Source: a virus
Virus record (IMG/VR): IMGVR_UViG_3300049855_000196
Location: 1-45,337 of that record
Direction: 5' to 3' (one strand)
Length of the DNA stretch: 45,337 bases
In this document: piece by piece, positions 1 through 45,337 of the stretch
How the letters are laid out: every line of letters begins with the position of its first letter
Position numbering within the stretch: position 1 is the stretch's first letter
Program-made: the position numbers and the translations under genes
Notes under the pieces: generated by a model
Seen by the model: the letters and a program-made list of their open reading frames with translations, nothing else
What the model was told of the DNA's origin: nothing
Databases searched by the model: none

Positions 1-286
1 CTTCAAAAAAGATTCTAAGTCTAACTTAGAAATCAAAAAAGAAGTGATCGCTCAAGTTTCACCGGACGTTAAACTCGATGAAAAGAGCGATGACTATGTG
101 AACGCGCGTTTCGATATGATCGCGGAAAACCCAAGTTTATTTGAAGATAAACTTCGCGCGGCGGTAAACAAAACGGATGCAAAACCGGAAGTTAAATTCG
201 ACGCCGAAGCATCTCGCAAAAAAATGATCGAAGATAACAAAAAATTATCTTCTCAAAAATTAACTTTAACTAGAAAGGGAGAATAA
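1..286 (+). CDS. C-terminal end of the DUF2213 protease/scaffold protein
   Basis: The frame is open from base 2 without needing a start codon. Its last 94 residues include VSPDVKLDEKSDDYVNARFDM, a typical ending of DUF2213 proteins and their scaffold part. Bases 45336, 45337 and 1 together form an Ile codon linking it to the gene beginning at 44460. A GTG at 44 is an internal codon, not a likely start. Residues are mostly charged and helical, as expected for a scaffold that leaves or is cleaved during capsid maturation. The stop lies 4 nt before the cement gene, so the two are co-translated. Confidence 0.85.
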   Translation, partial: FKKDSKSNLEIKKEVIAQVSPDVKLDEKSDDYVNARFDMIAENPSLFEDKLRAAVNKTDAKPEVKFDAEASRKKMIEDNKKLSSQKLTLTRKGE

Positions 287-290
287 TTTT

Positions 291-737
291 ATGCAATTAT
301 CATATCCAGTAAATCCAAGTGCGGCGTTTGAAGGTATGTTAGCGGATAACGGCGATCACGACGCATTATCAAAAATCGCGGAAGGTTCGACCTTAGCGTT
401 TGGCCGTGGATGCCAATTAGGGACTAGCGAAGATCAAGTAAAAAAATTAGACGGCAATACGAATAAATTCGCGGGCGTTGTTGTTCATAAGCACGTTGAG
501 TTAGGTCTAGTATCTGACAAAATGAGCATTTCAGTATTACGCAAGGGCCGTATTTGGGTAAAAGTTGACGAGACTATCGCTCAAGGTGATCCGGTTTTTG
601 TTAGAACGGACGCAGGGAACGAAGGGCTATTTAGAAAAACAACCGTAGCGGGTGCGATCGATTTATCGTCTAAAGCGACAATCGTTGTAGGCGCGGCGGC
701 GGGCGGATTAGCAATCCTTGACTTAAACTTACCATAA
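291..737 (+). CDS. Capsid structural cement / decoration protein
   Basis: This 148-residue protein opens with YPVNPSAAFEGMLAD and contains FAGVVVHKHVE and SVLRKGRIWVKVDE, then ends in a beta-strand pair finishing LDLNLP. This pattern is typical of the small beta-rich cement proteins encoded just before the major capsid gene in DUF2213/DUF2184 phages. It would bind the outside of the capsid shell and stabilise it after expansion. The start ATG follows an AGGGAG ribosome binding site in the end of the scaffold gene. No signal peptide or membrane segment is visible. The assignment rests on sequence pattern and position. Confidence 0.8.
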   Translation: MQLSYPVNPSAAFEGMLADNGDHDALSKIAEGSTLAFGRGCQLGTSEDQVKKLDGNTNKFAGVVVHKHVELGLVSDKMSISVLRKGRIWVKVDETIAQGDPVFVRTDAGNEGLFRKTTVAGAIDLSSKATIVVGAAAGGLAILDLNLP

Positions 738-759
738 TTGAAAAGGGAGAAATAAATTT

Positions 760-1677
760 ATGAAATTCATTAAACTAGATGCCAATGAAACACTCTTTTT
801 CGCTCGCGAATTAGAACAAATCAAGGCGAAAACTTACGATAAAAAATACCCTATGCTTAAATCGCGTATGCTTATTCCTGTAAGCGGCGATGTGAACACT
901 GGGGCCGAAACTATTACATATGAACAATACGATATGGTCGGAATGGCGAAAATCGTAGAATCGTATGCTAAAGATTTCCCTAGAGCGGACGTAGTAAAAG
1001 CGCAATTCACTTCTAAAGTGAAATCGCTCGGCGATTCTTACGGATATAGTGTTCAAGATGTACGCGCGGCGATTTTCGCTAACGTGCCTCTAGTGGATAA
1101 AAAAGCTTCTGCGGCTAGAAAAATGATCGCAATCAAAGAAGATCAAATTTTGGCCTTCGGTGATACGGCGGCGGGACTTCCAGGCTTTTTAACTAATGCC
1201 AATATCCCTGCGTATGTACTTCCGAATGACGGAACGGGCGCTTCTAGAAAATTCATCAATAAAACGGAAGATCAAATTTTAAGAGACTTAAACGGAATGG
1301 TAAATTCCGTAGTATCTCTCACAAATGGCGTTGAATACGTTGATACTATTCTTTTACCGGACGCGGTTTTCGGTGACTTGAATACTAGAAGAATTGCGAA
1401 TACTTCAATCTCAATTCTTGAATATTTCTTAGCTAAAAACAGCGCAATCAAATCAATTGAACCATGGTATAAATTGAAAGGTGCGGGCGCGGGCGGAACG
1501 GATAAAATTTTTATGTATCGTCGCGATCCGGAAGTAGTGGAAGCACAAATCCCACAAGAATTCGAACAATTTCCCCCACAAGAGGAAGGAATGGAATTCG
1601 TGGTGAATTGTCACTCAAGAACGGGCGGGACTTTATGGTATTATCCATTAGCCGCAGTTTACGGGGATGACTGCTAA
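760..1677 (+). CDS. Major capsid protein, DUF2184 family
   Basis: The 305-residue protein has the DUF2184 capsid pattern: an N-terminal helix (DANETLFFARELEQIKAKTY), the segment MAKIVESYAKDFPRADV around residues 66-81, a central YGYSVQDVRAAIFANVPL segment and the C-terminal domain ending GGTLWYYPLAAVYG. DUF2184 proteins adopt an HK97-like fold and form the icosahedral shell. A good AAGGGAG ribosome binding site precedes the ATG. The gene is followed directly by a strong hairpin terminator, consistent with capsid protein being the most abundant late product. Length is normal for the family. Confidence 0.9.
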   Translation: MKFIKLDANETLFFARELEQIKAKTYDKKYPMLKSRMLIPVSGDVNTGAETITYEQYDMVGMAKIVESYAKDFPRADVVKAQFTSKVKSLGDSYGYSVQDVRAAIFANVPLVDKKASAARKMIAIKEDQILAFGDTAAGLPGFLTNANIPAYVLPNDGTGASRKFINKTEDQILRDLNGMVNSVVSLTNGVEYVDTILLPDAVFGDLNTRRIANTSISILEYFLAKNSAIKSIEPWYKLKGAGAGGTDKIFMYRRDPEVVEAQIPQEFEQFPPQEEGMEFVVNCHSRTGGTLWYYPLAAVYGDDC

Positions 1678-1710
1678 TCCTTGTCAGATTGAAAATCAAA
1701 AAATAAGATC

Positions 1711-1740
1711 AAAGAGGCGCAATTTTGCGCCTCTTTTATT
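1711..1740 (+). terminator. Intrinsic terminator after the capsid gene
   Basis: A perfect 12-bp inverted repeat (AAAGAGGCGCAA at 1711-1722, TTGCGCCTCTTT at 1725-1736) has a GC-rich core and runs into TTTATTTTATT. It lies 34 nt after the capsid stop and 20 nt before the next start. The arrangement suggests partial termination that raises capsid mRNA relative to the connector and tail genes. Confidence 0.8.
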
Positions 1741-1755
1741 TTATTGGAGTTTCAA

Positions 1756-2136
1756 ATGAAAAAAATTGTTATCAACAAAACACTTAGACCACTTCACTTG
1801 GGCGCATATGGTGATGCTCCGGCCGTGACTTTAATTCCAGGGGCGAATGAAGTCCACCTCGATTCATTTAAAAAACATGAGAAAACTTTTAAAGATATGA
1901 AGGAAGAAATCGAACTTCCTAGCGAATCCGGAATCGTAGACGATTTAGATTCTACAACTATGGGCGCTTACGATGCGAAGGGCGCGGTCGATATCGTAAA
2001 TAAAACTTTCGACAAAGATACGCTAGTAAAATATCAAATTGAAGAGATGAGCGGGAAAAAGCGCGCTACGGTATTGAAGGCGATCGAAAGTCAGATTAAA
2101 CTAAATGAAGATGCGGTAAAAAAAGCTAGTGAATAA
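1756..2136 (+). CDS. Hypothetical head/connector-region protein
   Basis: I do not recognise this 126-residue protein. I chose the ATG at 1756 because GGAG at 1746-1749 stands 6 nt upstream; a TTG at 1744 would overlap that ribosome binding site. The N-terminal half is beta-rich (KKIVINKTLRPLHLGAY, then VTLIPGANEVHLDS). The C-terminal half is helical and charged, with KDTLVKYQIEEMSGKKRATVLKAIESQI. Small proteins with this two-part build often sit between capsid and connector genes of myophages. A virion role is plausible from position only. It is flanked by hairpins on both sides, so its dosage may be set separately. Confidence 0.6.
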   Translation: MKKIVINKTLRPLHLGAYGDAPAVTLIPGANEVHLDSFKKHEKTFKDMKEEIELPSESGIVDDLDSTTMGAYDAKGAVDIVNKTFDKDTLVKYQIEEMSGKKRATVLKAIESQIKLNEDAVKKASE

Positions 2137-2143
2137 ATAAAAA

Positions 2144-2204
2144 CGGCCCTGTATAGGGCCGGACTTGCAAGCCTAAAAGTTTTCATGGATGAATTCTTTT
2201 AGGC
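2144..2204 (+). other. Structured intergenic RNA with two hairpins
   Basis: The gap holds CGGCCCT-gtat-AGGGCCG (2144-2161) and then a long interrupted hairpin whose outer arms are GCCTAAAAG (2171-2179) and CTTTTAGGC (2196-2204), with an inner TTCAT/ATGAA pair. Neither is followed by a proper U tract, so classic termination is less likely than RNA processing or attenuation. The first arm AGGGCC could also pair with GGCCC at 2202-2206, giving a competing fold. Confidence 0.5.
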
Positions 2205-2222
2205 CCTTTATAAGGAAATTGT

Positions 2223-2582
2223 ATGATCCCTACGGTCGAAGAGTTTAACACTGTTTTTCCCGAGTTTGCAAACGAGGACGAAAAGAAATTAGAATATTAT
2301 CTAATCATGAATAAAAACGCCATTTCCGAAGCGGTTTTCGGCGATCAATATAATCACGCCGTTTATCTTAGAACCGCCCATGACCTTACAATGAAAAGCG
2401 CCTTGCGCGCGGGCAAGGGCGAAGTGAATTCCGAGCGTGCGGGAGATTTAGCGGTCGGTTATGCCTCGGCCGGATCACCTGGGGATAAGTATTTTTATCT
2501 AAGTCAAACTCAATACGGAAAAGAATATTTAGAAATTATGAACTCAAGAATATGTGGAATCACTATCGTGGATAACTGCTAA
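2223..2582 (+). CDS. DUF4054-type head-tail adaptor protein
   Basis: The 119-residue all-alpha protein matches the DUF4054 pattern. It has an N-terminal PTVEEFNTVFPEFANED, a central helical YNHAVYLRTAHDLTMKSAL, then the glycine/serine turn GEVNSERAGDLAVGYA, and ends with TQYGKEYLEIMNSR. Family members are connector proteins that bind the portal and extend it toward the tail. An AAGGAA ribosome binding site precedes the ATG. Its stop overlaps the next start (TAATG), so it is co-translated with the following neck protein. Confidence 0.75.
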   Translation: MIPTVEEFNTVFPEFANEDEKKLEYYLIMNKNAISEAVFGDQYNHAVYLRTAHDLTMKSALRAGKGEVNSERAGDLAVGYASAGSPGDKYFYLSQTQYGKEYLEIMNSRICGITIVDNC

Positions 2583-3058
2583 TGGCCGGATTTAAACTAA
2601 AAGTTAAATCGAATAACTATGAGCAATTTAAAAAAGATATGGCGGACGTGAAATCGCTAGTCGTAAAAGTTGGACTCATGGGAGAATCGGCGGCGATAAA
2701 AGATGAGGGCGGTTTTTCCGTCGTGGACTATGGGGCGGCGAATGAGTTCGGGACTGCTACTATTCCCGAGCGATCTTATATCCGTTCGACTATGGATGAA
2801 AGGGCAAAGCGATTCGCAGGAAAAGGTTTTCAATTAGGCCAAGAAATAATGGCGGGGACGATTACTAAAACTAAGGCCCTAATGATAATGGGCCAATTGA
2901 TTGCGGTGAATATTATTCAAAAAATAAACTCGATCCACGTTCCGCCTAATGCCCCTTCGACCATAGAGCAAAAAGGAAGTTCAAAACCGCTTGTCGATAA
3001 GGGGCGATTACGTCAATCTATAACCTATGAAGTGACAAGTAAGGCGAATGTACAATGA
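2582..3058 (+). CDS. Head-tail joining protein, HK97 gp10-like / virion morphogenesis type
   Basis: This 158-residue protein contains VGLMGESA, YGAANEFGTATIPERSYIRSTMD and the C-terminal PPNAPSTIEQKGSSKPLVDKGRLRQSITYEV. Segments of this kind (EFG, IPERSxxR, PPNxPxT, PLVDxGRLRxSI) mark a broad family of neck/tail-completion proteins related to HK97 gp10. It would act in the neck joining head and tail. It overlaps its neighbours by 1 nt upstream and 4 nt downstream (ATGA). Confidence 0.75.
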   Translation: MAGFKLKVKSNNYEQFKKDMADVKSLVVKVGLMGESAAIKDEGGFSVVDYGAANEFGTATIPERSYIRSTMDERAKRFAGKGFQLGQEIMAGTITKTKALMIMGQLIAVNIIQKINSIHVPPNAPSTIEQKGSSKPLVDKGRLRQSITYEVTSKANVQ

Positions 3059-3393
3059 TGCTTTTAAACTTAAATAAAGTCATAATCGAAAGGCGCGGGG
3101 TTCGTCAAAACGTGCGCGGGATTTTAGTAGAACCCAAAAAAGAAGATTTTAAATTTACCTGTACGATTCAACCGGAAAAAAATATCACTTTAATTCGTGA
3201 AGTTTTCGGATCTCACGTCGAGGCGGCGATAAAAGTTTATTCTAATTTACCTTTAAGAACTAAGGGCGAAGATGGATCGGCGGACGTGATCGTTTACCAG
3301 GGTAAAAGATGGGAAGTTTCGGAAGTAAGAAATTATACCGATATCCTCCCTCATTGGAAAATGATCGCGATACTTATAAAGGATGAGCGATGA
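3055..3393 (+). CDS. Neck (head-completion) protein, beta-rich
   Basis: The 112-residue product is mostly beta-strand and carries the ending YQGKRWEVSEVRNYTDILPHWKMIAIL, a pattern I associate with a neck protein encoded just before the tail terminator in DUF3383-sheath myophages. It lies between the gp10-like and terminator-like genes, with ATGA overlaps on both sides. A second Met directly follows the first, so the start may be at 3055 or 3058. No catalytic motif is visible. The role is inferred from the C-terminal pattern and gene order. Confidence 0.55.
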   Translation: MMLLNLNKVIIERRGVRQNVRGILVEPKKEDFKFTCTIQPEKNITLIREVFGSHVEAAIKVYSNLPLRTKGEDGSADVIVYQGKRWEVSEVRNYTDILPHWKMIAILIKDER

Positions 3394-3974
3394 ATTTAGA
3401 GGGATCGGAAAAAGTTTTTAATCGCGATTGTATTCTTGATATTCTTTGGAATATTTTCGATCAAGAATTGCCCAAAGACGTCGACGTTATTTTTGCGAAT
3501 CAAGCCGGGGAACGTCCGGAGAGTGCTTATATTACTTTAAATATTTCTTCCGGGCCGATAATGATCGGAATGGACGACGAAAGGGACACGGAATCGGGCG
3601 GAAAAAGATTTCGCGAGACGGTCGGACAAAGAGAATTTACTTTGTCGCTTAATGCCTATAAAAAAGGGGCCAATAACCTTGCGTCATGGATTCAATCAAA
3701 AATACAAAGCGTGGGATTCTTAGAGAAGTTATCCGAACTATGCAAAGAAAAAAATATTTCTTTGTGTTTTATTGATTCCCCCACTATTCAAGATTTAACT
3801 TCACTCTTACAATCAAATTATGAAGAGAGGGCCTTACTAGATATTCGAATGAGATCGACGTCGTCCTACTCGGAGGAAATCGGCTTTATTACGAGTGTCA
3901 AAAACGAGGGGACGATCAAAGACGTCGCCGGAACTATCGTCGATCAAGGCGAAGTTATTATAGGGGGAATTTAA
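3390..3974 (+). CDS. Neck / tail terminator protein
   Basis: This 194-residue protein precedes the sheath gene by 3 nt, where the tail terminator normally sits. It has the segment VIFANQAGERPESAYITLNISS near residues 33-54, resembling the NQ-x-PRP-x-YxTxxI core of phage neck terminators (LIC12616-like group). An alpha/beta body follows, with the strand REFTLSLNAY. Tail terminators cap the tube and sheath and bind the head neck. Family recognition is moderate; the strong point is its place between the gp10-like neck protein and the sheath. Confidence 0.65.
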   Translation: MNLEGSEKVFNRDCILDILWNIFDQELPKDVDVIFANQAGERPESAYITLNISSGPIMIGMDDERDTESGGKRFRETVGQREFTLSLNAYKKGANNLASWIQSKIQSVGFLEKLSELCKEKNISLCFIDSPTIQDLTSLLQSNYEERALLDIRMRSTSSYSEEIGFITSVKNEGTIKDVAGTIVDQGEVIIGGI

Positions 3975-3977
3975 TTT

Positions 3978-5009
3978 ATGGGCGCACAAATCGATAGAGT
4001 TATAAACATTACAATCGACCGACAAACTAAGGCAGTATCGCAAAAAGGTTTTGGAACCATGCTTTTACTTGCCGACGATTCCTTTAAGCCCGGCGGTCAA
4101 ACGACTAGAACTAGAACCTATGATTCCGAATCATTCAAAGACGATTTTACGGCCGGATTAGTTTTCCAGGCCTTGACCGATTATTTCTCCCAAGCTTTAA
4201 CGCCTGAAAAAGTAATTGTAGGATACGTCGAAGGCGTTGAAACAATCGCGGCGGCGCTTACTGCGATCTCAAATGAGAATGACGACTGGTATGCGGTCGG
4301 TTTAGTTTCAAGATTACAAGCGGACGCCGTTGCCGTAGCCGCTTACGTTTCAACTTTAAGAAAAATCGCCGGATTCGCTTCGGCGGATGCAGGATTAAAA
4401 GCCGCGACGGTCGTGGACTTAGCAGGGGTTTTAAACCTTGCGGGCTACTCGCGCGCGTTCACTATGTATCAATCGGAAGCGGCTACAAAATTCGCCGATT
4501 GCGCTTGGTTCGGACGTATGCTTCCATATCTCCCAGGTCAAGCGACTTTCAAGTTTAAATCACTTGTCGGAATTAGCGCGGACAAATTCACCGGAACGGA
4601 AATTACAAATTTAACGACTAAGAAATCGAACTGGTATAACCAAATCGGCGGCGTAAACATGACCGAAGAGGGATGGATGGCCGACGGTTCATTCATCGAT
4701 GAGATTATCGGCGTAGACTGGATTCACGCGCGTATGCAAGAGGCGATCTTATCGCGTCTAGTGAATCTTCCGAAAGTTCCTTACACTGATAAGGGTATCG
4801 ATGTGATCGCGAACGAAATGGAAGCGGTTTTAAAACGCGCTGAAAATCAAGGGATCTTAGTCCCTGGACAATCGATCGTAACTAAACCGAAAATTTTAGA
4901 AATTCCTTTTAATGATCGCGCTTCTCGGACTCTTCCGGATATGAAATTTAGCGGGATCTTACAAGGCGCAGTCCATAAGGTAAAAATAAACGGCGTAGTG
5001 ACTGTTTAA
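3978..5009 (+). CDS. Contractile tail sheath protein, DUF3383 family
   Basis: The 343-residue protein matches DUF3383 sheath proteins. It has an N-terminal strand (DRVINITIDRQTKAVSQKGFGTMLLLAD), the YDSESFKDDFTAG segment, an alanine-rich middle, and a C-terminal ASRTLPDMKFSGILQGAVHKVKINGVVTV that forms the polymerising core. It identifies the phage as a myovirus. A GGGGGA ribosome binding site lies ~9 nt before the ATG. The protein is shorter than T4 gp18 but normal for this simple sheath class. The tube gene follows after 20 nt. Confidence 0.9.
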   Translation: MGAQIDRVINITIDRQTKAVSQKGFGTMLLLADDSFKPGGQTTRTRTYDSESFKDDFTAGLVFQALTDYFSQALTPEKVIVGYVEGVETIAAALTAISNENDDWYAVGLVSRLQADAVAVAAYVSTLRKIAGFASADAGLKAATVVDLAGVLNLAGYSRAFTMYQSEAATKFADCAWFGRMLPYLPGQATFKFKSLVGISADKFTGTEITNLTTKKSNWYNQIGGVNMTEEGWMADGSFIDEIIGVDWIHARMQEAILSRLVNLPKVPYTDKGIDVIANEMEAVLKRAENQGILVPGQSIVTKPKILEIPFNDRASRTLPDMKFSGILQGAVHKVKINGVVTV

Positions 5010-5029
5010 TTTAAAGGGAGATTTTAACT

Positions 5030-5446
5030 ATGAAAACTTATAGCCCAGGCGACGTATCGACCATTATCGACGGAAATATCATGACGGGTTTTGCCGACGG
5101 TTCAATGGTAAAAGGCGCACGCGATGAGGATGCTTTTTCTTATACCCCATCGACAAGCGGCGGCGGAACTAGAACAAAAAGTTCAAGCCGTGCGGGAAAA
5201 GTTACTTTAACTCTACAACAATCAAGCGAATCGAATAAAGTTTTATCCGCCCTAATTAAAAAAGATGAGGATTCAAGCGACGCGATCGTCCCTATTTTAA
5301 TTCGCGATAATTCCGGGTTCACTGTAATTAAAGCGGAATCGGCGTATTTGGTTAAATGGCCGGATTTCGAATTAAGCAAAGAACTTGCGGATCATGAATA
5401 TGTTTTCCAATGTGAAAACCTTGATATCTTCTTAGGCGGGAACTAA
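5030..5446 (+). CDS. Tail tube protein, DUF3277 type
   Basis: The 138-residue protein starts TYSPGDVSTIIDGNIMTGFADGSMVKGARDEDAF and includes SSRAGKVTLTLQQSSESNKVLSAL and the ending ELADHEYVFQCENLDIFLGGN. This is the characteristic layout of DUF3277 tail tube proteins that follow DUF3383 sheaths. It would form hexameric rings stacked through the sheath. An AGGGAG ribosome binding site is present. No unusual insertions are seen. Confidence 0.88.
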   Translation: MKTYSPGDVSTIIDGNIMTGFADGSMVKGARDEDAFSYTPSTSGGGTRTKSSSRAGKVTLTLQQSSESNKVLSALIKKDEDSSDAIVPILIRDNSGFTVIKAESAYLVKWPDFELSKELADHEYVFQCENLDIFLGGN

Positions 5447-5466
5447 GATAAACTCTTAAATAAAAC

Positions 5467-5492
5467 TTCGCGGGAATTAAAAAGCCCGCGAA
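5467..5492 (+). other. Hairpin between tube and chaperone genes
   Basis: Perfect 8-bp inverted repeat TTCGCGGG (5467-5474) and CCCGCGAA (5485-5492) with a 10-nt A-rich loop. No U tract follows, so it may be an mRNA processing or stability element separating the abundant tube transcript from the scarce chaperone and tape measure. Confidence 0.5.
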
Positions 5493-5510
5493 CTAAATTA
5501 AGGGGATTAT

Positions 5511-5948
5511 ATGCGCGAACCGCAGAAAAAAGAATTCAATGGCGTTATTTATTGTATCACGCCGCTAAATCCATTCAAATCGACTGCTATTTTTGCCGAC
5601 TTACTTAAGATTGCTTCGGAACCTTTGGCCCTACTCATGGGCGGGAAAAAAGATATTGCGACGGTAAAAGAAATCATGGAAGGGGCCGATAAAAGTAAAA
5701 TCGGAAATGCCCTCATGGCACTAACAAAAAATATCGAACCTCAAAAATTAGAACCGCTAATGAAGAGTTTACTTCAAGAGGCCTATACTACTTATTCAAC
5801 CGACGGCGGGGAAAAATTTTCTAAACTATCTAATATCGACGGGCATTTTGCGGGGTATTCGATCCTCCATTTATGGAAGGTTATCGGTTTTTCTTTGGAG
5901 GTAAATTTCTCCGATTTTTTAGACGTGATCGCCGCGCAAGAAAAATAA
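5511..5948 (+). CDS. Tail assembly chaperone, short form
   Basis: The 145-residue helical protein lies between tube and tape measure, the invariant position of tail assembly chaperones. It begins with a small beta part (KKEFNGVIYCITPLNP), then helices, and ends GFSLEVNFSDFLDVIAAQEK, similar to chaperones of Mu-like and other myophages. Its 3' end overlaps a second frame and contains the slippery heptamer T TTT TTA in the correct phase at 5915-5921. An AAGGGG ribosome binding site lies before the ATG. It would coat the tape measure during tail assembly and not enter the virion. Confidence 0.8.
   Translation: MREPQKKEFNGVIYCITPLNPFKSTAIFADLLKIASEPLALLMGGKKDIATVKEIMEGADKSKIGNALMALTKNIEPQKLEPLMKSLLQEAYTTYSTDGGEKFSKLSNIDGHFAGYSILHLWKVIGFSLEVNFSDFLDVIAAQEK
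5915..5921 (+). promoter_or_regulatory. Programmed -1 ribosomal frameshift site (T TTT TTA)
   Basis: The zero-frame codons GAT TTT TTA place the heptamer U UUU UUA exactly in the X XXY YYZ phase. Slipping one base back joins the chaperone to the open frame that continues to 6154. It is the same class of site as P2 E/E' (U UUU UUG). A small hairpin (CGCTTC / GAAGCG) lies downstream at 5956-5970, farther away than a usual stimulator. Confidence 0.75.
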
Positions 5949-6154
5949 TTTCCAACGCTTCGGCGAAGCGGTACGATATAGGTAAGAGTTCCGTCGACTG
6001 GTTTTTCATGCGTCCTATATTGGCGAAGATAACGACGTACACGGAAATCGAGGAACGACTTTCACTTTGCGACCTTTTAGATATTCATGAGGCAATGGAT
6101 ATCAAAGAAGAAATCGAAGAGTGGAATCATGAGCAATCGAGGCCGAAAAAATGA
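5921..6154 (+). CDS. C-terminal extension of tail chaperone made by -1 frameshift
   Basis: After slippage at 5915-5921 translation continues RRDRRARKIISNA and ends 77 codons later. The extension contains DWFFMRPILAKITTYTEIEERLSLCDLLDIHEAMDIKEEIEEW, a helical and acidic tail resembling the second part of other frameshifted chaperones. The fusion is about 213 residues. An ATG at 5873 in this frame would start within unrelated shadow sequence, has no evident ribosome binding site, and is an unlikely true start. The stop overlaps the tape measure start by 4 nt. Confidence 0.7.
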   Translation, partial: RRDRRARKIISNASAKRYDIGKSSVDWFFMRPILAKITTYTEIEERLSLCDLLDIHEAMDIKEEIEEWNHEQSRPKK

Positions 6155-7701
6155 GCGCGACAACTTTAAAAGAATTAGTAGCAGTATTCGGTTTTGATAT
6201 CGACTCAAAAACTTTAGCTAAATTTGATGAGGCGTTAAAAAATAGCGAAAATAAAATCAGCTCATGGGGCGAATCAATTCAATCGGCGGCGGGTAAGCTT
6301 ACCACGTTCGCCACGCTTCCAATTTTAGCGGGCGCGGGTTTTGCGGCGAAAATTGCGAGTGACGCCGAAGAGGCAAGCGGAAGATTCGAAAATACTTTTT
6401 CACAAATAGGTAAGGACGCGGAATTCGCCGCGGGAATTTTAGAAAATGCTTACGGCCGATCGGTCATCGCTTCCAGGGAATTACTAACTTCAAGCGGGGA
6501 CTTATTTAAGCAATTAGGATTTGGCCAAAAACAAGCCTTAGATTTATCGCTTGCCGTAAATGAACTCGCGGTCGATCTTGCCGGATATAAAAATATTGAA
6601 GGGGGCGCGGAAGAGGTTAGTCAAATGCTTACTCGCGCTTTGACTGGACAACAAGGGGCGCTTAAAGGCCTTGGAGTTTCAATCACCGAAGATGAGGTCA
6701 AAAATCGACGCGCGCAATTGGCCGTCGCGGGCTACACTTTTAAAACTCAAAGACAAGCCGAAGCAATGGCGACTTATCAGCTTATTTTAGAGCGCACTAA
6801 AGACGCGCAAGGGGATTACTCTCGAAATAGTGATTCACTAAATGGGACGACGTCTATTACTAAAAAACTTACGACCGATATCGCGGTCGCTTATGGAAAA
6901 TATTTACTCCCGATTTTAATTAAAATAAATAAGGTTATGAATACCGTTCTTAAATTCTTTTCGGATTTAAACGAAAGGCAAAAAATAACTATTTTGATCG
7001 TCGCCGGAGTGGTCGCGGCGATAGGCCCACTTTTAGGACTACTTGGTTCCGCCGTAATTATTGTAGGACAACTAACGATTGCGATCGGAGTCCTTTCAAC
7101 TTTTTTTGCGGAGCTAACCATTGCCGAAGTCGGAGCGGCGTTATCACTCGCGGCGCTTGTCGCGGAATTTTTACTTTTCGCGGCGATCATTGCGCTTGTC
7201 GCCGATGACCTTATCGCTTTTTATAACGGCGAGGATTCGGTTCTAGGACTTTTAGTGAATATGTTTAAAGGCGTGGGCGAATGGATAAATGGATATTTCA
7301 TGAGGCTTCCGGACGTAGTCCGCGGGGCACTCGCGTCGATCATGACACCGATACGGGCGGCGTTTCAACTTGTTTCGTCATTAGGCGGCGCGCTTGGCGC
7401 TTTGAGTGGGGGCGATTTTGGCCTTGCGCTTGAAGCATTAAAAGAGGGCGTAAAAAATACTTTCGACGTGAACCAAGCGAAGGGATCTTTTCAATCGGCA
7501 ATCTTCGGGGGCGCATCCGCTCCGGCCGCTAGTGCGCCCGCGGGTTCAAACAATAACGTAAACGCTCCGATCACGATTACGGTTCCGCAAGGAACGCGCG
7601 CGGAGGACGTTGGGCCATTTGTTCAAACGGGAGTTAGAGATTCATTGTCAGAAATTTTTGCGGATACAAATAGACAAATCGCAACGCCGATAAGGGAGTA
7701 A
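6151..7701 (+). CDS. Tail tape measure protein
   Basis: The 516-residue protein has an N-terminal coiled-coil region (KFDEALKNSENKISSWGESIQSAAGKLTTFATLPILAGAG) and a conserved tape measure segment, AVNELAVDLAGYKNIEGGAEEVSQMLTRALTGQQGALKGLGV, near residues 130-172. Long hydrophobic stretches follow around residues 270-350 (ITILIVAGVVAAIGPLLGLLG and later), then a low-complexity Ala/Ser/Asn linker near 450. Hydrophobic segments are usual for insertion into the host envelope during DNA delivery. It is short for a myovirus, implying a tail of roughly 75-80 nm by the usual 0.15 nm per residue rule. It overlaps the chaperone frame by 4 nt. Confidence 0.88.
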   Translation: MSATTLKELVAVFGFDIDSKTLAKFDEALKNSENKISSWGESIQSAAGKLTTFATLPILAGAGFAAKIASDAEEASGRFENTFSQIGKDAEFAAGILENAYGRSVIASRELLTSSGDLFKQLGFGQKQALDLSLAVNELAVDLAGYKNIEGGAEEVSQMLTRALTGQQGALKGLGVSITEDEVKNRRAQLAVAGYTFKTQRQAEAMATYQLILERTKDAQGDYSRNSDSLNGTTSITKKLTTDIAVAYGKYLLPILIKINKVMNTVLKFFSDLNERQKITILIVAGVVAAIGPLLGLLGSAVIIVGQLTIAIGVLSTFFAELTIAEVGAALSLAALVAEFLLFAAIIALVADDLIAFYNGEDSVLGLLVNMFKGVGEWINGYFMRLPDVVRGALASIMTPIRAAFQLVSSLGGALGALSGGDFGLALEALKEGVKNTFDVNQAKGSFQSAIFGGASAPAASAPAGSNNNVNAPITITVPQGTRAEDVGPFVQTGVRDSLSEIFADTNRQIATPIRE

Positions 7702-7705
7702 AAAA

Positions 7706-8392
7706 GTGACCGCTTTAAATACCGCCCTAGGAAATATAGTTCGCCGAACGGCTTTTTTTTATTCCTTTGGATCAAATAAAATTGGTTTTGTCCAACTTGA
7801 CTGTACGGTAAACGAAACTCATACTCGCACCGCGAAGGTAACTTCCAATGAAGTCGAGGACGGTTCAAATGTGGCGGATAATATTGTTCTATCGAATGAA
7901 GCTTTTTCCCTCGAAGGAATTATTTCCGAAGCCCCATTCCCCTCGAACGATATTAGAGACGTCGCCTTGCGAGTTCAAAACGCGGGCTTTAATTTTCTTA
8001 GCGAGAAGATCGGGGCAATAAGTAACGGCGTTATAACCGACGCGGGCGCGACTACAAAGAGAATCGTGGCGCTAATCCAATTAGAAAACTTCTGGAAAAA
8101 TAAAATTCCTTTTACAGTTATTACGGGACTTAAAAAATACGATAATGTAGTTATAAAACAAATGAATATTCCAGTGAATTACAAAGATGGGAAGTCTTTG
8201 CGATTCCAAATCGATTGCGAAGTCATAAAAATAGTTGAATCTCAAACGGTATCGGTTCCTAAAAACTTTGCAAAGAACCGGGGTATAATTAAAAATCAAA
8301 ATTTAGGTAAGCAAGGAACGACCGACGCGTCTTTAGATGAGTCGCGCCGAAGTTCCGTTTTATTTAAACTCTATAAGGGGGCGACGGGATGA
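7706..8392 (+). CDS. Dit-like baseplate protein downstream of tape measure
   Basis: The 228-residue protein starts with GTG at 7706, 6 nt after a GGGAG ribosome binding site. Its N-terminal half is beta-rich (IGFVQLDCTVNETHTRTAKVTSNEVEDGSNVADNIVL). It has the segment LSNEAFSLEGIISEAPFP and later a strand set PFTVITGLKKYDNVVIKQMNIPV. This matches the Dit-like proteins found after the tape measure in simple myophages, which contact the tube end. It has a basic C-terminal tail. ATGA overlap links it to the next baseplate gene. Confidence 0.65.
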   Translation: MTALNTALGNIVRRTAFFYSFGSNKIGFVQLDCTVNETHTRTAKVTSNEVEDGSNVADNIVLSNEAFSLEGIISEAPFPSNDIRDVALRVQNAGFNFLSEKIGAISNGVITDAGATTKRIVALIQLENFWKNKIPFTVITGLKKYDNVVIKQMNIPVNYKDGKSLRFQIDCEVIKIVESQTVSVPKNFAKNRGIIKNQNLGKQGTTDASLDESRRSSVLFKLYKGATG

Positions 8393-8721
8393 GTGTTTTT
8401 AAAATACCGACTCGAAACGATCTTCCGGCCTTTTCCGAATCGATAGAACTGGATGGGGTTATATTTGAAACTTCATATCGATTTAATGAACGTGCAAAAA
8501 TTTGGATTATGGATCTAAACGATTCGGCGGGAAATCCTATTTTTGTAGGCCTTCCGGTTTTAACTAACGTCCCACTATTCGCGCAGTACGTTCAAACGGC
8601 GAAGCCTTTGGGCGATATTATTCCGCTTCATAGAGACGAATTAAAAGACGACAACGCGGGAGAATCGGACTTAGGGGATTTAGTAAATTTATTTTATGCG
8701 GACTCCGAGGAAATTGCATGA
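8389..8721 (+). CDS. Baseplate plug protein (DUF6983 / Pam3 gp18-like)
   Basis: The 110-residue beta protein contains ESIELDGVIFETSYRFNERAKIWIMDLNDSAGNPIFVGLPVLTNVPLFAQY, which closely follows the pattern of the small plug proteins of simple myophage baseplates, including a closing GDLVNLFYAD near the C terminus. These proteins bind the hub and spike to seal the tube tip. It lies between the Dit-like and hub genes, with 4-nt overlaps on both sides. Confidence 0.72.
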   Translation: MSVFKIPTRNDLPAFSESIELDGVIFETSYRFNERAKIWIMDLNDSAGNPIFVGLPVLTNVPLFAQYVQTAKPLGDIIPLHRDELKDDNAGESDLGDLVNLFYADSEEIA

Positions 8722-9560
8722 CCTATCTTTTTAATCGAAGAGTGGAATTAAAAGTCGGCAAGCCCGGCGATCTAGGAAAAATATTTTCCGATCTTCGCAT
8801 CGAATTTGAAATCGAAAAGACTAAAGAGTCAAACGCTAACACGGGAAAAATTGCGATCTATAATTTGAATCAAGCTTCTCGCGATTTACTCACTCAAAAG
8901 GGCGCGAAATATGAATTTAAGGCCGGGTATTTTGGATTTGGTGAAACGCCTTTAATCGGCGTCCTATCTTCCGGCGATGTAACCGAAGTCGCGACCGAAA
9001 GGAAGGGGCCGGATATTGTTACAAGTTTTAAAATCGGTGAAGCGATCAAAGCCCTAGGCGAAACGAAAATAGAAAAAAGCTACGGTGAAGGCGTCTCTTT
9101 AAAATCAGTAATGGGCGATTTAGGTAACGCCCTGGGCGTCGCTAAAAGTACAATCATAGGCGCATCAAACGAAAGTTTATCTTCGGGATATTCCGCGAGC
9201 GGAAAAGTAAAAGATAGACTCGATGAAATCACCAAAAAGCAGGGCCTAGATTGGAGTGTTCAAAACGATGAGCTAATTATCATTCCCAAAGGCAAGGGTA
9301 AAAACGTCGAGGCGATTCTACTAAGCGCGGCGACCGGACTAATGAAAGTTTATAAAGCAAAAAAAGAAGTGGAAGGAACGGACGTCAAGATCGATACTTA
9401 TGTTTTTGAATGTTTACTAAATCCGAAAATTTGTATTGCCCAGGCGGTAAGATTTGAGTCAACTATAAGCGGAATAAATATAAACGCAATCGTGCAAAAA
9501 GTTAAATATTCCGGCGACAATAAAGACGGAAAATTTATGTGTCAAGGGGAGGCCATATAG
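8718..9560 (+). CDS. Baseplate hub protein (gpD / gp44-like)
   Basis: The 280-residue protein starts with FNRRVELKVGKPGDLGKIFSDLRIEFEIEKTKESNANTGKIAIYNLN, a common start of hub proteins, followed by strands of a tube-like fold. A helical segment follows near residue 120 (SLKSVMGDLGNALG), then GLDWSVQNDELIIIPKG and a last beta domain. Hub proteins form a trimer linking tail tube and spike. The gene overlaps the spike gene by about 20 nt, and its final codons contain the strong ribosome binding site of that gene. Confidence 0.72.
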   Translation: MTYLFNRRVELKVGKPGDLGKIFSDLRIEFEIEKTKESNANTGKIAIYNLNQASRDLLTQKGAKYEFKAGYFGFGETPLIGVLSSGDVTEVATERKGPDIVTSFKIGEAIKALGETKIEKSYGEGVSLKSVMGDLGNALGVAKSTIIGASNESLSSGYSASGKVKDRLDEITKKQGLDWSVQNDELIIIPKGKGKNVEAILLSAATGLMKVYKAKKEVEGTDVKIDTYVFECLLNPKICIAQAVRFESTISGININAIVQKVKYSGDNKDGKFMCQGEAI

Positions 9561-10249
9561 CAACGGAAAAAGATACTTCCCCATCCTTCGCCCAGTTATT
9601 ACAAAACGCTATCGACGCCAAGATCGTCGATCTAAATATCGCCTTACCTGGAATCGTCGTCTCGTATGATCGCGCAAAACAACGCGCGAAAATTCAACCG
9701 GCCTTAAAAAGAACTTATGCGGACGGGAGTGTCGTCGATTTACCTATTATAAATAACGTGCCCGTAATTTTTCCAAAGTCCGGAGCGCGACGATTTCACT
9801 TCGATCTAGAAGTCGGAAGCCCGGTTCAATTACTTTTTTCGCAAAGATCTCTCGATATTTGGAAGGCCAAGGGTGGAACCGTTTCGCCTAATGATCCCAG
9901 GAAATTTAATTTATCGGACGCCGTTGCAATCCCTGGACTTTGTTCGATTGCGGATGCGGTCGCGCCCGTAGGCCCGGCGGATTCGGTCGAAGTATCAAAC
10001 GGAACTAATTCCATTTATATAGAAAAAGACGGTAAGGTCACGATAAAAAATGGCGGCGGAAAAATCGAAATGAGTCCGGCGGGTAAATTTAAAATTACAA
10101 ATAATACCGAAGAACTCTTATCGCTTCTAACTCAAGTCGTGAACCTTTTATCGACGACGACCACTAACACAATTTTTGGGCCGATGAAATTAAATGACTT
10201 CGCTCAATTCGCGATCTTGAAAACCAAGATCGAAAGTTTAAAGGGGTAA
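9539..10249 (+). CDS. Baseplate spike protein with gp138-like OB domain
   Basis: The 236-residue protein has an OB-fold N-terminal domain of the gp138/gpV type: LPGIVVSYDRAKQRAKIQPAL, then VIFPKSGARRFHFDLEVGSPVQLLFSQRSLDIW. A short beta-helix-like needle follows with EKDGKVTIKNGGGKIEMSPAGKFKITN. The last ~50 residues are helical, an unusual ending after a needle. The start is uncertain. GTG at 9539 has a poor ribosome binding site, whereas a strong GGGGAGG at 9546-9552 sits 4 nt before an in-frame ATA at 9557. The spike pierces the outer membrane in this family. Confidence 0.75.
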   Translation: MSRGGHIATEKDTSPSFAQLLQNAIDAKIVDLNIALPGIVVSYDRAKQRAKIQPALKRTYADGSVVDLPIINNVPVIFPKSGARRFHFDLEVGSPVQLLFSQRSLDIWKAKGGTVSPNDPRKFNLSDAVAIPGLCSIADAVAPVGPADSVEVSNGTNSIYIEKDGKVTIKNGGGKIEMSPAGKFKITNNTEELLSLLTQVVNLLSTTTTNTIFGPMKLNDFAQFAILKTKIESLKG

Positions 10250-10251
10250 AT

Positions 10252-10539
10252 ATGCCAATGGCACCGAACCCATGGGGGACTTTGATTTACAATAAAATTC
10301 AGGCGCTAGGCGTGACGGCGGGGACGCCTATTTCGCAAGCGACGGTCGAGGCTTGTTGGCAGAAAATGGCGGAAGCGACTAAAGAGCATTTCGAAACAAA
10401 TTTAACCTTAGATCTACAAGCGAATGATATCCCCGTTCCGGCCAATAACGGCGCGGGACTTATTTCCGCCGCTCCGGGGAATCCGGTCACGGGCGCGACG
10501 GCCAATAATGCGGCGACCATTACAGGGCGGATGAAATGA
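10252..10539 (+). CDS. Hypothetical small baseplate-region protein
   Basis: This 95-residue protein has a conserved-looking N-terminal half (NPWGTLIYNKIQALGV, then SQATVEACWQKMAEATKEHFETN). The C-terminal half is flexible and rich in Ala, Gly, Asn and Pro (NNGAGLISAAPGNPVTGAT). It lies between the spike and the gp25-like wedge gene in a tightly packed baseplate operon, so a virion or assembly role is likely. I do not recognise the family. A spike-tip function would need PAAR-type motifs, which are absent. Confidence 0.6.
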   Translation: MPMAPNPWGTLIYNKIQALGVTAGTPISQATVEACWQKMAEATKEHFETNLTLDLQANDIPVPANNGAGLISAAPGNPVTGATANNAATITGRMK

Positions 10540-10886
10540 GTTCATTAAAAATTGGAACTGATTACGATTTAGTTATCGAAAACAATAACCTCGTTTTGAT
10601 TGGCGGGCGTGATGAGATCGCTCAAGTCCTTCGAAACGAATTAGCTTTTTTCTATGGCGAATGGTTTTTAGATACGCGAAAAGGGATCGACTACTTCGGG
10701 GATATTTTAATTAAGAATCCCGATCCCGCAAAAATCGACGCGATCTTTAAGAATAAAATTTTATCTTCACCGGGAGTCATTGAACTGCTAAAATTTAATC
10801 TAGAGCTAGAAAATAGAAATTTACGCGTAACTTTCGAAGCAAGTACGATTGACGGAATTATTTCGTTTGATGAGGAACTTTTATGA
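10536..10886 (+). CDS. Baseplate wedge protein, gpW / gp25-like
   Basis: The 116-residue protein carries the family core DEIAQVLRNELAFFYGEWFLDTRKGIDYF, with the helix-loop and aromatic FFYGEWFLD typical of T4 gp25, P2 gpW and DUF2634. The ending KFNLELENRNLRVTFEASTIDGI matches the C-terminal strand pair. These proteins initiate sheath assembly at the baseplate wedge. The order gp25-like, gpJ-like, gpI-like is the universal one. ATGA overlaps join it to both neighbours. Confidence 0.85.
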   Translation: MSSLKIGTDYDLVIENNNLVLIGGRDEIAQVLRNELAFFYGEWFLDTRKGIDYFGDILIKNPDPAKIDAIFKNKILSSPGVIELLKFNLELENRNLRVTFEASTIDGIISFDEELL

Positions 10887-12355
10887 CCTATGGGATAACG
10901 CCGCAAGGCTTTAAAGCTAAAAGATTAGCGGATATAAACGACGAAATCGATTCTAGTTTAAAAGCTATTTTCGGCGACTCTATAAACCTTTTACCTTCGG
11001 GAGTTTTGGGCCAATTAAAGGGAGTTTTTTCCGAACGTGAATCCCTCTTATGGGAACTAGCCGAAGCGGTTTATCAGTCCCAGTATCCGACGCAAGCTAG
11101 TGACGTGACTTTAGATAACGTCGTTTCGATCACGGGGATTACTAGAAATCCAGGCGTAAAATCGAAGGCGACACTTCATTTTCATGGCGACGTGGGAACC
11201 ATTATCCCGGTCGGAAGCATTTTTTCGGTTCTTAACTCTCCGACTTCAAGATTCATTTTAGGAAATGATATTACACTTGCGGCGGGAGTCGATGCGGTTC
11301 AAAAAATAACATTCGGAAGCGTTCCGGATGCGGGATCATTTAAAATTAAATATAGAAATGAAACGACTGCGCTCATCGCTTATAATGCGACGGCGCTTGA
11401 TGTACAAAACGCCCTTAATGCCCTCAATGGTTTATCGGCCGTAGTTGTTACGGGAGATTTTACCGCGGGATTCACTATTACTTTTACGGGCGCGGACGGG
11501 GAACGATTCCAAAAACAAATCGAAATTACAAACAATCTTTTAACTTTAGTAAGTGTCGCCGTAGTCGCGACGCCTTCGGATTTAACTATCGGGGTTCCTA
11601 ATGCGATCGCTTTGATCGACGCGGAATTTATTGGCGCGACTTCCGCCCCCGCTTATTCTCTTACAGTAATTCAAAATCCGATTTCCGGTTTAAATACCGT
11701 TACAAATCCACTTGACGCCGTTGTCGGTCGAGATATCGAGAGTGATGCGGACTTAAAGGCCCGTCGCGCCGAGTCCCTCGCGCGCGCGGGCGCGGGCACG
11801 CTTACGGCTTTGATCTCAAGGCTTGCCGATTTAGACGGGGTAAACGCCGTCGTGGGATTTGAAAATATTACTTTTTTAACTGATATCGACGGACGACCTC
11901 CAAAGAGTTTTGAAATGGTCGTCGATGGGGGACTCGACGCGGATATCGCCCAAGATATTTGGGAAAATAAACCCGCGGGGATCGAAACTTTCGGAAGCGA
12001 AACGGAATCAATAACCGACTCGCAAGGCTTCCCACAAAATGTAAAATTCTCCCGTCCGACGGACTTAAATATTTATGTAGAAATGGATTTGACGACCGAT
12101 CCCGCACGCTTCCCAGTGAACGGGGCGACGCAAGCGCGGGACGCGATTATAGCCTTCGGGAACGCGCTAGGAATTGGTGCGGACGTAATCGTCATCCCTC
12201 AATTAGTATGCGCTTTAAATTCAATCCCTGGGATTTTAGATATTGACGTTAGAATCGGGATCGCTCCGGCCCCTACATTAGATAACAATATTCCCGTGGA
12301 TGCGGACGAAATTTCGCGATGGGATACAAGTAGAACGGTGATAAATCTAATATGA
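10883..12355 (+). CDS. Baseplate J-like wedge protein with an inserted beta domain
   Basis: The 490-residue protein begins in the gpJ style (ITPQGFKAKRLADINDEIDSSLKAIFG). Residues ~95-135 show a normal J segment (HFHGDVGTIIPVGSIF), and the conserved core resumes with NPLDAVVGRDIESDADLKARRAESLARAGAGTLTAL near 275-310. Between them, about residues 138-228, sits an extra beta-sandwich-like domain (KITFGSVPDAGSFKIKYRNE, IAYNATALDVQNALNAL, GFTITFTGADGE). This explains why the protein is ~100 residues longer than many relatives. Wedge proteins of this class link baseplate and tail fibres. Confidence 0.82.
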   Translation: MTYGITPQGFKAKRLADINDEIDSSLKAIFGDSINLLPSGVLGQLKGVFSERESLLWELAEAVYQSQYPTQASDVTLDNVVSITGITRNPGVKSKATLHFHGDVGTIIPVGSIFSVLNSPTSRFILGNDITLAAGVDAVQKITFGSVPDAGSFKIKYRNETTALIAYNATALDVQNALNALNGLSAVVVTGDFTAGFTITFTGADGERFQKQIEITNNLLTLVSVAVVATPSDLTIGVPNAIALIDAEFIGATSAPAYSLTVIQNPISGLNTVTNPLDAVVGRDIESDADLKARRAESLARAGAGTLTALISRLADLDGVNAVVGFENITFLTDIDGRPPKSFEMVVDGGLDADIAQDIWENKPAGIETFGSETESITDSQGFPQNVKFSRPTDLNIYVEMDLTTDPARFPVNGATQARDAIIAFGNALGIGADVIVIPQLVCALNSIPGILDIDVRIGIAPAPTLDNNIPVDADEISRWDTSRTVINLI

Positions 12356-13005
12356 TAAATATTATTTCGGATCACATTCAGGCGGCGCGCGATAGGCTAA
12401 TCACTCAATACAAAGACGCGCCGAATTTGATTGCGATATTAGACTCTCTTACGACTCAAATTCAAGATTTAGAAAACGCTTATCACTCTTTATTTCTCGG
12501 GCGTTGGATCGAAAACGCGGAAGGTTTAGTCCTCGACGATTTTGGAACTATCGTAGGCCAAGCGCGCGAAGGCTTCGACGACGATTTTTATAAAATTCTT
12601 TTATATGTGAAGATCGGGGAAAATATTTCCCAAGGTGAAACGGAGCGCGTGATTTCAATTTATAAAATTATCACGCGCGCGACTCGCGTAATGCTCGGCG
12701 AACGGTATCCGGCCGGAGTGGATTTACTTTCAAATGGGACGATCAATCCGATTACTGCGCAGTTTATCATGAATAGATTGCAAAGAGTCGTCGGGGCGGG
12801 GATTCGCGTCGATCATATCGGACACTTTCATCCGACAACGCCTTTCGGTTTTTTAGGTGCGCCGGATGCGGCCGGATTTAACGTCGGGGAATGGGCTTAC
12901 TTATACAATACATCGCCATTTTTCTCGTTTAAAAATCCTAATCGGGCGGATATTTCCGGCTTCGGGACTTTAAGCGATCATGTTTATGGTGGGAAATTTA
13001 TATGA
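12352..13005 (+). CDS. Baseplate protein gpI-like, DUF2612
   Basis: The 217-residue protein matches DUF2612. Its N terminus is RDRLITQYKDAPNLIAILDSLTTQIQDLENAYHSLFLGRWIENAEGLVLDDFGTIVGQAREGFDDDFYKILLYVKI, followed by a less conserved region and a C-terminal aromatic/glycine stretch (FGFLGAPDAAGFNVGEW). This family replaces gpI after gpJ and connects wedge to tail fibres. Overlap with the J gene is 4 nt. It marks the end of the conserved baseplate block; what follows is host-range and lysis accessory sequence. Confidence 0.78.
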   Translation: MINIISDHIQAARDRLITQYKDAPNLIAILDSLTTQIQDLENAYHSLFLGRWIENAEGLVLDDFGTIVGQAREGFDDDFYKILLYVKIGENISQGETERVISIYKIITRATRVMLGERYPAGVDLLSNGTINPITAQFIMNRLQRVVGAGIRVDHIGHFHPTTPFGFLGAPDAAGFNVGEWAYLYNTSPFFSFKNPNRADISGFGTLSDHVYGGKFI

Positions 13006-13039
13006 AATCGGTTTTAATTAAAACTAAGGGGAAAATTTT

Positions 13040-13651
13040 ATGACTGCACCTGTACAAATACCTACATGGGCGACGGACGGCGGCGCTTCGATTACCGATC
13101 CGGGCGCAACAAAACAAGGAATCGGATGGATCGTCGAAATTCCCCCTCATGAATATTTCAATTGGTGGCAAAATCTCGTAGGCCAATGGATCGTATATTT
13201 GAATACTGAATTAGCGGCGGTTCAAGCCCTCCAAGGTATTTACGACGCCATAGTCGGAACGGGTGGAACTCATGCGGATTTAAACGCCGTGGTCGCCGCG
13301 ATGGGGGTTACGCTCCCAAATCAGGACGTAAAAGTTTTCGTTAAATCGCCGTTGACGGTTATCGCGACTCAAGTTTTAAGCAAAGAGGGAATGGATATCG
13401 AATTTCATCCAAAGGCTTTTATCGCCAAGGGCCTTACGGTCGTAACGGGAATTCAAATCACCGCAAAGAGAGTAAAAATCAAAGGCGGACGATTTATAAA
13501 TTTCAATGAAGTGGGCGGCGAAGGTATTGAATTGACCGCTAACGGAAAAAATTGTCATATATTGAATAACACTTTTTCAAATTGCACGGATTCGGTAACG
13601 GACGGCGGTGCGAATAATGTTTTAATCGGAAATATTGAAGAGGTAGCATAA
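13040..13651 (+). CDS. Short tail fibre-like protein with beta-helix segment
   Basis: This 203-residue protein starts PVQIPTWATDGGASITDPGATKQGIGWIVEIPPHEYFNWWQNLVGQWIVYLN. The PxxYFNWWQNLV segment is common at the N terminus of phage tail fibres and attaches to the baseplate. The second half looks like a right-handed beta-helix (VKIKGGRFINFNEVGGEGIELTANGKNCHILNNTFSNCTDSVTDGGANNVLIGN), as in pectate lyase-like fibres. It has no signal peptide, unlike the next fibre-like gene. An AAGGGG ribosome binding site is present. It overlaps the next gene by 1 nt. Confidence 0.68.
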   Translation: MTAPVQIPTWATDGGASITDPGATKQGIGWIVEIPPHEYFNWWQNLVGQWIVYLNTELAAVQALQGIYDAIVGTGGTHADLNAVVAAMGVTLPNQDVKVFVKSPLTVIATQVLSKEGMDIEFHPKAFIAKGLTVVTGIQITAKRVKIKGGRFINFNEVGGEGIELTANGKNCHILNNTFSNCTDSVTDGGANNVLIGNIEEVA

Positions 13652-15873
13652 TGAGAAATTTAATTTTAATCCTTTTATCTTTTTTAACCGTGACGGCGTA
13701 TTCCGCCGCACCTTTTAAAGTTCCAAACGATCAAGTCACTTTCGGAAGTGGTTCCACTCCGACGGTAAAAACTATCGAAATGAACGCCGGGCTTGGCGCT
13801 TCAAATCCAAAAATTCAAAGTGCGAACTCCGGAACGAGTGTCGAGATTACAAAGCCCACAAAAATAAAAGGCGCGACAACTTCCGAAGGCGATTTAACTA
13901 TCGGTGACGGAACGGCGGTAAATAGAAAAATGACAGTGAATCGCGGCGGATCTAATCCCTATTTGAAATGGGATGAGGCGACGGCGGCTTGGGTTTTTTC
14001 TAACAACGGCGCACTAGAAAAAAAATTAGGAAGTGGATCGGGTTCGGGCGGCGAAGGTGGAACTAACCTTCTACAAAATCCGTCATTCGAGGACGCGGGT
14101 TCGCCGGTTTTAAATTGGACGAATTCAGGCGGAACTTTCACGCAAGGAACTTATACAAATGGCCTAGAAAACGATTTAAAATACGGGACGTTTGTTTCGA
14201 CAACTTCGGCGCAATACGTTCAATCGGATTTAACAACTTGGCCGGATATGATTCCGGGCGGCGGACAATATAAAATAAAATATAACGGCGGAAGCGGTAA
14301 TTTTAAGTTACAAGTTTTAGACGGAAGTTCGAATCTATTGGCCGAAAAAGTTTTAGTAAATTCTACGGCGTGGATTGAATTAGATCCGGGATCTTTTTTC
14401 GCTCCGGCCCCAGGCGTTCAAGTTCGTTTAAGAATTGTTTCAACGGGCGCGGGCACTTTAAATTTTGACAAAGCCTATACCGGATCTAACTTAAATATTT
14501 CTGTATTTCAAAAATATTTCGGGCCAGAAATTAGTTATACTCCAACTTTTACAAGTTTTGGAACTGTCGTTTCACCTACTATTACTTATCAGCAAGTAGG
14601 CGGGTTTTATATAATCAAAGGTGAATTTACTCAAGGGACTCCGGTCGCTTCGGAATTTAGAATGAGTTTACCCGGATCTTCGGTAATTAAATCCGGAACC
14701 GTCCCGAATCAAATCTTTGGGGAATTTACTTTCGAACAAGTTACCGGAACGTCAAATAATTATTTTATGTGTGGTAACGCGGGGGATGCTTATTTAAAAT
14801 TTTGCGTTCACGGCGCGGCTAGTGCTTACGACGCAATTTCCGCCACTGGGCCAATGCCTTCGGCGGGCGGAAAATATAAATTTTATGCGACGGTTCCGAT
14901 TCAAGGTTTAGGCGGAAATTTTGAGGACGCTCAAACACCGAAATCAGCGGACTGGATGATTGATGCCAATATCGGCGGGGCGAATCCGGCGACTTCAATC
15001 TCATCTACATATGTAATTTGGGAAAATGCTTCGCTCGATATGGTTATAAATCCAGGTTCGGCGGACGTACAAATCCCATGTAGTTCGACTAACGTGGCGA
15101 CCTCGACGACTTGTTCGGTCGGGAGTGAACAAATCGGCGTGACCTTCACAAATCCCGAAACTGGATATTATGAAGTATGCGGCGAAATGGGATTAGATTT
15201 GTCTAATACTTATGTGACAAATCAATGGGTCGAAACTAACGACTCGAATACGGGAATAATCCAAGAGGGGAAATCCCGTGGCGGTATGTTTACCGGGGCG
15301 ACAAACGTAAGAGTAAACCTAAACACTTGCGGAATTTTCTACTTTGCGGATATCAAAAAAAGGGCGTTGCGATTAGCTTACGAGGCTTCAAATACCGCGG
15401 GAGTTTTAATCCTCGATCGCGACACGGCCAAAGGCCAACAAGACGCCCATATCACTGTTAAAAAATTATCTAATTCAAGCCCGCGCGCGATTTTAACCGG
15501 GGATACCGTAACTTCTAAAGGAATAAATAAACCCGAAACTTTAACTTTTAGTTTCGGAACTACAAACGTAAACACGGCTTGTACTACTTCACCTTGTTTT
15601 TTAGATCAAGGAACTGGAACCGCGATAACCAATATCACTCGCGCGAGTACTGGAGATTATACAATAAATTTCGCGAAAACTTATTCTAAGCTATGGTGTT
15701 CGGGGGCCGGAACGGATGCGGGCGGTAACGATCAATGGATTCGCGGGTTCAATGGTGGGGTTCAAAGTAATAGAGTCGTAACTAATAGTAGTACGTTTAG
15801 ATTCGCTTGTATTCGCTATAACCTTGGCGCTCAGGATGACTGCTATGCGACTTTAACTTGCAACGGATACTAA
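13651..15873 (+). CDS. Large tail-fibre-like adhesin with Sec signal peptide
   Basis: The 740-residue protein begins with a clear Sec signal, a hydrophobic core LILILLSFLTVTA followed by YSA-A at about residue 19. Then come a fibre-like region (VTFGSGSTPTVKTIEM), a Gly/Ser linker near 130, and a jelly-roll segment opening NLLQNPSFEDAGSPVLNW, as in carbohydrate-binding modules. Two or three more beta domains follow. The distal part contains paired cysteines (PCSSTNVATSTTC, CTTSPC, DDCYATLTC), consistent with disulfides outside the cytoplasm. A phage virion fibre normally folds in the cytoplasm, so export is odd. It could be a surface adhesin or exclusion protein rather than a virion part. Confidence 0.72.
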   Translation: MRNLILILLSFLTVTAYSAAPFKVPNDQVTFGSGSTPTVKTIEMNAGLGASNPKIQSANSGTSVEITKPTKIKGATTSEGDLTIGDGTAVNRKMTVNRGGSNPYLKWDEATAAWVFSNNGALEKKLGSGSGSGGEGGTNLLQNPSFEDAGSPVLNWTNSGGTFTQGTYTNGLENDLKYGTFVSTTSAQYVQSDLTTWPDMIPGGGQYKIKYNGGSGNFKLQVLDGSSNLLAEKVLVNSTAWIELDPGSFFAPAPGVQVRLRIVSTGAGTLNFDKAYTGSNLNISVFQKYFGPEISYTPTFTSFGTVVSPTITYQQVGGFYIIKGEFTQGTPVASEFRMSLPGSSVIKSGTVPNQIFGEFTFEQVTGTSNNYFMCGNAGDAYLKFCVHGAASAYDAISATGPMPSAGGKYKFYATVPIQGLGGNFEDAQTPKSADWMIDANIGGANPATSISSTYVIWENASLDMVINPGSADVQIPCSSTNVATSTTCSVGSEQIGVTFTNPETGYYEVCGEMGLDLSNTYVTNQWVETNDSNTGIIQEGKSRGGMFTGATNVRVNLNTCGIFYFADIKKRALRLAYEASNTAGVLILDRDTAKGQQDAHITVKKLSNSSPRAILTGDTVTSKGINKPETLTFSFGTTNVNTACTTSPCFLDQGTGTAITNITRASTGDYTINFAKTYSKLWCSGAGTDAGGNDQWIRGFNGGVQSNRVVTNSSTFRFACIRYNLGAQDDCYATLTCNGY

Positions 15874-15882
15874 GGGGATTTT

Positions 15883-16590
15883 ATGAAATTATTTTTATTA
15901 AGTTTTTTATTTTTATTTAACTGTTATGCGGAAAATTGGCAACGCCATTCGGTGATTAAAGCCGGAGGCGTCGAGGGTTTTTCCTTTGAAAAAGATTGTC
16001 TCAAATACGGGGAAAAGTGTTACGAGGTATCGGATAAACCCGCTAAGATTTTCAGCGAAGTGGACGTCCAGATCGATGACAAATCGAAGCCAAAATATTC
16101 TAAATCGCAAGTAAATCAATGCGGTGAATATTGCGAAGTTCTTTTTAAAGATTTGAAATGCGACGATGAATTAGAATCGCCTATTTTCAATAAAGATTTG
16201 AAACAAATTTATTGCTCTAAATTTATCGGCTTCGATAAAAAACTAGAAAAACAAATGGCCGTCGATTCGGTTAAAGTCGCGGACTATGACAAAGAGCGCG
16301 ACGACTTAAGCAAGGAAAAAGGAAAAGAAGCGACTATACAAATGGCGCTTAAACGAATGGATTGCGGGCGTAGAGTGATCGCGCTTTTACTTGCGCGTAA
16401 TTCGGTAAAAGGTTTAACCACTATTCAAGTCGGGCAATTGAATCAAGCTTATGCGGGAATTAAATCATTACTTGAATCGGGTTCAATCACTACGGCCAAA
16501 GAACAAATTTCGCTAGTAACTCCGGACGGCGTGGCCATTACTTCCCAAGATAAAACGGCCCTTTTAGAAGAGGCGACGAAATGCGAATAG
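15883..16590 (+). CDS. Exported cysteine-rich protein
   Basis: The 235-residue protein has an N-terminal Sec signal (LFLLSFLFLFNCYA-ENW, cleavage near residue 16). The mature part carries ten or so cysteines, several closely paired (DCLKYGEKC, QCGEYCEV, KCDDE, YCSKF, MDCGRR, TKCE), suggesting a disulfide-bonded periplasmic protein. A charged helical stretch spans about residues 120-160. I recognise no family. It sits 9 nt after the large exported fibre-like gene, so it may be a partner, chaperone or tip protein for it. Its end overlaps a 29-codon membrane protein gene by 10 nt. Confidence 0.65.
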   Translation: MKLFLLSFLFLFNCYAENWQRHSVIKAGGVEGFSFEKDCLKYGEKCYEVSDKPAKIFSEVDVQIDDKSKPKYSKSQVNQCGEYCEVLFKDLKCDDELESPIFNKDLKQIYCSKFIGFDKKLEKQMAVDSVKVADYDKERDDLSKEKGKEATIQMALKRMDCGRRVIALLLARNSVKGLTTIQVGQLNQAYAGIKSLLESGSITTAKEQISLVTPDGVAITSQDKTALLEEATKCE

Positions 16591-16670
16591 TAGGAATAAT
16601 TTTAGTCGTGATTTCGACCGCAATCGTATGCGTGGCCGGATACTGTTTATATAAAATCGCGGGGTATTGA
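16581..16670 (+). CDS. 29-residue single-pass membrane protein
   Basis: A short frame starts ATG at 16581 with AGAGG 7 nt upstream. The product is almost entirely one membrane helix (IVGIILVVISTAIVCVAGYCLY) with a short basic end. It overlaps the upstream exported protein and its stop directly touches the XhlA-like gene, so it is translationally coupled to both. Its place beside lysis genes suggests a holin helper or antiholin, which is inference from size and context only. Confidence 0.5.
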   Translation: MRIVGIILVVISTAIVCVAGYCLYKIAGY

Positions 16671-16868
16671 ATGACTAGAGAAGATGCGGCCCTAGGGAAC
16701 GAGCGCGAATGGCGAAAATTTTTAATGAGTGAGATTAAAGATTTAAGGCATGAAGTCGCTCAAATAAATATTACTGTGACGACTTTAAAAATTAAGATAG
16801 GATTAGCTAGTTCATTTTTTGGATTTTTGGCCGGAGCATTAGCGACGGTTATTAGTAAAAAACTATAA
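16671..16868 (+). CDS. XhlA-like holin-associated membrane protein
   Basis: The 65-residue protein has the layout of the haemolysin XhlA family: a charged N-terminal helix (REWRKFLMSEIKDLRHEVAQINITVTTLKIKIG) predicted as coiled coil, followed by one C-terminal membrane helix (ASSFFGFLAGALATVI) and a short KKL end. XhlA-type proteins act with a holin or endolysin to permeabilise the membrane at lysis. The amidase lies 1.9 kb downstream in the same operon. Confidence 0.7.
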   Translation: MTREDAALGNEREWRKFLMSEIKDLRHEVAQINITVTTLKIKIGLASSFFGFLAGALATVISKKL

Positions 16869-16879
16869 GGGAGAATTTT

Positions 16880-17215
16880 ATGAAAAGTATCTTGTTATTG
16901 GCGGCTTTATTTTGTGAATTGTTAAACACGGGCGACAAAGTAGGCCATGAAAAATGGCCTAGCCGTTGGTTAAGTGTGACGGCGCTTTTTGATGAACTTT
17001 TAGGTATGCAAGGTTTTTCCCTTGCCGAAGCTAAGTCATGGTTAGCGACTCACACGGATGAAGAAAAGAAAAAAGTTCTAGATTTCATGCAAGAAAAATT
17101 TGATATTCAGGACGATAAACTAGAATTATTACTTGAAAAAGGTTTAATTCTTTTAGGCGAACACGTCGATCTAATCGAAAAAGATATCGCGTTTGTTAAG
17201 GCGCTTAAAGCTTAA
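16880..17215 (+). CDS. Hypothetical helical protein in lysis region
   Basis: This 111-residue protein is unrecognised. The first ~15 residues (SILLLAALFCELLN) are mildly hydrophobic but do not form a convincing signal peptide. The rest is charged and helical (DEEKKKVLDFMQEKFDIQDDKLELLLEKGLILLGEHVDLIEKDIAFVKALK). Some phage holin-region proteins have this make-up. An AGGGAG ribosome binding site is seen. The stop TAA shares its last base with the next start, so the genes are coupled. Confidence 0.55.
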   Translation: MKSILLLAALFCELLNTGDKVGHEKWPSRWLSVTALFDELLGMQGFSLAEAKSWLATHTDEEKKKVLDFMQEKFDIQDDKLELLLEKGLILLGEHVDLIEKDIAFVKALKA

Positions 17216-17391
17216 TGAAAATTAAGTGGTCGTCGTGGACGATTCTTTTTAATTTAATTTTACTCGGCCTGGGGGTTTTCGCCCCTAGGCTTAATAACGA
17301 ATCACGCACGATTCTTATTACAAATGGGATCGCGGGGATTGGCCTTCGCGCTAAAACCAAGGAAGCGTTATGGACGAAAAAAGAACCTTAG
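17215..17391 (+). CDS. Small membrane protein, holin candidate
   Basis: A 58-codon frame begins in the stop of the previous gene (TAATG). The product starts with basic residues (KIKWSSW), then a hydrophobic helix TILFNLILLGLGVFA, a short polar turn with NNESR, a second moderately hydrophobic helix TILITNGIAGIGL, and a basic C terminus (RAKTKEALWTKKEP). Two helices with a charged tail and small size fit class II holins, but also many other small membrane proteins. It overlaps the metalloprotease-like gene by 22 nt. Confidence 0.5.
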   Translation: MKIKWSSWTILFNLILLGLGVFAPRLNNESRTILITNGIAGIGLRAKTKEALWTKKEP

Positions 17392-17864
17392 TCGTAATTA
17401 ACCAATATCAGAATTTCAATAATCAAGAATATCAAAAACTTTTAGCCGCAAAATCGGCAATCGAAACGATTGTAAATCATAGACTTTTCCGCGAAGAGGT
17501 TTTAGCCGCTGAATTCGGCGAAACTAATGGCAAGTCAAACGAACAAATTCTTCAAATGATTTTGGAAGGGACGGAAATTTTATCTCCCGAACAAGATTAT
17601 GAAATCGACGTCTCTATAATAGTTTACTATTCATTTAAAAAAGTAGTGGGCTATACTTATGCGAGTACGCCGATAACTTGGATCAATCGAAAATTTTTAT
17701 TTTCTTTTAAAGGTTTAAAATTCGCGAGTAATATGATGCATGAATACATGCATAAATTAGGATTCGGTCATGATTTTTGGCCGACAAAACGCCGCCCGTT
17801 TTCCGTTCCGTATCAAATGAATCGGATCATTGAAAAAGTAGGCGCTCAATTAGGGATTTTATGA
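17370..17864 (+). CDS. Metzincin-like zinc metalloprotease
   Basis: The 164-residue protein contains HEYMHKLGFGH at residues 124-134, an exact HExxHxxGxxH zinc site, with H124, H128 and H134 as ligands and E125 as catalytic base. A downstream SVPYQM near residue 150 could serve as the Met-turn. No signal peptide or membrane segment is visible, so release at lysis, activity in the cytoplasm, or packaging in virions are all possible. It is short for a metzincin, probably a minimal catalytic domain. It is coupled by overlap to a small membrane protein upstream and to a lipoprotein downstream. Confidence 0.7.
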   Translation: MDEKRTLVVINQYQNFNNQEYQKLLAAKSAIETIVNHRLFREEVLAAEFGETNGKSNEQILQMILEGTEILSPEQDYEIDVSIIVYYSFKKVVGYTYASTPITWINRKFLFSFKGLKFASNMMHEYMHKLGFGHDFWPTKRRPFSVPYQMNRIIEKVGAQLGIL

Positions 17865-18571
17865 AAAATTTATTTGTAATCATTCTTTTATTTTGGTTCG
17901 TTTCATGCAATGCCACGATGCAAAGCCAAGATTTAAAACCCGAAGTTTTTTATAAAAGAGATATGCTAATCACCGTCAACGGCTTAAGCGCCGAAGGGGC
18001 CTTAGTCGCTCCGGCTTCCGATAAATATGAAGTCCACGTCGAGGCGCGTGGCGACCTTGATTTATTTGTCATGCGTTCGTGCCATAAGGAAGAGTCGAAG
18101 GAAAAAGCATGGAACGTAAAAACGAAAGTTAAATCCGGTTTGTTCGGATGGGGTTCTAAAATTATCGATCAAAAAAGAGAAGTTAATTTCACTTTATATT
18201 TAAACGAACTTGAAAAAGAAGATTGCCCGATAGAACTTGGAGGCTTTGAGCAAAACGGCGGTCGCCATTCGTGGGGCGTGATTGATTTTGAATCGCCAAA
18301 ATATCAAGTCAAAGCGGCGGTTCTTTGTAATGGCAATGAAGTCCAGGCTAACGGGAATTTTATTTGTCAAAGCCGAAACGGACTTTTTCAAAAAATTAAA
18401 TTCGCTAGTCCGATGAAAGTCGCGCCTTCCAATTCATGCGGTTTTATCGGTGAAGGTTTAGAATTTGAAACAAAACTTCCGCTAGGATCTTGCGTCGCTA
18501 TTTTTAAAGGCGACAATAAACTTTTTAAATTTTCAGGAATCGGCTATGAAGCGATTCTAATTAGGGAGTAA
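17861..18571 (+). CDS. Phage-encoded lipoprotein
   Basis: The 236-residue protein starts with a lipoprotein signal: Lys-Asn, hydrophobic core LFVIILLFWFVS, then Cys16 in the lipobox FVSC. The mature part is predicted beta-rich with paired cysteines (MRSCHKEE, DCPIELGG, VLCNGNEVQANGNFICQ, NSCGFIGEG, GSCVAIF). It would be anchored in the periplasm or at the surface. Phage lipoproteins often block superinfection; a spanin role is unlikely because it is large and beta-rich. No known family is recognised. The gene overlaps the metalloprotease by 4 nt. Confidence 0.65.
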   Translation: MKNLFVIILLFWFVSCNATMQSQDLKPEVFYKRDMLITVNGLSAEGALVAPASDKYEVHVEARGDLDLFVMRSCHKEESKEKAWNVKTKVKSGLFGWGSKIIDQKREVNFTLYLNELEKEDCPIELGGFEQNGGRHSWGVIDFESPKYQVKAAVLCNGNEVQANGNFICQSRNGLFQKIKFASPMKVAPSNSCGFIGEGLEFETKLPLGSCVAIFKGDNKLFKFSGIGYEAILIRE

Positions 18572-18573
18572 TT

Positions 18574-18777
18574 ATGTGGGCCTCAATAATTAGCGCGTGT
18601 TTACCGACTCTTTTAAAAATTATCGGCGGTTACATCGAAAAAAGAATCGCCCAAAATAAAATGAAGGAAGAGGCGCGGGAAAAATTCCTTGCCTTCGCTC
18701 AGGCCGTTGCGCCGTCATTCGGCAATTCCGCAAAGCATCGCGAGGACGTTAAAACTCAAATCGAGGAACTTAAATGA
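18574..18777 (+). CDS. Small amphipathic protein before the endolysin
   Basis: This 67-residue protein has a hydrophobic N-terminal stretch (WASIISACLPTLLKIIGGYI) followed by a charged helix (EKRIAQNKMKEEAREKFLAFAQAVA). It directly precedes the amidase, with a 4-nt overlap. Position and shape suggest a holin-like or endolysin-release protein, although the hydrophobic part is short for a full membrane span. Together with the 29-, 58- and 65-residue genes it is one of four small lysis candidates. The family is not recognised. Confidence 0.55.
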   Translation: MWASIISACLPTLLKIIGGYIEKRIAQNKMKEEAREKFLAFAQAVAPSFGNSAKHREDVKTQIEELK

Positions 18778-19346
18778 AAGTCGCTTTAATCGTAGGGCAT
18801 ACCTCGACTTCAAAGGGCGCTAGGGCCACAAATGGCGTTTATGAATGGGATTACAATTCGCACATAGCCGAAGAGGTTAAAAAGGTTTTGCCGGACGTAG
18901 AGGTCGTTTTAAGACTTCATTGCGGGGGATCTTATTCCGCCCAGTGTTTAACTACGGCCACGCGCTGTAAGGAACTGGGAATCACGCACGCGATCGCCCT
19001 TCACTTTAATTCTAATGAAAAAATAATGGCCAAGGGATGCGAGGCCCTAACCGTTTCGGCGTGGGATTTGGCCGATAAAATTAGTAGTGCGCTAGTTCAC
19101 GATTTCGGAATTAAAAATCGAGGCGTGAAACTTCTCAAGGAAACGGATCGGGGCTACTATGAATTAAGGGCATTAAACGATTACGGAATTAAAGAGGCGG
19201 TGATTTTAGAACCTTTTTTCGGATCTTATTCCGATACAACGGAAAAGATTATCGAAGATGAAACTTTTTTAACTCCGGAAGGTCAAAGAAAATATATTGA
19301 TTCGCTTTGCGATTTTATAAGGGGCTTAAATGGAACCGACAAATAA
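18774..19346 (+). CDS. Endolysin, N-acetylmuramoyl-L-alanine amidase (Amidase_3)
   Basis: The 190-residue protein has the Amidase_3 fold signature: VALIVGHT with zinc ligand His9, YEWDYN with Glu24, ALHFNSN with His77, and LEPFFGSYSD with catalytic Glu146. It cleaves the bond between N-acetylmuramic acid and L-alanine in peptidoglycan. No signal peptide or cell-wall-binding domain is present, as usual for endolysins of Gram-negative hosts released by a holin. It overlaps its neighbours by 4 nt upstream and 17 nt downstream. Confidence 0.85.
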   Translation: MKVALIVGHTSTSKGARATNGVYEWDYNSHIAEEVKKVLPDVEVVLRLHCGGSYSAQCLTTATRCKELGITHAIALHFNSNEKIMAKGCEALTVSAWDLADKISSALVHDFGIKNRGVKLLKETDRGYYELRALNDYGIKEAVILEPFFGSYSDTTEKIIEDETFLTPEGQRKYIDSLCDFIRGLNGTDK

Positions 19347-19692
19347 AAAGAAAATTATTGTTACCGGATCGACCGCCTCAATGGAATTGATTTGTTGGGA
19401 AGAGGACGATTGTGGAAATCGCTCAATTTTCGACGCGACGGGATTCTCCCTTATGGAATTAGTTTATAAAAAGAATGACGGAACGCTTGTCACTTTGGGC
19501 GTGGGAACGGGTTTAACCGTTGTCGATATAAAAACACTAATAGTAAAAGCGGATTTGTCCGTTGCTCAAACGGACGTTTTAAAATCGAAGGCTTGGTTTA
19601 ATTTTGATTTAGAAGTCACGATCGGCGCGGAAAAATTTATTTTCGCTTCACGCGAGGAATGGTTCGTCGAAAAAGGAATACGTCAATCATGA
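19330..19692 (+). CDS. Hypothetical beta-rich protein, possibly fibre accessory
   Basis: The 120-residue protein is predicted mostly beta-strand (KKIIVTGSTASMELICWEEDD, then FSLMELVYKKNDGTLVTLG and WFNFDLEVTIGAEKFIFASREEWFVEKG). The layout resembles small Ig-like or BppU-N-like phage proteins that link fibres to baseplates. It lies between the endolysin and another beta protein upstream of two fibre-like genes. No signal peptide. The family link is weak and rests on secondary-structure impression. Confidence 0.5.
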   Translation: MEPTNKKKIIVTGSTASMELICWEEDDCGNRSIFDATGFSLMELVYKKNDGTLVTLGVGTGLTVVDIKTLIVKADLSVAQTDVLKSKAWFNFDLEVTIGAEKFIFASREEWFVEKGIRQS

Positions 19693-20096
19693 ACGAGTGC
19701 AAAACCATTTTAATTACTCATTCTAAAAAACAAGTTATGACCACGGCGAAAGTCGGGTTTACTATTATTCAGCGGAACCCATTAGTATCGAATGGGACGA
19801 AATTAAATCCCATTTTAATTACGGATTCACTTCCGCTTTTAGGCCAAGCCTTAGAACAAATTTACGTCCAGGGCGACACGGGGCCGGTGAATGATCCCAC
19901 TATTCCGGACGGGAACGAAAACGACGTCCTTTGGATTTTTGTTACAAGTACAGTAAACGGAATAAATTTCACTACTCAAGGCAACGTAATTTTAAGCCGC
20001 GAGTTTTATGGGATAACCGATTCAATGTTATGCCTTGGATGGGAAGTATCGACTCAAAAATGGATCGAACGAGGTCGCAATGAAATTACTGCTTAG
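19689..20096 (+). CDS. Hypothetical beta-rich protein upstream of fibre genes
   Basis: I start this 135-residue protein at ATG 19689, which overlaps the previous stop as ATGA; an upstream frame extension has no better start. It contains KVGFTIIQRNPLVSNGTKLNPILITDSLPLLGQALEQIYVQGDTGP and GINFTTQGNVILSREFYGITDSMLCLGWEVSTQKWIERG. The ending LGWEVSTQKWIERG resembles the closing phrase of fibre-associated proteins that describe a repeat strand. It overlaps the next gene by 17 nt. Function unknown, likely structural. Confidence 0.5.
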   Translation: MNECKTILITHSKKQVMTTAKVGFTIIQRNPLVSNGTKLNPILITDSLPLLGQALEQIYVQGDTGPVNDPTIPDGNENDVLWIFVTSTVNGINFTTQGNVILSREFYGITDSMLCLGWEVSTQKWIERGRNEITA

Positions 20097-21978
20097 TTTT
20101 TTTTTAATTTCTTTTAATCTTTTTGCATACTCGGGAATTTTTACCGATGATATTCATAATAAGTATTCGAAGTTACAACTTCCGAACTATTCTCTTTTAC
20201 CTGGAACCGTTGCGCAATTTAACCCCTTCACCGGAACCATTGAATCGGCTTCGACTTCGACCGTAGAACTTGCGGCGCTACAAGGCATAAACGGAAATAT
20301 TCAAGATCAAATAGATAATATTATCGGGGGCGGCGGCTTTGAACCTTCAATCACTCCGGGCACGACTCTACAATATTGGCGCGGTGATAAAACATTTCAA
20401 ACATTAAATACTAACGTCGTTCCGGATTTTTTAAATAAAAGATATGTGACCGACGCGGAAAAAACAAAACTCGCGAATTTAAGCGGGGTAAACACTGGGG
20501 ATCAAGATTTAAGTTCTTACGCGACTTCCGCCTCCGTTTCAAGCGCCTTGAGTTTAAAATATGACGCCTCAAATCCTAACGGCTATGAAACTCCCTCGCA
20601 GTTAAATGCACGCGATACGGCCAATAGATCAAGATCAAATCACACTGGGACTCAAACGGCTTCGACCATTTCGGATTTTAATGCTTCCGCTCAAACGGCC
20701 TTAAGCGCGTCACTTGCTTTAAAATATGACGCCTCAAATCCGGCGAATTATATTACGACCGCTTCGGTTTCAAGCGCCTTAAATTTAAAAGAGGACGTCG
20801 CTCCGGCTTATGTAAATTTTTATTTTTTATCGACTTATACTGGAACCCCGACGGGATCATATTCGCATCCATTTAACAATTTAACCACGGCAATTTCTAC
20901 GGCGTTCGCAAGCGGGGCCAATGCCCAAATTAAAATCTTAGATCGCGCCTATACTCTTCCTTCGACTCTTACCATAAATAATTATAATGCGAATTTGACG
21001 ATCGAAGGCGCGGGCGGTGCGAATGACTCGGTAAGTACGTCCGTAACCGGGGATATAATTATTAGCGGGACTTCGACTAGAATCCGTTTTAAAAATTTAA
21101 AACTTAATGGAAATTTAACATTAGACGGATGCGACGGGCGAATTTACACCGATAATTTTGAAGTAAACAATATTACTTTTTCAAACGCCTGGAAGCGGTG
21201 GTATGAATTTCATAAAACTTCAATTCTCGGGACGGTAACGATTGGCGGATCTCCCGCGTCGTCGCCACAAATTTCGACCTTTGATTTAAGAGGTTCGTCG
21301 ACCTGGGCGATAAATTCAAACGTCACGGTATTACATTATTTTCCATTGGCCTTAAATTCTATCACTCATTCGAATGGAAATTTATTTATTCGTGGGGGCG
21401 GGGGATTTACAAACGCGACGGGGATCACTTCGACCGCCAATACTCCGAACTTTTTTATCATTGACGGAACAAGTTTTTATCAGGGCGCGGGAGTTTATTC
21501 CCTTATAAACAAAACCGGAACCGCCGATTATTTTTTAGATGCGCCTAAAAGAAATTTCGCTTCCGACGTTTTAACCGGAAGTCGAATCGGCTACGGAATC
21601 AATTCGGCCGATCTTGGATATACCCCGACGACTTCCGGAGAATGGTTATCGCCTCCGACAAATATTCGTGGCGCGCTTGATTCAATCGCTAACGAATCGG
21701 TAAAAGATTTTGTGAACGTGACCGGATCAAGCTATTCGATCGTCGATAATGTTAAATATGTAAAAGTAAATTTTGCCGGAACTTCGACCGTCACGCTCCC
21801 AAGCGCGATCGGACGCAAAGGGAAATCTTTTCATATAAAAGTTTTAACCGCCAATGACGTAAATATCGCAACGGTATCCGGACAACTAATCGACGGCGCG
21901 GCTTCCCCAGCAATTTTAAACGGAATAAATAATTCGGCCATGCTTACAAGCGACGGCGCGAACTGGTTTTTAAATTAA
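20080..21978 (+). CDS. Tail-fibre-like adhesin with Sec signal peptide and beta-helix
   Basis: Start ATG at 20080 is chosen because GAGG lies just upstream and the product then opens with a textbook Sec signal (LLLSFFLISFNLFA-YSG, cleavage near residue 16). The 632-residue protein includes a fibre segment YWRGDKTFQTLN, then RYVTDAEKTKLANLSGVNTGDQDLSSY. Two copies of a SLKYDASNP-type unit flank SNHTGTQTAS. A pectate-lyase-like beta-helix follows around residues 270-450 (LTINNYNANLTIEGAGG, ITFSNAWKRWYEF), and the end is a KVNFAGTSTVTLPSA tip. This is the sequence style of phage tail fibres, yet with an export signal. Confidence 0.72.
   Translation: MKLLLSFFLISFNLFAYSGIFTDDIHNKYSKLQLPNYSLLPGTVAQFNPFTGTIESASTSTVELAALQGINGNIQDQIDNIIGGGGFEPSITPGTTLQYWRGDKTFQTLNTNVVPDFLNKRYVTDAEKTKLANLSGVNTGDQDLSSYATSASVSSALSLKYDASNPNGYETPSQLNARDTANRSRSNHTGTQTASTISDFNASAQTALSASLALKYDASNPANYITTASVSSALNLKEDVAPAYVNFYFLSTYTGTPTGSYSHPFNNLTTAISTAFASGANAQIKILDRAYTLPSTLTINNYNANLTIEGAGGANDSVSTSVTGDIIISGTSTRIRFKNLKLNGNLTLDGCDGRIYTDNFEVNNITFSNAWKRWYEFHKTSILGTVTIGGSPASSPQISTFDLRGSSTWAINSNVTVLHYFPLALNSITHSNGNLFIRGGGGFTNATGITSTANTPNFFIIDGTSFYQGAGVYSLINKTGTADYFLDAPKRNFASDVLTGSRIGYGINSADLGYTPTTSGEWLSPPTNIRGALDSIANESVKDFVNVTGSSYSIVDNVKYVKVNFAGTSTVTLPSAIGRKGKSFHIKVLTANDVNIATVSGQLIDGAASPAILNGINNSAMLTSDGANWFLN
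20553..20741 (+). repeat. Direct repeat inside the fibre gene
   Basis: A 24-bp identical sequence beginning TTTAAAATATGACGCC occurs at 20553-20576 and 20718-20741. The flanking GTTTCAAGCGCCTT also repeats at about 20536 and 20767. Both encode the S/A-L-K-Y-D-A-S-N-P unit of the fibre shaft. Such repeats allow the shaft to lengthen or shorten by recombination. Confidence 0.75.
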
Positions 21979-21987
21979 GGAATTTTT

Positions 21988-23814
21988 ATGAAGGTTTTTT
22001 TACTACTTTTATTTTTATCGACTAAACTTTTTGCGGGATTTGTTTACCCTCAAAACTATTCGACCTCGACGCTACAAAGTACGGGAAATGGTTTACTTTT
22101 AAATATTCAAGATTATGTTTCGGTTTTACCGGGGGTGAAAGGGGACTTCGACGATTTTATTCTTCCCGCAAGCGGCTTGGCGCTTTTAACTAAGGACACG
22201 GGGACGAATCTAAACGGAAGATTAAATTCCAAGTCTATAAATACTCAAATCACATCAAGCGATAAGGGCCTAATCACAAAATCTTTTTTGCACGTTGCGA
22301 GTACCTCGGGCGGTTACGTCGATGTAAAAGGAACCGCGGCGGGCGAACTTACAATCGCTTCCACTTCGGGCGTTGTCGCATTAGCATCTAAACAAGATTC
22401 ACAAATCGCGGCTTTAAATTCCATTGATTCAAAACTTACGACTGGAATTTCAGTATCGGGCGGCGCAACGGCGGCGCTTCAAACCACATTAAATACAAAC
22501 GTCGGAGCGCAAGCCGACGCCGCCGCAAGTTCCGACACGGGATCGTTTTCGATTATCTCATTCATTAAAAGGGGCATGCAAAACTGGACTACTCTTTTAG
22601 CGAGTATTCCGACACTCGGCCAAAAATTGATGAGCGGATCTTGGCCGGTGACAATCGCTTCCGATCAATCTGCTTTAAACGTAATGCTTCCGGATATATT
22701 TTTCACGGGGCAATCCGCTCAAACTGCGACGGTAAATAATATTTTAACCTCGACCGCGGGGGCGGCGGCTTCGGACGTCGCCGGATATCGTTCGGGTTCG
22801 GTTCAAGTTGTTTCAACGGGAACGGGCGGGACTTTCATTTTTGAAGGTTCAAACGATAATACAAACTTTCAAGCGATCACGGTGCAAAATCAAGGAACCG
22901 TAGTAGGATCTTCGATAAATACCGCGATCACCGCTTCGGCTTCACAACTTATTTATACCTTTGCGATCAATTATCGCTATGTGAGATTAAGAATTGCGAC
23001 CACTATTACGGGCGGTTCTATTCAAGCGTTTTCTAGATTTTCGCAAGCGCCGTATTCAAATACTGCAATGACCGTCAATCAAAGCACTGGGGCCAATTTA
23101 ATTATTTCGGGAACCGTTACGGCCACGGCTTCGGGAACCTATACGACCGACGCAATCGTAACAAACGGAACGGATATCGCTTCGGCGGCGGTAACAACTA
23201 CGGCGGCGGAAGCTACTCAAACGCAAGGGAATAAATCCGTGGTCGCCTTATTTTTAAACGTGACGGCGGTATCAGGAACGAATCCGACGGCCGATTGGAC
23301 TCTACAAGAATCGCCCGACTCGGGGACGACTTGGTTCGATACTTATATGTTTCCGCGCATGACCACGGCCGGAAATTATCAAACGCCTTTAATGCGTTTA
23401 TTTGGGAACCGTTATCGCTTAAATAGAACGGTCGGAGGGACTACGCCGTCGTTTACTCGGGCGGTGATTTCAAATAGAACCTCGGGCCTTGGGGCGAAGC
23501 TTATCCGTTCTTTTTATAACCGGACGATTGATCCAAATACTTTAAACTCTACGACTGCGACTTGGTTTATTGAAGGCGCTCGGGAATTTACGATTTACAC
23601 CGATTGCACGGCTTCGACTACTCCGGCGACTCTTACCCTTCAAATTTCGGATGACGGCGCTAAATGGGCGGATACGGCGCATATAATCACTACACAAAAC
23701 GGGACTTTAATGGTGAAAAATATTATCATGACGGCGCGTTTTGCCCGTTTAAAAACGACCACGGCCGGAACCGGGAATACTTTAAACTACGTTTCAATTT
23801 ATGGGGTGGATTGA
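21988..23814 (+). CDS. Tail-fibre-like adhesin with Sec signal and discoidin-like repeats
   Basis: The 608-residue protein begins with a Sec signal (KVFLLLLFLSTKLFA-GFV, cleavage near residue 16). A fibre-type region follows with the PVTIASDQSALNVMLPD phrase common in phage tail proteins. The rest holds three related beta-sandwich modules, each with an S-D/N-x-G-x-x-W-type strand and an R-Y/F-x-R-L strand: FEGSNDNTNFQAI with RYVRLRIATT, LQESPDSGTTWFD with RYRLNRTVGG, and LQISDDGAKWADT with ARFARLKTT. Such modules bind glycans. It follows the other exported fibre-like gene by 9 nt, with an AAGGAA ribosome binding site. Confidence 0.7.
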   Translation: MKVFLLLLFLSTKLFAGFVYPQNYSTSTLQSTGNGLLLNIQDYVSVLPGVKGDFDDFILPASGLALLTKDTGTNLNGRLNSKSINTQITSSDKGLITKSFLHVASTSGGYVDVKGTAAGELTIASTSGVVALASKQDSQIAALNSIDSKLTTGISVSGGATAALQTTLNTNVGAQADAAASSDTGSFSIISFIKRGMQNWTTLLASIPTLGQKLMSGSWPVTIASDQSALNVMLPDIFFTGQSAQTATVNNILTSTAGAAASDVAGYRSGSVQVVSTGTGGTFIFEGSNDNTNFQAITVQNQGTVVGSSINTAITASASQLIYTFAINYRYVRLRIATTITGGSIQAFSRFSQAPYSNTAMTVNQSTGANLIISGTVTATASGTYTTDAIVTNGTDIASAAVTTTAAEATQTQGNKSVVALFLNVTAVSGTNPTADWTLQESPDSGTTWFDTYMFPRMTTAGNYQTPLMRLFGNRYRLNRTVGGTTPSFTRAVISNRTSGLGAKLIRSFYNRTIDPNTLNSTTATWFIEGAREFTIYTDCTASTTPATLTLQISDDGAKWADTAHIITTQNGTLMVKNIIMTARFARLKTTTAGTGNTLNYVSIYGVD

Positions 23815-23984
23815 TGTACAAACTTTATAAGCTTGTCGATGAATCAAATCCAGATAGTGAAAAAATCTTAGTAAAAGAATTGCCAATAACTGATAAAAAT
23901 CTCGACGCACTTTTACTTGAGTGCGTCGACGGTTATGTTTTAGAAGAGTGCGACGAATACGTTTCACGAGTTTTAAAACCTTAG
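23814..23984 (+). CDS. Small acidic protein ending the late operon
   Basis: Start ATG at 23814 overlaps the stop of the fibre-like gene (TGATG); a longer upstream frame is shadow of that gene. The 56-residue product (YKLYKLVDESNPDSEKILVKELPITDKNLDALLLECVDGYVLEECDEYVSRVLK) is acidic and probably folded. It could be a fibre assembly chaperone, as small acidic genes after fibres often are. It is the last + strand gene before the convergent early operon, only 15 nt away. Confidence 0.6.
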   Translation: MYKLYKLVDESNPDSEKILVKELPITDKNLDALLLECVDGYVLEECDEYVSRVLKP

Positions 23985-23999
23985 TTTTTGGAAGTTAAG

Positions 24000-24224
24000 T
24001 CAGTATAAACTAGCGTAATTACGCCATTCGCGAAGTTTTTCTTCCGCGAAAAATTCTTTTAGGATCTCTTTTTCGGAGATCGGTTCTTTGTTTAAAACCT
24101 TTTTAAAAATCTTTTTCGCTTTTTCAATTTGGCCTAAGCTTTTATCGGCGTGATCTTTTATATGACAGATAAGCAATAAAAGAAAAATATTCGATGAGAG
24201 TAAAAAGAAGATTATAATTTTCAT
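24000..24224 (-). CDS. Small membrane protein at end of early operon
   Basis: The 74-residue protein has an N-terminal membrane helix (IIIFFLLSSNIFLLLLICHI) and a charged helical cytoplasmic or periplasmic tail (KKIFKKVLNKEPISEKEILKEFFAEEKLREWRNYASLY). It is the last gene of the - strand operon, overlapping its upstream neighbour by 4 nt. Function unknown. It is one of four small membrane proteins alternating with soluble proteins in this operon. Confidence 0.6.
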   Translation of the reverse strand: MKIIIFFLLSSNIFLLLLICHIKDHADKSLGQIEKAKKIFKKVLNKEPISEKEILKEFFAEEKLREWRNYASLY

Positions 24225-24415
24225 TTGTCCGCCCTATAAATCTCTCTAATTTCTACGTCGGGAAAAACCAATTCATTATTTCCGTCGCCGTCGTCATTTG
24301 TAAATTCAAAATTTTCAAAATCAAACTGGGCGTGCGCTTGTTCGGAAAATAATTTTTTAATTTCGGGTTCTAAAAGTTTTCTTATAATTTCGTTTTTAAC
24401 AACTAATCTACTCAT
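24221..24415 (-). CDS. Hypothetical 64-residue acidic protein
   Basis: The product has a basic N-terminal helix (SRLVVKNEIIRKLLEPEIKKLFSEQAHAQFDF) and an acidic C-terminal half (NFEFTNDDGDGNNELVFPDVEIREIYRAD). No family is recognised. ATGA overlaps join it to the exonuclease gene upstream and the membrane protein gene downstream, so it is probably a real early gene. Acidic small early proteins often bind and block host enzymes, but nothing in the sequence shows a target. Confidence 0.55.
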   Translation of the reverse strand: MSRLVVKNEIIRKLLEPEIKKLFSEQAHAQFDFENFEFTNDDGDGNNELVFPDVEIREIYRADK

Positions 24416-24957
24416 TTCTTCACCACTTGCCTATATTTTATCATTGCCGTAGCTTGCCAAGTCGCATCGCTCAAAGCGTTATGGGCGACGCCCGTATCCG
24501 CTTCGGTCATTAAGCTTTTACATTTTGTGAGGGCGTCGTAAGTTCTAAAGCAACGCGCATTTCTAAATTTCCACGGAAGCTTTATTTTATAATCTTTAAA
24601 TAAATCTTCGATCATGGGAATATCAAACGCCGCGCCGTTACTCCAAACGGTTAAATTATTTCCGTCGAATTTTGCTTTGTCTAATTCGGCTTTAATCCAT
24701 TCGCTAAAAAGTAATAGCGATCCACGGACTTCGCTTTGCACTTCCTTAAAAACGGCTTGCGCTTCGGGTTTTTGGGAAAACCAAAATTTCAAAGTGCCCG
24801 CCTCGACGTGACGGCCATTTTCTAATTGATCTTCCAAGTCTAAAACGGCGTAATGAGACGAAACAATTTTATCGGGCGTAAATAAAACCGCGCCCAGTGA
24901 AACGATTACGGCGTTCGATCTAGTGGATAATGTTTCTAAGTCGATCATTAAATTCAT
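24412..24957 (-). CDS. DEDD-family 3'-5' exonuclease (Rv2179c-like)
   Basis: The 181-residue protein has the exonuclease signature: MIDLETLSTRSNAVIVSLGAV near the N terminus with acidic pair Asp6 and Glu8, VWSNGAAFDIPMIEDLF in the middle (motif II Asp), and AHNALSDATWQA near the C terminus (motif III His and Asp). It matches the phage RNase T-like/Rv2179c-type exonuclease family, which trims RNA or single-stranded DNA ends. It may act in host mRNA turnover or replication repair. The start overlaps the stop of a 34-residue membrane protein gene. Confidence 0.85.
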   Translation of the reverse strand: MNLMIDLETLSTRSNAVIVSLGAVLFTPDKIVSSHYAVLDLEDQLENGRHVEAGTLKFWFSQKPEAQAVFKEVQSEVRGSLLLFSEWIKAELDKAKFDGNNLTVWSNGAAFDIPMIEDLFKDYKIKLPWKFRNARCFRTYDALTKCKSLMTEADTGVAHNALSDATWQATAMIKYRQVVKK

Positions 24958-25058
24958 AAAGATTTTATTCCTGCTATAAGTAATAAGACGATTACTATTC
25001 CGCCGATAAAGGCAAAAATATCTAATACGATTAAAAATAAAGTTTTAAGAAATCTCAC
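24954..25058 (-). CDS. 34-residue membrane protein
   Basis: A short frame starts GTG at 25058 after AGGA with 6-nt spacing. It encodes a basic start (RFLKT) and a long hydrophobic stretch LFLIVLDIFAFIGGIVIVLLLIAGI. It ends in an ATGA overlap with the exonuclease start. Its upstream neighbour ends 3 nt before. The tight packing, ribosome binding site and strong membrane helix argue for a real gene despite its size. Function unknown. Confidence 0.55.
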   Translation of the reverse strand: MRFLKTLFLIVLDIFAFIGGIVIVLLLIAGIKSL

Positions 25059-25061
25059 AAA

Positions 25062-25445
25062 TTATTCCTCGTTAAATTTCATAGTGTCGACCGTGTCCGT
25101 AAGCATTGTCGCGCCCGAAGCCCAGGTTTTTAAGTCGTTACTTTGATCGAAATTATATCGGAATCGATAAAATCTTGATCGTGATTTTTGTTTTGTGATT
25201 ACTTTTTCATAAAACGCCAATTCAAAGGCCTTTTTATATTTATCTTTTTCGGCCACTAAATTATGGATAATATCTTCGAACCCATCGTCGCAATTTTGAA
25301 TTCTATTTAGCGCCGAATTATTTAAGTTTATGATTCCTTTTTCCAAATCATTTTCACGTTCCGATTGATAATTCAATAAACAAATTAAGGTTATTCCGGA
25401 ACTCAAAGAAGCGACCACGCTTAAAATTAAAATAATTCTATTCAT
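25062..25445 (-). CDS. Membrane-anchored hypothetical protein
   Basis: The 127-residue protein has an N-terminal membrane anchor (IILILSVVASLSSGITLICLL). A helical, charged region follows (SERENDLEKGIINLNNSALNRIQNCDDGFEDIIHNLVAEKDKYKKAFELAFYEKV), then a short tail. The layout resembles spanin-like or Rz-type proteins superficially, but it lies in the early operon, away from the lysis genes. No family is recognised. It overlaps the ExoX-C-like gene by 8 nt. Confidence 0.58.
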   Translation of the reverse strand: MNRIILILSVVASLSSGITLICLLNYQSERENDLEKGIINLNNSALNRIQNCDDGFEDIIHNLVAEKDKYKKAFELAFYEKVITKQKSRSRFYRFRYNFDQSNDLKTWASGATMLTDTVDTMKFNEE

Positions 25446-25731
25446 AAAAACTCAATGCCTCAGTAAAAATTTTCGTCAATCTATCACCGACAAAATCTTC
25501 ATTCAATAACCATAGTAAATATTCCCGATCTTCTTTTACAACTTTTTCTAAGAGTTCGCCTTTATGTTTTCCAAAATTGAAACGGTAATCCGGGCAACGG
25601 CGTTCTTTATTTAGAACGGCTTGGATCAATTTAACTTGAAGCTTGTCCGCAATCTTTTTGATTTCCTGCGGGGCCTTAGACTCTACGGGAGTTAAAATTT
25701 TTAAATCTTTAAATGAGTTTAGTTTATTCAT
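25438..25731 (-). CDS. Stand-alone ExoX C-terminal-like domain protein
   Basis: The 97-residue protein (start at 25731; an ATG at 25743 is also possible) ends with FNFGKHKGELLEKVVKEDREYLLWLLNEDFVGDRLTKIFTEAL. This is the small domain (F-GK-x-KG, Y-L-x-W-L) found at the C terminus of ExoX-type exonucleases and as stand-alone phage proteins. In ExoX it follows a DEDD nuclease domain; here the nuclease is a separate gene about 0.5 kb downstream. It may help position the exonuclease on DNA ends. Family recognition comes from this segment only. Confidence 0.65.
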   Translation of the reverse strand: MNKLNSFKDLKILTPVESKAPQEIKKIADKLQVKLIQAVLNKERRCPDYRFNFGKHKGELLEKVVKEDREYLLWLLNEDFVGDRLTKIFTEALSFYE

Positions 25732-25736
25732 AATTT

Positions 25737-25892
25737 TCACCATTTCATTTTATAAAAATATTTCATATAAATTTTTTCTGCAATCAAAACTAAGAGGAAT
25801 AAAATTCCGACGATCGCAAGAATCCCAAGGGCGACTAAAAATTGCGCGAGCATAGCGCCCAGTTTTAATTTTATTCCGTCCATTATATTCAT
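25737..25892 (-). CDS. 51-residue membrane protein
   Basis: A short frame starts in an ATGA overlap with the methyltransferase stop, with GAGGGG about 8 nt upstream. It encodes a polar start (MDGIKLKLGAMLAQ), a strong membrane helix FLVALGILAIVGILFLLVLIA and a basic, aromatic end (EKIYMKYFYKMKW). It is translationally coupled to the methyltransferase. Function unknown. It has the size and topology of phage early proteins that disturb the host membrane, which is only a possibility. Confidence 0.58.
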   Translation of the reverse strand: MNIMDGIKLKLGAMLAQFLVALGILAIVGILFLLVLIAEKIYMKYFYKMKW

Positions 25893-26923
25893 AGCTTTTT
25901 CCCCTCCAAAATCATAATTCTATCGGCGATCATTTCTACGCACTGGGGAACTACTGCGTTCCCTAATTGTTTTATTCTTTGTCGTCGTTCACTTTCGACG
26001 AATTGATTTCCGTCCACCGCGGGGGAAATCCCATCATACTCTCGACGAATTCCGGATTCAGTCGTCCACCAATTACCGAAACGAGCGGCGGTTTTTGTCC
26101 TCCACCAGGATGAAACGTCCTCGGCGGAAGAGGTTGGCCAGAATCGCGACAAGTAGGCGTCGGGAGTGACAAAGCTACACTCCGAAGATTGCCCTTTTTT
26201 AGATCGTGTTCGTAGCTCTTTGATCCGATCGGCCCGGCCCCCTTCGCGTCCGACACTTGCGGCGTCGGTAAATTTTTCTGATATCTCGCGGCGTAGGTTA
26301 CTAGCGTTCTTTGCGATTGACTCTTCGCCTTGGGATCGTAAATCTTTGTCGGCCCCCGCGATCCGTCGTTCGCGTCCGGAGTCGGAAGATTCTCTTCGCC
26401 ACGCGATAATGAAGATTCGCTCCCGTAAATGGATTGCCCCGACGGAGCGAGCGGATATAATAGACCATTCAGCATTATACCCCATTTGATCGAGATCTTT
26501 GAGGACTCGGACAAGTCCGATATTGAGTAAATTTTTGACGTTTTCGATAAGAGCGTATCTTGGTTTAATTTCTCCGATGAGTCGGGCGAATTCGCCCCAT
26601 AATCCGGATCGTGTTCTATTACCTTGTTCATCTTCAAAGCCCCTTTTTATTCCCGCGATCGATATATCTTGGCAAGGAAATCCGCCGGAAATTAAATCTA
26701 TTTTTGTTTTTATGCTTTTTATTCCGTCGGTTAAAACGCCGTCAAAATAATGTAAATGGTTTACGTCGTCGAAGGCGTGAACTTTGGGCCAATGTTTATT
26801 TAAAACTTTTCGGGCGTGTTCGTCGAATTCACAAAACGCCGTCGCCTCGAATCCGCCGGAGCGTTCAAGTCCTAATTCGATTCCGCCTATTCCTGAAAAT
26901 AAAGACAAAGTTTTAAGTTTCAT
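25889..26923 (-). CDS. C5 cytosine-specific DNA methyltransferase
   Basis: The 344-residue protein has C5-methyltransferase motifs in order: motif I FSGIGGIELG (9-18), motif IV GGFPCQDIS with catalytic Cys84, motif VI ENVKNLL (127-133), motif VIII RERIFIIA (167-174) and motif X QLGNAVVPQ (319-327). It transfers methyl groups from S-adenosylmethionine to cytosine. No restriction partner is nearby, so protection of phage DNA against host restriction is the likely role. Residues ~178-318, the target recognition region, are overprinted by another conserved-looking frame. The start overlaps the polymerase stop by one base. Confidence 0.9.
   Translation of the reverse strand: MKLKTLSLFSGIGGIELGLERSGGFEATAFCEFDEHARKVLNKHWPKVHAFDDVNHLHYFDGVLTDGIKSIKTKIDLISGGFPCQDISIAGIKRGFEDEQGNRTRSGLWGEFARLIGEIKPRYALIENVKNLLNIGLVRVLKDLDQMGYNAEWSIISARSVGAIHLRERIFIIAWRRESSDSGRERRIAGADKDLRSQGEESIAKNASNLRREISEKFTDAASVGREGGRADRIKELRTRSKKGQSSECSFVTPDAYLSRFWPTSSAEDVSSWWRTKTAARFGNWWTTESGIRREYDGISPAVDGNQFVESERRQRIKQLGNAVVPQCVEMIADRIMILEGKKL
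25972..26637 (-). CDS. Second reading frame overprinting the methyltransferase recognition region
   Basis: A +1-frame open for 221 codons lies within the methyltransferase gene. Its last ~145 residues do not look like random shadow. Three LPTP units occur at regular spacing (NLPTPDAND, NLPTPQVSD, SLPTPTCRD), followed by GGRLNPEFVESMMGFPPRWTEI. These phrases are well known at the C terminus of many phage cytosine methylases. The same DNA in the main frame encodes the DGIS-type segment before motif X. So either an alternative methyltransferase C terminus is made by frameshift, or the second frame is a relic. The start at 26637 is arbitrary; coding support begins near 26415. Confidence 0.5.
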   Translation of the reverse strand: MKMNKVIEHDPDYGANSPDSSEKLNQDTLLSKTSKIYSISDLSESSKISIKWGIMLNGLLYPLAPSGQSIYGSESSLSRGEENLPTPDANDGSRGPTKIYDPKAKSQSQRTLVTYAARYQKNLPTPQVSDAKGAGPIGSKSYEHDLKKGNLRSVALSLPTPTCRDSGQPLPPRTFHPGGGQKPPLVSVIGGRLNPEFVESMMGFPPRWTEINSSKVNDDKE

Positions 26924-28881
26924 TATTTTTTAAACCTTTCACCTTCGCCGCCTTCGACGTCGATAGGAAATCCCTCGGCCCAAGCCGGAACTTGTCTCAT
27001 TAAATTTTCATATTCTTTTAAACTTTTCCCGATATCGCACTCACTAACTAATTCATCGTGAACGGTAAGAATCGTAGGGTATCCCGCCGCCTCGACTCTA
27101 AACATTGCTTCGACCATTACGTCGCGACTAATCGCCTGGACTATATTTTCCGTAATTTTTCCGCCATAAGTCCGCTCGGTCGTCCATTGTTTAGTTTTGG
27201 AATCGACCGCCATATATTGCAATTGCTCTTTTAATCCGAACGGCGATTCCGCTAGTTCAATTTTTGGATACGCATACGCTATTTTCCGGCCGGAAGGAAG
27301 TTTACAGTATAAAAAATTCCCGACTTTTTTAAATTGAACACGGCGACAAGGAACCACTAAACCGGGGAATTTTACCGCTTTGATCGCGCACGCTTCGACT
27401 TCATACCAAAAAGTCACGACCTCTTTAAAACGCGTTCTATACGCCATTTTAGCGCGATTCGCTAGATCTTCCGATACTTCCATTCCGTAACCGCCGCAAG
27501 TGACGATAAACTTCGGCGCGCCCATTCCGTAACCAAATCCTAAGATCGCTTGTTTTCCTAATTGACGTTCGAAACTTCCCTTTAAGATTTTATCCGGGGA
27601 TGTATTATAAATCGTCGCGGCCATTTCTTCATAAGCTTTTCCGCCGCCGTCTCTATAAAGCGCAAGGCCCTCTTTGCATCCAGTAAGCCAAAATAAACCG
27701 CGCGCCTCGATCGAAGCAAAATCGCAAGTCATAATCTTTTTACCCGGCCCCGCTTTAATCATTCCGCGGATCATGGAGCTAATTACATCTAAAACGTCGG
27801 GATATTCTTTTTTAAATTCTTGATAATTATTTTTATTTAAAAGTTTAAAAGCTTTGTCGATATCTTTTAGTTCGCCGCGTGGAAGGTTTTGCGGTTGAAA
27901 ACCTTTTCCCGTCCAACGTCCCGTCGATGCGCCGTGATACATTAAGGAACCATAAACGCGACCGTCCACGACTAAAAGTTCTAGCGCCTTAAGTTTTTTC
28001 GTGGAAGATTTTGAACAAGCTTGACGAATTTCTAAAACTCTTTTTGCAAGCGGTTGAATCTTAGGAAAATTTATATTCTCTTCGACGACGGCGGCGGTCA
28101 ACGTCTCTAAGAATAAACCGTGAGACGCTAAAAATTCTTTTATTTTTTCCGTTTGACCATGCGTTTCGACTCTTCCGCCCGTGATCTGTTTTAGCTCTAA
28201 GGTCAATTCTTCGATATACCTTTCGACAAAACTTTGCGCGATATAAACCGACTTCATATCGATGGGAAGTCCGCGATCGTTTATTTTCATATCAAGTAAA
28301 AAAACCTCGCGTTCGTTTTCTGATAATGGCGGAATGGTTTTTCCGATCTCAACTTCGACAAGGGTATCCGTTTTGCAATACGCCGCAAGTTTTAGTAATT
28401 CTTGAATTTGTTCACGCCAAACGCTCGGATCTTCCATAGTCACGCGCTTGCGTAATTTCGTCATTTTAAGCATGAGCGATTTTCCGCCCATATCTTTTTG
28501 AACTGGAAGTCTTAAAGCGTTTGCAACGCCGTCTAATGATCTAGGAAGCGCAAGGGCCGAAGCGTTCGCGGCCGAGCAAAAACATTGGAAGTCGAAAATA
28601 ATTGGCGCGCCGAAATCTCGCACCATGATATTATTCCAAATCAATCGCTCAAAATTTATATTGTGGGACTCGATATCTTCCAGGTTTTGAATTGCATCGT
28701 ATAAAGGTTTTAAAATTTCTAAACTCGAAATCGCCGGGATCAAAGGCGACCACGTTGTCGCCTTGCCGTTTATCACATAAACGAGGCAAAGAATTTCCGT
28801 CGTCACATCCTTAGCGTAACGATAAACGCCTTCCTTTTTAAGGCCGCATCCGGATCGTGTTTCGAAATCTATACAAATCAT
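26923..28881 (-). CDS. Family A DNA polymerase with 3'-5' exonuclease domain
   Basis: The 652-residue protein has an N-terminal proofreading domain (DFETRSG at 5-11, SHNINFE near 72, YCKTD at 168-172). The polymerase domain has TGRWTG (320-325), motif A DFASIEARG (387-395), motif B RQLGKQAILGFGYG (439-452) and motif C HDE (608-610). It is the phage-type family A enzyme that copies the genome. It follows DUF2800 and DUF2815 genes, a standard phage replication set. An intrinsic terminator lies just upstream, between it and the DUF2815 gene, so its level is probably kept lower. There is no 5'-3' exonuclease domain, as usual for phage enzymes. Confidence 0.92.
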   Translation of the reverse strand: MICIDFETRSGCGLKKEGVYRYAKDVTTEILCLVYVINGKATTWSPLIPAISSLEILKPLYDAIQNLEDIESHNINFERLIWNNIMVRDFGAPIIFDFQCFCSAANASALALPRSLDGVANALRLPVQKDMGGKSLMLKMTKLRKRVTMEDPSVWREQIQELLKLAAYCKTDTLVEVEIGKTIPPLSENEREVFLLDMKINDRGLPIDMKSVYIAQSFVERYIEELTLELKQITGGRVETHGQTEKIKEFLASHGLFLETLTAAVVEENINFPKIQPLAKRVLEIRQACSKSSTKKLKALELLVVDGRVYGSLMYHGASTGRWTGKGFQPQNLPRGELKDIDKAFKLLNKNNYQEFKKEYPDVLDVISSMIRGMIKAGPGKKIMTCDFASIEARGLFWLTGCKEGLALYRDGGGKAYEEMAATIYNTSPDKILKGSFERQLGKQAILGFGYGMGAPKFIVTCGGYGMEVSEDLANRAKMAYRTRFKEVVTFWYEVEACAIKAVKFPGLVVPCRRVQFKKVGNFLYCKLPSGRKIAYAYPKIELAESPFGLKEQLQYMAVDSKTKQWTTERTYGGKITENIVQAISRDVMVEAMFRVEAAGYPTILTVHDELVSECDIGKSLKEYENLMRQVPAWAEGFPIDVEGGEGERFKK

Positions 28882-28891
28882 TTTTTACTCT

Positions 28892-28924
28892 AAAAAAAAA
28901 AAGGGACGCGCTTACTCGCGCCCC
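28892..28924 (-). terminator. Strong intrinsic terminator between DUF2815 and polymerase genes
   Basis: On the - strand, GGGGCGCG and CGCGTCCC form an 8-bp stem (one G-U) with a 6-nt loop, followed by eleven T residues. The polymerase ATG lies only 11 nt further on. It should stop most transcripts after the abundant DUF2815 protein and let a fraction through to the polymerase. Confidence 0.85.
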
Positions 28925-28936
28925 GAAAATAACTAA

Positions 28937-29524
28937 TTAAAAATCAGAATCCGACGAACTCGCGTAATTAGGAAGATTATTTAGATCTTCCGTTACTTCG
29001 ACCTCATCGAAAACAGATTGCGCCGAAGCACGTCCGCCTAATTTTTCACCGTCTTTTAATTTCTGGATATTTTGCAATCCAAACGCAACGCCTTTATTTC
29101 CCATATGGTCAAAGGCGTAGACGTTCACTTGCGCGCGTGCGAAGCATCCTGAATAAAAAGCATCCGGATCAATGATATCATTTTTTTGTTGATCGATTAG
29201 TCCCGGCGCGAATTTACTCGACGCCGAAACGAAAACCGTATCCGCAAAGCCTTGATACTCATCCGCTTTTTCATTCCCATCGCGAAACGGATTTTTCCAA
29301 TTCTTCGGCCATTTTTCTTTGGCCCCGAATTTTGCCGTCATCGCTTGCGCTACTAATTCTCTCATCTTTTTGTATTCGGGAGTCGCTTGCGCTTCTTTGT
29401 CGAATAACATACAGATAGAATACTTCGCTTCTTTTCCGGCCTCAAACGCCTTCGGTTTAAAGACTTGCGTAAACGCCGCTCTAAATTTTGGTGTTAAAAC
29501 CGCTTCTAATTTTTGTTCCGCCAT
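28937..29524 (-). CDS. DUF2815 protein, probable ssDNA-binding replication protein
   Basis: I start this 195-residue protein at 29524, where an AGGGGG ribosome binding site precedes MAEQKLEAVLTP; an upstream start would run through the neighbour. The pattern KYSICMLFDKEAQ, KNPFRDGNEKADEYQGF, FYSGCFARAQVNVYAFDHMGNKGVAFGLQNIQKLKDGEKLGG is that of DUF2815, thought to be a single-stranded DNA-binding protein of OB fold. A flexible acidic tail ends in aromatic DSDF, like SSB tails that dock partner proteins. It is followed by a strong terminator. Confidence 0.85.
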   Translation of the reverse strand: MAEQKLEAVLTPKFRAAFTQVFKPKAFEAGKEAKYSICMLFDKEAQATPEYKKMRELVAQAMTAKFGAKEKWPKNWKNPFRDGNEKADEYQGFADTVFVSASSKFAPGLIDQQKNDIIDPDAFYSGCFARAQVNVYAFDHMGNKGVAFGLQNIQKLKDGEKLGGRASAQSVFDEVEVTEDLNNLPNYASSSDSDF

Positions 29525-29537
29525 AAATCCCCCTAAA

Positions 29538-30686
29538 TTAATTAAATATATCCTTTGGCAGGTCAACCGCTTTACGTTTATCGGACTCGGGAGCGATAGT
29601 AAGATCGCCCGCGATTTCGACAAATAAAGACGATGCAATTTTTGCGAATTCTTTTTTACCTACAAGTTTTTCCATTTCCGGAACGGATTTAAAATCGTAA
29701 ATCTTATCGCCCAAAGATCTTTTAAAAAATGCTTCGGCCTTTTGATCGTCATACCATTTCCGTTTTGAATTCCCGCGAACAACTTTCACGCCCGGAATAC
29801 TTTTCCCCGATAAAACTTCGAATTTGATTCTCTCTTCACACGCATCTAAAAAAGTTTCGATGAGTTTTTTCTTCGAATAAATTTCGGCGACCTCTTCAAT
29901 GGCCAATAACTCCGGCAAGGCGTTTGGACGCCCTTCGCTAAAAGCTTTAACCGCTCTTTGGTTCGCTTGATTTTTAAGCGCCGGGCACATTGCCGAAGCG
30001 GCGCAAAATCTACACGATTCGGGCGAAGGTATAAGGGGCGCGTCGTCGATCTCGGTCAACTTCGCGCCTATTTTAAAGAGCGCCTTCCACTCCATAAGTT
30101 CGTCAAAATTTATTGCCCACGTTCGCAAAATCCCGTCGGGATGCGGCGCACGCGGTTGAAAAATACTCATCTTAATAGTATCGAAACGATCGAAGGTTAA
30201 AAAATCTTCATTGAACGCCGCGCCCAGTGCGTAAAAAACTAACTGGGGATTTTCAAACGCTTCGACCGCAATTCCCGCCCCATATTTTAAATCGAAAACG
30301 TGTAGCGTTTTCTTTTCATGGGATACGATACAAGCGTCATTGGTTCCAAACATTGCCGGATGAATGGTCGGGAGTGAAAATCTTTTTTCGACTAACAATT
30401 CGCCTTTAAGTTCTTTTTGCGTCTCTAAAACTTCACTAACATAAGCCTGGGCGTATGCGATCATTTTAGAATCGGCTTTGTGTTCGCCCGAAGTGGTTTT
30501 AATCCACTGGCCGGGCTTGACCTCTTCGCCTTTAAAAAGCATTTCCGCCACGCTATGGGCCGTAGTTCCTTCCGCCGCATACTTCGAGTCGGGCGACGGC
30601 GGACACTTACTAATAAGCCTTACGGAACCCGGACAAGATAACCAACGCTTTGCGCTTGAAGCGCCTAATTTACTATGTGCGCTCAT
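29538..30686 (-). CDS. DUF2800 protein, PD-(D/E)XK nuclease of Cas4/RecB type
   Basis: The 382-residue protein starts SKLGASSAKRWLSCPGSVRLI, with TTAHSVAEML near residue 40. A FGTNDACIV and VFDLKYGAG pair gives the nuclease core D-x(n)-D-x-K around residues 115-140. A cysteine set, ESCRFCAASAMCPAL (with Cys48-like partners near the N terminus), could bind an Fe-S cluster as in Cas4/AddB nucleases. DUF2800 proteins accompany DUF2815 and family A polymerases in phage replication modules. It probably processes DNA ends in recombination-dependent replication. It lies 13 nt before the DUF2815 gene. Confidence 0.83.
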   Translation of the reverse strand: MSAHSKLGASSAKRWLSCPGSVRLISKCPPSPDSKYAAEGTTAHSVAEMLFKGEEVKPGQWIKTTSGEHKADSKMIAYAQAYVSEVLETQKELKGELLVEKRFSLPTIHPAMFGTNDACIVSHEKKTLHVFDLKYGAGIAVEAFENPQLVFYALGAAFNEDFLTFDRFDTIKMSIFQPRAPHPDGILRTWAINFDELMEWKALFKIGAKLTEIDDAPLIPSPESCRFCAASAMCPALKNQANQRAVKAFSEGRPNALPELLAIEEVAEIYSKKKLIETFLDACEERIKFEVLSGKSIPGVKVVRGNSKRKWYDDQKAEAFFKRSLGDKIYDFKSVPEMEKLVGKKEFAKIASSLFVEIAGDLTIAPESDKRKAVDLPKDIFN

Positions 30687-30689
30687 TTA

Positions 30690-31379
30690 TTATCCTAATG
30701 CTAAAAGTTCTTTTTTGAACGCGGCCAAATCTTTTTTAGCTAATGCGGCGACGTTTTTTACGCCCCATTTTGTCATTAGTCCCTCGGCAACGGCGCGACC
30801 TTTCGATCCTGCTATCTCGCGAAGTTTTGCGCGTAAATCGTCAAGATTGATTTCCTCTTCGGCCGGAGCGCCCAAATCGTCAAAGCTATCAAGATCCGAT
30901 TGCGTGTCGGTTCCGTGTAAATCGTCGTGAGGTAACACGCCCGCTTTTTCCGCCGCTTCGATAATTTCGTTTAATGTTTCATCGGCGGTTTTTCCTACTT
31001 TGCGAACTGCAATTTTTTCTTTTTTAGAATTGATTTCCCCGGCGATATAAGCTTTTTGTTCGGCCGGAGTCATCGCGGCCCATTGTTCTTTGAAGATTTT
31101 TACTTCATGTTTACCGCCCGGAGGTGCGACTTCATGCTCAAATACTTCACGGATTCCCGCCGGAACTTCCGTCGATTTTTCTTTTTTAGGTTTAGGTTCG
31201 GCCTTTGGTTTAACCGATTCAATCGGCGCGCCCGATGGGTTTGATTTATCTGGATACGCTAATTTATCAATAGCGTTTTTCTCGTTTAAAGTTTCAATCG
31301 TTTCGCTTCTTAATTCTTGAGCGGCGTCCGCGCACGCCGTAGAAATCGAAGCTAATAGGTTAGCGATTACTAATTTCAT
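30690..31379 (-). CDS. Hypothetical replication-operon protein with helical C-terminal domain
   Basis: This 229-residue protein has a helical start, a Pro/Lys-rich linker (residues ~55-72), a middle region with HEVKIFKEQWAAMTPAEQKAYIAGE, an acidic stretch, and a C-terminal domain LDDLRAKLREIAGSKGRAVAEGLMTKWGVKNVAALAKKDLAAFKKELLAL. The last domain follows a repeated pattern seen at the ends of several phage recombination/replication proteins. Its location between DUF2800 and the SNF2 helicase supports a replication role, perhaps as an adaptor. The first 20 residues are mildly signal-like, but a cytoplasmic role is more likely. An AAGGGG ribosome binding site is present. Confidence 0.55.
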   Translation of the reverse strand: MKLVIANLLASISTACADAAQELRSETIETLNEKNAIDKLAYPDKSNPSGAPIESVKPKAEPKPKKEKSTEVPAGIREVFEHEVAPPGGKHEVKIFKEQWAAMTPAEQKAYIAGEINSKKEKIAVRKVGKTADETLNEIIEAAEKAGVLPHDDLHGTDTQSDLDSFDDLGAPAEEEINLDDLRAKLREIAGSKGRAVAEGLMTKWGVKNVAALAKKDLAAFKKELLALG

Positions 31380-31702
31380 AAAATCCCCTTTATAGTTTTT
31401 AAAGCATCGTTAGCGACACTTTTTATTGTTTGTAAATCCATATCCGTTTCGCCAATACCTTGAAGCGCATCGAGGGCGACTTTAAATTTTTCATGTAAAT
31501 TAAAAGTAATACATAATTCGATTTCGGGTTTTGCCGATAAGTTTTGTTTTGTGATTGGGACTTCTAGCGCCGTGACGACGCTAAATTTTTCAGAAATAAT
31601 TTTTCCTAACGTCTCATGACCGATAATTTTTAATTCTTTTTCTAAACTTTTATATTGTTCAACGGGCATTATTTTTCTAATTCTAAATAAATTATCATTC
31701 AT
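31376..31702 (-). CDS. Hypothetical 108-residue protein in replication operon
   Basis: The product begins NDNLFRIRKIMPVEQYKSLEKELKIIGHETLGKIISEKFSVV and continues with strands and a C-terminal helix (DLQTIKSVANDALKTIKGI). No family is recognised. ATGA overlaps tie it to the SNF2 helicase gene upstream and the 229-residue gene downstream. A helicase- or nuclease-accessory role is suggested only by this coupling. Base composition and codon choice look like the neighbours. Confidence 0.55.
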   Translation of the reverse strand: MNDNLFRIRKIMPVEQYKSLEKELKIIGHETLGKIISEKFSVVTALEVPITKQNLSAKPEIELCITFNLHEKFKVALDALQGIGETDMDLQTIKSVANDALKTIKGIL

Positions 31703-33129
31703 GACATTATTTCCTTAATATTTTTGGCCTTGGCCTCTTGAATTTTATAAACGAGAATCGAAATCGATCCGTCGAAAACTATATAATCAACTTGAACCGC
31801 ATTTTTTTGTGTAATCCTATGGGCGCGATCTTCCGCCTGGACGTTTTCACCTGGGACAAAACTCGACTCGACAAAACAAACGTAATCACTTGCCGTTAAA
31901 GTAATCCCAACGCCGCACGCGGTAATCGATCCGATAAAAACTTGAACACTTGGATCATTTTGAAATCGATCGACGGGAGTTTGGCGATCAAGTGTTTCAC
32001 CGCGAATTCCAACCGGATTAAATTCCGAAAATTCCTTCATTAAATAATCGTAAACTACTTTATGGTGACAAAAAATAATTGCTTTTTTTCTTCCGGCTTC
32101 GAATTGCTCTTTAATGTATTCCACGGCAAGCGGCGCGATCGCTTCGCCCTCTTCGCGTCTAAGCTTGGCGATATGATCGTCGAGTCCTAAAAAGGTTAAA
32201 CGCTTTGAATCTTCCGCGAAGGCGTATTTCTTTTCATTCTTATCGAATTCATCTTTTAATTTTTTGGGCGGATTAAAAACAACTAAGCGCCGAGTTTTAT
32301 CCGGTAAATCTTTTAAGACTTGTTCTTTTAAACGGCGAACCATGTAATGAGCGCGAAGGCGAAGCCCGAGTTCCTTCATATTTGAAGCGCCTTCATATTT
32401 TAAATTCCCGTTGTGATCTTCTTTTCCGGCGCAATATCTCATCGCAAAATCTTTAAACATCATATCGCCCAAGGCCTTTGGGGCAAGCTTGCGAGTGACG
32501 GCGTAAATTTCATAAGGACGATTTACGATCGCCGTTCCGCTCAAAGATAAACTTCTCTCACAACGATCACTTAAAAGACGTTGACCTAAAACCGCCTTAG
32601 TTCTTTTTGAAGTCCAGTTTTTTAAAAAATGAACCTCATCAAGAATTAAAACTTGATTCATTCGTCTTTGAAGGCCCATATGAATATTAGCATTGATACA
32701 AGATCCATAACTCACGATTTGAATATCGCTTAAAACGTCGACCGGAACCTTCGCCCCGCGAATAACCTGGATTTTTAAATCACGTCCGTAAATGTGCGCC
32801 TTGCGAAGTTCTTTTTCCCAGTTAGATAAAAGAGAAGCGGGCGCAATAATTAGAGCGCGGGAAATTTTATTTAGATTCATAAACGCAATCGCTTGAATCG
32901 TTTTGCCAAGGCCCATATCGTCGCCTAAAAGCGTGTGTTTTAAATCATTGGCGTAGTCAACGCCCGCGACTTGGAAGGGATATAATGTAACTCCCTTGGG
33001 CATAGGTATCTTTAAATTAGAAGATTCCGCGCGAGATTTTTCTACGCGCGCCTTCATTTCAGCAGTTAGCAGATAATTCACGACTTCACGCGGATTATTT
33101 TGCCGATAAAAAGATTTCATCCAATTCAT
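31699..33129 (-). CDS. SNF2-family DEAD/H helicase
   Basis: The 476-residue protein shows SNF2 motifs: Q-like YPFQVAGVDYA (50-60), motif I GDDMGLGKT (69-77), Ia APASLLSNW (~96), II DEVH (164-167), III SGTA (197-200). The C-terminal RecA half has IIFCHH and QAEDRAHRITQKNAVQVDYIVFDGSI (motifs V-VI). It translocates on duplex DNA using ATP and is common in phage replication modules with DUF2800/DUF2815. It is first in the early - strand operon. There is no ribosome binding site, and a good -10 element ends about 9 nt before the ATG, so its mRNA may be leaderless. Confidence 0.88.
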   Translation of the reverse strand: MNWMKSFYRQNNPREVVNYLLTAEMKARVEKSRAESSNLKIPMPKGVTLYPFQVAGVDYANDLKHTLLGDDMGLGKTIQAIAFMNLNKISRALIIAPASLLSNWEKELRKAHIYGRDLKIQVIRGAKVPVDVLSDIQIVSYGSCINANIHMGLQRRMNQVLILDEVHFLKNWTSKRTKAVLGQRLLSDRCERSLSLSGTAIVNRPYEIYAVTRKLAPKALGDMMFKDFAMRYCAGKEDHNGNLKYEGASNMKELGLRLRAHYMVRRLKEQVLKDLPDKTRRLVVFNPPKKLKDEFDKNEKKYAFAEDSKRLTFLGLDDHIAKLRREEGEAIAPLAVEYIKEQFEAGRKKAIIFCHHKVVYDYLMKEFSEFNPVGIRGETLDRQTPVDRFQNDPSVQVFIGSITACGVGITLTASDYVCFVESSFVPGENVQAEDRAHRITQKNAVQVDYIVFDGSISILVYKIQEAKAKNIKEIMS

Positions 33130-33138
33130 TTGTGCAAA

Positions 33139-33168
33139 AATATAATTTTTTAGTTGACCATGTGTAAA
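33139..33168 (-). promoter_or_regulatory. Early leftward promoter (- strand)
   Basis: Reading the - strand, TTTACA (33163-33168) and TATATT (33139-33144) are separated by 18 nt, a sigma70-like arrangement. Transcription would start at or just before the helicase ATG at 33129. It overlaps the rightward promoter, so the two compete. Confidence 0.6.
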
Positions 33169-33182
33169 GTAAAATTTTATAT
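33154..33182 (+). promoter_or_regulatory. Early rightward promoter (+ strand)
   Basis: TTGACC (33154-33159) and TTATAT (33177-33182) are spaced by 17 nt, close to the sigma70 consensus. A start near 33190 would leave a ~20-nt leader carrying AGGAAGG before the ATG at 33212. Confidence 0.65.
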
Positions 33183-33211
33183 TTTTTGAAAATAGTTTTA
33201 GGAAGGTAACA

Positions 33212-33703
33212 ATGCAAGGCGAAAATAAATCTAATCAATTTAGAGTGATTGAACGAAACGGAAGGCATCTTCCCTCGAAGATGATAGAACTCGCGGACGG
33301 GAAAAAATTAGATTACTCTTTAATCCCGCGAAATGAAAGGCGAACACTCGAAAAGAAAATCCGAACTAACGAAAATTTGAAATTTAAAATCAAATACTTA
33401 ATGAGTGTCGATTTTTGTGATTCACCGATCACGGCAAAATATTATTTTTGTCAAAAATGTAATCGAAAACATTTAACTTTTAGAATCGATAAGGGACTAG
33501 ATCCGATCACAATGATTTGTAAATCGTGCAATTTTCAATCGCTAGTCGCGGGCGACGTGACTGTAATCGATCAAATCATTCCGGATTTTATTTTTAGAAA
33601 ACCTACTTTCGAAGAATACATTTCATCAAAAATCGAGAATCAAAACTCAATGGACGCGGGCCATTTATACTGCGAAAAAACGAGGGAATATGCAATTAAA
33701 TAA
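33212..33703 (+). CDS. Zinc-ribbon protein, first gene of rightward early operon
   Basis: The 163-residue protein has a zinc ribbon in its second half: FCQKCNRKHL (C-x2-C) and MICKSCNFQS (C-x2-C) separated by ~20 residues. The N-terminal ~65 residues are basic and helical (LIPRNERRTLEKKIRTNENLKFKIKYL). It has a very good ribosome binding site and the promoter just upstream, so it is expressed at once after entry. It could be a transcription or anti-host factor that binds nucleic acid; I recognise no specific family. The end overlaps the HTH gene by 14 nt. Confidence 0.62.
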   Translation: MQGENKSNQFRVIERNGRHLPSKMIELADGKKLDYSLIPRNERRTLEKKIRTNENLKFKIKYLMSVDFCDSPITAKYYFCQKCNRKHLTFRIDKGLDPITMICKSCNFQSLVAGDVTVIDQIIPDFIFRKPTFEEYISSKIENQNSMDAGHLYCEKTREYAIK

Positions 33704-33920
33704 TTGGATCGAAGAGGTCGGAGTAAAAAAGATCGCGCATCTTTTAGATGTTACTCCGCAAAGTGTTTATGAGTGGGTGGGCCTTCGAGGCGCACCGTCA
33801 AGCGCAAAGGCGTGGGAAATTATAAAACTAAGTCACGGACTTGTAACGTGGGAATCAATTTATCAACCTTATTATTCTAAAGTGGAGGAATCGAATGGGG
33901 ATCAAAACAAAAAAGCATAG
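33690..33920 (+). CDS. Small HTH DNA-binding protein (Cro/YdaS-like)
   Basis: The 76-residue protein carries a helix-turn-helix: VKKIAHLLDVTPQSVYEWVGLRGAPSSAKAWEIIKLS, with the turn at VTPQSVYEW, as in Cro-type and YdaS-type regulators. A short basic tail follows. It probably controls the divergent early promoters or the early-late switch. No separate repressor gene is found nearby, so a lysogeny switch is not indicated. The next gene overlaps its end by 26 nt. Confidence 0.7.
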   Translation: MQLNNWIEEVGVKKIAHLLDVTPQSVYEWVGLRGAPSSAKAWEIIKLSHGLVTWESIYQPYYSKVEESNGDQNKKA

Positions 33921-34101
33921 TCGCCGTTGGGCCTATGTGCAATTACTAAAAGGCTTGAAGGTTAAATATAAAAATGATTCTTCCGGTGATTATTTTATAA
34001 TGGATGAATTCGGAAATATAAATAAATGCTCGGAGGACGATAACTCCGGAGTTCGAAATACTAATCTTTATGGATCTAATAACTTTGAGGTGGTGTCATG
34101 A
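33895..34101 (+). CDS. Hypothetical 68-residue protein
   Basis: The basic N terminus (GIKTKKHSRRWAYVQLLKGLKVKYKNDSSGDYFIMDEFGNINKCSED) may contact nucleic acid. The C-terminal half is polar. It overlaps the HTH gene upstream and the MazG-like gene downstream (ATGA). A GTGGAGGAA ribosome binding site precedes the start. No family recognised. Confidence 0.5.
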   Translation: MGIKTKKHSRRWAYVQLLKGLKVKYKNDSSGDYFIMDEFGNINKCSEDDNSGVRNTNLYGSNNFEVVS

Positions 34102-34493
34102 CTCCAAGTGAATATTTAGAATTATCTGAGCGCACCGATTCACCTGATTACGTCAATCCCCTAATGCAATTTCGAAAAGAAGATTCATTCGAAAATATTA
34201 GAATACTTCACGCCGCTATCGGTATCTCGACCGAAGCGGGGGAAATTTTAGACGTAATGAAAAAGAAAATTTTTTACGGCAAACCGATCGATCGCGTGAA
34301 TCTCTTAGAAGAATTCGGCGATGTTTGTTGGTATATCGCCGTCGCGCTTCGCGAACTCGAATCTTCATTTGAAGAGATCATGGAAGCGAATATCAAAAAA
34401 CTCGAAAAACGATTTCCGGAAAAGTTCACAAATGAAAAAGCACTAGAACGAGATTTAAAAACCGAACGTCAAACACTAGAGGAAAATCTATGA
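34098..34493 (+). CDS. MazG-like NTP pyrophosphohydrolase
   Basis: The 131-residue all-alpha protein contains HAAIGISTEAGEILDVMKKKIFYGKPIDRVNLLEEFGDVCWYIAVALRELE. This matches the MazG-like core: E-x-G-E (TEAGE) and the EExxD pair (LEEFGD) that bind magnesium. It would hydrolyse nucleoside triphosphates, dNTPs or alarmone-related nucleotides. Phage MazG proteins can reset the host nucleotide pool or stress signalling. The pairing with a second all-alpha protein of related fold downstream is notable. Confidence 0.82.
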   Translation: MTPSEYLELSERTDSPDYVNPLMQFRKEDSFENIRILHAAIGISTEAGEILDVMKKKIFYGKPIDRVNLLEEFGDVCWYIAVALRELESSFEEIMEANIKKLEKRFPEKFTNEKALERDLKTERQTLEENL

Positions 34494-35101
34494 ACCGCGA
34501 ACAATATTTAAAATTTTTTAAAGATACGACCGACAAAATGTTCGAGATTACTAAAAAGAAAAATCACGACTATTCCGGAGCGGACGGCGTGAATCCCTTT
34601 TCAAATTTTACGCGTGTCGAGGCGCTAGGAATTTGTTCAACCGAACAAGGCTTCCTTACTCGCATGAGCGATAAAATGAGTCGCATTGCGACCTTTGTAT
34701 CGGCCGGAGAGTTACAAGTTAAAGACGAATCGGTCGAGGATACTTTAATCGATCTTGCGAATTATAGTTTATTGATGCTCGGATATATTAAGAGTAAAAA
34801 GAAGCCGGAAATAAAACTAACTATTACTAAAAACACGGGCGCAATTTGGCCGGAATGGAATGATACTAAAGTTTTCAACCTTGTTTCGTTTTTAAAAAAA
34901 TTAGATATTGATTCCGGATGGGAAGAAAACGCCGTTAATTCCTCCCTCGCGCTAGTGGGGTATAGATCTAAGTATAATATAGATCAATTCGAAAAAGCCG
35001 TCGAAAAAATTTGGTGCGATGAAATTCTTCCGAAGTCGAACGGGGCTAACCAAGGCCCGACTTTAAATTTTAAACATTATTTAGAGCTAATGAAGATATA
35101 A
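34490..35101 (+). CDS. DUF1599 / nucleotide-modification-associated domain protein
   Basis: The N-terminal ~110 residues of this 203-residue protein match DUF1599: KKKNHDYSGADGVNPFSNFTRVEALGICSTEQGFLTRMSDKMSRIATFV, then SVEDTLIDLANYSLLMLGYI. It belongs to the MazG/dUTPase-like all-alpha group and often occurs in phages that alter nucleotides. The last ~90 residues are a second domain I do not recognise (GAIWPEWNDTKVFNLVSFLKKLDIDSGW). The gene overlaps the MazG-like gene by 4 nt. Whether this phage modifies its DNA beyond cytosine methylation is unknown. Confidence 0.72.
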   Translation: MNREQYLKFFKDTTDKMFEITKKKNHDYSGADGVNPFSNFTRVEALGICSTEQGFLTRMSDKMSRIATFVSAGELQVKDESVEDTLIDLANYSLLMLGYIKSKKKPEIKLTITKNTGAIWPEWNDTKVFNLVSFLKKLDIDSGWEENAVNSSLALVGYRSKYNIDQFEKAVEKIWCDEILPKSNGANQGPTLNFKHYLELMKI

Positions 35102-35290
35102 AGTCCCTTCGGGGTTCGCCGTCGACTTGTGTCTAACATTCCGTGAAGGCTACGAGCGTAAAAGATGGGCAAGAAGTTAGGGCGACGGACGGCGGTAAAA
35201 TTACAACGCGCCCGCTAATCCCCCATCGCTCTATGGGTGTATCGCCGGGGCACTTGAAAAGTATCGTAGCTACTCGGCCCATTTAATTTG
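35102..35290 (+). ncRNA. Candidate structured RNA
   Basis: This gene-free, relatively GC-rich stretch contains a stable CCC-UUCG-GGG hairpin (35105-35114). A 7-bp helix joins 35117-35123 and 35188-35194 and encloses CTAAC/GTTAG (35133-35137, 35176-35180). Another hairpin is CCCAT/ATGGG (35222-35226, 35233-35237). GCTACGA (35149-35155) pairs with TCGTAGC (35264-35270) to form a possible pseudoknot. No long ORF or tRNA/tmRNA pattern is seen. A regulatory leader of the small ORF at 35301, a small RNA or a ribozyme are possible. Pairings were found by eye. Confidence 0.45.
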
Positions 35291-35300
35291 GAGGTTTTTA

Positions 35301-35441
35301 ATGTTTGATTTTGTAATGGGTATAATTATTTTAGTGGCGGTCGGATCTTGCGTTATTCAGGACGCGTGCGTCCCAGATAAGAATGGGAAAACTTACAAGC
35401 TTTGCAATCAAATTTTTGAAAAAGAAAAAGCCAATAAATAG
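35301..35441 (+). CDS. 46-residue small membrane or secreted protein
   Basis: A good GGAGG at 35289-35293 precedes the ATG. The product has a hydrophobic N-terminal helix (FDFVMGIIILVAVGSC) and a polar tail with two more cysteines (DACVPDKNGKTYKLCNQIFEKEKANK). GSC could be a lipobox, but the N terminus lacks the usual positive charge, so a small membrane protein is equally likely. It lies between the structured RNA and the primase-helicase gene, 5 nt before the latter. Confidence 0.55.
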   Translation: MFDFVMGIIILVAVGSCVIQDACVPDKNGKTYKLCNQIFEKEKANK

Positions 35442-35446
35442 GACTT

Positions 35447-37726
35447 ATGGAATTAGAAAAATTAAAAAATATTTTCGAAACTTATATCTCTCGGGGCTTT
35501 TATTTATTTCCCATCAAAAAGGAAACAAAGCGCCCGGCGATTAAAGATAATTTAAAGCAAGCTTCTAACGATATAAATCAGCTAATGAAATGGAACGCGA
35601 AGTTCGATTCCCCGTCCTGGGGTTTATCGTGCGCAAAATCCGGCCTAGTCGTAGTCGACGTCGACGTTCGTCACGGCGGACTAGAATCCTGGTTAGCACT
35701 AATCGCGGACAAAGATCCGATCAACACTTTAACCGCGACGACCGGATCGGGCGGAAAACATTACGTTTTTAGATCGGAAGATTTAGAAAAATATATCGGT
35801 AAAATTCAGGACGGGATCGATATAAAACATAATGGTTATATCGTCGTTTATCCCTCATTAAACAACGTCGGCAACGCTTACACCTGGGACGACTTCAAAG
35901 TGGAAGTAAGTGAACTTCCCTTATGGTTAAAAGAAATAATAACCAAAGACGATCGAACCGGAGCGTCGTCGCCCGTTTATAAATTTGGAAAAGATTATTT
36001 AGATAAATTAGTTTTAGAACTTAAAAAATTTCCCCTTACTTATGAAGAATGGGTTCAAGCCGGAATGGCCATTCACGCCGCGGACGATGGGCCGGAAGGA
36101 CTTCGCCTTTATTTACATCTAACACAAAACCCAAATTTTAATGAAGGCGATTTAGATCAAGCGCGGGAAAAATTCCGCACGTTCAATAAAACAAATGGGA
36201 TCACGGCCGGAACTTTAAATTATTTAATTAAGAAAAAAGGCGGGATCGTTCCTCATCCTAGATATGACTCGGATATAAAAGCCTTTCAAGAAATTCGCTT
36301 GTCCTCAATTGCCGAAGAGAAAAAAACCTTTGAAGGCTTTTATCGTCACGGACAAAAATTAATTTGTTGGCATAAAGACGCGATCATAGATTGGTTTAAC
36401 GATCAAGGTTATTGCTACATTGAGGCGAACGCTTCAAACGCCGCCTATGCTCATGTTACCGACAATCCCGACGGGACTTTAAGCGTCCAGTGCCTCGACT
36501 CTCGGGCGTTACAACAAAAAACCGAATCAATGTTTTATGTTTATGAAAAAATGACAAATACCGACGTAAAAATAATGGAAGAACCCGCATCAAGAATTTG
36601 GCGGGAGGCGGAAGATCGCCGGAAATTTCGAAAAATCGCTTATAGTCCTAGCGCCTGGAAGGCAGATCTAAATCTTTGGACGCCCTTGGAGTTCGAATCG
36701 GGGCCGTATGATTGCTCCGTGATTTTAGACTTCATAGAAAAAGCGATATGCGACGATGACACGGAGAAATTTAACTGGTTACTCGATTTTTTAGCTCATA
36801 TCATTCAACGCCCCGCCGAGCATACTTCGATCGTTCCGGTTTTGATTTCTATGCAAGGAACGGGAAAAGGGCTTTTAATGGATTACGTTATGAAGCGCAT
36901 TTTACAATCGCGCTATACCGTAGTGACGACCGCCTCGCAATTAGTTTCGCAGTTTAATGAATCATTAAGTAAAAAACTTTTAACCTTTGTCGATGAGGCA
37001 ACTTGGCGCGGAAATAAAACGGAGGACGGAATTCTAAAACGTCTTATCGGATCTCCGACTATGATCGTCGAAGAGAAGTTCGGGGCGCGATATGAATTAG
37101 AAAACTACTCCCGTTATGTGATCGCCTCAAATAATGAAGAGGCGGTCGCCTTAGAGGTCGGGAATCGTCGTTATGTGATAATCGAAGGGAGTAAGCGCCT
37201 AGCGAATAATTTGGCCTATTTTGGGCCAATAGCGACGCGAATTAGAGAAGATGAAACTTGTATCCAGGGCTTCCATTGGTTCCTTAAAACGCGCGATTTA
37301 AAGCACTATGATCCCCATGCCATTATAAAGGGAAATACCGCGGGCCAAGAGGCGAAGATCGCCACGCTTGGAAGCGTTGCCCTATTTTGGGAAGATGTAT
37401 TTTGGTGCAATCCGCGGGAAATGTGGGGGCCGGAAGGGCTTCGGTGCGCCTTGGCCTATAATTATTATTGTACGTTTGCCGATAAAATTAAGAGCTACGA
37501 GAAGGCCATATCGGAAAAGTATTTCTGGAATAAAACGAAACGCATGGTTAAGGACTTGCCGGAAGTGTCGCGGTTTAGACTCGACAATAATCCAAAGGGC
37601 GGCGAACGGGTTTACGTTCGAAATATTACGCCTAGGGAATTTATAACCTCTTTTTGTAGGACTCTCGATATCAAATTTCCCGAAGAAATCTTCGATCCTC
37701 AAGATTACTTATTTCGCAAAGATTAG
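35447..37726 (+). CDS. Prim-pol primase and D5-like helicase
   Basis: The 759-residue protein starts with a bifunctional primase/polymerase domain (~1-170): GFYLFPIKKETKRPA, LVVVDVDVRHGG with the metal-binding Asp pair, TTGSGGKHYVFR, and IDIKHNGYIVVYPS. A PriCT-type linker follows near residues 190-260. The C-terminal half is an SF3/D5-like helicase: Walker A MQGTGKGLLMDY (near 469), Walker B TFVDEATW (near 512) and sensor VIASNNEEA (near 558). It would open the origin and lay primers. The DUF5906-type helicase core is typical of phages with this replication set. Its stop codon is inside the first copy of a tandem repeat. Confidence 0.88.
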   Translation: MELEKLKNIFETYISRGFYLFPIKKETKRPAIKDNLKQASNDINQLMKWNAKFDSPSWGLSCAKSGLVVVDVDVRHGGLESWLALIADKDPINTLTATTGSGGKHYVFRSEDLEKYIGKIQDGIDIKHNGYIVVYPSLNNVGNAYTWDDFKVEVSELPLWLKEIITKDDRTGASSPVYKFGKDYLDKLVLELKKFPLTYEEWVQAGMAIHAADDGPEGLRLYLHLTQNPNFNEGDLDQAREKFRTFNKTNGITAGTLNYLIKKKGGIVPHPRYDSDIKAFQEIRLSSIAEEKKTFEGFYRHGQKLICWHKDAIIDWFNDQGYCYIEANASNAAYAHVTDNPDGTLSVQCLDSRALQQKTESMFYVYEKMTNTDVKIMEEPASRIWREAEDRRKFRKIAYSPSAWKADLNLWTPLEFESGPYDCSVILDFIEKAICDDDTEKFNWLLDFLAHIIQRPAEHTSIVPVLISMQGTGKGLLMDYVMKRILQSRYTVVTTASQLVSQFNESLSKKLLTFVDEATWRGNKTEDGILKRLIGSPTMIVEEKFGARYELENYSRYVIASNNEEAVALEVGNRRYVIIEGSKRLANNLAYFGPIATRIREDETCIQGFHWFLKTRDLKHYDPHAIIKGNTAGQEAKIATLGSVALFWEDVFWCNPREMWGPEGLRCALAYNYYCTFADKIKSYEKAISEKYFWNKTKRMVKDLPEVSRFRLDNNPKGGERVYVRNITPREFITSFCRTLDIKFPEEIFDPQDYLFRKD

Positions 37727-37781
37727 AAGTTAGTGCGATTATTTACTAGAAGTTAGTGCGATTATTTACTAGAAGTTAGTG
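37724..37781. repeat. Tandem repeat, 2.5 copies of a 23-bp unit
   Basis: Units beginning TAGAAGTTAGTGCG lie at 37724-37746 and 37747-37769, with a partial third copy at 37770-37781. The first unit contains the stop codon of the primase-helicase. The units are identical, suggesting recent duplication or a binding site array. Confidence 0.8.
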
Positions 37782-38057
37782 TCGCTTTTCCGAGGAAAAT
37801 TGCCTCTCTATTTCTTCTTTTTCCTTTAAGTTTTGATCCCGTCGCCGAACAATACACGCCCTAAGAGCATCAAGCGTAATTAGAAATTCATCTAAACACG
37901 CGATGCAATGGAAATTTTCCCCGTTAGTATCTTCGGTATCCTTAAAGCTTTTACAAACGAGAGTTTCACCGCAAAGAGTATAGTAGACAATAAGGCCCGC
38001 GGCGTCGCGAGGGGCGTAATCTCTAATTTTATGGCGTCCTATTTTTATCGCGGGCAT
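37776..38057 (-). CDS. Hypothetical protein with Cys pairs
   Basis: I choose the start at 38057 because from there the product looks folded: PAIKIGRHKIRDYAPRDAAGLIVYYTLCGETLVCKSF, then NGENFHCIACLDEFLITLDALRACIVRRRDQNLKEKEEIERQ. Residues C-x5-C and C-x2-C could hold zinc. An upstream extension to 38195 is AT-rich shadow. The ribosome binding site is weak. It lies convergent to the primase gene and next to the origin candidate, so a replication-control protein is imaginable. No family recognised. Confidence 0.5.
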   Translation of the reverse strand: MPAIKIGRHKIRDYAPRDAAGLIVYYTLCGETLVCKSFKDTEDTNGENFHCIACLDEFLITLDALRACIVRRRDQNLKEKEEIERQFSSEKRH

Positions 38058-38152
38058 GGAAATCTTGTAGCACGGATTGAGCTTAAAAATGCGTAACTTT
38101 GTAAAAATTTCCGGTCGATTTTGAGGGCTAGAAAATTCAAATTTTTTTTGAC

Positions 38153-38660
38153 TAAGCGGGACAAATTTTCGAGTGTATATACATAAGTTACGCACGGTTT
38201 ACGCAAAATATACCTTTTTGTATATGCGAATATGTATATCTCGATAGGTTCGGGTTTTCCTTGTTTTTTGTTTTATATAATATCGTAGAGATTCCGTGAT
38301 TTCAAAAACGGTCAAAAATCACGTTGTATATACAATTTGTAAGTCTATGATATTAAAGGCTTTTTTCTGTATATACAAAAAGTTTGTCCCGGATATATGT
38401 CTATGAAATTATTGAAGAATCGCCCATTTTGTCCCGCTTTGTCCCGCTTTGTCCCGCTTATGTCCCGCTTATAGGACGCACCGCGTAGCCCATGATATCA
38501 TTGAGGAATACCCCAAATTTGAGGGTAGTTTGTCCCGCTTAGAGAATTTTTTAGACTGGTAGAACAAAAAAGCAAGTCTCAAGTGTCATTTGTAATTATG
38601 ATTAGGACTTGGACTTGATTTTTACTCTAAGCGGTTTTAAAATACCCCTCTAAGCGGGAC
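38153..38660. repeat. Iteron-like GTCCCGCTT repeats
   Basis: Exact copies of GTCCCGCTT: 38431-38439, 38441-38449, 38451-38459, 38462-38470 and 38532-38540 on the + strand, and AAGCGGGAC at about 38154-38162 and 38652-38660 in the opposite sense. The first three of the central cluster are spaced exactly 10 bp, one helical turn, so a protein could bind them on one face. Most extend to TTTGTCCCGCTTA. Degenerate copies occur near 38386 and 38627. Confidence 0.8.
38174..38377. promoter_or_regulatory. TGTATATACA palindromes in the origin region
   Basis: Perfect 10-bp palindromes lie at 38174-38183, 38325-38334 (extended to TTGTATATACAA) and 38368-38377, with weaker matches at 38219-38228 and 38232-38241. 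The same palindrome recurs upstream of the small regulator operon at 39953. This suggests operators for one dimeric DNA-binding protein. Confidence 0.6.
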
Positions 38661-38741
38661 AAACTTTTTGCGCACCTATTTTAACGCACCTCAAAAAGTT
38701 ACGCATTTGACTAACTCGCGCCCCGCGAATATGGTTATCGA

Positions 38742-39329
38742 ATGGACGTAATGGACGTTATAAATCCGAACTTTTTAATCGGCCCTAAATCAAGATTAAA
38801 ACTCGAACAAGAAATCACGACCGCCATTCAATGCGCGATTCGCGCCGAAGATCATAGAACCTGGGTTTATAAAATTCCCGATTCTCCCACGGCCGAGAGA
38901 TTCATGATCCCCAAACCGTGCGACCTTGTCGGATCAATCGGACGATATTTTTTTGGGGCCGAAGTTAAGGCCAAGCCCGGGCGCGATGCAATCGGGATGC
39001 GTGATATGCGTCCTAGTCAAATAAAAAACCTCAATTTAATGGAACGAGGGGGCAATTTTGCCGTTGTATTAGTCTATTATCGCCTATTAGGCGCGTCCCA
39101 AGGGGATACTGAGCATCGTCTATACTGTTTTGAATGGCCCCGCTTTAAAAGCCTATGCGAAGAGGGCGGGGGTTCTATAAAATGGAACGTCGTCGATCGC
39201 CTTCGTCATGAAAAATTTAAACGCGGGATCGATTTAACGATGAGATATTTTTTCGAGGACTTTTACGCTCATATAGTTTATTGGCCCATTATGAACTATG
39301 AGCGAATCCGCCCAGGGAAAAGAAATTAG
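38742..39329 (+). CDS. RecU-like PD-(D/E)XK Holliday junction resolvase
   Basis: The 195-residue protein contains WVYKIPDSPTAERFMIPKPCDLVGSIGRYFFGAEVKAKPG and then MRPSQIKNLNLMERGGNFAVVLVYYR. This gives the PD-(D/E)XK set: Asp in PCDLVG, Glu-x-Lys in EVK, and the Gln of SQIKNL, as in RecU and related penicillin-binding-factor-A nucleases. It would resolve recombination junctions before packaging. A second Met at 38751 is an alternative start. It adjoins the origin candidate, and its stop overlaps the end of the convergent 82-residue gene by 4 nt. Confidence 0.78.
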   Translation: MDVMDVINPNFLIGPKSRLKLEQEITTAIQCAIRAEDHRTWVYKIPDSPTAERFMIPKPCDLVGSIGRYFFGAEVKAKPGRDAIGMRDMRPSQIKNLNLMERGGNFAVVLVYYRLLGASQGDTEHRLYCFEWPRFKSLCEEGGGSIKWNVVDRLRHEKFKRGIDLTMRYFFEDFYAHIVYWPIMNYERIRPGKRN

Positions 39330-39574
39330 CGCGGTTCGGCCAATATTGTAAATTTTCTTAAAACACTATTAGGACTCATCCGGATTTTTTCTCCGATCGG
39401 AGTAACTTTGTAGCACTCGCGCGCGGGAGATAATCCGACCGGAAGCAACAAAATCGAATATTGATCTATGGCCATAACCTGGAAATAGCTCCGATCGTCG
39501 ATATGCTCTAAAATCTGATTTACTTTTAATTTCGGGCTACTTCTTTTTAGAATCTGATTTCGTTTTAATTTCAT
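39326..39574 (-). CDS. Hypothetical 82-residue basic protein
   Basis: This product begins KLKRNQILKRSSPKLKVNQILEHIDDRSYFQVMAIDQYSILLLPVGLSPARECYKVTPIGEKIRMSPNSVLRKFTIL. The first half is basic, the second beta-rich. It contains a segment like a small SH3-type barrel. It is the last gene of a three-gene - strand operon and overlaps its upstream neighbour by 38 nt. No family recognised. Confidence 0.5.
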   Translation of the reverse strand: MKLKRNQILKRSSPKLKVNQILEHIDDRSYFQVMAIDQYSILLLPVGLSPARECYKVTPIGEKIRMSPNSVLRKFTILAEPR

Positions 39575-39698
39575 AAGTCACCTCAAAAAGTTTTTTGATC
39601 GCGTCGTCGATTAGCGATTGCGGCGATAGTCCCATTTGTTTTAATCGCTTTTTGATTTCACCGTTTATTCTAATTAAGGCCGTTTCGTCCTTTGTCAT
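39537..39698 (-). CDS. Ribbon-helix-helix-like regulator candidate
   Basis: The 53-residue product (MTKDETALIRINGEIKKRLKQ at the start) shows the RHH layout: a short basic strand ALIRINGE, helix KKRLKQMG, the turn LSPQ, and a second helix SLIDDAIKKLFEV, with a Lys-rich tail. Such proteins bind palindromes as dimers of dimers. The start overlaps the upstream stop (ATGA). TGTATATACA palindromes lie 255 bp upstream, at the promoter of the operon, which would suit autoregulation. Confidence 0.58.
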   Translation of the reverse strand: MTKDETALIRINGEIKKRLKQMGLSPQSLIDDAIKKLFEVTYEIKTKSDSKKK

Positions 39699-39937
39699 AC
39701 CTTCCCCTTTGGAAATTTAGATTTTAAATCTTGTCCTAGTAAATCGTTTTGTCTAACTTGTAGCTTCTTAATCTCTTCGAAAATTTCCGACTTAATCGAT
39801 AGCGGGATATTCGGATTTCGAACCGCCTTCACTAAAATCATTTCCTTTAAAACAAGCGCGGAATACTCATCCGCGCATACATACTTAGTGATATGATCGA
39901 CCGACTCAATAAAGTACAAAGTGTTATTTGTTTTCAT
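39695..39937 (-). CDS. Hypothetical 80-residue protein, first gene of regulator operon
   Basis: I start at 39937, where TTAGGT precedes the ATG; an upstream extension would run across the operator palindromes. The product has a KTNNTLYFIESVDHITKYVCADEYSALVLKEMILVKAVRNPNIPLSIKSEIFEEIKKLQV helical body and a basic tail. No family recognised. A toxin/antitoxin-like or regulator-partner role with the RHH candidate is possible from the layout only. Confidence 0.55.
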   Translation of the reverse strand: MKTNNTLYFIESVDHITKYVCADEYSALVLKEMILVKAVRNPNIPLSIKSEIFEEIKKLQVRQNDLLGQDLKSKFPKGKV

Positions 39938-39952
39938 ACCTAAATAATACAC

Positions 39953-39990
39953 TGTATATACATTTCTGTCAATACCTAAAAGTATATACA
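39953..39990. promoter_or_regulatory. Operator pair between regulator operon and late genes
   Basis: TGTATATACA (39953-39962) and AGTATATACA (39981-39990) are 28 bp apart, close to three helical turns (28/10.5). They lie just upstream of the - strand start at 39937 and before the rightward late genes. A dimeric regulator bound here could control both directions. Confidence 0.55.
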
Positions 39991-40082
39991 AATCAATAAC
40001 ATAGACGAACGCGGGATTCCTCGTTTATCCTAATCCTATGAGCGCAGGAAAAAGATCGGGCGAAAAAGCGATAGGCGAAACG

Positions 40083-40211
40083 GTGAAGGTGCGCAAGTGC
40101 TTACGATGCCCGCGAAAATTTAAGAGTTATTGCAAGTCGAATCGGCTTTGTCGCCGTTGCAAGGCAAAAATAAAAGCGATACACTACGAGGTTTATGGCC
40201 AAGCGGAATAA
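40083..40211 (+). CDS. 42-residue zinc-ribbon protein upstream of terminase
   Basis: A frame from GTG at 40083 encodes VKVRKCLRCPRKFKSYCKSNRLCRRCKAK in two blocks, a compact Cys4 ribbon (C-x2-C, C, C-x2-C) followed by a short tail. The pattern C-x2-C-x-x-F-x-S-x(3)-N-R-x-C-x2-C is common in tiny phage proteins near terminase or regulator genes. It overlaps the small terminase start by 17 nt. The frame is closed by a TAG at 40071, so the GTG is the likely start despite a modest AGGCG ribosome binding site. It may be a late-gene regulator. Confidence 0.6.
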   Translation: MKVRKCLRCPRKFKSYCKSNRLCRRCKAKIKAIHYEVYGQAE

Positions 40212-40740
40212 AAAAGATAAGAGCGACGCATTTGACGACTTGATCGGGATTCCCGACGACGTTAAAAAAGCTATGAGCGCGACGGAAGAGACAATCACCG
40301 CCGCCGGATACACCTTCCCAAAATCCCAGGTGACAATATTTATTCGCGAATATGCTATGAACGGAATGAACTGTATTTCCGCGCTAGAATCAGCGGGAAT
40401 TTATTTCGACAAATGGGAGATGCACAAAATCGGAGCGGCGATACTTAGGCGCACCGCTACTCAAGAAATGCTCCGAGAGTTTTCCAAAGATGCCATAAAA
40501 GAAGTCGAACTAACCGTCACCGAAGTTTTAGAATCACTTCGAAACGTCAAACAAATAGCATTAGCGGGATACTACGACGCCCAGGGGAATCATAGAGTCG
40601 AAACGCACGCCTATCTAAGAGCGACCGAACTCCAAGGGAAATATTTAGGACTCTTTGGGGATAAACTTAAGATCGAACTCGACGGTCATTCCGAACTAAT
40701 GAAGATAATCATGGAACGTAAGGGAAATGGTAAGTCATAA
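40195..40740 (+). CDS. terS: Terminase small subunit
   Basis: The 181-residue protein has an N-terminal basic segment, a DNA-binding helical region (SQVTIFIREYAMNGMNCISALESAGIYFDKWEMHKIGAAILRR) and a C-terminal VETHAYLRATELQGKYLGLFGDKLKIELDG. The last phrase (ELQGKYLGLFGDKL) is typical of terminase small subunits, which recognise the packaging site. The end overlaps the large subunit by 14 nt. The oligomerisation helix is seen around residues 90-120. Confidence 0.8.
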   Translation: MAKRNKKDKSDAFDDLIGIPDDVKKAMSATEETITAAGYTFPKSQVTIFIREYAMNGMNCISALESAGIYFDKWEMHKIGAAILRRTATQEMLREFSKDAIKEVELTVTEVLESLRNVKQIALAGYYDAQGNHRVETHAYLRATELQGKYLGLFGDKLKIELDGHSELMKIIMERKGNGKS

Positions 40741-42193
40741 TTTAAGAACCATATTCGACAATATCCACGATGAGGCTTGGCGGCTTCAAAACCTTTATAG
40801 AATCACCACTAAGGAAAAAGAAGAAAAAATATTCACCATGAATCCAATTCAAAAAGATATCGATCGAAGCAAAGATCGCTTTAAGGCCATTTTGAAATCA
40901 AGGCAGGTCGGGATCTCAACTTATTTTCTGATTAAAAAATTAGATAAAACTTTATGGACTCCGAACCAAACGACTTGCATCCTCGCGCATGAGGACGATG
41001 CGATCAAAAAGCTTTTTAGAATTATTCGCTACGCCTATGACGGTTTACCAGATGCGATTCGCCCGAATATTTGGAAGGGGGGCGGTTCGATGTATGAAAT
41101 GTTTTTCCCAGGAATCAATTCGCGAATATATTGCGATCTCGAATCGAGAGGGGATACGATTTCGAATCTTCACGTCTCGGAATACGCCTTTGTCCGTGAC
41201 GCCGATCGCGTGCGGGCGACGATGGACGCCGTCCCACTAAGAACGGGGGAAATCTCGATCGAAACTACTCCGAACGGAATGAATCATTTTTACGATGAAT
41301 GGAATTCCCAGGCGTGGCCGTTTAAAAAATTCTTTTATCCCTGGTATCTCGAAAAGGGCTATGCCCTTGACGTTCCGGCCAAAGATTTTACTAATGAAGA
41401 AATCGATTTGATCGAGTTCGCTTGGCGAAATTATAAAGTCGCATTGACCGCCGAACAAATCGCTTTTCGTCGTTTCAAGATTGCCCAAAAAGGGAAAAAA
41501 CATTTCATTCAAGAATTTCCCGAAGATGACGCGACCTGCTTTTTGATGAGTGGGAATCCGGCGTTCGATTTAGAGGTCATCAAGAAAATTCAAGCTAGGC
41601 CAAATAAGCCGATAAGCGAAAAAGACGGAATTAGAATTTGGAATGAGTTCGAAAAACATGAAAGGTATGTGATCGGATGCGACGTCGCCGAAGGCGTGGG
41701 AAAAGATTATTCGGTCGCCGTTGTTTATAAAATTTCAACGCGTGAACAAGTCGCCCAGTTAAGAGGGCATTTTAAGCCGGGCGATTTTGCCCACAAAATA
41801 AATTTTTTAGCATCCAAGTTTAAAGATGCGACAAGTAATTGGCCGTTAGTCGCGGTCGAACGAAACAATCACGGCCATGCGGTATTGTTGGAACTCTCGG
41901 ATCATATCTTTTATCCGAATTTGTTTAAAGATAGCGACGATCGCTACGGGTGGAAAACGGATCGCATTAGTCGCCCGGTTATGGTCGACACGTTTATCGA
42001 GGCGGTCGAAAAAGAGCGTTTAAAGATAAAAGACTTCGACCTCATATCGGAATGTTTGACGCTTGTCGATAACAATGGGAAAATTGAGGCGCAAGATAAA
42101 AAACATGACGACTGCGTAATCGCCGGAGCTATAGGCCTTCAAATGGTGATAAACTCCGGGGCGAATTTTACTGATAATATGCTAACATTTTAA
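40727..42193 (+). CDS. terL: Terminase large subunit
   Basis: The 488-residue protein has the ATPase motor: Walker A-like KSRQVGIST (57-65), Walker B with catalytic acid LHVSEYAF (146-153, Glu151), and coupling segment SIETTPNGMNHFYDEW (177-191). The RNase H-like nuclease has Asp318 in GCDVAEGVGKDYS, Glu377 in AVERNN, and Asp460/461 in KHDDCVIAG. It cuts and pumps DNA into the prohead through the portal. The circular closure of the window would fit headful packaging with permuted ends, but the packaging mode cannot be read from the protein alone. Confidence 0.92.
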   Translation: MVSHNLRTIFDNIHDEAWRLQNLYRITTKEKEEKIFTMNPIQKDIDRSKDRFKAILKSRQVGISTYFLIKKLDKTLWTPNQTTCILAHEDDAIKKLFRIIRYAYDGLPDAIRPNIWKGGGSMYEMFFPGINSRIYCDLESRGDTISNLHVSEYAFVRDADRVRATMDAVPLRTGEISIETTPNGMNHFYDEWNSQAWPFKKFFYPWYLEKGYALDVPAKDFTNEEIDLIEFAWRNYKVALTAEQIAFRRFKIAQKGKKHFIQEFPEDDATCFLMSGNPAFDLEVIKKIQARPNKPISEKDGIRIWNEFEKHERYVIGCDVAEGVGKDYSVAVVYKISTREQVAQLRGHFKPGDFAHKINFLASKFKDATSNWPLVAVERNNHGHAVLLELSDHIFYPNLFKDSDDRYGWKTDRISRPVMVDTFIEAVEKERLKIKDFDLISECLTLVDNNGKIEAQDKKHDDCVIAGAIGLQMVINSGANFTDNMLTF

Positions 42194-42205
42194 AAACGGG
42201 GAAAT

Positions 42206-43516
42206 ATGAACAAACTACAAAAACAATTAGTGCAAGACGGATGGGGCAACGTACTAACCGGATTAAACATTCGCGGGCGCGATAAGAAAATGCACCTTGA
42301 TGCGACCTGGGAACGCTTATCGTGGTTAGACGTAGAACACATTTACGCCGTCGATAATATCGCAAAGAAGATTGTAAATTTTGTTGTCGAAGAGGCATTT
42401 AGAAAACCCATTAAGTTTAAAATCGACGGCGACAAGTCTACTCAATTTGATACGGATTGGAATAACTATTTAAAGTCGATTGATTTTTTCACCGCCTTTA
42501 AAAAGGGCGCTCAATGGGGCCGTTTATATGGGGGCGGGCTTTTACTATTAGGGATAAAAGACGGCCAAGATCCAAGTGAACCCATAAACTATGAAGCTAT
42601 TAGCTCGGTCGATTGGAAAACCGTTTTGCATAGATGGGAAGCGAACGTAATGAGTGTCGGAAATGACGTGGGACTTCCATACTATAAGGAACCGGAACTT
42701 TTTTCCCTATCGGCTTCAAGCCTAGGAACTTTATTCCACGCCTCGCGCGCGATACGATTCGACGGTGAAATATTGCCCGATCAAATTTATAGAAATAATA
42801 GTTATTGGCATGACTCCGTTTTAACTTCATGCTTGGGCGCGATTAAAAATTTTAATTCCGCGCATGACGGGATCGCCACGCTCTTACAAGATTTCAACGT
42901 CGGGGTTTTTAAGATGAAAAACCTCGCGCAATTGATAGCGTCCGGTCGTGACGCCGATGTAATTAAACGCTTATCGCTTGTCGATATAAAACGCAGTTTA
43001 GTTAAGTCGATCGTCGTCGATGAGAGTGAAGATTTTGAACGTAAGTCGACGCCGCTCAACGGCCTAGGCGAAGCCGTCCTCCAAGTGACGAACCGCTTAG
43101 TGGTCGATTCAAAAATTCCGCATACAATTCTTTTAGGTGAAGGCGCGACGGGCACTTTGTCCGGGGCGGGCGATTCCGAACAAGAACAATGGGACGATTA
43201 TGTATCGGGCGTTCAAAATGGTGACTATAAACCTAAACTAATGCAAGCGATGAAAATACTTTTAAGCGATAAGAGTAATCCGGTCACTAAGGGCCAAATT
43301 CCTGCGGGCTTTGATATCGAATTCCTTCCTTTAGAACAAATGAGCGAAGCGGATGAGGCGGATATCTATGCTAAGACCGCCGAAGCCGATTCGAAGTATA
43401 TCCAAAATCAGGTATTGACGCCCGATGAGGTCGCGATCTCAAGATTTGGCGGAAGTAAATTTAACTCTCATATTTCTATCGATGTAAATGATCGAGGAAC
43501 TAATGCGACGGAATAA
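42206..43516 (+). CDS. Portal protein, DUF1073 family
   Basis: The 436-residue protein matches DUF1073 portals. It has EHIYAVDNIAKKIVNFVVEEAFRKPIKFKIDGD near residue 50, then FFTAFKKGAQWGRLYGGGLLLLGIKDGQ, ASRAIRFDGEILPDQIYRNNSYWHDSVL and SKIPHTILLGEGATGTLSGAGDSEQEQWDDYV. It forms the 12-fold ring for DNA passage and connector attachment. A CGGGGA ribosome binding site is seen. It overlaps the MuF gene by 14 nt. Confidence 0.88.
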   Translation: MNKLQKQLVQDGWGNVLTGLNIRGRDKKMHLDATWERLSWLDVEHIYAVDNIAKKIVNFVVEEAFRKPIKFKIDGDKSTQFDTDWNNYLKSIDFFTAFKKGAQWGRLYGGGLLLLGIKDGQDPSEPINYEAISSVDWKTVLHRWEANVMSVGNDVGLPYYKEPELFSLSASSLGTLFHASRAIRFDGEILPDQIYRNNSYWHDSVLTSCLGAIKNFNSAHDGIATLLQDFNVGVFKMKNLAQLIASGRDADVIKRLSLVDIKRSLVKSIVVDESEDFERKSTPLNGLGEAVLQVTNRLVVDSKIPHTILLGEGATGTLSGAGDSEQEQWDDYVSGVQNGDYKPKLMQAMKILLSDKSNPVTKGQIPAGFDIEFLPLEQMSEADEADIYAKTAEADSKYIQNQVLTPDEVAISRFGGSKFNSHISIDVNDRGTNATE

Positions 43517-44417
43517 TTCGGTTTTAATTTCACAAATCAAAGCGCGCCAACGCGCGCGCGAGAAGCGTGGAAAATCAAATCAGATTCTTCCTAGGCGTCC
43601 GACGTATCCGCTAACCTTGGAACGAAAATATAAAAATAAATTAGTAGAAAAAATCAGGGAAGCGATTCGCCTTGTCGAGGAACGCTTAGTTCCTTTGCTT
43701 CCTATGTATATACAAGAAATAAAACTATCCACTGGGAAAAACGATTCGTTCGTCGAGGACGTGGCGCGAGTGATCGCCGGGATTAGAGTTACTTTCGCTC
43801 AAAAAATATCAGATATCCAGAATGAACGTGACGCCCAAGAGGTCGCCCAGGGCGTAAACGCTATCGGCGAAGAAAATGTAAATAATCAATTTAAAAGTTT
43901 AGTGGGCGTTGCTCCATTTAGATCGGAACCATGGTTAGCCGCTACGATGGGAAATTTTGTTCAACAAAATGTATCATTGATAACGAGTGTGAGTAGTGAA
44001 TATTTTAAAAATATTGAAACGGCGGTATTGACCGGCCTTGAGCGCGGTCAAACGGCGGCGGATATTGGCGCAGTCATCGCGGAAAAAGCGGGCATAAGTG
44101 AAAGGCGCGCCGAACTCATAGCACGCGATCAAGTTAGTTCGTTAAACTCCCATATCGCAAGTAAAAGGGCCGAATCGATCGGGATAAAATCTTTTATATG
44201 GTCAACTTCGGGCGATGAGCGGGTTCGCGAGTCTCATGCTGAATTAAATAATAAGAAATTCACTTATGAAAATGGCGCTTATGTGGACGGCGAATCCGGA
44301 GTCCTTCCAGGTGAACCGATAAATTGTCGATGTGTCGCGATCCCGATCATATCTAGTATCGATGAGGACTATTCGCCTTCAAACGATTTAAAAAGCTATC
44401 TGCGCACTATAAAATAA
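43503..44417 (+). CDS. MuF-like minor head protein
   Basis: I start at ATG 43503, where GAGGA lies 4 nt upstream; an earlier ATG at 43488 lacks a ribosome binding site. The 304-residue protein has a basic N terminus (QIKARQRAREKRGKSNQ), a helical middle, and a C-terminal Mu gpF-like domain: ELIARDQVSSLNSHIASKRAESIGIKSFIWSTSGDERVRESHAELNNKKFTYENG and GEPINCRCVAIPI. Such proteins attach to the portal inside the head. The terminal NCRC motif is typical. A perfect TGTATATACA lies inside the gene at 43705-43714, where it codes for Met-Tyr-Ile-Gln. Confidence 0.85.
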   Translation: MRRNNSVLISQIKARQRAREKRGKSNQILPRRPTYPLTLERKYKNKLVEKIREAIRLVEERLVPLLPMYIQEIKLSTGKNDSFVEDVARVIAGIRVTFAQKISDIQNERDAQEVAQGVNAIGEENVNNQFKSLVGVAPFRSEPWLAATMGNFVQQNVSLITSVSSEYFKNIETAVLTGLERGQTAADIGAVIAEKAGISERRAELIARDQVSSLNSHIASKRAESIGIKSFIWSTSGDERVRESHAELNNKKFTYENGAYVDGESGVLPGEPINCRCVAIPIISSIDEDYSPSNDLKSYLRTIK

Positions 44418-44459
44418 AAATATCTAGTCAAACGCCGATTTCAGCTTAAAAATAAACTC

Positions 44460-45337
44460 ATGGCAATTCGCATCGACCTCCAAAAACAAAAAATGAACGC
44501 GCCCGTTAAAACCGACGCGGGATTTTTGCGCGTTCCGATTAGAGCGACTCGAATCGGAATCTTTGAATACATGAACTCGGACGGAACGATTCGAAAAGAA
44601 TTGCGCCCGCCGGAAGAGGTATTCAATGCGGACTCTTTAAAGACGCTTGAACTTATTCCCCTAACTTATAAGCATCCTTCCGAATTAGTCGACTCAAAAA
44701 ACGTCGGACTTTATGCGGTCGGAACCACTGGGGAAAAGATCGACGTGGCCGAAGAGACTTATATCGATGTGAGCGGAACGATAACCAAAGAATTCGCCAT
44801 TAAAGCAATCGAAGATAAAATAAAAAGAGGCGACTCGCAGGAAATTTCTTGCGGCTACTCATGCGATATGGATTTCACTCCGGGCGTTTGGATGGGCGAA
44901 AAATACGACGCCGTCCAGAAAAATATTCGATATAATCATGTAGCATTAGTCGATCGCGGGCGCGCCGGGCCTAATGTAAAAATAAAACTAGACGGCGATT
45001 CGGCCATAACTTACGATAAAACTATAATCTTGGAGGACAACTTGAAAAAAATTAAAATCGATGGGCAAGAATTCGAGGTAAGCGCGGAAATCGCTACGGC
45101 CTTCGAATCATTTTCATCTAAGCAAAACGAAATCATTAAAGCGAATGATTCAAAAATTAAAACGCTTGAAGCTAAGGCGGACACGGCAACGGCGGAAGTC
45201 GGAGCGATCAAAAAAGAAAAAGATTCTTTGGAAGCTAAAAAAGATTCTTTGGAAGTTGAGTTAGCCGCTGAAAAGAAAAAAGTAAAAGTTTTAGATCACG
45301 CTGAAATCGATAAATTAGTAGGCGAACGCGCTTCGAT
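44460..45337 (+). CDS. DUF2213-type prohead protease / scaffold, N-terminal part (continues at position 1)
   Basis: This 292-codon open frame runs off the window end and matches in phase the frame open from base 1, giving a 387-residue protein. The first ~190 residues look like the DUF2213 protease domain: a TYKHPSE segment near residue 78, SQEISCGYSCDMD near residue 130 and the signature YNHVALVDRGRAGP near residue 165. After residue 194 the sequence becomes Lys/Glu-rich and coiled-coil-like, as in scaffolds. It follows the MuF gene, the usual place for a protease/scaffold before cement and capsid genes. The ATG has only a weak ribosome binding site, while a strong one sits inside the gene at 45032-45037. 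The protease role is inferred from the family. Confidence 0.85.
   Translation, partial: MAIRIDLQKQKMNAPVKTDAGFLRVPIRATRIGIFEYMNSDGTIRKELRPPEEVFNADSLKTLELIPLTYKHPSELVDSKNVGLYAVGTTGEKIDVAEETYIDVSGTITKEFAIKAIEDKIKRGDSQEISCGYSCDMDFTPGVWMGEKYDAVQKNIRYNHVALVDRGRAGPNVKIKLDGDSAITYDKTIILEDNLKKIKIDGQEFEVSAEIATAFESFSSKQNEIIKANDSKIKTLEAKADTATAEVGAIKKEKDSLEAKKDSLEVELAAEKKKVKVLDHAEIDKLVGERAS
45042..45337 (+). CDS. Putative nested scaffold protein from an internal TTG start (continues to 286)
   Basis: A near-perfect Shine-Dalgarno, GGAGGA at 45032-45037, lies 4 nt before an in-frame TTG at codon 195 of the DUF2213 gene. Initiation there would give a 193-residue protein of the coiled-coil scaffold region plus the conserved tail with SDDYVNARFD, without the protease domain. 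Lambda C/Nu3 and similar systems make a scaffold from a nested in-frame start. The full gene's own start has no comparable ribosome binding site. This is inference from signal strength and position; only the reading frame and the motif are seen directly. Confidence 0.55.
   Translation, partial: MKKIKIDGQEFEVSAEIATAFESFSSKQNEIIKANDSKIKTLEAKADTATAEVGAIKKEKDSLEAKKDSLEVELAAEKKKVKVLDHAEIDKLVGERAS

Follow-up and report, generated by a model that had tools for sequence, protein, structure and literature searches.

The DNA analyzed here, an entire virus record 45,337 bases in length (the window), belongs to a contractile-tailed phage in which the gene directly after a short tail adaptor encodes a fibre opening with a Sec-type signal peptide. 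Export of this fibre, termed 13651 after its first position as are the other genes below, is predicted and well supported by its sequence and that of its relatives. We tentatively favor, at somewhat less than an even chance, that adaptor and fibre together make up a split, exported virion fibre, comprising a short cytoplasmic adaptor and a Sec-exported distal fibre.

Gene layout of the window

Matches in the window to a head protein, sheath, tape measure, baseplate hub, baseplate J and tail protein I indicated a contractile-tailed phage. Further matches were obtained for a portal, a Mu F-like head protein, a terminase and the phage's own DNA polymerase A, primase and helicase. The fibre 13651 is encoded within the baseplate/tail genes, between the baseplate/adaptor genes and the lysis genes:

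10883..12355, + strand: baseplate J-like protein, opening the conserved tail-tip block (phrog_6, E 1.6e-51)
12352..13005, + strand: tail protein I-like (phrog_6277/587/1160; 35-69% identity to 12 relatives)
13040..13651, + strand: tail adaptor without signal peptide (phrog_2282, E 8.8e-9, residues 10-55)
13651..15873, + strand: mosaic fibre, predicted to be Sec-exported (signal peptide, synteny, alignment, model)
15883..16590, + strand: cysteine-paired partner, predicted to be exported, with a helical C-terminal half (signal, cysteine pattern, model)
17861..18571, + strand: lipoprotein, lipobox VSC followed by N (N-terminus)
18774..19346, + strand: amidase endolysin, marker of the lysis module (PF01520, E 1.5e-13; phrog_435, E 5.4e-26)
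20080..21978, + strand: second signal-bearing fibre, one cysteine (phrog_2647, E 1.8e-6; ordinary phage shaft motifs)
21988..23814, + strand: third signal-bearing fibre (signal accepted by eye), one cysteine, C-terminal end homologous to an Arthrobacter phage virion structural protein

Several features of the neighboring genes are recorded here in their own right. The baseplate J-like protein contains a small domain inserted at residues about 138-251, which is also present in a gene of Bdellovibrio phage phi1422 (30484-31899; 39% identity) and in the tail/sheath families phrog_10909 and phrog_2839. The gene at 17370-17864, which separates the genes for the partner and the lipoprotein, encodes an HExxHxxGxxH motif, which we take to be zincin-like, and gave a weak Reprolysin_3 match (E 0.098). 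Zincin-like versions occur in the related contigs L002 (11616-12212) and L014 (13779-14174 and 14175-14441), the latter with a signal peptide and with an in-frame stop interrupting the gene ahead of the motif. The lipoprotein likewise has a counterpart in L002 (12209-12931, ASC followed by S). A C5 cytosine DNA methylase gene (PF00145) lies on the minus strand at 25889-26923.

Signal peptides and start sites

The five ORFs that the earlier note had read as exported were confirmed at their coordinates, each opening with a Sec or lipoprotein signal: 13651 (MRNLILILLSFLTVTAYSAAP), 15883 (MKLFLLSFLFLFNCYAEN), 17861 (MKNLFVIILLFWFVSC, with the lipobox), 20080 (MKLLLSFFLISFNLFAYS) and 21988 (MKVFLLLLFLSTKLFAGF). 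Signals were called by a rule written for this analysis, combining charge, a hydrophobic stretch and a cleavage site or lipobox. In its original form the rule recognized 13651, 17861 and 20080 but neither of the other two, and also picked four further window ORFs, which were taken as false calls. The rule was loosened once, before the control counts, and the second version, used in all of them, called four of the five; 21988 was missed because of a lysine in its h-region and was accepted by eye. The amidase endolysin (18774-19346) has no signal peptide by this rule.

Shine-Dalgarno matches precede the starts of 13651 (GAGGT at 6 nt), 20080 (GAGGT at 4 nt), 21988 (AAGGA at 6 nt) and 15883 (AAGG at 7 nt), and none was found at the 17861 start. 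A start downstream of the hydrophobic segments, which the earlier note had named as fatal to its reading, was not borne out, as none of the five ORFs has a Shine-Dalgarno-backed internal start within its first 80 codons. Nor was a Shine-Dalgarno match present at 20035, the alternative TTG start that would lengthen the 20080 ORF.

Conservation across the phage group

Most relatives were gathered through tail protein I, which is uninformative about the signal, and L034 through the adaptor. Four contigs had come up earlier, L002 and L003 as well as L014 (which also contains L042) and L017, the latter two through the N-domain of the signal-bearing fibre itself. Five of the 18 tail-protein loci were excluded: L004 and L053 were too short, L044 and L048 nearly duplicate L043 and L049, respectively, and L054 has no adaptor. 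L003 was counted although it is close to L002. On this basis, the gene directly after the ~200-residue adaptor encodes a fibre-like protein with a Sec-like signal in 15 of 15 distinct contigs, 14 of them by rule; the signal of L051 (MRLKTKILLGFQISILLTSGAMAAG) fell just below the hydropathy threshold of the rule and was accepted by eye. None of the 15 adaptors carries a signal. For comparison, the rule called 3 of 137 upstream ORFs from 13 of the 15 contigs, one of them convincing (L051 1242), and 5 of 136 ORFs of at least 300 residues in other viral loci, where two were accepted, L007 and the group member L034.

Throughout the 13 aligned signals the letters drift, and one column is alanine in 11 of 13 rows while the column two places on is glycine, alanine or serine in 13 of 13 (by eye), as expected of the -3 and -1 cleavage positions. 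The signal is followed by a conserved domain of ~115 residues and a glycine-rich linker, and the C-terminal half is mosaic. The N-domain and the jelly roll described below are conserved and the C-terminal ends diverge, as in receptor-binding proteins. Scanned over the collected viral loci, the N-domain profile matched this group only, including L034 and L047, which lay outside the alignment. The contig L049 encodes a second signal-bearing ORF (12035), counted in the cysteine tally only.

The adaptor is equally constant, with ~200 residues (198-214 in the relatives), a tail-fibre attachment N-domain and a short beta-helix-like end, and its TAA stop overlaps the ATG of 13651 (TAATG) in the window. 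The suggestion that 13040 could be the true virion fibre thus held for its tail-attachment N-domain (phrog_2282) but not for the rest, as it lacks a large distal part and therefore looks like an adaptor. Elsewhere the adaptor N-domain occurs within longer tail fibres, namely in Otagovirus phiPsa374 (491 residues) and L039 (at least 827 residues). Outside the group, none of six adaptor relatives has a signal-bearing fibre (the near-identical L035, L036 and L037, as well as L038, L039 and L040), and neither does L054, which has a weak 49-residue tail-protein match. Named phages gave no match to the fibres 13651, L043 or L046, plasmids none to 13651, and a viral scan with a single gpJ sequence no relative. 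In seven relatives, further signal-free fibre-like genes lie downstream, such as L041 15656 with Pfam tail-fibre repeats, the others being recognized by eye.

One viral contig outside the group, L007, encodes a 601-residue signal-bearing fibre-like protein (10754-12559), located 3' of a signal-free fibre and showing weak similarity (E 0.012) to gp68 of phage phi1422.

The gene following the fibre, 15883, encodes a partner for which a signal was called in 9 of 9 relatives including the window, and which has 6 or 8 cysteines in all nine, four of them invariant. Its model (pLDDT 78.8) yielded no match in the PDB or viral library at E <= 0.001, and a second fold comparison gave mainly helical bundles, with a best Z of 7.0. 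Tail-fibre chaperones are often encoded in this position, and we regard the partner as a candidate fibre chaperone or fibre subunit.

Cysteine content

Past residue 25, the 15 signal-bearing fibres contain 136 cysteines in 8,628 residues (1.58%), three to four times the content of the other fibres examined: 17 in 3,381 (0.50%) for 11 hand-picked signal-free fibre-like ORFs of the same phages and 40 in 10,600 (0.38%) for 18 other viral fibres. The 133 upstream ORFs contain 113 in 33,580 (0.34%). A per-protein test against the comparison fibres gave p-values of 0.004 and 0.0002, pooled p-values overstating independence because the proteins are related. The fibre 13651 itself has 12 cysteines past residue 25. 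Leaving aside L046, L045, L047 and L003, whose fibre genes are cut off at contig ends, complete members of the fibre family have an even number in 10 of 12 cases, one of these being zero; the odd numbers are 5 in the second ORF of L049 and 13 in L051. Together, the cysteine excess of the 13651 fibres and the paired cysteines of the partners are what would be expected for folding in an oxidising compartment.

These data also bear on whether export takes place. Virion tail fibres normally fold in the cytoplasm, and this general knowledge would fit a hydrophobic N-terminus that anchors a normal cytoplasmic tail fibre, or a translation start further in. We consider such a lack of export very improbable, as the n-region stays charged, the h-region persists and small residues still precede the cleavage site despite the drift of the letters, the mature part is enriched in cysteine, and the internal starts have no Shine-Dalgarno sequence.

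Domain organization and predicted fold

Along its sequence, 13651 is organized into the signal peptide, the conserved N-domain, the glycine-rich linker, a jelly roll, a variable shaft, a TNF-like tip and a cysteine-rich C-terminal end. An AlphaFold model based on 12 sequences reached a mean pLDDT of 55, so that the following fold matches concern the better-predicted parts. Residues ~134-283 match CBM4/CBM16-type jelly rolls with Z of about 13-14 in this modest-confidence model, as well as the corresponding module of the K2-2 and CBA120 phage tailspikes, and the jelly roll appears sugar-binding-like. The tip, residues 433-606, matches the C-terminal domain of the MAT protein Bd2734 of Bdellovibrio bacteriovorus (8okw_B; Z 14.9, rmsd 2.4, 143 of 152 residues, 15% identity). 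Among the matches listed from 985 aligned chains this was the top one, the next, tied in Z, concerning the jelly roll; the next TNF-like single-domain match to the tip among those listed was a Photorhabdus lectin with Z 11.7. The likeness to the mosaic adhesive trimer (MAT) proteins proposed in the earlier note is therefore strengthened, as Bd2734 is the best solved-structure match of the tip. Sequence profiles searched against PDB sequences, including one for the tip, gave no convincing solved relative. With regard to the previously assigned domain labels, the beta-helix is weak and confined to the adaptor (PF13229, E 0.0019, below the cut-off), and the jelly roll, like the TNF-like tip, derives from the modest-confidence model. 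No tail-attachment domain was recognized in 13651, and among 12 relatives scanned there was one match to phrog_521 'tail protein' (E 0.015).

Such a tip raises the alternative of a phage-encoded MAT-like adhesin that the infected predator would display or shed, and that would alter prey attachment or entry, mask receptors or exclude other phages. The architecture parallels that of MATs, with a signal peptide, a conserved N-domain of similar size and a variable tip; the best tip match and the glycan-binding-like jelly roll point the same way, and the signal-free fibre-like genes of the seven relatives could serve the virion. Yet the gene lies in the tail/lysis block and is probably expressed late, when display would be of little use. 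Moreover, a search limited to the tyrosine-integrase family found no match either in the window or in five relatives, and this speaks against a lasting conversion of the host by lysogeny. We regard the adhesin as a real but doubtful possibility.

The fibres 20080 and 21988

The earlier note had treated the three large fibres as alike, which did not hold: a signal conserved throughout the family and a cysteine signature are found in 13651 only, and 20080 and 21988 have one cysteine each. Homologues of 20080 in 12 viral loci and of 21988 in 8 showed no convincing signals; over the 20 viral loci with homologues of the two shafts the rule made two calls, both on the same sequence with a weak h-region. 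As far as seen, the predicted signals on 20080 and 21988 appear to be a feature of this window alone. The C-terminal 182 aligned residues of 21988-23814 are 45% identical to gp26 of Arthrobacter phage Sonali, which suggests fibre-module exchange between phages of different host phyla.

Bdellovibrio phages and the probable host

Looking for homologues among Bdellovibrionota and their phages, as proposed in the earlier note, gave a divided picture. The same arrangement was present, without detectable sequence similarity, in phi1422, an isolated Bdellovibrio myophage of the phiPLPE group according to the accessible part of its description (PMC3391216), and two scans of genome contigs with the fibre N-domain and with the tail protein found no relative and no host genome. 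In phi1422, which is listed as lytic, gp68 (JQ177062; 614 residues, annotated as hypothetical) directly follows the tail fibre gp67, has the N-terminus MKFMIAFIIALFSVTMATAQIKG and contains eight cysteines, gp67 containing none. Since profiles of the 13651 family detected no sequence similarity in gp68, it would be a second, independent case. The same part of PMC3391216 makes no statement on a signal peptide. Five other phiPLPE-group phages with other hosts had signals on none of 14 fibre-region genes, and a whole-genome scan of these five with the rule gave 15 calls, none on a gene annotated as tail fibre. Neither Bdellovibrio phage phi1402 nor the phi1422-like contig L074 has a signal-bearing fibre; the remaining loci from the phi1422 search comprise phi1422 itself (L071) and two that break off too early (L072, L073).

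The tail protein further matches phage-plasmids of Pigmentibacter ruber (Bdellovibrionota) at 26-30%, which carry no fibre of the 13651 type. As it also matches three Piscirickettsia plasmids and one Criblamydia plasmid, the plasmid clue to the host is weak alone. Taken with the MAT-like tip, phi1422 and the signal-bearing proteins that follow the adaptor on one of these plasmids, it points to Bdellovibrionota as the likely host of the phage group. The link to these bacteria drawn before is strengthened by the arrangement in phi1422 and the Bd2734 match, although phi1402 lacks the arrangement.

On one Pigmentibacter ruber plasmid, pGTC16762-3 (L056 15382-17115), two signal-bearing proteins directly follow the adaptor, of 254 residues (signal by eye) and 316 residues (by rule), with six cysteines each. 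These two other proteins would fit an alternative in which the products are released as decoys or aid lysis. As glycan-binding proteins of the periplasm, they would join the lipoprotein and the partner in opening the envelope or bdelloplast, or would coat debris and thereby spare progeny. The neighbors of 13651, comprising the exported partner, the lipoprotein, the zincin-like protein and the amidase, are in line with this idea. It does not account for the fibre architecture, the mosaic nature of the tips or the constant association with the adaptor, and we judge it unlikely.

A proposed split fibre, completed at lysis

In the split virion fibre that we favor, the receptor-binding fibre of these small contractile-tailed phages, probably of Bdellovibrionota, would be divided in two. 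The short cytoplasmic adaptor 13040 would sit on the baseplate, and the distal fibre 13651 would be translated from the overlapping start, passed through the inner membrane by Sec and freed of its signal. Within the oxidising periplasm it would trimerise and form disulfides, probably aided by the exported partner 15883. Once lysis sets the cytoplasmic tails free, the exported fibres would encounter them and, in a putative step, attach to the adaptor. Finished P22 and T4 spikes or fibres join particles in the test tube, so docking after lysis is possible.

This reading is favored mainly by the constant position next to the adaptor, the stop codon that overlaps the fibre start in the window, an adaptor without distal domain, the mosaic tips and the failure to find a tyrosine integrase, either in the window or among five relatives. 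The signal at this gene in all 15 contigs, the conserved N-domain and jelly roll, the cysteine excess, the even cysteine numbers of the partners and the arrangement of gp67 and gp68 in phi1422 also speak for it. Counting against it are the signal-free fibre genes of seven relatives as possible virion fibres, the MAT-like tip, given that MATs act on the host surface, the short adaptors without a signal-bearing fibre (L055, L038), the lack of such a fibre in phi1402 and L074, and an N-domain of 13651 in which a tail-attachment domain was not recognized. To our knowledge, no tailed phage exports its virion fibre through Sec.

More broadly, a lineage of contractile-tailed phages of predatory bacteria may make its receptor-binding fibres outside the cytoplasm, as Sec-exported, disulfide-bonded, MAT-like trimers that mature in the periplasm with a partner and are added at lysis, phi1422 having reached the same solution with a fibre in which no sequence similarity was detected. 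We put this forward as a conjecture, not quite as probable as its converse.

The cytoplasm is regarded as the site of tailed-phage virion assembly. A consistently export-tagged fibre would either break this rule at the final step or arm infected predators with viral adhesins, and either reading ties phage fibres to the MAT adhesins, the proposed prey recognisers in Bdellovibrio. As phi1422 is a named isolate and its gp68 is annotated only as hypothetical, the question is testable at the bench.

Comparison with known systems

The titles and opening lines of abstracts found in a mostly open-access literature mention no signal-bearing tail fibres, which is no proof of absence. Among reports available in part, two rumen Bacteroides phages have two and one signal peptides, not tied to fibres (PMC5723332), a gp38 protein is described without signal peptide (PMC12946066), and PMC8143477 and PMC9723563 name a signal-peptide method only.

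With phi1422 gp68, 13651 shares a signal, cysteines, a fibre-like character and a position 3' of a tail-fibre or adaptor gene, without sequence similarity. The gp137 protein of Otagovirus phiPsa374 shares the N-terminal attachment domain of the adaptor (36%, residues 1-76); unlike in 13040, the domain is part of a 491-residue fibre, for which no signal was called, and the fibre is not split. Sonali gp26, a virion structural protein (NC_048152) of a phage with a host of another phylum, shares only the C-terminal module of 21988.

The closest parallel is offered by the MATs of Bdellovibrio bacteriovorus, which, in the accessible part of their description, have a signal peptide, a conserved N-domain of ~130 residues, a modular fibre and a variable tip, TNF-like in some, and are trimeric and displayed on the predator surface (PMC10769870). 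Alike in both are the signal peptide, the conserved, beta-rich N-domain after it and the modular fibre with swapped tips; the N-domains, about 115 residues in 13651 and ~130 in the MATs as described there, are likened by plan and size. Unlike the MATs, 13651 belongs to the tail/lysis genes of a phage, where its neighbors are a tail adaptor and the cysteine-paired partner that is predicted to be exported as well.

Follow-up and report, generated by a model that had tools for sequence, protein, structure and literature searches.

Lee et al. are said to have described, in 1995, a C5-cytosine DNA methyltransferase, M.EcoHK31I (YGGCCR), whose β polypeptide is encoded inside the gene for α, in another reading frame. 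Both polypeptides are needed for this enzyme, the large one carrying motifs I–VIII and X together with the predicted recognition domain, and the small one carrying motif IX (PMC3404938). M.AquI is also a C5 methyltransferase made of two polypeptides, in which motif X lies in the small subunit together with motif IX (PMC3404938). The locus described here is probably a further case, of a neglected kind, of the two-part enzyme already known from M.EcoHK31I, and we would put the probability that it encodes a nested, two-subunit C5 methyltransferase of that type at roughly 0.85. It lies in a phage contig (the window, 45,337 bases in all) with matches to terminase, tape measure, DNA polymerase, primase and helicase.

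As in M.EcoHK31I, motifs I–VIII and X lie in a large ORF of the window (α) and a motif IX-like segment in a smaller one (β). The small-subunit gene, which in M.EcoHK31I is reportedly nested in another frame, is here a nested +1 ORF marked by stop depletion and synonymous constraint. The likeness is one of motif layout and gene arrangement, and it stops at the recognition domain, since the constrained, putative recognition modules of the window type lie in the β frame rather than in the large subunit. With M.AquI the locus shares a natural split of the C5 methyltransferase past motif VIII into two subunits, but here motif X stays in α and β is wholly nested. The same geometry as in the window occurs in the Paenibacillus larvae phages Leyra (gp61/gp62) and Lily (gp62/gp63), where both ORFs are annotated (the nested one of Lily as “g62 internal gene”) and the β profile matches in +1; no discussion of the nesting was found in a paper on 48 P. 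larvae phages (PMC6070908).

The catalytic gene α (25889–26923, minus strand, 344 aa) matches PF00145 (2.8e-47, residues 4–336), phrog_363 of PHROGs (7.3e-68) and the dcm model TIGR00675 (1e-39), assignments with which its fold model agrees. FSGIGG is present, and motifs I, IV (PCQ), VI (ENV), VIII (RxR) and X occur together in this one ORF, which makes it a C5-cytosine DNA methyltransferase catalytic subunit. The main-frame motifs do run up to motif X, QLGNAVVPQ (25943–25969, minus), as the original prediction had it. GxPCQ, ENV, RxR, GN and P are invariant across 82 α homologues, the motif X residues being G321, N322 and P326; this alignment and the 108-homologue alignment used for β both exclude six rows, those drawn from annotated phage records. 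A DNA polymerase ORF (26923–28881, minus) directly precedes α, its stop overlapping the α start as TAATG. Elsewhere in the window, ORFs at 28937–29638 and 29538–30686 (both minus) overlap by about 100 bases, and the second of these is an exonuclease (phrog_69).

Fully nested in α is the +1-frame ORF β (25972–26631, minus), which runs for 219 codons from an ATG at 26631 to a stop at 25972, in a frame already open from 26646, and spans the codons of the α catalytic motifs VI–VIII. A Shine-Dalgarno-like AAGGGG (26640–26645, minus) lies 8 nt upstream of the ATG and would form a duplex of -7.0 kcal/mol with the anti-Shine-Dalgarno sequence. PHROGs places the two chains in different families, β in phrog_1008, “DNA methyltransferase” (6.7e-20, or 9.8e-20 counted from the ATG), which matches all 108 β homologues tested. 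The Pfam search returned no model for the β family, and no relative of β was found in the PDB. The three LPTP units predicted for the +1 frame are all present, LPTPDANDG (26377–26388), LPTPQVSDAKG (26260–26271) and LPTPTCRD (26155–26166), as is the motif IX-like segment GGRLNPEFVESMMGFPPRWTEI (26005–26070; all minus). The dual-frame span first proposed, 25972–26415, is real and too short, for the nested ORF begins at the ATG at 26631. In the motif IX-like segment, P193, E197, G201 and P203 are invariant and N192 nearly so among 108 homologues; motif X is absent from the β ORF. A multispecific phage C5 methyltransferase has several recognition modules with different targets; in the present family, by a crude pattern count, 109 of 113 homologues carry one to six TP units per β, at a median spacing of 36 aa.

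The window copy differs from most relatives at its N-terminus, where about 30 residues (EEQLTLF..EDSPAK) are missing. Most relatives begin β ahead of motif IV, whereas in the window it starts some 18 codons past that motif. Over motif IV itself (26632–26690, minus), the +1 frame of the window is interrupted by stops. Because of these stops and the missing residues, this particular copy could be weakened.

A survey of loci from IMG/VR, GTDB genomes and annotated phages proves the nested arrangement to be very widespread and mostly unannotated. The same two frames coincide in some 250 relatives, both phage and bacterial, and in nearly all loci the β profile matches in the +1 frame of an uninterrupted α ORF. 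When the search was begun from β, with phrog_1008 against 598 bacterial genomes of two phyla, matches turned up in 4 of the 299 genomes of one phylum and in 17 of the 299 of the other. These amounted to 35 loci (several of which share one gene), and apart from two weak ones every locus lies in +1 relative to an α. Genome records with loci come from phyla that include Pseudomonadota, Bacillota, Actinomycetota, Chloroflexota, Spirochaetota and Verrucomicrobiota, and a plasmid search returned one distant match. Among the phage records fetched, β is without annotation in SEN4, Ivi, Marilyn and ABMM1, to name some examples.

Selection acts on both frames. In 43 independent pairs of relatives (mean α identity 63%), divergence at the four-fold sites of α that fall within the overlap was 0.351 ahead of motif VIII and 0.211 past it, as against 0.616 outside the overlap, figures that describe the lineages of relatives, the closest of which in the tree set is 56% identical to the window over the catalytic part. 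Divergence fell below the outside level in 40 of the 43 pairs before motif VIII and in 42 of 43 past it. Past motif VIII, β was less diverged than α in all 13 pairs of at least 65% identity (0.265 vs 0.388), and the middle of α is therefore the less constrained partner among closer pairs. In more distant pairs the two were similar (0.582 for β, 0.599 for α, with β less diverged in 13 of 30), and there the α-guided alignment may misplace β. Nesting, conservation and two-frame selection are thus family-wide. The stop depletion and synonymous-site constraint that the original prediction had anticipated among homologues both hold, and the pattern it had named as speaking against it, a +1 frame interrupted by stops and free of purifying selection, is the opposite of what was found: nearly every homologue keeps the frame open, and purifying selection acts on it.

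Structure models and single-chain relatives suggest how the two chains might divide the work. In the AlphaFold model of α, pLDDT exceeds 90 for most of residues 1–180 and the motif X helix is present, whereas values of 40–60 prevail over most of residues 181–300, and of 39–55 over most of the region between catalytic domain and motif X helix, where the recognition domain and motif IX would be expected, so the middle of α is predicted to be unstructured. Foldseek aligns the model with M.HhaI and M.HaeIII over the catalytic region only, some 180 columns. Modelled alone, β reaches a pLDDT of 60.5 and a pTM of 0.28, and for what would be half a domain such a poor fold is perhaps no surprise. With this poor model and the lack of a PDB relative, the recognition role of β is argued from single-chain relatives. 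These are Hamulus gp68 and Akhila gp60 of Mycobacterium phages, in which the same LPTP units and an MGWPAGW end occur between motifs VIII and X; there, however, five LPTP units, motif IX and motif X all lie in the catalytic frame past motif VIII, on one chain. DNA recognition is most likely the task of the subunit encoded by β.

The assignment of motif IX to β follows from these single-chain relatives and from others in which the segment has switched frames. The motif IX segment stands just ahead of motif X in the α frame in the loci L027, L309, L071 and L075, and in L071 and L075 that segment alone is back in the α frame, the LPTP units being still in +1. More broadly, L071, L075, L227, L250 and L027 all have the motif IX segment in the α frame and the LPTP units wholly or partly in +1. 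In a quick, unrooted tree of the catalytic part, frame-switched and single-chain relatives occupy separate places among nested members, and to judge from this scatter the motif IX segment can seemingly function whichever chain carries it. In another locus, L095, an α N-terminus shares one frame with LPTP-like units and MGYPMNWT, and no motif X was found; it is possibly a degenerate or frameshifted copy.

Could the +1 peptide look family-like merely because conservation of α restricts the other frame? Some of the resemblance does arise in this way, as EDSPAKTYQ of the relatives' β N-terminus is GGFPCQDLS read in +1. The control was a codon shuffle, in which codons are permuted among positions of the same amino acid so that the α protein and its codon usage are unchanged; averages against the β profile are still 14 bits for the shuffled window and as high as 50 for shuffled relatives. 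Since part of the β score in relatives is forced by α, the shuffle served as the measure there as well. With a profile built without the window sequence, the real +1 frame of the window scored 105.8 bits, while its 1,000 shuffles averaged 14.0 (sd 7.9) and reached 44 at most, a gap so wide that the β sequence is not forced by α. None of 20,000 window shuffles left the 219-codon span free of stops (mean 9.45), the fraction in which the stretch between the ATG and motif VIII was open rounds to 0.0000 in the same number of shuffles, and the +2 frame across the span contains 14 stops. Among relatives, the real β score exceeded all 40 shuffles in 243 of 254 loci (z>5 in 232), and of 265 loci, 85% had a significantly open +1 frame (p<=0.01), as against 0.4% for +2. 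Together with the constraint at synonymous sites, these results leave forced resemblance a negligible chance of being the explanation, and it is discarded for the window as for most relatives, loci of the Streptococcus MM1 type excepted (z 0.3–1.9 for the β score; outside the LPTP β family). Overprinting is confirmed, beyond chance, with strong support from stop depletion, family-specific +1 sequence and synonymous-site constraint, as the original prediction had proposed.

That prediction had also offered a programmed frameshift, which would give one enzyme two alternative C-termini; in the form considered here, ribosomes would shift to +1 near motif VIII and the second C-terminus would carry the LPTP/MGFP segment. 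The contiguity of the frames is in keeping with such a fusion, as are the single-chain relatives that carry an LPTP/MGFP segment past motif VIII in one frame, but a frameshift would use the second frame only past the shift site, and β stays open and under constraint long before motif VIII is reached, by the shuffles of the window and the four-fold sites of relatives alike. Moreover, a Shine-Dalgarno sequence with a start at -7 kcal/mol or better is found in 32% of loci against 9% of shuffles, and this enrichment, with the early constraint, favours an internal start. The fused product would also be without motif X, which the window β ORF lacks. A frameshift is thus very unlikely, and this part of the prediction finds no support; the two frames look like complementary subunits and not like alternative versions. 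Just as improbable is that the β frame is a remnant of an ancestral recognition region and that α works alone with a new one. Motif IX has indeed switched frames in L071, L075, L027 and L309, and the window β is without its usual N-terminus. Against this stand the purifying selection on the β frame across the family, stronger than that on α past motif VIII in closer pairs, and the predicted disorder of the middle of α. The family test would be compatible with a recent loss in the window copy, though its β is still free of stops.

The MM1-type loci, namely Streptococcus phage MM1 orf14 (L019, 1632–2057), L249, L261, L265, L269 and L268, have a nested +1 ORF of another kind. Their methyltransferase is complete, with its own motif IX, LTPRECWRLQGFPDW, and motif X, and their α seems self-sufficient. 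The +1 ORF, of 140–200 aa and in several cases ending in ..CSLSDILEE.V.ERYFLS, matches phrog_16143 and is annotated in MM1 as “C5 methyltransferase beta subunit”. Its openness was matched in 0 of 300 shuffles for most of these loci (p 0.010 for L268), and it is constrained at four-fold sites (0.23 vs 0.67 for L019/L261).

On the two-subunit reading, a single stretch of DNA would yield both parts of a C5-cytosine DNA methyltransferase. The frame 0 product, α, would be the catalytic subunit, contributing motifs I–VIII and the motif X helix, and β would be translated in the +1 frame from the internal ATG, with its own Shine-Dalgarno sequence. The LPTP units of β would serve as target-recognition modules and, with the motif IX-like segment, would complete the usual two-domain fold once the two chains assembled, so that α would methylate sequences chosen by β. 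The middle segment of α would mainly be a passenger on the β code, and a plausible role for the enzyme in the phage is to shield its genome from host restriction. For a broader version of this reading the odds appear evenly balanced: a widespread overprinted pair would have its recognition modules encoded in +1 relative to the catalytic frame, with the variable region of α mostly a passenger, and recognition units and motif IX would have moved between frames several times, so that each LPTP unit may confer a specificity that can be exchanged and that acts in trans.

If the two-subunit reading is true, the same bases code for two subunits of one enzyme in phages and several bacterial phyla, and the family would join the few well-supported examples of long functional overprints in prokaryotes. 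Moreover, where a C5 methyltransferase is annotated as one gene, its target-setting subunit may in many cases have been overlooked, and the annotated gene, if expressed with altered codons, would then yield an inactive enzyme.
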